Positions 1 through 32,987 of a stretch of 32,987 nt of DNA are shown in pieces. Source of the stretch: Akkermansia muciniphila (GTDB lineage Bacteria; Verrucomicrobiota; Verrucomicrobiia; Verrucomicrobiales; Akkermansiaceae); the NCBI GenBank assembly GCA_945901795.1, contig CAMDLP010000033.1, positions 1 to 32,987 on the forward strand, read 5' to 3'. A model generated the notes under the pieces. It worked only from the letters and a program-made list of their open reading frames with translations. It did not search any database and was not told the DNA's origin. A program made the position numbers and the translations under genes. How positions within the stretch are numbered: position 1 is the stretch's first letter; every line of letters begins with the position of its first letter.

Positions 1-973
1 CAGCGTTTGGGACGACGACGCCGGCGACATTCAAGCCAATCACGGCGCTGATCTCGTTGGCGGTCGGCCCGTTGCCTTGACTGGTGACGGTGCCGAGATT
101 GTTGATAGTGGCCCCGCTCAGGGTGACCTTACCAGTTGCAGCGGTGCCGCTGCTGAGGTTGTTGATGGTTAGGTTGCCGGTGCCAGTGACGCCGCCGGAT
201 AAGGTTACCGCGGCCGTCGTGCCAGCGGAGAAGGTCCGCACATTTAGATTGGCGCTATTCAAGGTAATCGCTCCGGACATCGAGAATCCAGAGCCGGTGC
301 CGTTCGCGGCGATGATGGATGTCCCAGTCGTGTTGGCGTTGACTTGGACGGCGTTGGTGTTGTTTACGCCGGTTTGAAAGATGGGGTTGACGCCGCCGGT
401 CCCGCCAATGACCAGCGTGCCCGAGCCCAGCGTGGTTGCGGAGACCTTGCTATCCACTGTGCCGCTCAAAATGGTCACGCCACCGGAAAAAGTATTTACG
501 CCTGAAAGAATCAGCGTGCCGGTGCCGGTCTTGGTGAAGCCGTAGCTGCCTTCGATGATGGCGGAGATGGTGGCGGTCTTGCCGGTGCCAAGCGCACCCA
601 CATCAATGACCGGCACGGTGCCGGTAGCGGCACCGGTAGTGCCTGAGAGTATGAGGTTATTGGTGGCTGTGGCGTTATTGTTCAGAATCCAGCTTCCGGC
701 AGTTGCGGTGGTGGCGTCGCTGAAATTAACTCTGTTGATGGTGCGATCCGTATCGAGACTCACCGTGCGGTCAACCGTGATGTTGTTGGTGAAATTCGCA
801 ATGAAGCCTGCGCCATCGGCGATGGTGCTGGCGCTCCAGTTGCTAGCGCCACTCCAGAGGCCGTTGGCATCGACGTTCCAAGTGCCGTCGGCCGCGTGGG
901 TGGTGGAGGTGGTGACAACGAGGCCCGCGGTGAGGGCGATGAGGAGGAGACGGTTTTTACGATTGGATTTCAT
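1..973 (-). CDS. Autotransporter-associated beta-strand repeat protein, N-terminal part (runs off left edge)
   Basis: The reverse strand reads open from an ATG at 973 to the window edge, giving about 324 residues with no stop. The protein begins MKSNRKNRLLLIALTAG, a basic n-region and hydrophobic core ending near THAAD, so it should be exported by Sec. The mature part is rich in Gly, Thr, Asn, Ser and Val and carries repeated stretches such as GTGTLILSGVNTFSGG, GTLVIGGTGG and GNLTINNLSSG. These are typical of the PATR (autotransporter-associated beta strand) repeats that form a beta-helix. In Verrucomicrobia such proteins are often very long and end in a PEP-CTERM or autotransporter domain; the C-terminus lies outside the window, so surface anchoring cannot be judged. 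A role as adhesin or glycan-binding surface protein is inference. It points the same way as the downstream-numbered sulfatase genes but is separated from them by about 325 bases, so it probably has its own promoter. Confidence 0.8.
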   Translation of the reverse strand, partial: MKSNRKNRLLLIALTAGLVVTTSTTHAADGTWNVDANGLWSGASNWSASTIADGAGFIANFTNNITVDRTVSLDTDRTINRVNFSDATTATAGSWILNNNATATNNLILSGTTGAATGTVPVIDVGALGTGKTATISAIIEGSYGFTKTGTGTLILSGVNTFSGGVTILSGTVDSKVSATTLGSGTLVIGGTGGVNPIFQTGVNNTNAVQVNANTTGTSIIAANGTGSGFSMSGAITLNSANLNVRTFSAGTTAAVTLSGGVTGTGNLTINNLSSGTAATGKVTLSGATINNLGTVTSQGNGPTANEISAVIGLNVAGVVVPNA

Positions 974-1126
974 GGTCGGCTTTTGGTTGATGGGTCTGGA
1001 TTTGTGGGATGGGACACCGTTCGCCCGAGCCGTCATTTGACTGGCATTCAACGGGCGAAGGGGATTCAAAACGCGGTTTTCAAGGATTTTTGGAGTTTTT
1101 GCAGGCGGTCTCGGAATCGCTAGCTG

Positions 1127-1282
1127 TCATGGCAGGGCATCGATCACGTAACCTACTATTGTCACTATGCAGCAGAACGCAAACGGGAGCATAGTCCACA
1201 AAGTGATGACACGATTGGCGCTGGGTCTCGGGTCGTGGATTTTGATTTCACTTCGGAATTTGATGCCCTTGCGGGCTGCCAC
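1127..1282 (-). CDS. Possible small membrane protein in the sulfatase/PATR gap
   Basis: The 325 bases between the sulfatase stop (1299) and the PATR start (973) hold no clear gene. One short frame is worth recording. From a GTG at 1282 it encodes 51 residues: a basic half (VAARKGIKFRSEIKIHDPRPS) followed by a hydrophobic tail (MLPFAFCCIVTIVGYVIDAL) that could be one membrane helix, then TGA. An AGGA lies about 14 bases upstream of the GTG, which is a poor ribosome site. The gap also shows A/T-rich runs near 1080-1105 that could belong to the PATR promoter. No family is recognised. The same frame continues open into the sulfatase gene, so it may be chance. Confidence 0.2.
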   Translation of the reverse strand: MAARKGIKFRSEIKIHDPRPSANRVITLWTMLPFAFCCIVTIVGYVIDALP

Positions 1283-1298
1283 AGTGGCCCGGACGGTC

Positions 1299-2753
1299 CT
1301 ATGGCTTGGAGAGGTCGCCGGCGAGGCCGCCGGGTTTGCCCCAATTGCGCGGGCGGTCGACAAAATCCGGCACCCGATAGCTGACTTCCTTGGAGAGTCG
1401 GTCATGTTCCGCGAGCATTTTCGCCCTGAGCGGCGCGGCGGCGGGCTCGTCGATGAGATTGTGGATCTCGTAGGGGTCGGCCTTGAGGTCGAACAATTCG
1501 GACCACGCCTTGTGCCCGGGGTATTGGATGAGATTGGCATCGGCGGTGCGCACGGCGGTGATGTCAGGGACATTGCTGCCCTTTTGATCCTCCGCGAAGT
1601 ACTGGTAGAACCAGCTTTTCCGCCATGAGGGATCGCTCCCGGTCAGCAGGGTGCGCCAGCTCCGGCCTTGCATCTCCTTGGGAACCGGCACGCCGGCGAA
1701 ATCCAACAGCGACGGGGCAAGATCCAGATTGAGGACCACTTCGTCCACGATGCGCCCGCGCGCCTTGTCGCCCAGCGCCGGATAGCGCACGATGAAGGGC
1801 ACGCGCAGACTTTCCTCGTAGGCGCTGCGCTTGTCGCCGGTGGCGTGGGCACCGAGATAAACACCGTTGTCGGAGGTGAAGACGACGATCGTGTTAGGTG
1901 AGAAGCCGGACTCGTCAAGCGCCTTGAGCAAGCGGCCCATGCTTGCATCCATGGCATTGACGCAACGGAAGTAACCGAGATTGATGGGCTGGGTGGGCGG
2001 CACCGGACGTTTCGACCGCGTCTCCTGGATTTCTTTCCCGAAGTAAATGGGCGGGGTGTTGACGTTGGGCACCGTGCGGGCCAATTCGCCGGCGTAGAGG
2101 TTCTGCGCGCGGGCCGGCGGCTCCCACGGTTGATGCGGAGTCTTGAAGCCGAGAACCAGCGACCACGGCTTGGCCGATTTTTTCTGCTTGTGGATGAACT
2201 TGATCGCGTAGTCGGTGGCGACGTCGTCCACCCAACCCTTGGTGGGCGTGTCCTTGCCATCCACAATGAAGGGGCAATCTGCATACTGGCCATGTCCCTT
2301 GTAGGTGGCATGGTAATCGAAGCCCGGACGCTCGCGTTGACTGCCCATGTGCCACTTGCCCACGTAGGCCGTGGTGTAGCCGGCAGCGCGCATCAGTGTG
2401 GCGTGGGTGACATTGTTCACCGGAAAGGGCCGGAAATTCGAGGCGATGCCATTGCCGCGCTCGTGGTTGTAGAGACCAGTTAGATTCACCGCACGACTGG
2501 GTGAGCAAAGCGAGTTGGTGACGAAGGCGTTGTTGAAGCGCACGCCTTCGGCTGCGAGCCGGTCGAGGTTCGGCGTTTGCAGCCAGGGGAATCGTCCCTT
2601 TTCACCCTGTTCCTTTTGGACAATCGAGAGGGCGTCGTAGGATTGGTCGTCCGTAAAAACGAAGATGATGTTAGGTTTGCCGGGAGCCGCGGCGTGGAGT
2701 GTCGCGACAGCTGCCAGCATCAGGGCGGCGATGAATGCCAAGGTGTTTTTCAC
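1299..2753 (-). CDS. Secreted sulfatase (type I, formylglycine), CSPSR motif
   Basis: This 484-residue protein is a type I sulfatase of the alkaline phosphatase superfamily, which hydrolyses sulfate esters. A Sec signal peptide (KNTLAFIAALMLAAVATLHAA) precedes the sulfatase domain. Metal ligands Asp35-Asp36 are in FVFTDDQSYD. The catalytic Cys83 in LCSPSRAVNLTG fits CxPxR and should be oxidised to formylglycine. VGKWHMG (131-137) and FTSDNG (292-297) complete the active site. The C-terminal part resembles the usual four-stranded subdomain. The substrate cannot be assigned. The closing residues are at the end of a four-gene minus-strand cluster with a second sulfatase, a ROK kinase and an FHS sugar transporter, so a sulfated sugar is the natural guess. 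No sulfatase-maturating enzyme is in the window. Confidence 0.93.
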   Translation of the reverse strand: MKNTLAFIAALMLAAVATLHAAAPGKPNIIFVFTDDQSYDALSIVQKEQGEKGRFPWLQTPNLDRLAAEGVRFNNAFVTNSLCSPSRAVNLTGLYNHERGNGIASNFRPFPVNNVTHATLMRAAGYTTAYVGKWHMGSQRERPGFDYHATYKGHGQYADCPFIVDGKDTPTKGWVDDVATDYAIKFIHKQKKSAKPWSLVLGFKTPHQPWEPPARAQNLYAGELARTVPNVNTPPIYFGKEIQETRSKRPVPPTQPINLGYFRCVNAMDASMGRLLKALDESGFSPNTIVVFTSDNGVYLGAHATGDKRSAYEESLRVPFIVRYPALGDKARGRIVDEVVLNLDLAPSLLDFAGVPVPKEMQGRSWRTLLTGSDPSWRKSWFYQYFAEDQKGSNVPDITAVRTADANLIQYPGHKAWSELFDLKADPYEIHNLIDEPAAAPLRAKMLAEHDRLSKEVSYRVPDFVDRPRNWGKPGGLAGDLSKP

Positions 2754-2787
2754 AGGTTCTTTGTCGGTATTTGAGAATGGCGTCCGC

Positions 2788-4221
2788 TCACTTCACCCGG
2801 CCGGGTGGCCGAACGTTTGTGGCAGGCCGTTTCCTAAGTGAGTCACCAAGGTCCGCCCGCGCTTTTTCGGCCGCGGCTTCAAGTTTCGCGACCACCTCGG
2901 GATGAGCAGCCGCCACGTCGGTCTTTTCGCCAACATCAGTTACCAGGTCGAACAGTTGGGGATTCTCAACTTTTCCGCTTTCATAGGGCACGGCATATCC
3001 GTCGCGTCCGCCCGGTTGACCGTTCAGCGTAGTATAGGTATGTGGAAACACCAGTTTCCAGCATCCGTCGCCCGTATAAACCGACTGGAGTTGATTGTCG
3101 GCGTAGTAGTTCCAATACGCGTCGTGGGGATTCTTTGCCCCGGGCGCTCCCACGATCAGCGGCAGGACATCACGACCGTCGATGGTGTGATCCGGCAGCT
3201 TCGCACCGATTAGACCGGCGAAGGTCGGCAGCAGATCGATGGTCATGAGCATTTGCTCTCCGCTGCTACCGGCGGGAATGTGGCCGGGCCAGCGCATCAG
3301 GCACGGGACCCGCGTCCCACCCTCCCATGAAGTGCCCTTGCCTTCGCGCAGCGGCCCGGAACTGCCCGCATGGTTTCCGTATCTCAACCATGGGCCGTTG
3401 TCGCTGGTGAAAATCACGAGGGTGTTGTCCTCGATGCCCTGGCTTTTCAAGGCGTCCATCACCTGCCCCACCGACCAGTCGATTTCCTGAATCACATCTC
3501 CGTAAAGCCCGGCACCGGACTTGCCCTTGAACTTGTCACTCACATAGAGCGGCACGTGCGGCATGGAATGGGCGAGGTAGAAGAAGAACGGGCGGGCGTG
3601 GTTGCGCTTGATGAAATCCACCGCGCGCTCGGTGTAGCGGGTCGTCAGTTGCTCCTGATCCGCGGCGGTGACGTCCGCCTTGATGACCGCGTCGCCCTCG
3701 ATCAATGGCAACGGCGGATGATCGACGTTCTTTTTCTTCATCCCGTGCGGCCACATGTCGTTCGAGTAGGGCAAACCGTAATACTCATCAAAGCCGTGAC
3801 GGACGGGTAGAAACGGAGGCAGATGCCCGAGATGCCATTTGCCGGCCATGCCCGTGGCGTAATCCTTCTGTTTAAAGATCTCCGCCAGAGTCGTCTCGTC
3901 GGAATTCAAGCCGTGCCTCACTGTCGGATTGAGCGCGTTGAAGATTCCGATGCGGTTGTTGTAGCAACCGGTGAGCAGCGATGCGCGCGACGCGGAGCAA
4001 ACGGCCTCGGAGACATGGAAGTTGGTGAAGCGCCGGCCCTCGCGGGCAAGGCGGTCCAGATTGGGAGTGGCATAGCGGGTGCAACCAAACGGACCGATGT
4101 CGGCATAGCCTAGGTCGTCACAAAAGATAATGACCACGTTGGGTGGCGAGGGCGCTGCATTCACAGAGGATGGGAGCACCGCGAGAAGCGCGGACAATGC
4201 GAGCAGCGGAAGATGTTTCAT
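2788..4221 (-). CDS. Secreted sulfatase (type I), CSASR motif
   Basis: A second type I sulfatase, 477 residues from the ATG at 4221. An ATG at 4245 would add MLYHKKQS before the signal peptide. I prefer 4221 because MKHLPLLALSALLAVLPSSVNA is then a normal Sec signal, but no clear Shine-Dalgarno separates the two. Asp35-Asp36 (IIFCDDLGYADIG) bind the metal. Cys75 in AVCSASRASLLTG is the formylglycine precursor; Ala replaces the usual Pro, a variant known among functional sulfatases. GKWHLGH and FTSDNGPWL are also present, and the overall pattern (TPNLDRLAREG, GGTRVPCLMRWPG) resembles arylsulfatase A / GalNAc-6-sulfatase-like enzymes. It is only distantly similar to its neighbour, so the two probably attack different sulfate positions (inference). 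The gene lies 34 bases upstream of the first sulfatase and 42 bases downstream of the ROK kinase. Confidence 0.93.
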   Translation of the reverse strand: MKHLPLLALSALLAVLPSSVNAAPSPPNVVIIFCDDLGYADIGPFGCTRYATPNLDRLAREGRRFTNFHVSEAVCSASRASLLTGCYNNRIGIFNALNPTVRHGLNSDETTLAEIFKQKDYATGMAGKWHLGHLPPFLPVRHGFDEYYGLPYSNDMWPHGMKKKNVDHPPLPLIEGDAVIKADVTAADQEQLTTRYTERAVDFIKRNHARPFFFYLAHSMPHVPLYVSDKFKGKSGAGLYGDVIQEIDWSVGQVMDALKSQGIEDNTLVIFTSDNGPWLRYGNHAGSSGPLREGKGTSWEGGTRVPCLMRWPGHIPAGSSGEQMLMTIDLLPTFAGLIGAKLPDHTIDGRDVLPLIVGAPGAKNPHDAYWNYYADNQLQSVYTGDGCWKLVFPHTYTTLNGQPGGRDGYAVPYESGKVENPQLFDLVTDVGEKTDVAAAHPEVVAKLEAAAEKARADLGDSLRKRPATNVRPPGRVK

Positions 4222-4263
4222 GGATTGTTTTTTATGATAGAGCATTTCGGATCGAAGGCTGCA

Positions 4264-5370
4264 CTACTCGGGGCCGATTTTCTGAAGCGCGAAGGCGTAG
4301 GCACCGATTGCGACGGCCTCGCTGGTGCCGAGGCGGGACATGCCGACGCCGACGCGTTGCAGGGGATCATAGGCAAGGCTGCGGTCGCTGCCGGGAACCT
4401 TGATGGTGCGGGTCTCGCCTTTGAGAAACTTTGCTAACTGGACTGAATCTTCCAGATTGAACGCGGCTGAGGCGAGGCGGCGGAATTTTTTCCCATCAGG
4501 TCCCGTGTAGGTTCCGTTGAGTTCCGCCACGAGGGCGGGCAGAAAAAGTGGCCAAGCCCCAGAAACACCACCGCCGATGACGGCCAGGCCATCAATGAGG
4601 GTGAGCGCACTGCCAAGTGCGTCGCCGGCGGATTCACCGAGGCAGCGGAAGGCCTCGAGCGCGGCGGCTTGGTTTCCAGATCGGGTGCCGTTCGCGATTT
4701 CAAAGAGATCTTTCGGCTCTGGGACTGCGTTTAAGGAAATTTCTGCTAGTTCCGCATAGACGCGGCGCACGGCGCGGATGCAGGTGCTCTCCTCGGCATT
4801 CATCGCGGGATGAAACTTGTTGCGGAGCAGCCAGACTTCGCCAGCCATCGAGTTATCACCGGTGAAGAGCTCGCCATCGCGGACGATGCCGCCGCCGAAG
4901 CCGGTTCCCAGCGTGATACCGAAGAGGTTCTTGTATCGCTTCGGGCTGCCGGCGTTTTCTAGCAGGCTGTTGATGTGGGGCAGGAGTCCGCCGATGGCCT
5001 CGCCATAGGCAAAGAGATCGCCGTCGTTGTTGATGAAAGTGGGAATGTCGAATTTTCCCTCAAGCATCGGACCGAGGGCCACGCCGCCTCGAAAGCCGGG
5101 CAGGTTGCCGAGATCGCCGATGATGCCGTTCGGATAGTCTGCCGGACCGGGGAACGCGAAACTGATTGCCGAGGGAGCCTTTGGGCAAAGAGATTTCACA
5201 CGGATGAAGCCTTCGATGATATTGGCGAGGCATTGGTTCAGGTCGGCACCATTGGAGGGCAGGGAAATCGTTTCAGTGACTGGTTTTCCACCGCGCATGG
5301 CGACGAAACGGAGGTTGGTGCCGCCCGCATCGAGCGTCATGACGATTCTGGAATCGGTGTAAATATCCAT
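4264..5370 (-). CDS. ROK-family sugar kinase lacking the usual zinc motif
   Basis: A 368-residue cytoplasmic ROK kinase (glucokinase/fructokinase superfamily) that should phosphorylate a hexose with ATP. The ATP-binding loop DAGGTNLRF is at residues 14-22, the catalytic Asp116 is in FINNDGDLFAYGEA, and the second phosphate loop is LGTGFGGG (154-161). The zinc signature CxCGxxGCxE of most ROK proteins is absent: the matching stretch reads EVWLLRNKFHP then ESTCIRAVRR, with one Cys. The ATG at 5370 is preferred. A TTG at 5385 would overlap the symporter stop by four bases (TTGA) and add IADS-type residues of no obvious use. Only 11 bases separate it from the FHS symporter, so translational coupling and joint transport-phosphorylation are likely. 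The exact sugar is unknown. Confidence 0.88.
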   Translation of the reverse strand: MDIYTDSRIVMTLDAGGTNLRFVAMRGGKPVTETISLPSNGADLNQCLANIIEGFIRVKSLCPKAPSAISFAFPGPADYPNGIIGDLGNLPGFRGGVALGPMLEGKFDIPTFINNDGDLFAYGEAIGGLLPHINSLLENAGSPKRYKNLFGITLGTGFGGGIVRDGELFTGDNSMAGEVWLLRNKFHPAMNAEESTCIRAVRRVYAELAEISLNAVPEPKDLFEIANGTRSGNQAAALEAFRCLGESAGDALGSALTLIDGLAVIGGGVSGAWPLFLPALVAELNGTYTGPDGKKFRRLASAAFNLEDSVQLAKFLKGETRTIKVPGSDRSLAYDPLQRVGVGMSRLGTSEAVAIGAYAFALQKIGPE

Positions 5371-5381
5371 GGAATCTGCAA

Positions 5382-6824
5382 TCAATGGCCTGCGCTGACT
5401 GAACCTGCCTTATCGTCCGTGAGGTCATCTGCCCGGGCTCCGTAGAAGCCGAAGTAAACGAGATAGGCATAACCGACCAAGACGATGGCGAGCGAGGTCC
5501 GCACGCCAAAGGAATCCATCAACGCGCCCTGAATGAGCGGCATGATCGCACCACCGACAATCATCATGACTAACAGAGAGCTACCCTGACTGGTGTCTTT
5601 GCCAAGACCGCGGATCGAGAGACTGAAGATGTTCGACCACATGATCGAGTTGAACAGGCCGATCCCGATGATCGACCAGAGAGCGAATTCACCTTTCGAG
5701 CTCATCGAGAATGCGGTGAGGGCCATCGCAACCAGGGCGAAAAGACCGACCATTTTCCCGGGATTTGATCGGCCGAGAACAAAGAACGCAAAGCTCATCA
5801 CCACCATGCCGACATAAGGAAGAATCGTCATCGGATCAATAAAGTGACCGTGGGTGAGGTTTTCCTTGAACGTGGCGTTGGCGAAAATCACGCCCGTCGC
5901 GCCGATGGCGGCCAGCACCATGAACAAGTATTTCCGGGACTGTTGGATGTTGCTGAGAGAGATGGCGCCCATCAGGCGTCCGATCATCGTGCCACCCCAG
6001 TAGAACGAGAGGAATTTCGCGGAGGTTTCCTCCGGCATTCCCATCACGCTGGGGTCTTGGAGGTAGTTGATGAGGATGCTGCCAATAGTGACCTCACTGC
6101 CGACATAGAAGAATATGGCAAACCAGCCCCAGACGAAATGCTTGTGTTTGAAAACTTTGACGCCCGCCTCGACCGTTCCTTCCTGACGGAAATTCGGTAG
6201 CGAGATCATTTTGAAAATCACAGCTAGCAGGATGAAGGCGATGCCGAGGCCGACATAGGGGACTTTCACGGCATCCACGCCACCGGCGCTCGTGTAGAGT
6301 TGCTTCGAACCAAATAACAGGACGCCGCCGATGAGCGGGGTGATCACGTAGCCCAGCGAGTTGAGGCCTTGCGAGAGATTCAGGCGGGACGGCGCGGTTT
6401 CCTCAGGCCCGAGAATGGTGACGTAAGGATTGGCCGCGATTTGGATGATGGTAATGCCTGAGCCGAGCACGATCAGCGCGCCGAGGAACAAGACGTACTG
6501 TTTGGTTTCCGCTGCCGGGTAGAAAAGCAGGCAGCCGATGCCTGCGATAACAAGACCGAGCACGAGGCCGTTTTTATAACCGATCTTGTTGATCGGGTCG
6601 CCCTTGGCGGCAGAGATCAGGAAGTAGCCAAGCGAGACCAGGAAATAGGCGCCGAAGAACGCGAACTGGACCAGGTTCGCCTGGAACTGGGTCAGGCTGA
6701 AGTCAGCCTTGAACTTGGGGATCAAGAGGTCGTTCATGCAGGAAATGAAGCCCCACATGAAGAATAGGGCAGTGACTGTCATGAAGGCGAAGCGATTGTC
6801 AGTGCGAGCGGGTGTTTTTGTCAT
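5382..6824 (-). CDS. FHS-family sugar:H+ symporter (FucP/GluP-like MFS)
   Basis: A 480-residue inner-membrane transporter of the major facilitator superfamily, fucose-galactose-glucose:H+ symporter branch. About twelve hydrophobic helices are visible. Helix 1 has the family pattern FFMWGFISCMNDLLIP, followed by FQANLVQFAFFGAYF in helix 2. AANPYVTILGPEE and RLNLSQGLNSLGYVITPLIGG, hallmarks of FucP-like proteins, lie in the middle. It is the first intact gene of the minus-strand operon symporter - ROK kinase - sulfatase - sulfatase. Substrate is probably a monosaccharide (L-fucose, galactose, glucose or N-acetylhexosamine are all possible for the family). The remnant of a different FHS transporter lies directly upstream. 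Confidence 0.92.
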   Translation of the reverse strand: MTKTPARTDNRFAFMTVTALFFMWGFISCMNDLLIPKFKADFSLTQFQANLVQFAFFGAYFLVSLGYFLISAAKGDPINKIGYKNGLVLGLVIAGIGCLLFYPAAETKQYVLFLGALIVLGSGITIIQIAANPYVTILGPEETAPSRLNLSQGLNSLGYVITPLIGGVLLFGSKQLYTSAGGVDAVKVPYVGLGIAFILLAVIFKMISLPNFRQEGTVEAGVKVFKHKHFVWGWFAIFFYVGSEVTIGSILINYLQDPSVMGMPEETSAKFLSFYWGGTMIGRLMGAISLSNIQQSRKYLFMVLAAIGATGVIFANATFKENLTHGHFIDPMTILPYVGMVVMSFAFFVLGRSNPGKMVGLFALVAMALTAFSMSSKGEFALWSIIGIGLFNSIMWSNIFSLSIRGLGKDTSQGSSLLVMMIVGGAIMPLIQGALMDSFGVRTSLAIVLVGYAYLVYFGFYGARADDLTDDKAGSVSAGH

Positions 6825-6910
6825 CGGGTTATTTTGGGAAAGTGGGTAGAGTCTTTATCTGCGGAAGACTTTCATCGGCCCGAAGAAAGATCTCCGGCGC
6901 GGTTTCGGAT

Positions 6911-7169
6911 TTTGAGGGCAGGCACACCCACAGCCAGCGTGGTGAGCCCGAGGCCAAGCAAAGGACTTTCTCCTCGCCGATCCAAGCGTCCAGCAGCCCG
7001 CCGGGCACACTGAAGATCGCGAAGGCGATGAAAACGAAGAACGGCATCAGCATGGCAATGAAGGACGACAATTGGAACTTGCTTTTCACGGCGTCCGACC
7101 AGTGGCAGTGGCATCGGCGCCCTCCACTAGGAGAAATGACAGGGAAACAGGAAGGGTTTTGAATTTCAT
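6911..7169 (-). pseudogene. Frameshifted remnant of a second FHS/MFS sugar transporter
   Basis: Three reading frames of the reverse strand together spell the N-terminal end of an FHS-type transporter. The ATG at 7169 opens MKFKTLPVSLSFLL and soon hits a stop. A second frame from about 7100 gives SDAVKSKFQLSS, then FIAMLMPFFVFIAFAIF, then SVPGGLLDAWIGEEKVL. A third frame continues LLGLGLTTLAVGVPALK and then degenerates. The order matches helices 1-3 of the intact neighbour (compare IPKFKADFSLTQFQANLVQF). At least two frameshifts and loss of everything after helix 3 make it non-functional. It sits at the head of the sulfatase operon, 87 bases before the intact symporter, as if an older transporter had been lost there. 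It could also be a degraded separate gene. Confidence 0.75.
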
Positions 7170-7256
7170 GACGAGGAGTTCAAAGAAGACCGTCTCTTTT
7201 TTGCTGAAATCTGTATAGTCCTCATTGTGATGACACGGACCGCCCTCTTTTCACCC

Positions 7257-7463
7257 TCACCTCGGCACAACTTCTGCCGACGGCTGCGAATTCCGCGGGG
7301 CATAGTCGGCTTCCACCGGAGTTTCAACCCAGCCATCAACAACGCGTGCTTTGACAAACTGGAGCCCGGTATGTGGGCTGTCGCCTTCTGCAAGCGACGC
7401 TGTGTCATCCCGCTGTCCGTGTTCTACTAAAGGAGCCTTGGGTGGCAGTTGTATTTCATACAT
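7257..7463 (-). CDS. Small hypothetical protein, 68 residues
   Basis: Between the transporter remnant and the SIMPL gene, the reverse strand has an open frame from ATG 7463 to TGA 7257. It reads like ordinary protein (MYEIQLPPKAPLVEHGQRDD ... VVDGWVETPVEADY), acidic and without hydrophobic segments, unlike the Arg/Ser-rich translations expected from antisense frames of GC-rich genes. Third codon positions are only about half G/C, below the neighbouring genes, which could mean foreign origin or no coding at all. The frame is also open upstream to a TTG at 7496 overlapping the SIMPL stop. No family is recognised; it may be the tail of a decayed gene. Confidence 0.25.
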   Translation of the reverse strand: MYEIQLPPKAPLVEHGQRDDTASLAEGDSPHTGLQFVKARVVDGWVETPVEADYAPRNSQPSAEVVPR

Positions 7464-7492
7464 TGGCTTGGCAAGTGAATGCCTGTCACCCG

Positions 7493-8296
7493 TCAATTGA
7501 CCTTGTACTCGGCGCGGACGATGGTGATGATGTCCTTCTCGTAGGACGAGGTGTCGTTGTTGCCCTCGGTGGAAGTTTCCGTCGAGTTGGCGGGGTTGAT
7601 ATTGATGATACCCATCGACGAATCCACGAGCGGCCCGATGTTGGTATTGCCAGCCGAGCGCAGGATGTTCTCGGCGCGGTTGCGGGCATCCTTGGCGGCT
7701 TCTGCCAGCATCTCCAGCTTGAGCTCGCCGAGGCGTGTGTAGTAATAATTCGGCGGATGGGAGGTCACGAAGACACCCTGCTCCAGCAGCGAGGTGATCT
7801 CGCGCGAGGCCTTCTCAATCTGCGGCACGTTTGAAGAACTCACGGATACCACCTGAAAGACGCGGAAGCCGACGGACTTGCGGGTTTCCGTTCTCACGGG
7901 CACGTTGGTGCCGGGAAGCACCTTGTCCTCACGCACCATCTCAAACTCCTCGGTGATGCTCGCGGACTGGGTCTTGATGTCGTCCGGCTTGATGCCCTGG
8001 GCTTCCAAAAATTCAACCGCTTTGTCGGTTCCACCCTTCAGCAAAACATAGGCGGCGGTGCGGTCGTCTCCCTTGCCTTCGATGGTCGCCGACCACTCGA
8101 TGAGGTCGGAGACGATTCTCTTCTTGGCGGAGCCGGTGATGCGGATGTTGTTTTTATCCGGTTGTTTTCGGACATCCCGCCAGGTGGTGGCGGCGATGTA
8201 AGTGGAGCCCGCGAGGCCCAGCGCGAGGGCAAAGGCGGCGAGTGGCGGAAGGCTAATGCTGCGGACGGGGCGTTGCGAAGAGTTGTCGGTGCTCAT
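7493..8296 (-). CDS. SIMPL-domain (DUF541) envelope protein
   Basis: This 267-residue protein has one N-terminal membrane anchor (about residues 17-38, SLPPLAAFALALGLAGSTYI) followed by a periplasmic SIMPL/DUF541 domain. Diagnostic stretches are NNIRITGSAKKRIVSDLIEW, AVEFLEAQGIKPDDIKTQS, GFRVFQVVSV and the late helix ELKLEMLAEAAKDARNRAENI. Members include oxidative-stress-related YggE/BP26 proteins that form ring oligomers; the molecular role is not established. The C-terminus has an Asn/Thr/Ser-rich loop (PANSTETSTEGNND) before the last strand, a small insertion relative to YggE. It is transcribed toward the decayed transporter and is probably monocistronic. Confidence 0.85.
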   Translation of the reverse strand: MSTDNSSQRPVRSISLPPLAAFALALGLAGSTYIAATTWRDVRKQPDKNNIRITGSAKKRIVSDLIEWSATIEGKGDDRTAAYVLLKGGTDKAVEFLEAQGIKPDDIKTQSASITEEFEMVREDKVLPGTNVPVRTETRKSVGFRVFQVVSVSSSNVPQIEKASREITSLLEQGVFVTSHPPNYYYTRLGELKLEMLAEAAKDARNRAENILRSAGNTNIGPLVDSSMGIININPANSTETSTEGNNDTSSYEKDIITIVRAEYKVN

Positions 8297-8457
8297 GGTC
8301 GGTTCGGTGGTGGGGTTGTCGGGGACGGATGATCATTGTCGTCACCTGTCAGCCAGTAGATGCGAAGTTTGTTGCTGAAAAGGATCAGAGAAAAAATCCG
8401 ATCCTCGATTGCTGAAAGAAATTGATCTCGACGAACCTGCTTTCGCGCCAATCTCCG

Positions 8458-8862
8458 ATGAAAGTCCTGCTTGATACCGGTGTCTGGTTCCGCCGTTACC
8501 ATCGGCTTCCGCTGAGGCCATCCTTGGTCAAATTCCTCGAAACGGAAGTGACCGAGTTCCATCTGTGTCCCTTGAGCGTGGCAGAGATCGCATTCAAGTG
8601 GCAACGCGGACGCCTGCCGGGAATTCCCGATCCTGCGGCGTAGATCGGTCACTCGTTGGAGAATTTCATCCTGGAGCATGCATCGCCGACGGCTGCCCTA
8701 CAGGCCGGGCTTTGGGACTGGAACCACGGTGATCTTGTGGATCGGCTGCTGGCTGCGGTTGCTGCGGAATCAGGGTTGGTTCTAATCCACACCGACCGGG
8801 TTCTCAAGGGACTCGGGGGTTTTCCCCAGCGCTATTTTCCCAACACGGCTGCGGAAGCTTAA
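8458..8862 (+). pseudogene. PIN-domain (VapC-like) toxin interrupted by an in-frame amber codon
   Basis: One reading frame encodes a complete 134-residue PIN-domain ribonuclease except for a TAG at 8641-8643. The first half (MKVLLDTGVWFRR, then CPLSVAEIAFKWQRGRLPG) supplies acidic residues Asp6 and Glu43. The second half (LWDWNHGDLVDRLLAAVAAE and LVLIHTDRVLKGLG) supplies Asp92/Asp95 and Asp113. This is the order of VapC toxins, which cleave RNA. Alignment with the family suggests a Trp codon TGG mutated to TAG (DPAA-W-IGHSL), with no other damage visible. No antitoxin gene fits in the 160 bases upstream; only a short frame ending LKEIDLDEPAFAPISDESPA overlaps the toxin start and may be an antitoxin tail. 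Without amber suppression the toxin is dead. Confidence 0.8.
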
Positions 8863-8918
8863 GGAACAGACATGGCCCCGATGATTGCGAGGTTGCGTGC
8901 AAAACATTTTGAACAGTC

Positions 8919-10781
8919 TCACTTTGGAAGCAGCTCGTGCCGGAGTCCGATTTGGTCCGCGGCGGCCGCGATCTGCCTGAGGCGTGAATGATAAACCGCA
9001 TCCGTCGGTTTCGCGCCTGCGGGTAAGGTCACGTCCAGCCAGCGTGGCGTGTTTTTCTCGAGGGAATTATCGTCGGGCGGTGTGGCGAAGGCTTTGAGCA
9101 GCGTGGGGAACGGGATCAGTTTTCCGTCGAGGTAAAACTGGCCGCGTTCGTTCGCTGTCAGGGCGGTGATGCCGTCCTCGAAGAGCGCAGCGCGCACCCA
9201 TTCGACGGCCGCATCGGTGTCCTTGGATTCTATCACCAACCTCTCCAGTTCCGCATTCGCCCTCCGCAATCTCTCGATTTCCTCCGCATAACGTTCCTGA
9301 TTCGCGACCTCGTTGCTGACCTTGTCCAGCAGGGCCTGGTTCTCCTTGCGGAGCGCCTCGAACTCCGTGGGAAGCTTCGCTTCGCTCGTGCTCATCCTGC
9401 TGATTTCGCCTAGCATCTTTTGGTTCGATTCAAGCAGGCCGGCCAGACGTTCCTTGTAATCGACGAGTGCGAGTTTCTGCCGATCCAGTTCCACGTTTTT
9501 CCGAACTAACTCCTGCTTGGCGTCGAGCGCCCGCTTCATGCCGATCGTAGTTCCCACCGCCCCCAGCACCAGTGCCAGTAAAAGCGCCGCAGCTGCGAAA
9601 ACCGGCCCGCGATGGCGCCGGGTGAAGCGCTGCATGAGATAGGTCATGCTCGGTGGCCGGGCCTCGACCGGCTTGTGCTGGAGAAAGCGGAACAAGTCCT
9701 CCGCCATCGCCCCCGCGGACTCGTAGCGGCGGCGAGGATCTTTTTCCAGGGCCTTCAGCACGATCCAGTCGAGGTCACCCCGCAGGGCGCGGGGCGTGAC
9801 TCCGGATGGGCCTAGCTGCTCTTGCACCTCCGCTAGTTTGGTGCTCGGCTTCGGCGGCGTTTGCTCGCGGATCAGTCGTTGCATCTCGCCGTAGGCCGCG
9901 CCGCGAAGCCGCTCGCCGTCCAGCGGCGTCGTCCCCGTCAGCAGTTCATACAGGATCACCCCCAGCGAATAGATATCGCTGCGGGTGTCCACGTCCAGCG
10001 CGTGAAGTTCCGCCTGCTCCGGGCTCATGTATTGAGGCGTCCCCATCATCCGGCCGAACTGGGTGAAGACCGTGTTCTCGGTGAGCTCCATCCCGATCGC
10101 CTTCGCGATTCCGAAGTCGATCACCTTTACCATCGGCTTGCCGTCGTGGAGCGCGATAAGTATGTTAGACGGTTTCAGGTCCCGGTGGATGATGCCTTTC
10201 TGGTGCGCGTGTTGCACGGCCGCGCAGACGCCGGTGAAAATTTCCAGCCGTTCCCGGGTATCGAGATGGCTACCGGCACAGTATTTCGTAATCGGCACCC
10301 CGATGACCCGTTCCATCACGAAGTAGGGCCGCCCGCCGTCGGTGGTCCCCGCATCATGGACTTTCGCGATGTGCGGGTGGTCCATCAGGGCCAACGCCTG
10401 TCGCTCCGCCTCGAAGCGCGCGATGATTTCCTTGGAGTCCATTCCCGGCTTGATCACCTTGAGCGCCACCTGACGTTTCACCGGCTGGCTTTGTTCCGCT
10501 AGAAAGACCGTGCCGAAACCGCCCTCGCCGATCTGCCGGAGCAGTTTGTAGCGCCCGATCAGATCGCCCTCCCGCTCACTGCGTGCTTCGAGCCAAAGAG
10601 GATCGGCCAAGGGCTCCATGAAAGTCTCGTCCGCAAAGTGCGCGGCGATGAGCATCTCGACCTCTTCGCGCAACGCCTGATCGCCTCCGCACGTCTCGGT
10701 GAGATAGGCGGCGCGTTCCTGCGGGCCAGGAATTTCCAAGGCCGTATGCAGGATGATTTCCGGAGTGGGTTGATTCGGCAC
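8919..10781 (-). CDS. Membrane-anchored Ser/Thr protein kinase (PknB-like) with C-terminal coiled coil
   Basis: A 620-residue Hanks-type kinase from the GTG at 10781 (MPNQPTPEIILHTALEI). A TTG at 10862 would add 27 residues of unconvincing sequence. The N-terminus carries the short helix block (ERAAYLTETCGGDQALREEV) common ahead of planctomycete/verrucomicrobial kinases. Kinase landmarks are GEGGFGTV (85-92), Lys108 in VALKVIK, HRDLKPSN with Asp201, DFG at 222-224 and the MGTPQYMSPEQ activation segment, so it should be active. One transmembrane helix lies near 394-414 (VFAAAALLLALVLGAVGTTI), then about 115 residues of heptad-like coiled coil, then a 100-residue tail with no recognised sensor fold. 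The ECF sigma factor gene sits 99 bases upstream on the same strand, a common pairing in these phyla, suggesting that the kinase controls that sigma factor's regulon. Confidence 0.9.
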   Translation of the reverse strand: MPNQPTPEIILHTALEIPGPQERAAYLTETCGGDQALREEVEMLIAAHFADETFMEPLADPLWLEARSEREGDLIGRYKLLRQIGEGGFGTVFLAEQSQPVKRQVALKVIKPGMDSKEIIARFEAERQALALMDHPHIAKVHDAGTTDGGRPYFVMERVIGVPITKYCAGSHLDTRERLEIFTGVCAAVQHAHQKGIIHRDLKPSNILIALHDGKPMVKVIDFGIAKAIGMELTENTVFTQFGRMMGTPQYMSPEQAELHALDVDTRSDIYSLGVILYELLTGTTPLDGERLRGAAYGEMQRLIREQTPPKPSTKLAEVQEQLGPSGVTPRALRGDLDWIVLKALEKDPRRRYESAGAMAEDLFRFLQHKPVEARPPSMTYLMQRFTRRHRGPVFAAAALLLALVLGAVGTTIGMKRALDAKQELVRKNVELDRQKLALVDYKERLAGLLESNQKMLGEISRMSTSEAKLPTEFEALRKENQALLDKVSNEVANQERYAEEIERLRRANAELERLVIESKDTDAAVEWVRAALFEDGITALTANERGQFYLDGKLIPFPTLLKAFATPPDDNSLEKNTPRWLDVTLPAGAKPTDAVYHSRLRQIAAAADQIGLRHELLPK

Positions 10782-10880
10782 GGCGGGTGGTTGTTTATGG
10801 AAGCTTGAGACCGTCTCTGACCTTGAACTTACTATGCGGAATAACCCAGGAGATGGGATCAAAAAATGTCGGATGCCCGC

Positions 10881-11450
10881 TCAACCGTCCCGTTTCAGTT
10901 CCCGGAACAACCAGGCCCGCGCATAAATCCAATCACGCTTCGCCGTGGGCGTCGAAATGCCGAGGGCCTCGGCGGTTTCCTCGATGGTCATTCCGACGAA
11001 ATAGCGCAACTTGACCACCTCGGCCTTGCGGGGTTCGATTTGGGCGAGGCGATCGAGGATTTCATGGATGGCAAGAATCTCGTCATCTTTCACGGAAGGG
11101 ACGGCGATGATGTCTTCCGCGAAGTCGGTCCGCTGTAATTCGCCCCCATGCCGCACGGCTTTTCGATGGCGCGCCCGGTCGATCAGGATGCGGCGCATGG
11201 CCTCGGCGGCCGCGCAGAAAAAGTGCTTTCGCCCCTGCCACTGCGGTTCCCCGGGCGAGAGCTTCAGGTAGGCTTCATGCACCAAGGCGGTCGCCTGCAG
11301 GGTATTTGCCTCCGCTTCCTGCCCCAAGCGCCAGGCCGCCAGCTTGCGCAACTCGCCATAGACGAGCGGAATCAACTCCTCCGCCGCCTGCCGGTCTCCC
11401 TCGCTTGCGGCATTGAGGATGAGAGTCACATGGTCGGTGCCGTCTTCCAT
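10881..11450 (-). CDS. ECF sigma factor, PF07638 type
   Basis: A 189-residue extracytoplasmic-function sigma factor from ATG 11450 (MEDGTDHVTLILNAAS). An upstream start at 11489 would add 13 unlikely residues. Region 2 is visible as LVYGELRKLAAWRLGQE ... NTLQATALVHEAYLKL and KHFFCAAAEAMRRILIDRAR, the PF07638 (Sigma70_ECF) pattern typical of Planctomycetes, Verrucomicrobia and Acidobacteria. Region 4 reads EPRKAEVVKLRYFVGMTIEE and AEALGISTPTAKRDWIYARA, the DNA-binding helix-turn-helix. No anti-sigma gene is present; instead a membrane kinase follows, so activity is probably tuned by phosphorylation (inference). Confidence 0.92.
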   Translation of the reverse strand: MEDGTDHVTLILNAASEGDRQAAEELIPLVYGELRKLAAWRLGQEAEANTLQATALVHEAYLKLSPGEPQWQGRKHFFCAAAEAMRRILIDRARHRKAVRHGGELQRTDFAEDIIAVPSVKDDEILAIHEILDRLAQIEPRKAEVVKLRYFVGMTIEETAEALGISTPTAKRDWIYARAWLFRELKRDG

Positions 11451-11814
11451 TCCACACGCTTCCCTTTTCCCAAAGCGTCTGACAATCAAAACCGACCGTG
11501 AAAGATGATCCGCCCGCGCCTTTTCAGGAAAAGGCGGTCGGGTTGTGATGATTGTCCGATTTTGGACAAGGAGAAAACTCCCTCCCCCCCCCCGGAACTC
11601 CCATTTCCCCGGCCTCTGGTCCTGCCACTGGCTCTTTCAACGGCCTTCACCGTCTCGCACTTTGCGAGCTGCCCTCCCGCACGCTCAAGCAAGGCTTGAA
11701 CCTGCTCGGCATCGACGTGCCCGAGCGGATGTGAAATCGCTGGATTGACCGGGAAGAATCTTGCCGTCCGGTCCGATCTAATTATTCTCATGCGACACCG
11801 AGTCACTCAAGCCC
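11451..11814. other. 364-base divergent intergenic region with a hairpin and a C10 run
   Basis: This gap separates the leftward ECF sigma factor from the rightward pyrophosphatase and must hold both promoters. A 20-base perfect palindrome lies at 11517-11536 (CGCCTTTTC-AG-GAAAAGGCG). A run of ten C follows near 11583. From about 11636 to 11734 the plus strand encodes NGLHRLALCELPS then TLKQGLNLLGIDVPERM and a stop, faintly like the C-terminal end of dihydrodipicolinate synthase-type aldolases; I treat this as a weak remnant only. No convincing -35/-10 pair was identified. Confidence 0.5.
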
Positions 11815-13491
11815 ATGCTCCCCTTCTACGTCATTGGTCATAAAAACCCGGATACCGACGCGATTTGCTCGGCGATCGGCTACGCCTCCCTGCTCCGCGC
11901 CGTGGGTGAGGAACCGAAGGCGATCGCGGCGCGCTGCGGCGAGATTTCCTCACGGACCAAGTGGGTGCTCGAGCGGGCGGGACTCGACGCGCCGATGCTG
12001 CTGACCGACGTCCGCGTGAACGCCGGCATGATTTGCCACCGCAAGGTGATCAAGGTGATCGCGTCCGACACCTTCCTGACGGCCTATCAGCGGATGCTGG
12101 CGGCGGAGATCCGCTGCGTGCCGGTCGAGGATGACGAAGGGAACCTCCAAGGCATTCTGCACTACTTTGATTTACTCAAACTGCTGCTGCCCGCGCACAC
12201 CGAAGGGCTCAGCGTGCGGACGATCCACGTGTCCCTCGCCAAGCTGGTGGACACCCTCAAAGCACAGAGCCTGGGAGCCATGCTGCCTTCCCCGGAGTTC
12301 GAGGAGGATTTGATCCTGCTCGTCGGCGCGTCATCCCAGGCCACCGTCGAGCAGCGTCTCAAGCAGGCGATCGCGGATGGAAATATCGGGAAATTCTTGG
12401 TGATTTGCGGGGACCGCCCGATCGTCCAGCGCTACGCCATCGACCACGGCGCCCGCGCCCTGCTCGTCACCGGGGACAATCCGGTGTCCGGCGATATTCT
12501 CTCCTACGCCGCGCGCAAGGGCGTGGTCGTCCTGACCTGCCATCAGGATACCGCCACCGCCTCGACCTTGATCCGTTGCTCGCGCACCGTGCGCCACGTG
12601 ATGGAGAAAAAATTCCTGACCTTGTCCGTCAACGAGCCGATCTCGCGCCTGCGGAAAAGCCTCTCCTCCATCGACCAGGATTTGTTCCCGGTGGTCGAGC
12701 ACACCGGCGGAAAAATGATTGGCGTCATCGCCAAGTCCGACCTCGTGGACCCGCCGCGCATCCGCATCGCGCTGGTCGATCACAACGAATACGCCCAGGC
12801 CGTCAACGGCGTGGAGGAAGCGGAAATCACCGAAGTCATCGACCACCACCGCCTCGCCGGCGACCTCGTTTCCCGCGAGCCGATCCGCTATCTGAACGAA
12901 CCGGTCGGCTCGACCTGCACGCTGGTGGGCCGGAAATTTTTCCACCGCGGCCTGATGCCCGCGCCGAGCGTGGCCCTCTGTCTCTGCGCCGGCATCGTCT
13001 CGGACACGCTGTGCCTGACCTCGCCAACGACCACCCTCCTCGATCGCGAGATGCTCACCTGGCTCAGCGGCGTGGCGGGCGTGGATCCCAAGAAATTCAC
13101 CGACGAGTTCTTCGCGGTCGGCTCGTTGATCGCCAGCGGCACGCCGGATGAAATTCTCAACGCCGACCGCAAGGAGTTCACCGAGCAGGGATTGTCCGTG
13201 AGCATTTCCCAAGTCGAAGAGCGCGATCTGGTAGGGTTCGCCGCGCGACGCGAGGATCTGGAAGCCGCCTTGAAGGAACTTTTCGACCGCCAGCACTATC
13301 ACCTAGCAGTGCTCGCGGTAACCGATGTGGCGCTCCATCACAGCATGATTCTCGCCATCGGCGAGGATGCGACGCTGGAGAAACTGCCCTTCGAACGAAT
13401 CGACGCCACCTTGTTCCACGCGCCCGGAGTGGTCAGTCGCAAGCGCCAGATTTTCCCGGCCGTTTGCGAAGCGATCCAGCACTCGCGGTGA
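11815..13491 (+). CDS. ppaC: Family II Mn-dependent inorganic pyrophosphatase with CBS and DRTGG domains
   Basis: This 558-residue cytoplasmic enzyme hydrolyses pyrophosphate to phosphate. The DHH phosphoesterase domain is split. The first part has GHKNPDTDAICSAIGYA (8-24). A regulatory insert then holds CBS1 (about 73-128), DRTGG (about 140-257) and CBS2 (about 258-315). DHH resumes with ALVDHNEYAQA and EVIDHHRLAG, the manganese ligands. The C-terminal DHHA2 domain ends with SRKRQIFPAV, matching the substrate-binding SRKKQ loop. The length is that of CBS-PPases (about 550 residues) rather than the short 310-residue form. In known members, adenine nucleotides bind the CBS pair and inhibit or activate; the presence of DRTGG suggests diadenosine polyphosphate activation. 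It is flanked by two ECF sigma factor genes on the other strand and looks monocistronic. Confidence 0.95.
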   Translation: MLPFYVIGHKNPDTDAICSAIGYASLLRAVGEEPKAIAARCGEISSRTKWVLERAGLDAPMLLTDVRVNAGMICHRKVIKVIASDTFLTAYQRMLAAEIRCVPVEDDEGNLQGILHYFDLLKLLLPAHTEGLSVRTIHVSLAKLVDTLKAQSLGAMLPSPEFEEDLILLVGASSQATVEQRLKQAIADGNIGKFLVICGDRPIVQRYAIDHGARALLVTGDNPVSGDILSYAARKGVVVLTCHQDTATASTLIRCSRTVRHVMEKKFLTLSVNEPISRLRKSLSSIDQDLFPVVEHTGGKMIGVIAKSDLVDPPRIRIALVDHNEYAQAVNGVEEAEITEVIDHHRLAGDLVSREPIRYLNEPVGSTCTLVGRKFFHRGLMPAPSVALCLCAGIVSDTLCLTSPTTTLLDREMLTWLSGVAGVDPKKFTDEFFAVGSLIASGTPDEILNADRKEFTEQGLSVSISQVEERDLVGFAARREDLEAALKELFDRQHYHLAVLAVTDVALHHSMILAIGEDATLEKLPFERIDATLFHAPGVVSRKRQIFPAVCEAIQHSR

Positions 13492-13495
13492 GAAC

Positions 13496-13522
13496 GTGGC
13501 GGCGATCACCGGTCGCCGCTAC
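13496..13522. terminator. Hairpin between convergent ppaC and ECF genes
   Basis: A ten-pair stem (GTGGCGGCGA against TCGCCGCTAC, one G-T pair) with a seven-base loop fills almost the whole 34-base space between two convergent genes. There is no T-run, so it is either a bidirectional terminator or a copy of a dispersed GC-rich palindrome, or both. A similar arm (GTAGCGGCGAC) recurs near 14142. Confidence 0.5.
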
Positions 13523-13525
13523 ATC

Positions 13526-14125
13526 TCACTCGCTTAGATAGCCGCTCAGCGACTCCCGCAACGTCGTCCGCGCGCGGAACAGCAGACTCTTCACCGCAGA
13601 GACCGACAGCTTGAGCACCACCGCGATTTCCTCATAGGAAAGCTGCTCGTAACGCCGCAGCACCACCGCCATGCGCTGCGCTTCCGGCAGCGCGGCGATC
13701 GCGTCATCCACCGCGCGCTGCAACTCGGCTTGCAGCAACTCCGAGTCCGGCTGGCGGTGCGGGCTGGCCTCGATGAGTTGGTTAGAATTCTCCTCGCGCT
13801 CGTCCGAGGAAACCTCCTTTTTCCGGCTCTTCCGGCGGGTCTCGTTGTAGACCAGGTTGCGCGTGATCGTGTAAAGATAAGTCGTGAATTTCGCGTCCGG
13901 GCGGTAGCGTTTCGCGTTCCGCCAGATCCGCAGGAAAACCTGTTGGGCGATGTCTTCGGACTCGGAGGCGTTGCCCAACATCTTCGCCACCGTGCCGATG
14001 ACCGCATTCTGGTGGCGCTCGACGAGCTGGCGGAACGCGTCGTGCTCCCCCGCGCCGATGCGCTCCATCAGCGCGAAATCAATGGCGCTGCCGTCTGCCG
14101 GGTTTGGAACGGAATCAGCCTCCAT
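13526..14125 (-). CDS. ECF-family RNA polymerase sigma factor (RpoE-like)
   Basis: A 199-residue sigma factor from ATG 14125 (MEADSVPNPADGS). A start at 14167 would add MFSADVAATPFFLK, which looks less natural. Region 2 is clear: GEHDAFRQLVERHQNAVIGT, then SEDIAQQVFLRIWRNAKRY and FTTYLYTITRNLVYNETRR. Region 4 is ALPEAQRMAVVLRRYEQLSY then EEIAVVLKLSVSAVKSLLFR. A charged linker (KSRKKEVSSDEREENSNQ) joins them. It differs from the PF07638 factor at 10.9 kb and resembles classical RpoE/SigW-like ECFs. No anti-sigma gene is adjacent. It is last in a loose minus-strand series after the flavoprotein and the PhnA-like gene, with 94 bases between it and the latter. Confidence 0.93.
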   Translation of the reverse strand: MEADSVPNPADGSAIDFALMERIGAGEHDAFRQLVERHQNAVIGTVAKMLGNASESEDIAQQVFLRIWRNAKRYRPDAKFTTYLYTITRNLVYNETRRKSRKKEVSSDEREENSNQLIEASPHRQPDSELLQAELQRAVDDAIAALPEAQRMAVVLRRYEQLSYEEIAVVLKLSVSAVKSLLFRARTTLRESLSGYLSE

Positions 14126-14219
14126 CTTCAGAAAAAAAGGGGTAGCGGCGACGTCGGCGCTGAACATGGAGCGTTTAACCTCAAGCCGTGCGCGAAGTTG
14201 CGGGTGAAAATCATGCCGC

Positions 14220-14621
14220 TCAAAGTTCTTCGGATTTCGCCCATTCCTCCACTTCCTCGTCGAGGAAAACCTCCTCGATCACCTCGCGCGCCCAGTCCTC
14301 GCTTTTCGCCAGGTGATGGAGCATCCGCCAAGCCACCACCTGCACCGCCGGCATCTCGCTCCAAACGACCTCCGCCAGACACTGCCATTCCCGGCCCTTC
14401 AGCCGCTTCGGATACTCTAGCACCTCGTGACATGCCTCGCTGATCAGAAGCGTCCGCTCGATGTCCGGCTCGTCCGCCACCGGCGGCACCTCGTATGGTC
14501 GCAAGGAAACGCCGGCCGCGCCCGTCAGTTCGCACTTCGATTTCGCCCGCCGTGCAAGGTCCTTGCCGAGTCCCTGCAACGCCAGCACCCGCGCCTGATG
14601 CGTCTCGTAACCTTTTCCCAT
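14220..14621 (-). CDS. PhnA-like protein
   Basis: 133 residues from ATG 14621 (MGKGYETHQARVLALQGLGK); a GTG at 14684 would overlap the flavoprotein gene. The middle reads ARRAKSKCELTGAAGVSLRP followed by YEVPP, and the end has a repeated W-L-x-x-x-W-S-E pattern (REWQCLAEVVWSEMPAVQVV, RMLHHLAKSEDWAREVIEEV). This matches the PhnA/YjdM-related proteins annotated as alkylphosphonate utilisation operon protein. The link of PhnA to phosphonate breakdown is doubtful even in E. coli. Only a single Cys of the usual N-terminal zinc ribbon region (KCEL) is evident, so zinc binding may be lost. The acidic tail EEVEEWAKSEEL closes the protein. It lies 44 bases downstream of the HI0933-type gene. Confidence 0.6.
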   Translation of the reverse strand: MGKGYETHQARVLALQGLGKDLARRAKSKCELTGAAGVSLRPYEVPPVADEPDIERTLLISEACHEVLEYPKRLKGREWQCLAEVVWSEMPAVQVVAWRMLHHLAKSEDWAREVIEEVFLDEEVEEWAKSEEL

Positions 14622-14665
14622 GCGGGAGGCTATCACGGGAAATCCGCCGCTTGGAATCTTGAATT

Positions 14666-15853
14666 TTAGGTTCGTCCAAGCCACGCCACCGCTGAACTCG
14701 CCGCCCGCGTGCCGGTGGCGAAGCAGCCTTGCATGAGATAGCCGCCGGTGGGTGCTTCCCAGTCGATCATTTCCCCGGCGAGGAAAATGCCGGGGAGCTT
14801 TTTCAACATGAGCGCGTTGTCGATTTCACTCCAACAGACGCCGCCGGCGGAGGAAATCGCCTCGTCGAGCGGGCGCGGGCGGGCAAGCGGGATGACGCAG
14901 TTTTTCACCTCGCGGGCGAGGGAATCCGCGTCCGGCCAAGTTTTCTGCGAGAGGATGGCGTGGGCGGGTTCGCTAAGTTTCCAGCGGGTGCGGGCCTCGT
15001 TGAGGAAATCGCGGCGCACCGATTGCATCTTCGCGACGAGCTGTTCGTGGGTGAAGGTGGGTTTGAAATCGATGGCGATGGCGGGCTCGGGCATGGCGCG
15101 GAGGGTGGCGCCGAGTTGGTAGATCGCGCCGCCTTCGAGGCCGTAGCGGGTAACCATCAGCTCGCCGATGGCGGTCATTTCGCCGGCGCGGACGTGGAGG
15201 TTTTTCAACGGCTTCCCCTCGGCGGCGGCGAGAACCTCGGGTGACCATTCGTGTTCCCAGCCACAGTTCGCCGGGGCGAGCGGGTGGTGGGCGATGCCGT
15301 GAGTTTCGAAAATCGAAGTCCACGCTCCGTCGGAACCGGTCTTCGCCCACGAGCCGCCGCCGAGAGCGAGGATGACGGCGTCGGCGTCGGCGGTGTGGCC
15401 GTTTTCAAATCCGAGTCGGCGGGACGGAGCGAGTGAGATCAGGCGATGGTTCATTTCGAAACGCACGCCCAGCCCGCGCAACCGCTCGATCCAGCGGCGG
15501 AGCAGTGGCGCGGCTTTGAGGGCTCGCGGATAGACGCGGCCGCTGGTGGCTTGGAAAGTTTCCACTCCGAGGTCCGCCGCCCAGCCACGCAGGGCGGCGG
15601 GATCGAAGCCAGCAAGGAGTTTCTCCCAGATTTCTGCGGGCTGGTCCGGGCCGGAGTAGCGGCTGACGAAGCGGTCGAGCGACTCGCCGTGGGTGAGATT
15701 GAGTCCGCCTTTGCCGGCAACGAGGAGCTTCCGGCCGACCGAGGGTTTGCCATCGTAAAGCGTGACTTGCAGTCCGGCGGAGGCCGCCACTTCCGCCGCG
15801 CGGAGACCCGCCGGGCCGCCGCCGATGACGGCGAGTTGGGAATGGAGGTGCAC
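14666..15853 (-). CDS. HI0933/BaiN-type FAD-dependent flavoprotein (TIGR03862-like)
   Basis: About 395 residues from the GTG at 15853 (VHLHSQLAVIGGGPAGLRAA). The frame stays open to 15985, but the extra N-terminal 44 residues are Pro/Arg-rich and not family-like. The Rossmann FAD motif GGGPAG is at 11-16. The family signature follows as GRKLLVAGKGGLNLTH. A second conserved block GGVCWSEID and the C-terminal FAD-contacting stretch FLAGEMIDWEAPTGGY close the domain. Members include BaiN-type and YhiN-type oxidoreductases; a substrate has not been settled for most. It begins the minus-strand series with the PhnA-like gene and ECF factor. The plus-strand toxin-antitoxin remnant starts just beyond its promoter side. 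Confidence 0.88.
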   Translation of the reverse strand: MHLHSQLAVIGGGPAGLRAAEVAASAGLQVTLYDGKPSVGRKLLVAGKGGLNLTHGESLDRFVSRYSGPDQPAEIWEKLLAGFDPAALRGWAADLGVETFQATSGRVYPRALKAAPLLRRWIERLRGLGVRFEMNHRLISLAPSRRLGFENGHTADADAVILALGGGSWAKTGSDGAWTSIFETHGIAHHPLAPANCGWEHEWSPEVLAAAEGKPLKNLHVRAGEMTAIGELMVTRYGLEGGAIYQLGATLRAMPEPAIAIDFKPTFTHEQLVAKMQSVRRDFLNEARTRWKLSEPAHAILSQKTWPDADSLAREVKNCVIPLARPRPLDEAISSAGGVCWSEIDNALMLKKLPGIFLAGEMIDWEAPTGGYLMQGCFATGTRAASSAVAWLGRT

Positions 15854-15972
15854 GGGCGGGAGATAATGAGGAGGGCGGCTTTTTACCAGCGATGATTGTG
15901 GGTCTTGGCCATGCCGGGGCAGAGGCGCTGGGGTCTTCGGGAAGTTCTCCGCCCGCGGCGGAAGGGAGAAAC

Positions 15973-16000
15973 GTGACACAGGCATTCCTGCCTGTTCTTC
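15973..16000 (+). repeat. Dispersed palindromic repeat (copy A) at the edge of a truncated antitoxin
   Basis: GTGACACAGGCATTCCTGCC followed by TGTTCTTC. It matches 26 of 28 bases of the left arm of the element at 20785-20854. An internal hairpin CAGGCA-TTCC-TGCCTG is present. It abuts the point where recognisable antitoxin sequence begins, so it may mark the recombination or insertion that removed the antitoxin's N-terminus. Confidence 0.7.
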
Positions 16001-16110
16001 TTAGGGATTATCCCGGACTGAGCGTGTTTAACCTGGAAGCCGCCTGGCAATACGCTGAAACCCACCGCGAGGAAATTGAACAGACCATCCGCCTCAATCA
16101 GGAAGCCTGA
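16000..16110 (+). pseudogene. DUF433 antitoxin remnant (C-terminal third)
   Basis: The frame ending at TGA 16108-16110 reads LRDYPGLSVFNLEAAWQYAE then THREEIEQTIRLNQEA. This is the C-terminal half of DUF433-family antitoxins, where a DYPGL-like turn leads into the helix ending in HREEID. The N-terminal DNA-binding/winged part is missing; upstream sequence is repeat copy A and then unrelated bases. The stop overlaps the start of the next remnant (TGATG), the normal arrangement of DUF433/DUF5615 pairs. Confidence 0.7.
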
Positions 16111-16229
16111 TGGCCTCGCTCTACTCCAACGAGAATTTCCCCAAACGTGTCGTCGAGGAACTCAGGCGGCTCGGACATGATGTGCTCACCTCTTACGAAA
16201 CCGGACGCGGAAATCAGAGGATCCCGGAT
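16110..16229 (+). pseudogene. DUF5615 PIN-like toxin remnant (first 40 codons)
   Basis: From ATG 16110 the frame reads MASLYSNENFPKRVVEELRR, then LGHDVLTSYETGRGNQRIPD. This is the N-terminus of DUF5615/Mut7-C PIN-like toxins, including the first acidic site NENFP and the LGHDV turn. Homology stops at 16229, nine bases before the topB stop codon, and the frame then runs antisense through topB. The toxin's remaining active-site residues are gone, so the pair is inactive. Truncation at the topB end suggests a deletion that brought the two together. Confidence 0.8.
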
Positions 16230-16237
16230 TCCTTTTT

Positions 16238-18820
16238 TCAAGCATCCTTCGCCTTCGCCGCTTTCTTCGCGGCGACCTTTTTCACCGGGCGCGGCGGGAA
16301 GTCGAAGCCGATCTTGCCGTCCTTCACATCGAAGGTGAGGTGGGCGTCGAACTTGCGCTTGGTGCGGTTGGAGACGAAGCCTTTGAGGACGTCGGTTTTT
16401 CCACTGCCGATCAATTTGAGCATCTGGTCCTGCGGGATTTCGCACTGGAGGATGGACTTGCCGATGCGGATGCCGTGCGGGTCCTTCTTGGTGACGATTT
16501 CCGGGACGTGATAGGCTTTGTCCGTGGCGAACACCTTGTAGGATTTGCCTTCTTCGGTTTTCGCCTCGCCGATGAAATGTTCCTCGGTGAGCTCGGGCGG
16601 GCCGTCGCGGTCGTCACCTTCGAAGACGAAGTTGATCTTGAATTTCGCGTCCATTTCGAGCGCGGCGTCGAAGGGCTTGTTGAACTTCGAGCGGAAGCCG
16701 GTGAGCGGGCCGACGTGTTTGGCGGTGAAGAGCTGGATGGCTTCCTCTTCGCCGAGCAGGCGGCCGGCGATGTGTTTCTTGGCCTTGAATTTGCACTCCG
16801 GCTCGCGGCATTCGTAGGTGGCCTCGGTTTGTTTGAGGCTCGGCGCGCCGCACATCGGGCAGGTGACTTTGAGGTCGGGGAAGACTTCGCTTTTCGCGAG
16901 GTCGGCGGCGGAGCGGGCCTTGGTGCAGATCTCGTTGGTGTAGGCGATGATCTCCTTCATGAAATCGCCGCGCTTGAGAATTCCTTGCTCCATTTGGCGG
17001 AGTTTGAACTCCCAATCGCCTGTCAATTTCGGCGAGTAGAGTCCTTCAATTTCCATCTCGCGGACGAGATCGATGAGGCGCATGCCGCTGCCGGAAACGA
17101 AGAGTTCGCGGCCTTCGCGGGCGAGGTATTTTTGGGAGATCAGGCCCTCGATAGTCGCCGCGCGGGTGGCGGGTGTGCCGAGACCGCGCTCGGCCATGGC
17201 TTCGCGGAGCGCTTCGTCGTCGATGAGTTTGCCGGCGCCTTCCATCGCTGAGAGCAGCGTGGACTCGGTCATCCGGGCGGGCGGCTTGGTTTCCTCGGCG
17301 AGGACATCGACTGGGGCTGCATGGGCGGTTTCACCGGCGCTGACCGGGCAGAGCTCGTCCTTGCCTGCGGCGACGCCGGGGCGGCGGCCATAAACTTCGA
17401 GCCAGCCGGGTTTCACCAGGATGCGGCCTTCGGTTTTGAATACGTCAGAACAGGCGAGACGCCCGTTCTCCGACACAGGCGAAACGCCTGTGCTCCCTTC
17501 GATGCGGGTGAGGCGCGTCGTTTGCTCAAACTCGGCGGACGGATAGAAGACGGCGATGAAGCGCTTGACGATCATGTCGTAAAGTTTCTGTTCGGCTTCG
17601 CTGAGCTTGGCGAACTTGCCGGTCGGGATGATGGCAAAGTGATCCGAGACTTTTTTGCTGTCGAAAACGCGGCGTGATTTATGCAGGCGCGGGCCTTTTT
17701 CGTCGCTGCCGGAGAGCACGGCTTTGGCGTATTTCGCCACGTCGAGATCGCTGTTGCCGACGTCCGCCATCGTCTCGCGGACGTTGCCGGTGTAATCCTC
17801 CGGCAGATACCGCGAATCGGTCCGCGGGTAGGTGATCATCTTGTGCTTTTCGTAAAGCGCTTGGGCGATCTGGAGTGTGCCTTTCGCGGAAAACGGCGCT
17901 TCGCGTTGCAGTGTGGTGAGGTCGTAAAGCTGCGGGGAAATCTGCGAGTTCGCCTTTTTCTCCTCGGTGACCTTGCCGGTCTTGCCTTGGCAACGCGCTT
18001 GAATCGCCTCGGCGGTCAGCTTGTCCCAGATCCGCTCGGGCCTGGAGAGCGGGGCGTTTTCGTCCTTTTTCCACGCTTCATCGATCCATTTACCTAAATA
18101 CTCGCCGGCCTGCACGCCGAAGGTGGCGTGGACTTCGAAATACGGCGTTGGTCTGAAGGCCTGGATCTCGGCCTCGCGCTGGGCGAGGATGGCAAGCGTC
18201 GGTGTCTGGACGCGGCCGGCGGCGGTGATGTTGAAGCCGCCGTGGCGGGAATTGAAGCAAGTGAGCGCGCGGGTGGCGTTGAGACCGACGAGCCAATCCG
18301 ACTCGGACCGGCACTTCGCGGCATCCGCGAGCGGCTTCATGGACTCGCCAGAGCGCAGGTTTTCCCAGGCTTCGAGAATCGAGTTATTGGTCATCGACTG
18401 CATCCACAGCCGCTTGACCGGCTTGTTAATTTCGCCGATTTCCATGATGTAGCGGAAGATGAGTTCACCTTCGCGGCCGGCGTCGCAGGCGTTGACGATG
18501 AGGTCGATGTCCTTGCGCTTGGCGAGCTTGAGCACCTGCTTGAGGCGGGCCTCGGAGTCCGGGATCGGGTCGAGGTCGAACTTGTCCGGGATGGCGGGAA
18601 GGACGCTGAAATTCCACGGCAGTTTCTTGCCGTTCGGCCCCATCGGCATGCGTAGCTCGACGAGGTGACCGACGGCGGAGGTGATGACGGCGTTGTCGTT
18701 TTCGAAAAACACGTCGCGACCGGATCCGGACTTTTCAAACTTGCCGAGCTCCTTGGCGAGCACGCGGCTGAGGTCGGTCATGACGCTCGGTTTCTCGGCA
18801 ATGATGAGTGTTTTTCCCAT
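16238..18820 (-). CDS. topB: DNA topoisomerase III (type IA) with an 18-residue repeat-derived insert
   Basis: An 860-residue type IA topoisomerase that relaxes or decatenates DNA through a 5'-phosphotyrosine. The Toprim domain has [10 protein letters not shown] (Glu9) and ACDAGREGE (Asp113, Glu117, Glu119). The catalytic Tyr331 is in [13 protein letters not shown], and the [14 protein letters not shown] block is the conserved topo III/TopA segment. The C-terminal region has a zinc-ribbon motif (CPMCG ... CREPECKFK), then two topo-C-terminal repeat-like segments, and a Lys/Ala-rich tail. Residues 443-460 ([15 protein letters not shown] core) have no counterpart in the family: the expected sequence passes straight from TRLTRIEG to [13 protein letters not shown]. 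The insert coincides with a double palindrome in the DNA. The gene stands alone, with repeat elements on its upstream side. Confidence 0.95.
17441..17494 (-). repeat. In-frame palindromic repeat insertion inside topB
   Basis: 54 bases with two hairpins side by side: an imperfect 23-base palindrome (AGAACAGGCG-AGA-CGCCCGTTCT, 17447-17469) and a perfect 19-base one (CACAGGCG-AAA-CGCCTGTG, 17474-17492). Both resemble the AGGC...GCCT hairpins of the intergenic repeats at 15973 and 20785. Its length is a multiple of three and it contains no stop on the topB strand, so it adds 18 residues without breaking the enzyme. Confidence 0.75.
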
Positions 18821-18895
18821 GGTGAAATCCGGCCGTTAATCGGCGCTGGATTGAGGGACTAGGCTGGCGCGGCGGGATTTGGCAAGCTTTTCGGA

Positions 18896-18963
18896 AAGGA
18901 ATGTGTTTAGCCCGACTCAGTCGTGGGACAGGATCCGGCTGCGACAGCCGGAACACATTCCTT
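18896..18963. repeat. Palindromic repeat between topB and the SGNH gene
   Basis: Outer arms AAGGAATGTGTT (18896-18907) and AACACATTCCTT (18952-18963) are perfect complements, and inner arms CCGGCTG/CAGCCGG (18935-18951) form a hairpin with a CGA loop. The right half is one unbroken arm (CAGCCGGAACACATTCCTT); the left half is split by 27 bases. Related arms occur at 19909-19967 and 29831-29860. It lies between divergent start regions, so it is not a simple terminator. Confidence 0.7.
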
Positions 18964-19004
18964 GAAAGTTGCCGGCCAATTGCCTCGTTATCGAGTCCAA
19001 ATCC

Positions 19005-19898
19005 ATGCCTCTAAAAATCCATTTTCTCCTTCGCCTCCTCGCGACGCTCGTCCTCTTTCTCCACGCTCAAGCCGCCCCGCCGCGGGTCGTGATTCTCGGC
19101 GACAGCATCACCTACGACGGGCGCTGGGTAACGCGGGTCGAAGCCGCCCTGCGCTCCACCCCGGATTTCGCGGACGCGGAAATCGTCAACTTCGGCCTCA
19201 GCAGCGAAACCGTGTCCGGGCTTTCCGAAGCGGGCCACGCCGGTGGAAGATTTCCCCGCCCGTGTCTCCACGAGCGGCTCGACCGCATCCTCGACGCCTA
19301 CAAACCGACCCTGGTCCTCGCCTGCTACGGCATGAACGACGGCATCTACCTCCCGCTCGATGCCAGCCGCCTCCAAGCGTATCAGGAGGGCATCGTGAAA
19401 TTGAAAACCGCCGTCGAGAAGCAGGGTGGAAAAATCATTTTCATCACCCCGCCACTCCACAGCGCGGATAGGCCGTCGGACGATCCGAACCGTTACGACG
19501 CCGTGCTCGACGCCTACGGAAACTGGCTCGTCTCCCGCCGCGCCGACGGCTGGCAGGTCATCGACATTCGCCCGGACCTAAAACAAGCGATCGCCGCGGC
19601 AAAAGCCAGTAACCTGCAGTTCATCTACGCCGAGGACAGCATCCATCCCGGCGACGAAGGCCATCAACTCATCGCAGATTCCATCACTCGCCAGCTCTGG
19701 CCGCTCCTGAAACTCCCCGGGTCGCCCGCCGTCCCCGAAAACGCCGCCCTCGCCACCCTCGGCCGCCGCAACCAACTGCTCAAACTCGCCTGGCTCACCC
19801 ACACCCGCCACACCCGGCCCGGCGTCCCCAAGGGACTGCCGCTCGACGAGGCCGATGCCCAAGCCGCGAAACTGATGGACGAATACCGGATGAAATGA
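19005..19898 (+). CDS. Secreted SGNH/GDSL-type hydrolase
   Basis: 297 residues from ATG 19005 (MPLKIHFLLRLLATLVLFLH), giving a clean Sec signal peptide; a TTG at 18969 is rejected because it would extend through the repeat into the signal. SGNH blocks are all visible: GDSIT with nucleophile Ser34, VNFGLSSETV with Gly64, ACYGMNDG with Asn111, and DSIHPGDEGH with Asp211 and His214. The protein is therefore an esterase or lipase-like hydrolase acting outside the cytoplasm, for example deacetylating a polysaccharide or peptidoglycan. About 70 residues after the catalytic block (NAALATLGRRNQLLKLAWLT ... EADAQAAKLMDEYRMK) are a helical tail often seen in planctomycete-type members. It appears monocistronic, with a strong palindrome after its stop. 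Confidence 0.9.
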   Translation: MPLKIHFLLRLLATLVLFLHAQAAPPRVVILGDSITYDGRWVTRVEAALRSTPDFADAEIVNFGLSSETVSGLSEAGHAGGRFPRPCLHERLDRILDAYKPTLVLACYGMNDGIYLPLDASRLQAYQEGIVKLKTAVEKQGGKIIFITPPLHSADRPSDDPNRYDAVLDAYGNWLVSRRADGWQVIDIRPDLKQAIAAAKASNLQFIYAEDSIHPGDEGHQLIADSITRQLWPLLKLPGSPAVPENAALATLGRRNQLLKLAWLTHTRHTRPGVPKGLPLDEADAQAAKLMDEYRMK

Positions 19899-19908
19899 GG
19901 CTGCCGAC

Positions 19909-19967
19909 AACGTGTTCCGGCTGTCTCCACCGGATTTCGCTTCCGACTGAGACAGCCGGAGCACTTT
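19909..19967. repeat. Inverted repeat downstream of the SGNH gene (probable terminator role)
   Basis: Left arm AACGTGTTCCGGCTGTCTC (19909-19927) and right arm GAGACAGCCGGAGCACTTT (19949-19967) pair at 16 of 19 positions around a 21-base loop. The right arm is the same sequence family as at 18945-18963 and 29841-29856. Placement right after a stop codon suggests it also ends transcription or stabilises the mRNA 3' end. Confidence 0.7.
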
Positions 19968-20042
19968 CCCAGTGGAAAATCCCCGGTCTTTTCCACCAGG
20001 AAATCAGTTGCGACAAAATCAAAGGGCCGTAAACATCCCCTC

Positions 20043-20783
20043 ATGAATTTGGAAATCCTCTCCCTCGCCCAAGTCGGCCTCGCTCCCGGTGGTTTTTCGA
20101 TGACCTACCTCTTGATCATCGGCGTTTCCATGCTGGCGAGCTTTCTGATCAGCGGCACGCTCAAGCGCCGTTTCAACGAGTATTCGCAAATCCCGATCCG
20201 CATGACCGGCGCGCAGATCGCCGAGGCCATGCTCCGCCAACACGGGATCACCGACGTGCAAGTCATCTGCACGCCCGGCCACCTCACCGACCATTACGAC
20301 CCGACGAAAAAAACCGTCAATCTCAGTGAGTCGGTCTATTCCGTGAACTCCGTGGCTGCCGCCGCGGTCGCCGCCCACGAGTGCGGCCACGCCGTCCAGC
20401 ACCAGCAGGCTTATGTCTGGCTCGGACTCCGTTCGAAACTGGTCCCCGCCGTTCAGTTTTCGAGCAAGATGCTTAACTGGCTGATGATCATCGGCATCCT
20501 CGGGATCGGCGTCGCCCACAGCCCGATGATGCTGTGGGCCTGGGTGGGGCTTTTCGGAGTCACCACGGTTTTCTCGGTCATCACGCTGCCCGTCGAGTTC
20601 GACGCCAGCCGCCGCGCTTTGGTCTGGATGGAAAGCAGCGGAGTCGCCGCGAGCATGGAGCATGAAAAAGCCAAGAACGCGCTGTTCTGGGCGGCCATGA
20701 CTTACTTCGCCGCCGCCGTCGGTTCCATCGCCCAGCTCGCGTATTTCCTGATGATGGCCCTCGGCGGCCGCCGGAATGAGTGA
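20043..20783 (+). CDS. Membrane zinc metallopeptidase, YugP-like (PF04298)
   Basis: A 246-residue membrane protein. Helix 1 (YLLIIGVSMLASFLISG, about 22-38) is followed by a domain with GAQIAEAMLRQHGI, the PGHLTDHYDP turn and the zinc motif HECGH at 112-116 in AAHECGHAVQHQQAY. Three more hydrophobic segments follow (about 144-160, 163-180 and 218-240), with LPVEFDASRRAL between them, the third-ligand region of the family. This is the order of YugP-like neutral zinc peptidases; their substrates are not known. It has an independent position, with repeat elements on both sides. Confidence 0.92.
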   Translation: MNLEILSLAQVGLAPGGFSMTYLLIIGVSMLASFLISGTLKRRFNEYSQIPIRMTGAQIAEAMLRQHGITDVQVICTPGHLTDHYDPTKKTVNLSESVYSVNSVAAAAVAAHECGHAVQHQQAYVWLGLRSKLVPAVQFSSKMLNWLMIIGILGIGVAHSPMMLWAWVGLFGVTTVFSVITLPVEFDASRRALVWMESSGVAASMEHEKAKNALFWAAMTYFAAAVGSIAQLAYFLMMALGGRRNE

Positions 20784-20784
20784 C

Positions 20785-20854
20785 GTGATATAGGCATTCC
20801 TGCCTGTTCTTCAAAGCATGGTGGGACAAGAACAGGCAGGAATGCCACTATCAC
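20785..20854. repeat. Large inverted repeat between the peptidase and lpxK (copy B)
   Basis: Left arm GTGATATAGGCATTCCTGCC plus TGTTCTT (20785-20811) and right arm AAGAACAGGCAGGAATGCC plus ACTATCAC (20828-20854) pair at 25 of 27 positions around a 16-base loop. It starts one base after the peptidase stop codon. The left arm is the element at 15973-16000. As RNA it would be an extremely stable hairpin, so it probably acts as terminator for the peptidase gene and insulates lpxK. Confidence 0.8.
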
Positions 20855-20897
20855 GCTTGCCCGCAGGCGGAGCTGCGGAACATGGTCGGTGCAGGCC

Positions 20898-22109
20898 ATG
20901 AAAGAACTCATCGAAGAACTCGAACGCTGGGGAGCGGATGTGATCTTCGGCCGCGCCAAGGGCTTCCGAGCGGCGCTGATGCGCTTCGCGATGCGGGCGC
21001 TGTCCGGGGTTTTCCGGATAATCGTGCAGATCCGGCTGTGGCGCTACCGCAGCGGTTGGCGCGCACAGCATCATTTGGGGACGCAGGTGGTGGCCATCGG
21101 CAATATCACGGTGGGCGGCACCGGCAAGACGCCAGTGGTCGAGTTGCTGGCGAAATCGCTGCGCGACCGTGGAAGGCGGGTGGCAATCCTTTCCCGCGGC
21201 TACAAAAGCAAGAAACTCGACCGGCCGCAAAAGTGGCAGGACAAAAACGGCCGGGCGGTCCCGGAGGAACAGATGCCCAAGGTCGTCTCAACCGGCAGCG
21301 CGCTTTTGCTCGATTCGAAATACGCGGGCGACGAGCCGTTCATGCTCGCCCGCAACCTCGACGGCGTGGCGGTGGTGGTGGACAAGAACCGGGTGAAAGG
21401 CGGGCTTTTCGCCGTCGGCCAGCTCGATGCGGACACGCTTTTACTCGATGACGGGATGCAGTATCTCGATCTCGCGCACTCGATCGACATCGTGCTGGTG
21501 GATGCCGGTTCGCCGTTCGGGACGGAGGCGCTGCTGCCGCGCGGAACGCTGCGCGAGCCGCCGAAAAATTTGCGCCGCGCGAGCTACATCCTGATCACGA
21601 AATGCACCGGCAGCTCGAACGAAGCACTGGTTTCCCGCATCCGGAAATACAACAAGACGGCGGAAATCATCGAGTGCACGCACGGGCCGATCTATCTGGA
21701 AAATGTCTTCACGCGCGAGCGCCAGCCGCTGGAGTTCCTGCAGGACAAGTGGGTGGGGGCGATCAGTGCGATCGCGGTGCCTGAGGCGTTCGAGAGCTCG
21801 CTGGCAAGCCTCGGCGCGCGGGTGGAGATCCAGCGGCGATTTTCCGATCACTACCGGTTTTCGAGCAAGGAGGTGGAGCATTTCATGCAGCGCTGCGTGG
21901 AGCGCGATATGGAGCTCATCGTGACCACGGAGAAAGACGCCGTGCGCTTTCCGAAGCCGACCTCGATCGACGTGCCGGTCTATTTCCTGCGGATCGAGGT
22001 GGAGATTTTGAAAGGCAGGGAAATCTGGGACGACTTGGTCACGCGGATTTGCAACCCACCGCCGGTGTTCCAGTCGGTGCTGCGGAACCGGCACGCATAC
22101 CGGCCGTGA
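20898..22109 (+). CDS. lpxK: Tetraacyldisaccharide 4'-kinase
   Basis: A 403-residue lipid A biosynthesis enzyme that phosphorylates the 4' position of the tetraacyldisaccharide-1-phosphate at the inner membrane. ATG 20898 is chosen over a GTG nine bases earlier. A hydrophobic/amphipathic N-terminal segment precedes the Walker A loop VGGTGKTP at 72-79. SRGYKSK follows, then the DDGMQYLDL block (the catalytic DDGxQ), LLPRGTLREP, and the late TTEKDAVRFP motif, all family marks. At about 400 residues it is somewhat longer than the 320-330 of E. coli LpxK; the additional length lies partly at the N-terminus and in the segment around 100-125 that carries an inserted charged loop. Its presence indicates a lipid A outer membrane. 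Confidence 0.93.
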   Translation: MKELIEELERWGADVIFGRAKGFRAALMRFAMRALSGVFRIIVQIRLWRYRSGWRAQHHLGTQVVAIGNITVGGTGKTPVVELLAKSLRDRGRRVAILSRGYKSKKLDRPQKWQDKNGRAVPEEQMPKVVSTGSALLLDSKYAGDEPFMLARNLDGVAVVVDKNRVKGGLFAVGQLDADTLLLDDGMQYLDLAHSIDIVLVDAGSPFGTEALLPRGTLREPPKNLRRASYILITKCTGSSNEALVSRIRKYNKTAEIIECTHGPIYLENVFTRERQPLEFLQDKWVGAISAIAVPEAFESSLASLGARVEIQRRFSDHYRFSSKEVEHFMQRCVERDMELIVTTEKDAVRFPKPTSIDVPVYFLRIEVEILKGREIWDDLVTRICNPPPVFQSVLRNRHAYRP

Positions 22110-22242
22110 GGGGCTAATTACGGCACGGCAAGGCTTCGAACGTGAAATGGCCGAGATGAAAATAAAGTCGGCATTGGACTAAAGTCATGGACCACTTTTG
22201 TTGCTCGCCAGCGGGTCGGCTCGGGGCTTAGTTTGCGGCCAG

Positions 22243-22953
22243 ATGATTTTGGGATTGATGGAAGCTTCCGGGTTGATCGAGCAGGGTGGCCCGCTGGTGT
22301 GGGCGCTGCTGGGTCTGGCGTTTATCGGCGCGGTGTGCGTGGTGGAGCGCTTGTTTTTCTTCCATCGGGCGCGGATCAACGTCGGGGATTTGCTGGTCGG
22401 CTTGTCGCATCACATCCAGCGGCGGGCGTTTGCGGAGGCGTTGCACGAGGCGGCTCGGGCACCGGGGCCGGTGGCTCGGGTGGCGCATGCGGCGCTGCTT
22501 CGGTATTATTTGCCGCGCACGGATTTGCGGGACGTGGTGCAGGAGGCGGGCCAGTTAGAGGTGCCGCGGATCGAGAAAAACATCCGGGCGATCCTCGGCG
22601 TGTCGTTGCTCGCGCCGTTGGTCGGGATGCTCGGAACCTTGATCGGGATGCTGGAAACCTTCCAAAAAGTCAGCGAGCAAGGCGGATTCACCGGCCCGGC
22701 GGAGCTCTCGGCCGGGGTGTTCACCGCGCTGATCACCTCGGTGATGGGGCTGACGGTGGCGATCCCGCTGTATTTGTTTTACCTCTATTTCCTGGGACGG
22801 GCGAAACGGCTGGTGCACCGGATCGAGCGGGCGGGGATTGAAATGGTCAATCTCATCGCCGACGCGCGGGAGGAGGAGGAATTCGCTCCGTTCCGCGGCG
22901 AGGTGACGGCCGGAAAAAAGCCGGTGAAGGCAAAACGGGAGCCGGCCAAATGA
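22243..22953 (+). CDS. ExbB/TolQ/MotA-type proton channel subunit lacking the usual helix Glu
   Basis: 236 residues from ATG 22243 (MILGLMEASGLIEQGGP); an upstream frame to 22198 adds only unlikely residues. Three membrane helices fit the MotA/TolQ/ExbB family: LVWALLGLAFIGAVCVV (about 17-33), the LLAPLVGMLGTLIGM segment and the AGVFTALITSVMGLTVAIPL segment. The Gly-Thr of LGTLIGM, matching Thr148 of E. coli ExbB, is kept. In the last helix E. coli has GIAEALLAT, with Glu176 and Thr181; here GVFTALITS places Thr and Ser at those positions. Homologues with other residues at the Glu site exist, so this alone is not proof of a dead channel. A Lys-rich cytoplasmic tail ends the protein. Its stop overlaps the ExbD-like start by four bases (ATGA). 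Confidence 0.9.
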   Translation: MILGLMEASGLIEQGGPLVWALLGLAFIGAVCVVERLFFFHRARINVGDLLVGLSHHIQRRAFAEALHEAARAPGPVARVAHAALLRYYLPRTDLRDVVQEAGQLEVPRIEKNIRAILGVSLLAPLVGMLGTLIGMLETFQKVSEQGGFTGPAELSAGVFTALITSVMGLTVAIPLYLFYLYFLGRAKRLVHRIERAGIEMVNLIADAREEEEFAPFRGEVTAGKKPVKAKREPAK

Positions 22954-23402
22954 AACTGGAAATGACCTTGCCGGAGCGCCCGGGATTCCTGCACGCGGTG
23001 CCGATCCTGAATATTTTCGCGCTGGTGCAGTTGTTTTTCCTGCTCGGGCCGTCGCTGGTTTTGCAATCGGGCGTGGCGGTGGATTTGGCACCGTCGCGGT
23101 TTCAAATGGAGCGCTATCAGGATTCGATCGTCGTCACGCTGGGGCCGGGCGAACCGGGCCCGAGGATTCACTTCGGCCGGGATGCGGTGACTTTGGAGGA
23201 GCTTTCCGCACGGCTCGACAAGCTGCGGGCGGACGGCGCGCCGACGAAAGCGATCGTGCTGCTTCAGACCGACACCGGCACGCCGGTCGGGATCGAGCGC
23301 GAGGTCACGGAGCTGGTGTTAGGCAGGGGATTCCGGCTGGCGCTGGTTGGCAAAAATTCGTCCTCCGCGGTGGTTCCGGGTCCGAAAAAAGCGGCTGAAT
23401 GA
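22950..23402 (+). CDS. ExbD/TolR-like protein with Asn replacing the proton-carrying Asp
   Basis: 150 residues: a short N-terminal tail (MKLEMTLPERPG), one membrane helix (about 17-40) and a periplasmic domain with VDLAPSRFQ, GRDAVTLEELSARLDKLRAD and IVLLQTDTGTPVGIEREVTE, the ExbD fold. ExbD and TolR carry a membrane Asp in a TPLID or TPFID motif, essential for proton passage. The matching stretch here is AVPILNIFALVQLFFLL, with Asn21 at the Asp site and no other acidic residue in the helix. Start codon overlaps exbB and stop overlaps the next gene, so the three are translated as a unit. Function as an energy transducer is therefore in doubt, although partnership with the ExbB-like protein is clear from context. 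Confidence 0.85.
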   Translation: MKLEMTLPERPGFLHAVPILNIFALVQLFFLLGPSLVLQSGVAVDLAPSRFQMERYQDSIVVTLGPGEPGPRIHFGRDAVTLEELSARLDKLRADGAPTKAIVLLQTDTGTPVGIEREVTELVLGRGFRLALVGKNSSSAVVPGPKKAAE

Positions 23403-24196
23403 TGGCGGTCGGCATGGTCAAATCGCGCAAGTTGGCGGGCGCTCCGGGGCTGGTGTTCCGCTGGGGCGCGAGTAAGACGCCGCTGTTGCCGAAGCTGCTT
23501 GGCATGATGTTGATGGCTGCGGTGTTCGCGTTTTTGATCACTTCGGTCAGGATCCGGGTGACGGCGTTGGAGAAATCCTCGCCGCGGAAGGCGTCGGTGA
23601 TCTATCTGCGAGACGACACGGAAGGGCGGGCGCTGACCTTGCGGGCGCGCGAGGGCGGGCCGTTTCCCTCCCGCTTCGAGCCGGCGCAGTGGGAAGGCAT
23701 GGATGCCTTGGAAAGCGCCGCGCTGGATGCCGTGCGGTTCCAGCCGCAACCGTATGTGCCCGCGCTGGCGGATTTGCCGGCGGAAAATCTGGTTCAGCCG
23801 CTGGAGCTGGCGGCCAAGGGGCGGTCGTTTTTCCCGAAGCGCAGCCCGGCAGCCGGCCCCGCGCCGGAGCTGGCCAAGCTGAAACTCGCGCCCGCGCTCT
23901 ATCCGCTTTCTGGGATTTCCGCCGCGACGCTGCCGGAAGCCCTTCCGCCCTTTGAAGCGGCGGTGGTCGGCGCGATGTCCTCGGCGTCCTGGCGATTTCT
24001 CGTGCGGTTGAATCCCGATGGCGGCGTGGCGGAATGCGTTTCGCTGGAAAAAGGCGGCGAGGCGGGGACTCCTGAATTGGAGGCCTGGCTGCACAAAATC
24101 CAGTTCAAACCGGAGCTCGAAAAACCTTTCCGCTGGATCGCCGTGGGCATCGGATTCACCAACCAACCTGTCGCCGATGGACCTAACGCTCGCTGA
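23399..24196 (+). CDS. Single-pass envelope protein in the TonB position of the exb operon
   Basis: 265 residues, start ATGA-overlapped with the ExbD-like gene. A basic N-terminal stretch leads into one helix (about 30-50, LLPKLLGMMLMAAVFAFLIT), giving an N-in topology with a large periplasmic part. That part contains a Pro/Ala-rich middle and ends in a small domain, WRFLVRLNPDGGVAECVSLE and LHKIQFKPELEKPFRWIAVG. The pattern of strand - NPDGGV - Leu-rich helix - QFKPE resembles TonB C-terminal domains (DPDGRV ... FKPA), though identity is too low for a firm call. Position after exbB-exbD supports a TonB-like role. Two or three conserved aromatic residues typical of E. coli TonB are not obvious. 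Confidence 0.5.
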   Translation: MMAVGMVKSRKLAGAPGLVFRWGASKTPLLPKLLGMMLMAAVFAFLITSVRIRVTALEKSSPRKASVIYLRDDTEGRALTLRAREGGPFPSRFEPAQWEGMDALESAALDAVRFQPQPYVPALADLPAENLVQPLELAAKGRSFFPKRSPAAGPAPELAKLKLAPALYPLSGISAATLPEALPPFEAAVVGAMSSASWRFLVRLNPDGGVAECVSLEKGGEAGTPELEAWLHKIQFKPELEKPFRWIAVGIGFTNQPVADGPNAR

Positions 24197-24416
24197 TTTC
24201 GTGCTCTTTGTGCTGCTGGGCGTTTTCGTGCTGGTGCCGTTTCTCGCGGTGGTTTCGCGGACCCTGCACGCGCGGGCGGAAAAGCGCTCGCTCGCCAACC
24301 GCGTCATTTGCCGGCTCTGCCTGCACGCCTTCGAAGACGCCAGCCACGTGAAAACCGTCGATTGCCCGATCTGCGGCGCGACGAATGAAAAAGGCCGCAG
24401 CCGCCGGCTGGGGTAG
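24177..24416 (+). CDS. Small membrane protein with C-terminal zinc ribbon
   Basis: 79 residues beginning MDLTLADFVLFVLLGVFVLV, so the first 27 residues form one helix. The rest is a Cys4 ribbon: CRLC at 45-48 and CPIC at 63-66. The gene overlaps the TonB-like gene by 20 bases in another frame, strong evidence for membership in the exb operon. No family name is recognised. A small membrane-bound zinc protein could regulate or assemble the motor, or carry an unrelated function. The ribbon would face the cytoplasm if Arg/Lys after the helix stay inside. Confidence 0.7.
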   Translation: MDLTLADFVLFVLLGVFVLVPFLAVVSRTLHARAEKRSLANRVICRLCLHAFEDASHVKTVDCPICGATNEKGRSRRLG

Positions 24417-24568
24417 GCGAACATCGAACGCCCTATGTTGAATGCCGTGCCAGGCATTTTGTTAGAACGTTCTCCTGAATCCCAAACCCCATCCACCCAT
24501 TCGTCAGCCATCGGGACGGCGGAAGCAGGCGTCGTCCTTCCCGCCCGGGCCTGCCAGTAGGCTGCGTT

Positions 24569-24604
24569 GGATGATAAAAAACCTTTGGATGATAAAAAAC
24601 CTTT
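24569..24604 (+). repeat. Tandem duplication of 18 bases upstream of the DUF1080 gene
   Basis: GGATGATAAAAAACCTTT occurs twice head to tail without spacer, ending 20 bases before the ATG at 24625. Being A/T-rich in a GC-rich chromosome, it may include promoter or 5' leader sequence. Each unit includes an ATGATAAAAAACC frame that could start translation early, but the resulting MIKNLW-MIKNL is not signal-like. Confidence 0.85.
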
Positions 24605-24624
24605 CTTCGGCCGTATCCTGCAGG

Positions 24625-25377
24625 ATGAAACGCACATTGGCTTGCCTCCTTACCCTCATTCCCTCCCTCGTGATCGCAGGGGAACCCATTCCACTCTTCA
24701 ACGGCAAGGACCTTGATGGCTGGACCATGGATGTGCCGGCGCGCGACAAACTGTCGGAAGCCAACGACGCCCCGATCAAGGATGGCATCATGACCTTCGA
24801 CACCCGCAAGGGTGCCTGGTGGAATGCGACTCCGCCGAGTTTCATCGTCCGTGATGGCATGCTCGTGAGCCTCGGCAAACCGCTCGGCCACCTGGTCACC
24901 GAGGCGGTCTATGCCAACTACAAGCTGGTGGTGGAATACCGTTTTTCGAAAGAGCCCGGCAATTGCGGCGTGCTGGTCCACGCCTCGACTCCGCGCATAC
25001 GCGATAACATGTTTCCGCAGTCGATCGAGGTTCAGATGATGCACCAAAACGCCGGAGACTTCTGGTGCATCGTCGAAAACATCGAGGTTCCCGAAATGGA
25101 AAAGCGCCGCCCGCGCAAGGATCCGAACCAAGCATTTGGCGGTGGAGCCACCGACGCGCGCCGCATCGTCAATCTCACCGACGGTTCCGAAAAACCGCTC
25201 GGCGAATGGAACACCATGGAGATTGTTTGCAAGGGCGATGAAGTCATCGTGCATGTCAATGGCACGCTGGTGAACCACGGCAGCAAAAGCACCGCCACTT
25301 CAGGCAAAATCGCCTTGCAAGCTGAAGGTGCCGAGGTTGAATTCCGCAAGGTGGAATTGACTGAGTTGGAGAAATGA
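24625..25377 (+). CDS. Secreted DUF1080 protein (3-keto-disaccharide hydrolase-like)
   Basis: 250 residues from ATG 24625, giving the signal peptide MKRTLACLLTLIPSLVIAGE. The DUF1080 jelly-roll begins with the signature PLFNGKDLDGWTMD and continues with VTEAVYANYKLVVEYRF, GNCGVLVHAS, QSIEVQMMHQNAGDFW and GEWNTMEIVCKGDEVIVHVN. GKIALQAEGAEVEFRKVEL is the standard closing strand pair. The family is abundant in Planctomycetes and Verrucomicrobia, is related to concanavalin-like glucanases, and characterised members act on 3-keto-glycosides. The Gfo/Idh oxidoreductase 70 bases downstream supports a joint role in oxidative sugar processing (inference). Confidence 0.93.
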   Translation: MKRTLACLLTLIPSLVIAGEPIPLFNGKDLDGWTMDVPARDKLSEANDAPIKDGIMTFDTRKGAWWNATPPSFIVRDGMLVSLGKPLGHLVTEAVYANYKLVVEYRFSKEPGNCGVLVHASTPRIRDNMFPQSIEVQMMHQNAGDFWCIVENIEVPEMEKRRPRKDPNQAFGGGATDARRIVNLTDGSEKPLGEWNTMEIVCKGDEVIVHVNGTLVNHGSKSTATSGKIALQAEGAEVEFRKVELTELEK

Positions 25378-25447
25378 TTTCCCGCGCCATCAAACACGGC
25401 CTTTCAACAAAAACCATCCACGAAACACCCCAAACAACGTCGCAACT

Positions 25448-26698
25448 ATGTCCGACTCCACATTTCTCCACTCGCGCCGTGATTTCCTCAACAAGGCCGG
25501 TTTGGCAAGCGCCGCATTCGCGCTGCCTGGCATGGCATCCGCCCAGGAGAAAGCGGGCGGCAAGTTCCGCATCGGCATCGTGGGTTGCGGAGGCCGCTCA
25601 AGCAGTGTCGGCGAAGTGGCGCTGAAGGACGGGCGCTTCGAGATTGTCGCTTTGGCCGATTACTTCCAAAGCGAGGTGGACGTGCAGGGGGAGAAATTCA
25701 AGGTTCCGGCGAACCGCCGGTTCACCGGGTTGGATTGTTGTCAGAAAATGATCGAGGCTGGAGGAATCGACATCATCGCGATTCTCACCCCGCCGTATTT
25801 TCATCCGGAGCAGGCGGAGGCGGCGGTCGAAGCGGGACTGCATGTCTGGTTGGCAAAACCGATCGCCGTGGATGCCCCGGGCGTGGCTCGCATCGAGGCG
25901 GCGGCGGCGAAGGCGACCGAGAAAAAGCGTTGCTTCCTTGTGGATTTCCAGACCCGGGCGTTGGCGCACTACCGGGAGGCCGCGCGTCTGGTGGCGGCCG
26001 GTGACCTGGGCGAACTGGGGTGGGGGGAGATCGAGGCGTCGTGCCCGGCGTTCGAGCTTGCCGTCCCGCAGGACAGTCAGGAAGCCAAGCTCAAGAACTG
26101 GCTTCAGTGGCGCGACTTGTGCGGTGAATCGATTATCGAATACAGCATTCATGCCATTGACATGGCGAGCCTGATGATCGGCCGCAACCCGGTGTCGGCC
26201 ACTGGTTTCTGCGGGCGTGTGTTGCTCGACAAGCTGCCGCAGCCGCGACCTGGCGATGTGCAGGACCACTGGGTGGCGACCTTCGATTACGGCGCGGGAT
26301 TCAAGGTGATGTTCCGCGGAAAACGCTTCGACGGACATGATCTGCCGAACCACGATGCGATCAACTTCAAGCTCCACGGCAGCCGTGGCAGTCTCCTTGC
26401 CGACTACTCCGGCGAGGTGATGATCCGCGGTGAAAAGTCGTTCTTCGGCGACCGTTTCATGAAGGAGAAGATCCGCAGCATTTACACCCTCGGCATCGCC
26501 AACAACTGGAGCACGTTTTACGACAACATGACCAAGGGCAACTATGCCCAGGAAACCGTGCCTGCGAGCGTGCAGAGCCACTACCTGGCCTTGCTCGCAC
26601 GCGAGGCCTGCTATCGCGGTGGCGAAGTGGTGACGTGGGACGACGCGGTGAACTCGAAGAAGGCGTCCAAGTTCGACACGACCGGGTTGACGGCGTGA
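25448..26698 (+). CDS. Tat-exported Gfo/Idh/MocA-family oxidoreductase
   Basis: 416 residues. The twin-arginine signal has HSRRDFLNKAG at 8-18 and ends near MASAQE. The Rossmann domain starts KFRIGIVGCGGRSSS (GIVGCGGR, 43-50). The usual EKP catalytic loop reads LAKPIAVD, Ala replacing Glu but keeping the Lys. The C-terminal substrate domain includes CGESIIEYSIHAIDMASLMI, matching the HxxD active-site pair, and GARGSL-like LHGSRGSLLADYSGE. Such proteins bind NAD(P) tightly and oxidise or interconvert sugars; export folded with cofactor is typical for this phylum. It follows the DUF1080 gene on the same strand, probably as one operon. A second, broken member of the family lies at 32.0 kb. Confidence 0.92.
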   Translation: MSDSTFLHSRRDFLNKAGLASAAFALPGMASAQEKAGGKFRIGIVGCGGRSSSVGEVALKDGRFEIVALADYFQSEVDVQGEKFKVPANRRFTGLDCCQKMIEAGGIDIIAILTPPYFHPEQAEAAVEAGLHVWLAKPIAVDAPGVARIEAAAAKATEKKRCFLVDFQTRALAHYREAARLVAAGDLGELGWGEIEASCPAFELAVPQDSQEAKLKNWLQWRDLCGESIIEYSIHAIDMASLMIGRNPVSATGFCGRVLLDKLPQPRPGDVQDHWVATFDYGAGFKVMFRGKRFDGHDLPNHDAINFKLHGSRGSLLADYSGEVMIRGEKSFFGDRFMKEKIRSIYTLGIANNWSTFYDNMTKGNYAQETVPASVQSHYLALLAREACYRGGEVVTWDDAVNSKKASKFDTTGLTA

Positions 26699-26890
26699 AC
26701 AGGCCCTGAAGGTTGGCTCTGCCAGAGAGGTTGGGTTTCCCTCAGAAGGGAGGATTTGTCCTCAGCCTCACTTTAATGGACAGAAAAATTATACGAGCTT
26801 TCCGCGTTTTGCTTCCACAAGCTATTTTTCGTGCCTTGTCGTGGATTTCCTGCTTTCCCTCGCGCCGTCCCCGCCGACTTTCCTTTGCCC

Positions 26891-28690
26891 ATGTCCACCG
26901 AGCTGACCCGTAATTTCTCCATCATCGCCCACATCGACCACGGGAAAACCACGCTTTCCGACCGGCTGATGGAAATGACGAGCACCGTGACGATGCGGGA
27001 GAGCAGCGCCCAGCAGCTCGATTCGATGGATCTGGAGCGCGAAAAAGGCATCACCATCAAGTCCCACCCGGTCGCCATGGAATACACGGCCAAGGACGGC
27101 AAAACCTACAAGCTCAACCTGCTCGACACCCCCGGCCACGTCGATTTCTCCTACGAAGTCTCCCGCGCCCTCGCCGCCTGCGAAGGCGCGATCCTGATGG
27201 TCGATGCCGCGCAAGGCGTCGAAGCCCAGACCGTCGCGAACCTCCACCTCGCCACCGAGCAGAACCTGCTCATTATCCCGGTCCTCAACAAGATCGACCT
27301 GCCCGCCGCCGACGTGCCGAAGTGCAAGAAGCAGCTTGAGGAAATCCTCTGCATCCCCGCCGAGGATTGCATCCCGTGCTCCGCCAAGGCCGGCATCGGC
27401 ATCGAGGAAATCCTCGAAGCCATCATCGCCCGCGTCCCCGCTCCGGTGGAAAATCCCGACAAACTCCTGCGCTGCTCGGTTTTCGATTCCCTCTACGACA
27501 CCTACCGCGGCGTCGTTTCCTACGTCCGCGTGTTCTCCGGCACGGTTCGAAAAGGCCAGCGCGTGAAACTCATGGCCACCGGGAAAACCTACGAGGTCAA
27601 GGAAGTCGGTGTGTTCACCCCGAAAATGAGCCCGCGCGAAGTCCTCTCCGCAGGCGACGTCGGCTACGTCATCGCCAACATGAAAGCCGCCAGCGAGGTG
27701 AAAGTCGGCGACACGATGACCGACAACACCCACCCGTGCCCCGAGGCGCTGCCCGGCTACAAGGAAATCCAGCCGATGGTGTTCTCCGGCATCTATCCGG
27801 TCGATTCCTCCGACTACGAGGCGCTCAAGATGGCGATGGGCAAGCTCCAGATCAACGACCCGGCCTTCACCTATGCGTCGGAGAGCTCGACCGCGCTCGG
27901 CTTCGGTTTCCGCTGCGGATTCCTCGGCCTGCTCCACATGGAGATCATCCAGGAGCGCCTCCGCCGCGAGTTCGACATGGATGTCATCTCGACCTATCCG
28001 TCTGTGATCTACAACGTCACGATGACCGACGGCACCGAGCGCATCATCGACAACCCGACTCTTTTCCCGGACCCGCAAGGCATCCAGGAAATCCGCGAGC
28101 CGGTCGTGAACGTCTACATCATGGTCCCCGGCGAATACATCGGCGACATGATGCAGCTCGTTCTCGAAAAGCGCGGCGATGTGACTAACACCGAAACCAT
28201 CGACGACACCCGCGTCATGCTTTCCTGCGTCCTGCCGCTCGCGGAAATCCTCGTTGATTTCAACGACAAGCTCAAATCCATGACCCGCGGCTACGGTTCG
28301 ATGGACTACGAACACTCCGGCTACCGCGCCGCGAAAATGGTGAAGATGGACATGCTCATCGCCGGCGATCCGGTCGAGGCGTTCTCCACCATCGTCCACC
28401 GCGACAAGGCGGAATCCTACGGCCGTTTGTTAGCCGGCAAGCTCAAGGAAGTCATCCCGTCGCACCTCTTCGTCGTTGCCATCCAGGCGGCCGTCGGCGG
28501 CAAGATCGTCGCCCGCGAATCCATCTCCGCGATGCGCAAGAACGTGACCGCCAAGTGCTACGGCGGCGACATCACCCGCAAGCGCAAGCTGCTGGAAAAG
28601 CAGAAGGAAGGGAAAAAGAAGATGAAGATGTTCGGCAAGGTCAACATCCCCCAGGACGCCTTCATCAAGGTGCTCAAGAGCGGGGATTGA
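26891..28690 (+). CDS. lepA: Elongation factor 4
   Basis: 600 residues from ATG 26891 ([20 protein letters not shown]); the upstream frame to 26831 is not family-like. LepA back-translocates stalled ribosomes or aids their biogenesis. G1 is AHIDHGKT (13-20), G2 lies in [14 protein letters not shown]3 is DTPGHVDF and G4 is NKID. EF-G-like domains follow, with the LepA-specific FCGFLG-like block [20 protein letters not shown] and the C-terminal domain ending [20 protein letters not shown], all standard. Length is the usual 595-605. Codon use is strongly C/G-ending, as expected for a conserved gene here. An A/T-rich stretch at about 26775-26795 (AAAAATTATAC) may hold its -10 region. A hairpin follows the stop. 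Confidence 0.97.
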
Positions 28691-28698
28691 GCCGTGGC

Positions 28699-28715
28699 GG
28701 CGGTTTCCAACCGCC
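28699..28715. terminator. Hairpin after lepA
   Basis: GGCGGTT-TCC-AACCGCC, a perfect seven-pair stem nine bases after the lepA stop codon; outer GGC/GCC bases extend it imperfectly. No T-run follows. It may act as a factor-dependent terminator or be a REP-like repeat. Confidence 0.45.
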
Positions 28716-28770
28716 ATGCCCGTAGAAAATTGACGGGTCTTCTGGCGGCAAGCGTGATTCATTATCATCC

Positions 28771-29826
28771 ATGCAGGGCCGTCTCAGATGCACGTTGGTT
28801 CCAATCATGGTCTGTCTGACCTTTGCCGCAACCAAAAGCGCGCATGCGTGTTGCGCCGTGGCCGCCGGGGGCGTCCCCGTCGTCAACGCGGATCAGACGG
28901 TCATCATCTGGTGGGATAAGTCTAACCAGATTGAGCATTTCATCCGCAAGGCCAGCTTCCGTGGCGGCGGGGAATCGATCGGTTTCCTCGTGCCCACACC
29001 CAGTCGTCCCCAATTGGAGGAATCGGGCGACGAAGCGTTCCGTTATCTTGCCAACATCACCGCGCCAAAGCGTTTCGCCGGCGGCGGCTTTCCGCTGGGT
29101 TGTTCGGTGGCCGCTCCGTCTAACTCTATCCAAGGCGTGCGGCTGATCGAAGAAAAAACGGTCGCCGGGTTCGACGCGGTCGTCCTGGCCGCGGACTCCG
29201 GCAAGGAATTGATCGAGTGGCTGCGCCAGCGTGAATATGTCTTTACTCCGGAAGCCGCGGCATGGGCGCAGCCCTATCTAGCGAACGGTTGGTACATCAC
29301 GGCGATGAAAGTCACCAAGGATCCGGACGCGCGTTCGAAATCCGAAGTTTCCGCATCGGCGCTGCGAATCAGCTTCAAAACCGACCGCCCGATCTTCCCC
29401 TACCGCGAACCTGACTCCCGTATCGACGCGGAGCGGTTGGGGGTCGGTCACCGTCTGCTTCGCATCTATTTCGTGGCGGAATCCCGCTACGAGGGCCGCT
29501 TTTCGCCGGCGCTTCAATGGTCGGGCAAGACACGATACAGCCAACCGCTCCAAAAGGACCAGCGGACCAATCTTCTGCAGCACCTTGAAATGCCGGAATC
29601 CACCGGACCTTCCCAAGCATGGCTCACCGAGTGCGAGGATTCCTGGCCTTACGGCAAGGCTCCTGGGGACGTCACCTTCACCCCGTCGGCGGATCAGGGC
29701 AAACTGACGCGCGACCTTTCTGCGGTCGGAAAATCCTTCGATCCGACCTTGCTGGCACTCATCGGGGTGTTCCTCGCGCGGCCTCTTTTCCGTCGGAGGA
29801 AAATCCGGCATCCCGAGGTGCGCTAG
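28771..29826 (+). CDS. DUF2330-family exported protein
   Basis: 351 residues. [20 protein letters not shown] leads to SAHACC, so the signal peptide ends just before the CC pair characteristic of DUF2330. The domain continues with [36 protein letters not shown] and the long [20 protein letters not shown] segment, plus [11 protein letters not shown]. These match DUF2330, a family without known function. A hydrophobic stretch near the end ([14 protein letters not shown]), followed by RRRKIRH, looks like a C-terminal membrane anchor with cytoplasmic tail. Thus most of the protein should sit outside the inner membrane. It stands alone, converging on the CorC gene. Confidence 0.85.
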
Positions 29827-29830
29827 CGGC

Positions 29831-29851
29831 TCCCGGCTGAGACAACCGGGA
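29831..29851. repeat. Palindrome between convergent DUF2330 and CorC genes
   Basis: TCCCGGCTG-AGA-CAACCGGGA pairs at 8 of 9 positions, followed by ACACTTTCTTTG. The GAGACAACCGGGACACTTTC portion matches the right arms at 18945 and 19949 (GAGACAGCCGGAGCACTTTC), so it belongs to the same dispersed family. Between two converging stops it likely serves as a bidirectional terminator. Confidence 0.65.
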
Positions 29852-29866
29852 CACTTTCTTTGATCC

Positions 29867-31261
29867 TCAGCCTTCCTCGGACTCTTCTTCCGCTGCTGGC
29901 GCCAGCTTGCGGAAGTGGACTTGGCCGACGCGGCGGCCGTCGGTGCTGGTGACGCGGGCCTCGTAGCCGAGGACTTCGACGGTTTCGCCGACTTCGGGGA
30001 AGCGCTCGAGTTGTTGGGTGAGATAGCCGCCGACGGTGGTGACTTCGCCGCTTTCGAGGAAGAGCTCGGGGACGTGGCCGGCGAGGTCGTTGAGGGTCAT
30101 CGCGCCTTCGATGACGAATTCGTCTCCATTGATGCGAGTGAAGGACGAGCGCTCGTTGTCGAACTCGTCCTGGATGTCGCCGACGAGTTCTTCCATCACG
30201 TTGTCGAGGAAAACGATGCCGACGGGCGTGCCGAATTCATCGACGGCCATCGCGAGGTGGGCGTGCTCGTGGAGGAAAAACCGCAGCAAGGTGTCCAGCG
30301 GCATCGTGTCGGGCACGATTTTCAGCTCGCGCTTGATCCGCATCAGGTCGGGGTCGGGCTCCTTGATGAGCTTGAACAAATCCTTGATATGAATGAGGCC
30401 GATGGCGTGGTCGAGGTGGCCTTTGACGAGCGGGAAGCGGGTGTGCTTGCTGCGCATCGCGATCTCCAAGGTCTTCTCGAACGGTTGGTCGGCATCGAGG
30501 ATGATCACCTTGTTGCGGGGCGTCATCACGTCGCGGACCCAAAGTTCGTTGAGGCCGAGGGCGTTGATGAGGATTTCGCGCTCGGTCTCGGTGACTTCCT
30601 GGGATTTCCCGCTCTGGGTGACGAGCAGGGCGAGCTCCTCGGCGGAGTGGATATGCTCGCTCTCGCTGATCGGGTCGATCCGGAAGAGGTTTTTGAGCAG
30701 CCAGTTGGCGGTGCCGTTGAAGAAGACGATGACCCACTTGAAGGTCTTGTAGAAAACGTGCAAAGGCCCGGTGAGGAGCAGGGTGGTCGCGACGGATTTC
30801 CGGATCGCGATGGACTTGGGCATCAATTCCCCGACGACGACGTGCAGGAAAGTGAACGAGGCGATCGCCAGAACCAGCGACGTCCAATAAACCACCTCCT
30901 GGGGCAATCCGACCTGAAACAGCAGCGGCGCGACCAGCGCGGTCACGAACGGTTCGCCGAGGAACCCAAGCGCCAGCGAGGAAATCGTGATCCCGAGCTG
31001 GTTGGCGGAGAGGTAGCCGTCGAGGTGGTTCACCACGTGCATCGCGGTTTTCACGTTCCGCCCGGTTTCCTTGCCGCAGGACTCGATTTGGCTGGGCCGC
31101 ACCTTGACGATGGCGAATTCCGACGCGACGAAAAACGCGTTTAGAAGCAGGAAGAAGGTGATTCCCGCGAGATAAAGCAGGAATTCCATCCCGGTGGGAA
31201 ACTCGGTGGAAATGGGATGCCCGCCAGCGGCGAGGAAAAAAGTGGGGAAGAAGGTGCTCAC
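29867..31261 (-). CDS. CorC/CNNM (hemolysin C-type) membrane protein
   Basis: 464 residues. A DUF21/CNNM domain with about four helices covers roughly 25-200, including LNAFFVASEFAIVKVRPSQI and GELMPKSIAIRKS, the family's signature. The cytoplasmic CBS pair follows (RDVMTPRNKVIILDADQPFE and AIGLIHIKDLFKLI), then VDEFGTPVGIVFLDNVMEEL and the CorC_HlyC transporter-associated domain near 370-450 with GDEFVIEGAMTLNDL. Such proteins are linked to Mg2+ or other divalent cation export/homeostasis; hemolysin activity is not expected. A start at 31261 is followed by 24 residues before the first helix; an internal Met (MEFLLYLAG) is a possible alternative. It follows the FmdB gene by only six bases. 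Confidence 0.92.
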   Translation of the reverse strand: MSTFFPTFFLAAGGHPISTEFPTGMEFLLYLAGITFFLLLNAFFVASEFAIVKVRPSQIESCGKETGRNVKTAMHVVNHLDGYLSANQLGITISSLALGFLGEPFVTALVAPLLFQVGLPQEVVYWTSLVLAIASFTFLHVVVGELMPKSIAIRKSVATTLLLTGPLHVFYKTFKWVIVFFNGTANWLLKNLFRIDPISESEHIHSAEELALLVTQSGKSQEVTETEREILINALGLNELWVRDVMTPRNKVIILDADQPFEKTLEIAMRSKHTRFPLVKGHLDHAIGLIHIKDLFKLIKEPDPDLMRIKRELKIVPDTMPLDTLLRFFLHEHAHLAMAVDEFGTPVGIVFLDNVMEELVGDIQDEFDNERSSFTRINGDEFVIEGAMTLNDLAGHVPELFLESGEVTTVGGYLTQQLERFPEVGETVEVLGYEARVTSTDGRRVGQVHFRKLAPAAEEESEEG

Positions 31262-31267
31262 TGGGCG

Positions 31268-31528
31268 TCAGAGTTTTTCGTAAACGCCTTGGTCGCGTCG
31301 CTCGAGGATGGTGAAGCCTGCTTTTTTCGCGTCGCTCACGGAGAGCGGCTTGGTGATCGTCGGGGTGTTGATCCGCGAGATGACCTTCTTGACCGGGTTT
31401 TTGCAAAGCGGGCAGACCGCCAGCGGTGCTCTATCAATGGGGCGTCTGAGCTCGAATCCTCGGGCGCAGACGCGGCAACTATGCTCCGGGTCTTCCGAAG
31501 CTTCTGAAACGTATTCGTAAATTGGCAT
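31268..31528 (-). CDS. FmdB-family zinc ribbon protein
   Basis: 86 residues: MPIYEYVSEASEDPEHSCRV is the FmdB/CxxC_CXXC_SSSS start, with CRVC and, 20 residues on, CPLCKNP as the zinc Cys pairs. The C-terminus SDAKKAGFTILERRDQGVYE is usual for the family, whose role is thought regulatory but not proven. It is co-directional with rpsN upstream and CorC downstream. The start codon directly follows the T-tract of a terminator-like hairpin, with no purine-rich ribosome site in between. Confidence 0.88.
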   Translation of the reverse strand: MPIYEYVSEASEDPEHSCRVCARGFELRRPIDRAPLAVCPLCKNPVKKVISRINTPTITKPLSVSDAKKAGFTILERRDQGVYEKL

Positions 31529-31529
31529 A

Positions 31530-31565
31530 AAAAGAACGTAGGAACGGGTGTATCCGTCCCACGTT
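31530..31565 (-). terminator. Rho-independent terminator after rpsN, touching the fmdB start codon
   Basis: Reading the minus strand: AACGTGGGACGG-ATACAC-CCGTTCCTACGTT, an imperfect stem of about 11 pairs, followed by CTTTTT and then ATG of the FmdB gene. The hairpin starts 26 bases after the S14 stop. It fits a true intrinsic terminator, but its T-run ends at the next start codon, so read-through RNA would place the hairpin over the fmdB ribosome site. Confidence 0.7.
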
Positions 31566-31591
31566 AGGAAAATAGTGTAAACCGTGCCAGT

Positions 31592-31861
31592 TTACCAGCT
31601 CGACTTGGTCACGCCCGGAAGCATCCCGGCGGAAGCAAGCTCGCGGAAGGTAATCCGGGAGAGGCGGAAGCGACGCAGGAACGCGCGGCGGCGGCCGGTG
31701 ATCTCGCAGCGATTGACGAGGCGGGTCGGGCTCGCGTCACGCGGGAGCATGGAAAGACCGACATAGTCTTTTGCTGCTTTGAGCTTGAGACGGAGGGCGG
31801 CGTATTTCTCGACGGTTTCTTTTTTGCGCGCGTTGCGAGCGATCCAACTTTTCTTAGCCAT
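31592..31861 (-). CDS. rpsN: Ribosomal protein S14, zinc-free (C-minus) form
   Basis: 89 residues from ATG 31861: [20 protein letters not shown] and then [49 protein letters not shown]. Only one Cys (in NRCEITGR) is present, so the CxxC...CxxC zinc site of the other S14 type is absent. The protein binds 16S rRNA in the small-subunit head. It stands apart from the usual spc operon, beside FmdB and CorC, the stand-alone location seen for C-minus forms in several phyla. The 180 bases upstream hold its promoter; TTGTCA at about 31937-31942 (minus strand) is a possible -35 but no good -10 is seen. Confidence 0.95.
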
Positions 31862-32041
31862 AATTCGGGGGGCAGGTGTTAAGGGATGGGGAGGGGGTTG
31901 CAAGCCCAAAGTCGCATTTTCTTGGTTTTCGGTGAATTTTGACAAATCCCGGACGGCGAAAAAGTAATCCGACAGGAGTGATCCCACTGGAATTTCTCCC
32001 TTCAAACTCCGCAATCAAAACTCCCAAAACGCCATCCTCAC

Positions 32042-32716
32042 ATGAATCGTCGTGAAATTCTCCGCACCGGATCGCTCGGCACCCTCGGGCTGCTCGCGTC
32101 CCAAACCTTCCAATCCGCCCGCGCCCAGACCCGCTCGGTTGGCACCAATGACCGCATCCGCATCCGCATCATCGGCTTTTCCGACCGTTTGAACAGCTCG
32201 CTGCTTCCTGCTTTCAAGGCCGTGGCAGACCAGTTCAACTGCGAGATCGTGGGCGTCTCGGACATCTGGAGTCGCCGCCAAGGAATACCTCAGCAGCGGG
32301 AAATTCGGCCCCATCGTCGCCGCCGAAATGACCTCGAACGTGAACCAGCCCGGTCGCTGGCGCAGGCCGGCCCTCGTCGCCGCCATCAAGGGGAGCAGGA
32401 GACCGATTGGAAACGTTTCCTCTGCAACCGCCCGGAGGCGAAATGGGACCCGCGGAAATACCTCGAATACCGCCTCTTCTGGCTCTATTCGTCCGGAATT
32501 CCCGGCCAATGGATGTGCCACCAGATCGACACCATCCATTGGTTCACCGGACTCCCGCATCCCCGCTCGGTCTCGGCGAATGGTGGCACCTATCAGTGGA
32601 AGGACGGCCGCACGAATTTCGACACCCTCACCGCCGTCTTCGACTACGGCCCGCTCGACGATCCATCGTCCGGCTTCCAGGTCACCTACGGCTCGCACTT
32701 CACCAACTCACTATTG
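32042..32716 (+). pseudogene. Gfo/Idh-family oxidoreductase pseudogene with internal deletion
   Basis: The frame from ATG 32042 has a Tat signal (MNRREILRTGSLGTLG) and the start of the Rossmann domain (IRIRIIGFSDRLNSSL ... IVGVSDIWSRR). At about 32276 homology moves to another frame (AKEYLSSGKFGPIVAAEMTS, NVNQPGRWRRPALVAAIKG) and near 32398 returns to the first (TDWKRFLCNRPEAKWDPRKY, GIPGQWMCHQIDTIHWFTGL, TNFDTLTAVFDYG). Relative to the family about 90 residues between WSRR and AKEYLSS are missing, including the EKP catalytic loop, and the protein ends early after SHFTNS. Two frame changes, a deletion and a lost C-terminus make it non-functional. After it, 32732-32987 shows no gene I can support. 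A rearranged assembly is an alternative explanation. Confidence 0.8.
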
Positions 32717-32987
32717 CCACCACCCGGATGATCGCGGCCGGGGCAGCAGGGAACGTCAGGGCGGCGATGGGAGACTTGGAGATGTGGTTTGGGGTGAAGG
32801 CCGTTGGAAGAGCCCGTGGCCGGATCGGAGGCTGGGAAAATGGGTGTTCATTCCATCGTCAATGGCCGCAGTGAAATGCAAAAGTCGCAAAAGTTCACGA
32901 AGGGATTCCGCCTCAGAGCCCGGGATAAAGCTTGCTCCGCATACGCCGGAATGAATTCTCATGCGGATGGCACGGCGCTTGGCGAAA

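Follow-up and report, generated by a model that had tools for sequence, protein, structure and literature searches.

Palindromes of the REP type have been described in frame inside genes. In-frame intragenic REPs, many of them in repair genes, are reported in PMC3733652, where those of the GTAG type occur mostly in Opitutus terrae, and in-frame REPs in a verrucomicrobium were already known before the case described here. The accessible text of the same paper describes RAYT transposases flanked by REPs or inverted repeats and does not describe RAYTs inside other genes; it also states that the Rickettsia repeats RPE-4 and RPE-6 are CGTC-tagged and that CGTC repeats have no association with transposase genes. 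The TnpA_REP of E. coli cleaves at a CT next to GTAG-tagged REPs (PMC8266576). REPs have been found in frame inside tnpA_REP itself, in subclass 2.4, in a study in which unexpectedly long proteins were discarded as gene fusions or annotation errors (PMC6006769). RAYTs are portrayed as domesticated, vertically inherited and single-copy, with no evidence of significant horizontal transfer in the accessible part of that account, and the accompanying model of REPIN persistence assumes that a gene is destroyed when a REPIN is copied into it (PMC8049555). The accessible part of PMC2817692 contains nothing on RAYT fusions, and a search of the open-access literature, subscription papers and preprints lying outside its scope, showed no case of a RAYT described in frame within another gene.

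A palindrome pair within topoisomerase III

The window, the whole 32,987-nucleotide stretch of Akkermansia muciniphila DNA that was analysed, contains an 860-residue open reading frame, topB, the product of which is DNA topoisomerase III and matches solved topoisomerase III chains with an E value of 1e-72 (Table 1). Two adjacent hairpins, CACAGGCG-TTT-CGCCTGTG followed by AACGGGCG-TCT-CGCCTGTT, are translated within it, each with the tag GGAG on its 5′ side, and a CT can be read from the sequence at 17447-17448, on the 3′ side of the second hairpin. When folded as DNA, the 54-base strand reaches −19.6 kcal/mol (z −5.5), a value equalled by none of 200 shuffles; when folded as RNA, it has a z of −4.0, equalled by one of 200. 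Both foldings identify it as a short imperfect palindrome able to fold, as is expected of a REP.

Table 1. Positions in the window of topB, its insert and related palindromes
Feature	Position	Strand	Basis or remark
Related palindrome AGGCATTCCTGCCT at gene edge	15980..15993	+	Shares the stem type of the insert
topB, host of the insert	16238..18820	-	ORF and similarity to solved topoisomerase III
In-frame REP pair	17441..17496	-	54-base stretch is 17441-17494, residues 443-460
Second hairpin, loop TCT, one G-T pair	17449..17467	-	Tag GGAG at 17468-17471
First hairpin, stem 8, loop TTT	17474..17492	-	Tag GGAG at 17493-17496
Two related palindromes, inverted, REPIN-like	20784..20855	+	Arms 93% complementary, 16 nt apart

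That the insert is an added element follows from the comparison of TopB loci and not from the strength of its hairpins. The window has four perfect stems of at least 7 with a loop of 3, and 20 shuffled windows have 2.75 on average, so that a bare hairpin is not above chance. Special stop-freeness of the element is likewise unsupported, as five of its six frames are open; among random pieces of like composition, a given single frame is open in 57% and all six are open in 5%. The comparison comprised 110 TopB loci (the window being counted twice), 99 of which were readable between two anchors and 11 of which were not. The loop between the anchors measures 38-43 aa in 91 of the 99 rows and 50-57 aa in the other eight. 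These eight rows (L001 and L011, both the window; L012 and L042; L080; L013 and L043; and L046) represent five genomes, the identity of L012 with L042 and of L013 with L043 being inferred from equal sequence. Relative to the 38-aa form, the net insert in the window amounts to 16 aa, or 48 nt. The palindromes of the five insert-bearing genomes occupy one loop and differ in sequence: L012 and L080 carry a single CACAGGCGTCTCGCCTGT, L013 carries GCAGGCATTCCTGCCTGC and ACAGGCAAGAATGCCTGT in a different reading frame, and L046 carries CACAGGCATCCTGCCTGT. In the alignment of TopB to solved topoisomerase III, the insert segment lies partly opposite gaps. In an AlphaFold model (27 aligned TopB sequences, mean pLDDT 78.7), the insert tips a beta hairpin formed by strands 429-441 and 458-470, and pLDDT drops below 50 at residues 444-455.

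A sequence-only reading had proposed that these residues of TopB are encoded by an in-frame double-hairpin palindrome, and the ORF, the folding and the TopB comparison bear this out. The alignment with homologues that it called for confirmed the insert, more distant TopB proteins being without those residues, and the position at the poorly modelled tip of a beta hairpin agrees with the tolerant loop that it had predicted. It had also placed the element in a phylum other than that of Rickettsia; the nearest named relatives of this TopB are indeed Akkermansiaceae and other Verrucomicrobiota. A search of plasmid records with TopB returned only homologues below 60% identity, and these were left out of the analysis.

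Copies of the element and RAYT ends in the same genome

The genome to which the window belongs (3.28 Mb in 120 contigs; G000 below) holds four further matches to the TopB element at E < 1e-7, with copies of 46-48 nt and 85-92% identity, and the genome search suggested by the sequence-only reading therefore did recover other copies. One copy, on contig C2, adjoins a match to Y1_Tnp (PF01797) and has an inverted weak match on the far side. The pattern CAGGCNTNNNGCCTG has 12 matches in G000 against none for the reversed pattern, several of the 12 being unrelated coding sequence. At 11 more places that were inspected, the hairpin lies within a long reading frame in six. Family searches assign four of these frames to DNA polymerase A, a UvrA-interaction-domain protein, monomeric isocitrate dehydrogenase and ThiC; the fifth, which gave only a general ABC match, we read as a putative UvrA, and the sixth, for which the family search was empty, resembles a DNA methyltransferase fragment. 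Loci L010, L120, L122 and L127 resemble unrelated coding sequence, and L124 resembles another palindrome family. Whereas REPs are characterized by high copy number and a mostly extragenic location, the element has few copies, and those inspected lie in reading frames.

The insert had also been related to the palindromes between the genes of the window. This kinship holds in part: the stem type is common to the insert and to AGGCATTCCTGCCT at 15980 and 20792, the inverted pair in Table 1 being of the AGGCATTCCTGCCT type, whereas the exact element differs. A second palindrome family, in which CCGGCTGnGACAGCCGG precedes nACACnTTC, occurs in the window at 18934-18961, 19942-19969 and 29832-29859, with a partial inverted copy at 19909-19935.

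Four Y1 transposases of G000 share one open frame each with domains of CarB, AlaRS, MetH and IspG (GcpE), and each of these enzymes has one match in the genome. Four TopB inserts were aligned with the ends of 77 full-length in-frame RAYT units of this kind (the first set), with 30 shuffled queries as a control. The window insert scored highest with the CarB RAYT of its own genome, reaching 32 at each end (shuffled best 15); this is the RAYT association expected of a REP. The insert of G010, whose TopB is 96% identical, likewise matched its own LeuRS RAYT best, scoring 29 and 26 with the two ends (shuffled best 16). Best matches were weak for the inserts of G024 (20, in RAYTs of other genomes; shuffled best 17) and L046 (20, with the LeuRS RAYT of G010; shuffled best 14). 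At the left ends of in-frame RAYT units, the tag GTRG or GGAG stands beside the longest hairpin in 51 of 97 units and on the opposite side in 22 of 97, these tags being present in 10.6% of random 11-mers. Exact GTAG, the canonical REP tag in place of which TopB has GGAG, stands beside the longest left hairpin in eight of the 97.

The palindromic elements of Rickettsia, which the insert had been said to recall, are not supported as its best likeness, given the GGAG tag and the match to the ends of a transposase unit in the same genome; identity with a Rickettsia-type RPE was dismissed as a misfit in both tag and transposase association. Ordinary length variation of the TopB loop, with a hairpin arising by chance, would accord with the 38- and 42-aa loop forms that exist in the TopB family and with hairpins of this size being not rare in the window. 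The 46-48-nt genome copies and the match to RAYT ends leave this explanation with next to no credence, and it was dismissed as the source of the insert. The TopB insert is best explained as a REP pair of the non-autonomous kind, probably mobilized by a resident RAYT.

RAYTs in frame inside enzymes

The in-frame life of RAYTs inside enzymes is a larger discovery than the TopB insert. A profile, A1, was built from the four in-frame Y1 transposases of G000, and its best PDB match is TnpA_REP 4er8 (E 1.2e-9). Matches to A1 are present at E 1e-10 in 54 of 59 genomes of relatives and at E 1e-30 in 109 of 387 genomes of a phylum sample. Among the 150 matches listed for the relatives, 78 lie within open frames of at least 400 aa and 64 within frames of at least 700 aa, an in-frame share that is biased upward because the list is ranked by likeness to the four in-frame units; among the 150 matches listed for the phylum sample, 52 lie within frames of at least 600 aa. 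From regions selected for long frames, 80 RAYT-bearing ORFs were extracted. At least 50 aa of other sequence flank the RAYT on both sides in 66 of them, and many of the remaining 14 reach a contig end. Counted per genome, after removal of a double extraction (IspG and AlaRS of G012), the hosts are IspG in 18, MetH in 17, LeuRS in 13, AlaRS in 8 and CarB in 5, with other hosts in 16 genomes. Forty additional loci from the phylum, in 36 of which 50 aa or more flank the RAYT on either side, add ValRS, PriA, exonuclease VII, B12-radical SAM proteins, creatininase, an MgsA-like AAA protein, HsdR and methylases. A Pfam scan of 18 representatives recognized Y1_Tnp in 15; L411 and L235 fell below the cut-off, and L423 gave no family. 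The RAYT of L407 (fumarase family) is terminal and possibly a tail fusion.

RAYT-type units are also seen in restriction-modification genes (HsdR and Eco57I-type methylases; L213, L214, L216, L235, L236, L411 and L415), so an essential host is unnecessary. In a further arrangement, on contig C138 of G020 (L233), a RAYT-type ORF at 7665-8270 lies about 170 nt from topB at 8440-10974. Occupied sites are present in single-contig genomes (MetH in G003, IspG in G370), which is evidence against assembly error. The picture of RAYTs as free-standing, single-copy and vertically inherited does not describe these units, which lie inside hosts, number several per genome and show unequal divergence in five of 30 close pairs.

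Inverted repeats of at least 14 nt, with one mismatch permitted, are present at both ends of 85 of the 110 units with sufficient flank, and repeats of at least 18 nt in 71; in the shuffled control (three shuffles each), repeats of at least 14 nt were present in 0 of 110. These end repeats, which correspond to the flanking REPs or inverted repeats of RAYTs, are hairpins whose sequence varies between units. The HUH and Y..NP motifs are both recognizable in 101 of 117 in-frame units, the other 16 being without one or both, and, with the 4er8 match, they point to the HUH and catalytic tyrosine motifs of a RAYT. For 16 chosen pairs, dN/dS ranges from 0.11 to 0.42 in the RAYT and from 0.03 to 0.26 in the host, the 'RAYT' part of the HsdR pair taking in other sequence. 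By this measure, taken from sequence, the in-frame RAYTs are shown to be under purifying selection.

An insert removed after transcription or translation, in an intein-like or IStron-like manner, would never be carried by the enzyme, and it would then be less puzzling that essential enzymes tolerate 200-250 added residues. The RAYT units, however, are open in frame throughout, the intein (Hint) family is absent from Pfam scans of 22 host ORFs, and in-frame stubs and REP-only remnants persist, for which intein-type splicing is impossible. We consider such removal very doubtful, and an intein or other spliced insert was dismissed as the leading view on account of the missing splicing domain and the in-frame stubs.

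Site occupancy, divergence and comparison with known systems

The CarB site was readable in 25 of 30 loci. It measures 34 aa in 13 congeners, including G012, which is 99% identical to G000 over the CarB stretch searched and yet has the 34-aa site; six others have 40-68 aa (several REP-like), three hold a RAYT (273-298 aa), and three outside the genus have 42-81 aa. The IspG site, readable in 24 of 30 loci, holds a RAYT (271-305 aa) in ten and has 34-36 aa in seven and 39-98 aa in five, the remaining two being outside the genus; the six unreadable loci include G000 and G025, in which the RAYT-bearing ORF ends at or near the contig end. The 98 aa at the IspG site of G018 comprise a C-terminal RAYT stub, and in the IspG of G005 (L198) the usual site has an N-terminal RAYT stub and a second, later site holds a full RAYT, both in frame. 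At the MetH site, 24 of 30 loci were examined, giving six with a RAYT, five empty and 13 unreadable by this anchor. At the AlaRS site, examined in 25 of 30 loci, six hold a RAYT and several have 30-48 aa, in addition to longer repeat-rich inserts. The AlaRS proteins of G005 (L375) and G018 (L376) have in-frame inserts of 301 and 92 aa that are repeat-rich REP-like peptides; the same AlaRS site holds a RAYT in other genomes. On this reading of the loci, one genus is shown to contain the same sites in empty, scarred and occupied states.

Some sites that are occupied by a full RAYT in other genomes contain a RAYT stub or a REP-only insert (IspG of G018, the first IspG site of G005, and CarB of G022 and G018), which suggests another origin for the TopB pair, in which a full RAYT formerly at the TopB site was lost by in-frame deletion and the REP pair was left behind. 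We think this unlikely, as none of the extracted units has its RAYT in a TopB ORF and the same REP is also in frame in the genes for PolA, IDH and ThiC.

A RAYT tree of 97 rows (77 from long frames and 20 chosen free-standing; quick search, SH-aLRT only) tracks the host gene, needing 18 label changes where shuffled labels need 65.4 on average (none of 200 shuffles as low). One branch separates the IspG units (support 85), another those of AlaRS (100) and another 15 of the 17 MetH units (96); the LeuRS, CarB, HsdR and methylase units do not form single clades, LeuRS requiring three changes and the other three two each. Divergence at fourfold sites was compared between RAYT and host in 385 within-host pairs, which are not independent of each other. 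Among the 30 pairs with RAYT identity above 75%, the RAYT is less diverged than the host (p < 0.05) in five, no significant difference is seen in 25, and the reverse is seen in none. The five are MetH G014-G016 (RAYT 1/92 versus host 185/394, p 1e-20), MetH G003-G007 (17/82 versus 194/434, p 4e-5), IspG G000-G012 (2/123 versus 25/171, p 6e-5), IspG G010-G029 (21/100 versus 113/270, p 2e-4) and LeuRS G018-G028 (3/100 versus 31/226, p 0.003), the last being lost after correction for 30 tests. Among the 355 pairs with RAYT identity of at most 75%, the RAYT is more diverged (p < 0.05) in 90, which could reflect replacement by other lineages or a faster rate of change, and less diverged in one. In the MetH pair G014-G016, near-identity extends beyond the hairpins, by about 30 nt on the left and by 65-90 nt on the right, a pattern expected if short flanks were transferred together with the unit; an assembly artefact between co-occurring genomes is a possible source of this near-identity.

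Old vertical inheritance alone, with one early RAYT per host gene followed by losses and uneven rates and with no present mobility, would account for the clustering of RAYTs largely by host gene and for the 25 of 30 close pairs without a significant difference in divergence. It is at odds with MetH G014-G016 and the three further pairs at p < 0.001, and with the TopB palindromes of sister species, which differ and each match a resident RAYT; we hold it to be decidedly improbable. Site-specific lineages, empty alleles and apparent same-site spread, the features of a homing element, are all found here, and RAYT spread appears homing-like, apparently without splicing. Active homing and recombination through host flanks would fit the data alike. 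We consider it probable that the TopB REP pair derives from a resident RAYT and that, jointly, in-frame RAYT units spread to the same sites in a homing-like manner.

In the mechanism that we propose, the RAYT would be made within the host enzyme chain or from an internal start. It would cut and join single strands at tagged hairpins, so that REPs or whole RAYT units would be pasted elsewhere, with survival limited to insertions that keep the frame, contain no stop and fall in a tolerant loop. Whole units would reach the same gene site in other species through homing-like insertion or flank recombination, either of which would give each host gene its own RAYT lineages. Residence in an essential gene would guard the element from out-of-frame deletion, and its decay would lead to in-frame scars. 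Translation as one chain, tolerance by the enzyme, mobilization in trans and homing are the steps that we infer. To the broader proposal we would give an even chance: a splicing-free homing element of Verrucomicrobiota, in which a RAYT with REP hairpins would live as a translated guest domain in fixed loops within essential enzymes, spread to empty alleles of that gene in other species, scatter hairpins in frame among genes such as topB, polA and thiC, and decay to in-frame scars.

In contrast to the picture drawn in the accessible part of PMC8049555, the transposase itself appears here as a tolerated in-frame guest of single-copy enzymes, which is under purifying selection and apparently moves from species to species at one and the same site. 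Should this be confirmed, it would be a further way to live inside an essential gene, beside inteins and introns, and would offer a natural inventory of the protein loops in which a domain of 200-250 aa is accepted. The mobilization of REPs in trans, of topB by the guest of carB, would become directly testable.

Among known systems, the GTAG-type REPs and REPtrons of PMC3733652 share several features with this case: tagged hairpins that keep the frame of genes such as uvrA, an occurrence partly in the same phylum, and RAYT genes bordered by REPs or inverted repeats. As far as they are described there, they differ from the present case, in which GGAG or GTGG often serves as the tag and the REP has few copies, those inspected being mostly genic. 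TnpA_REP of subclass 2.4 (PMC6006769) likewise tolerates in-frame REP insertion in coding sequence; there the REP lies inside tnpA, whereas here tnpA lies inside other genes. The palindromic elements of Rickettsia share with the TopB insert a palindrome translated in frame in many proteins, but the RPE-4/6 type has a CGTC tag and, in the account of PMC3733652, no link to a transposase, whereas the TopB insert is GGAG-tagged and RAYT-linked. Inteins with a homing endonuclease, as presented in PMC1654191, resemble the RAYT units as in-frame guests at conserved sites of important genes, with a cycle of empty, full and decayed states and same-site spread. The RAYT units differ from them in carrying hairpin ends and no detected splicing domain, and in having an HUH/Tyr transposase in the place of the homing endonuclease.
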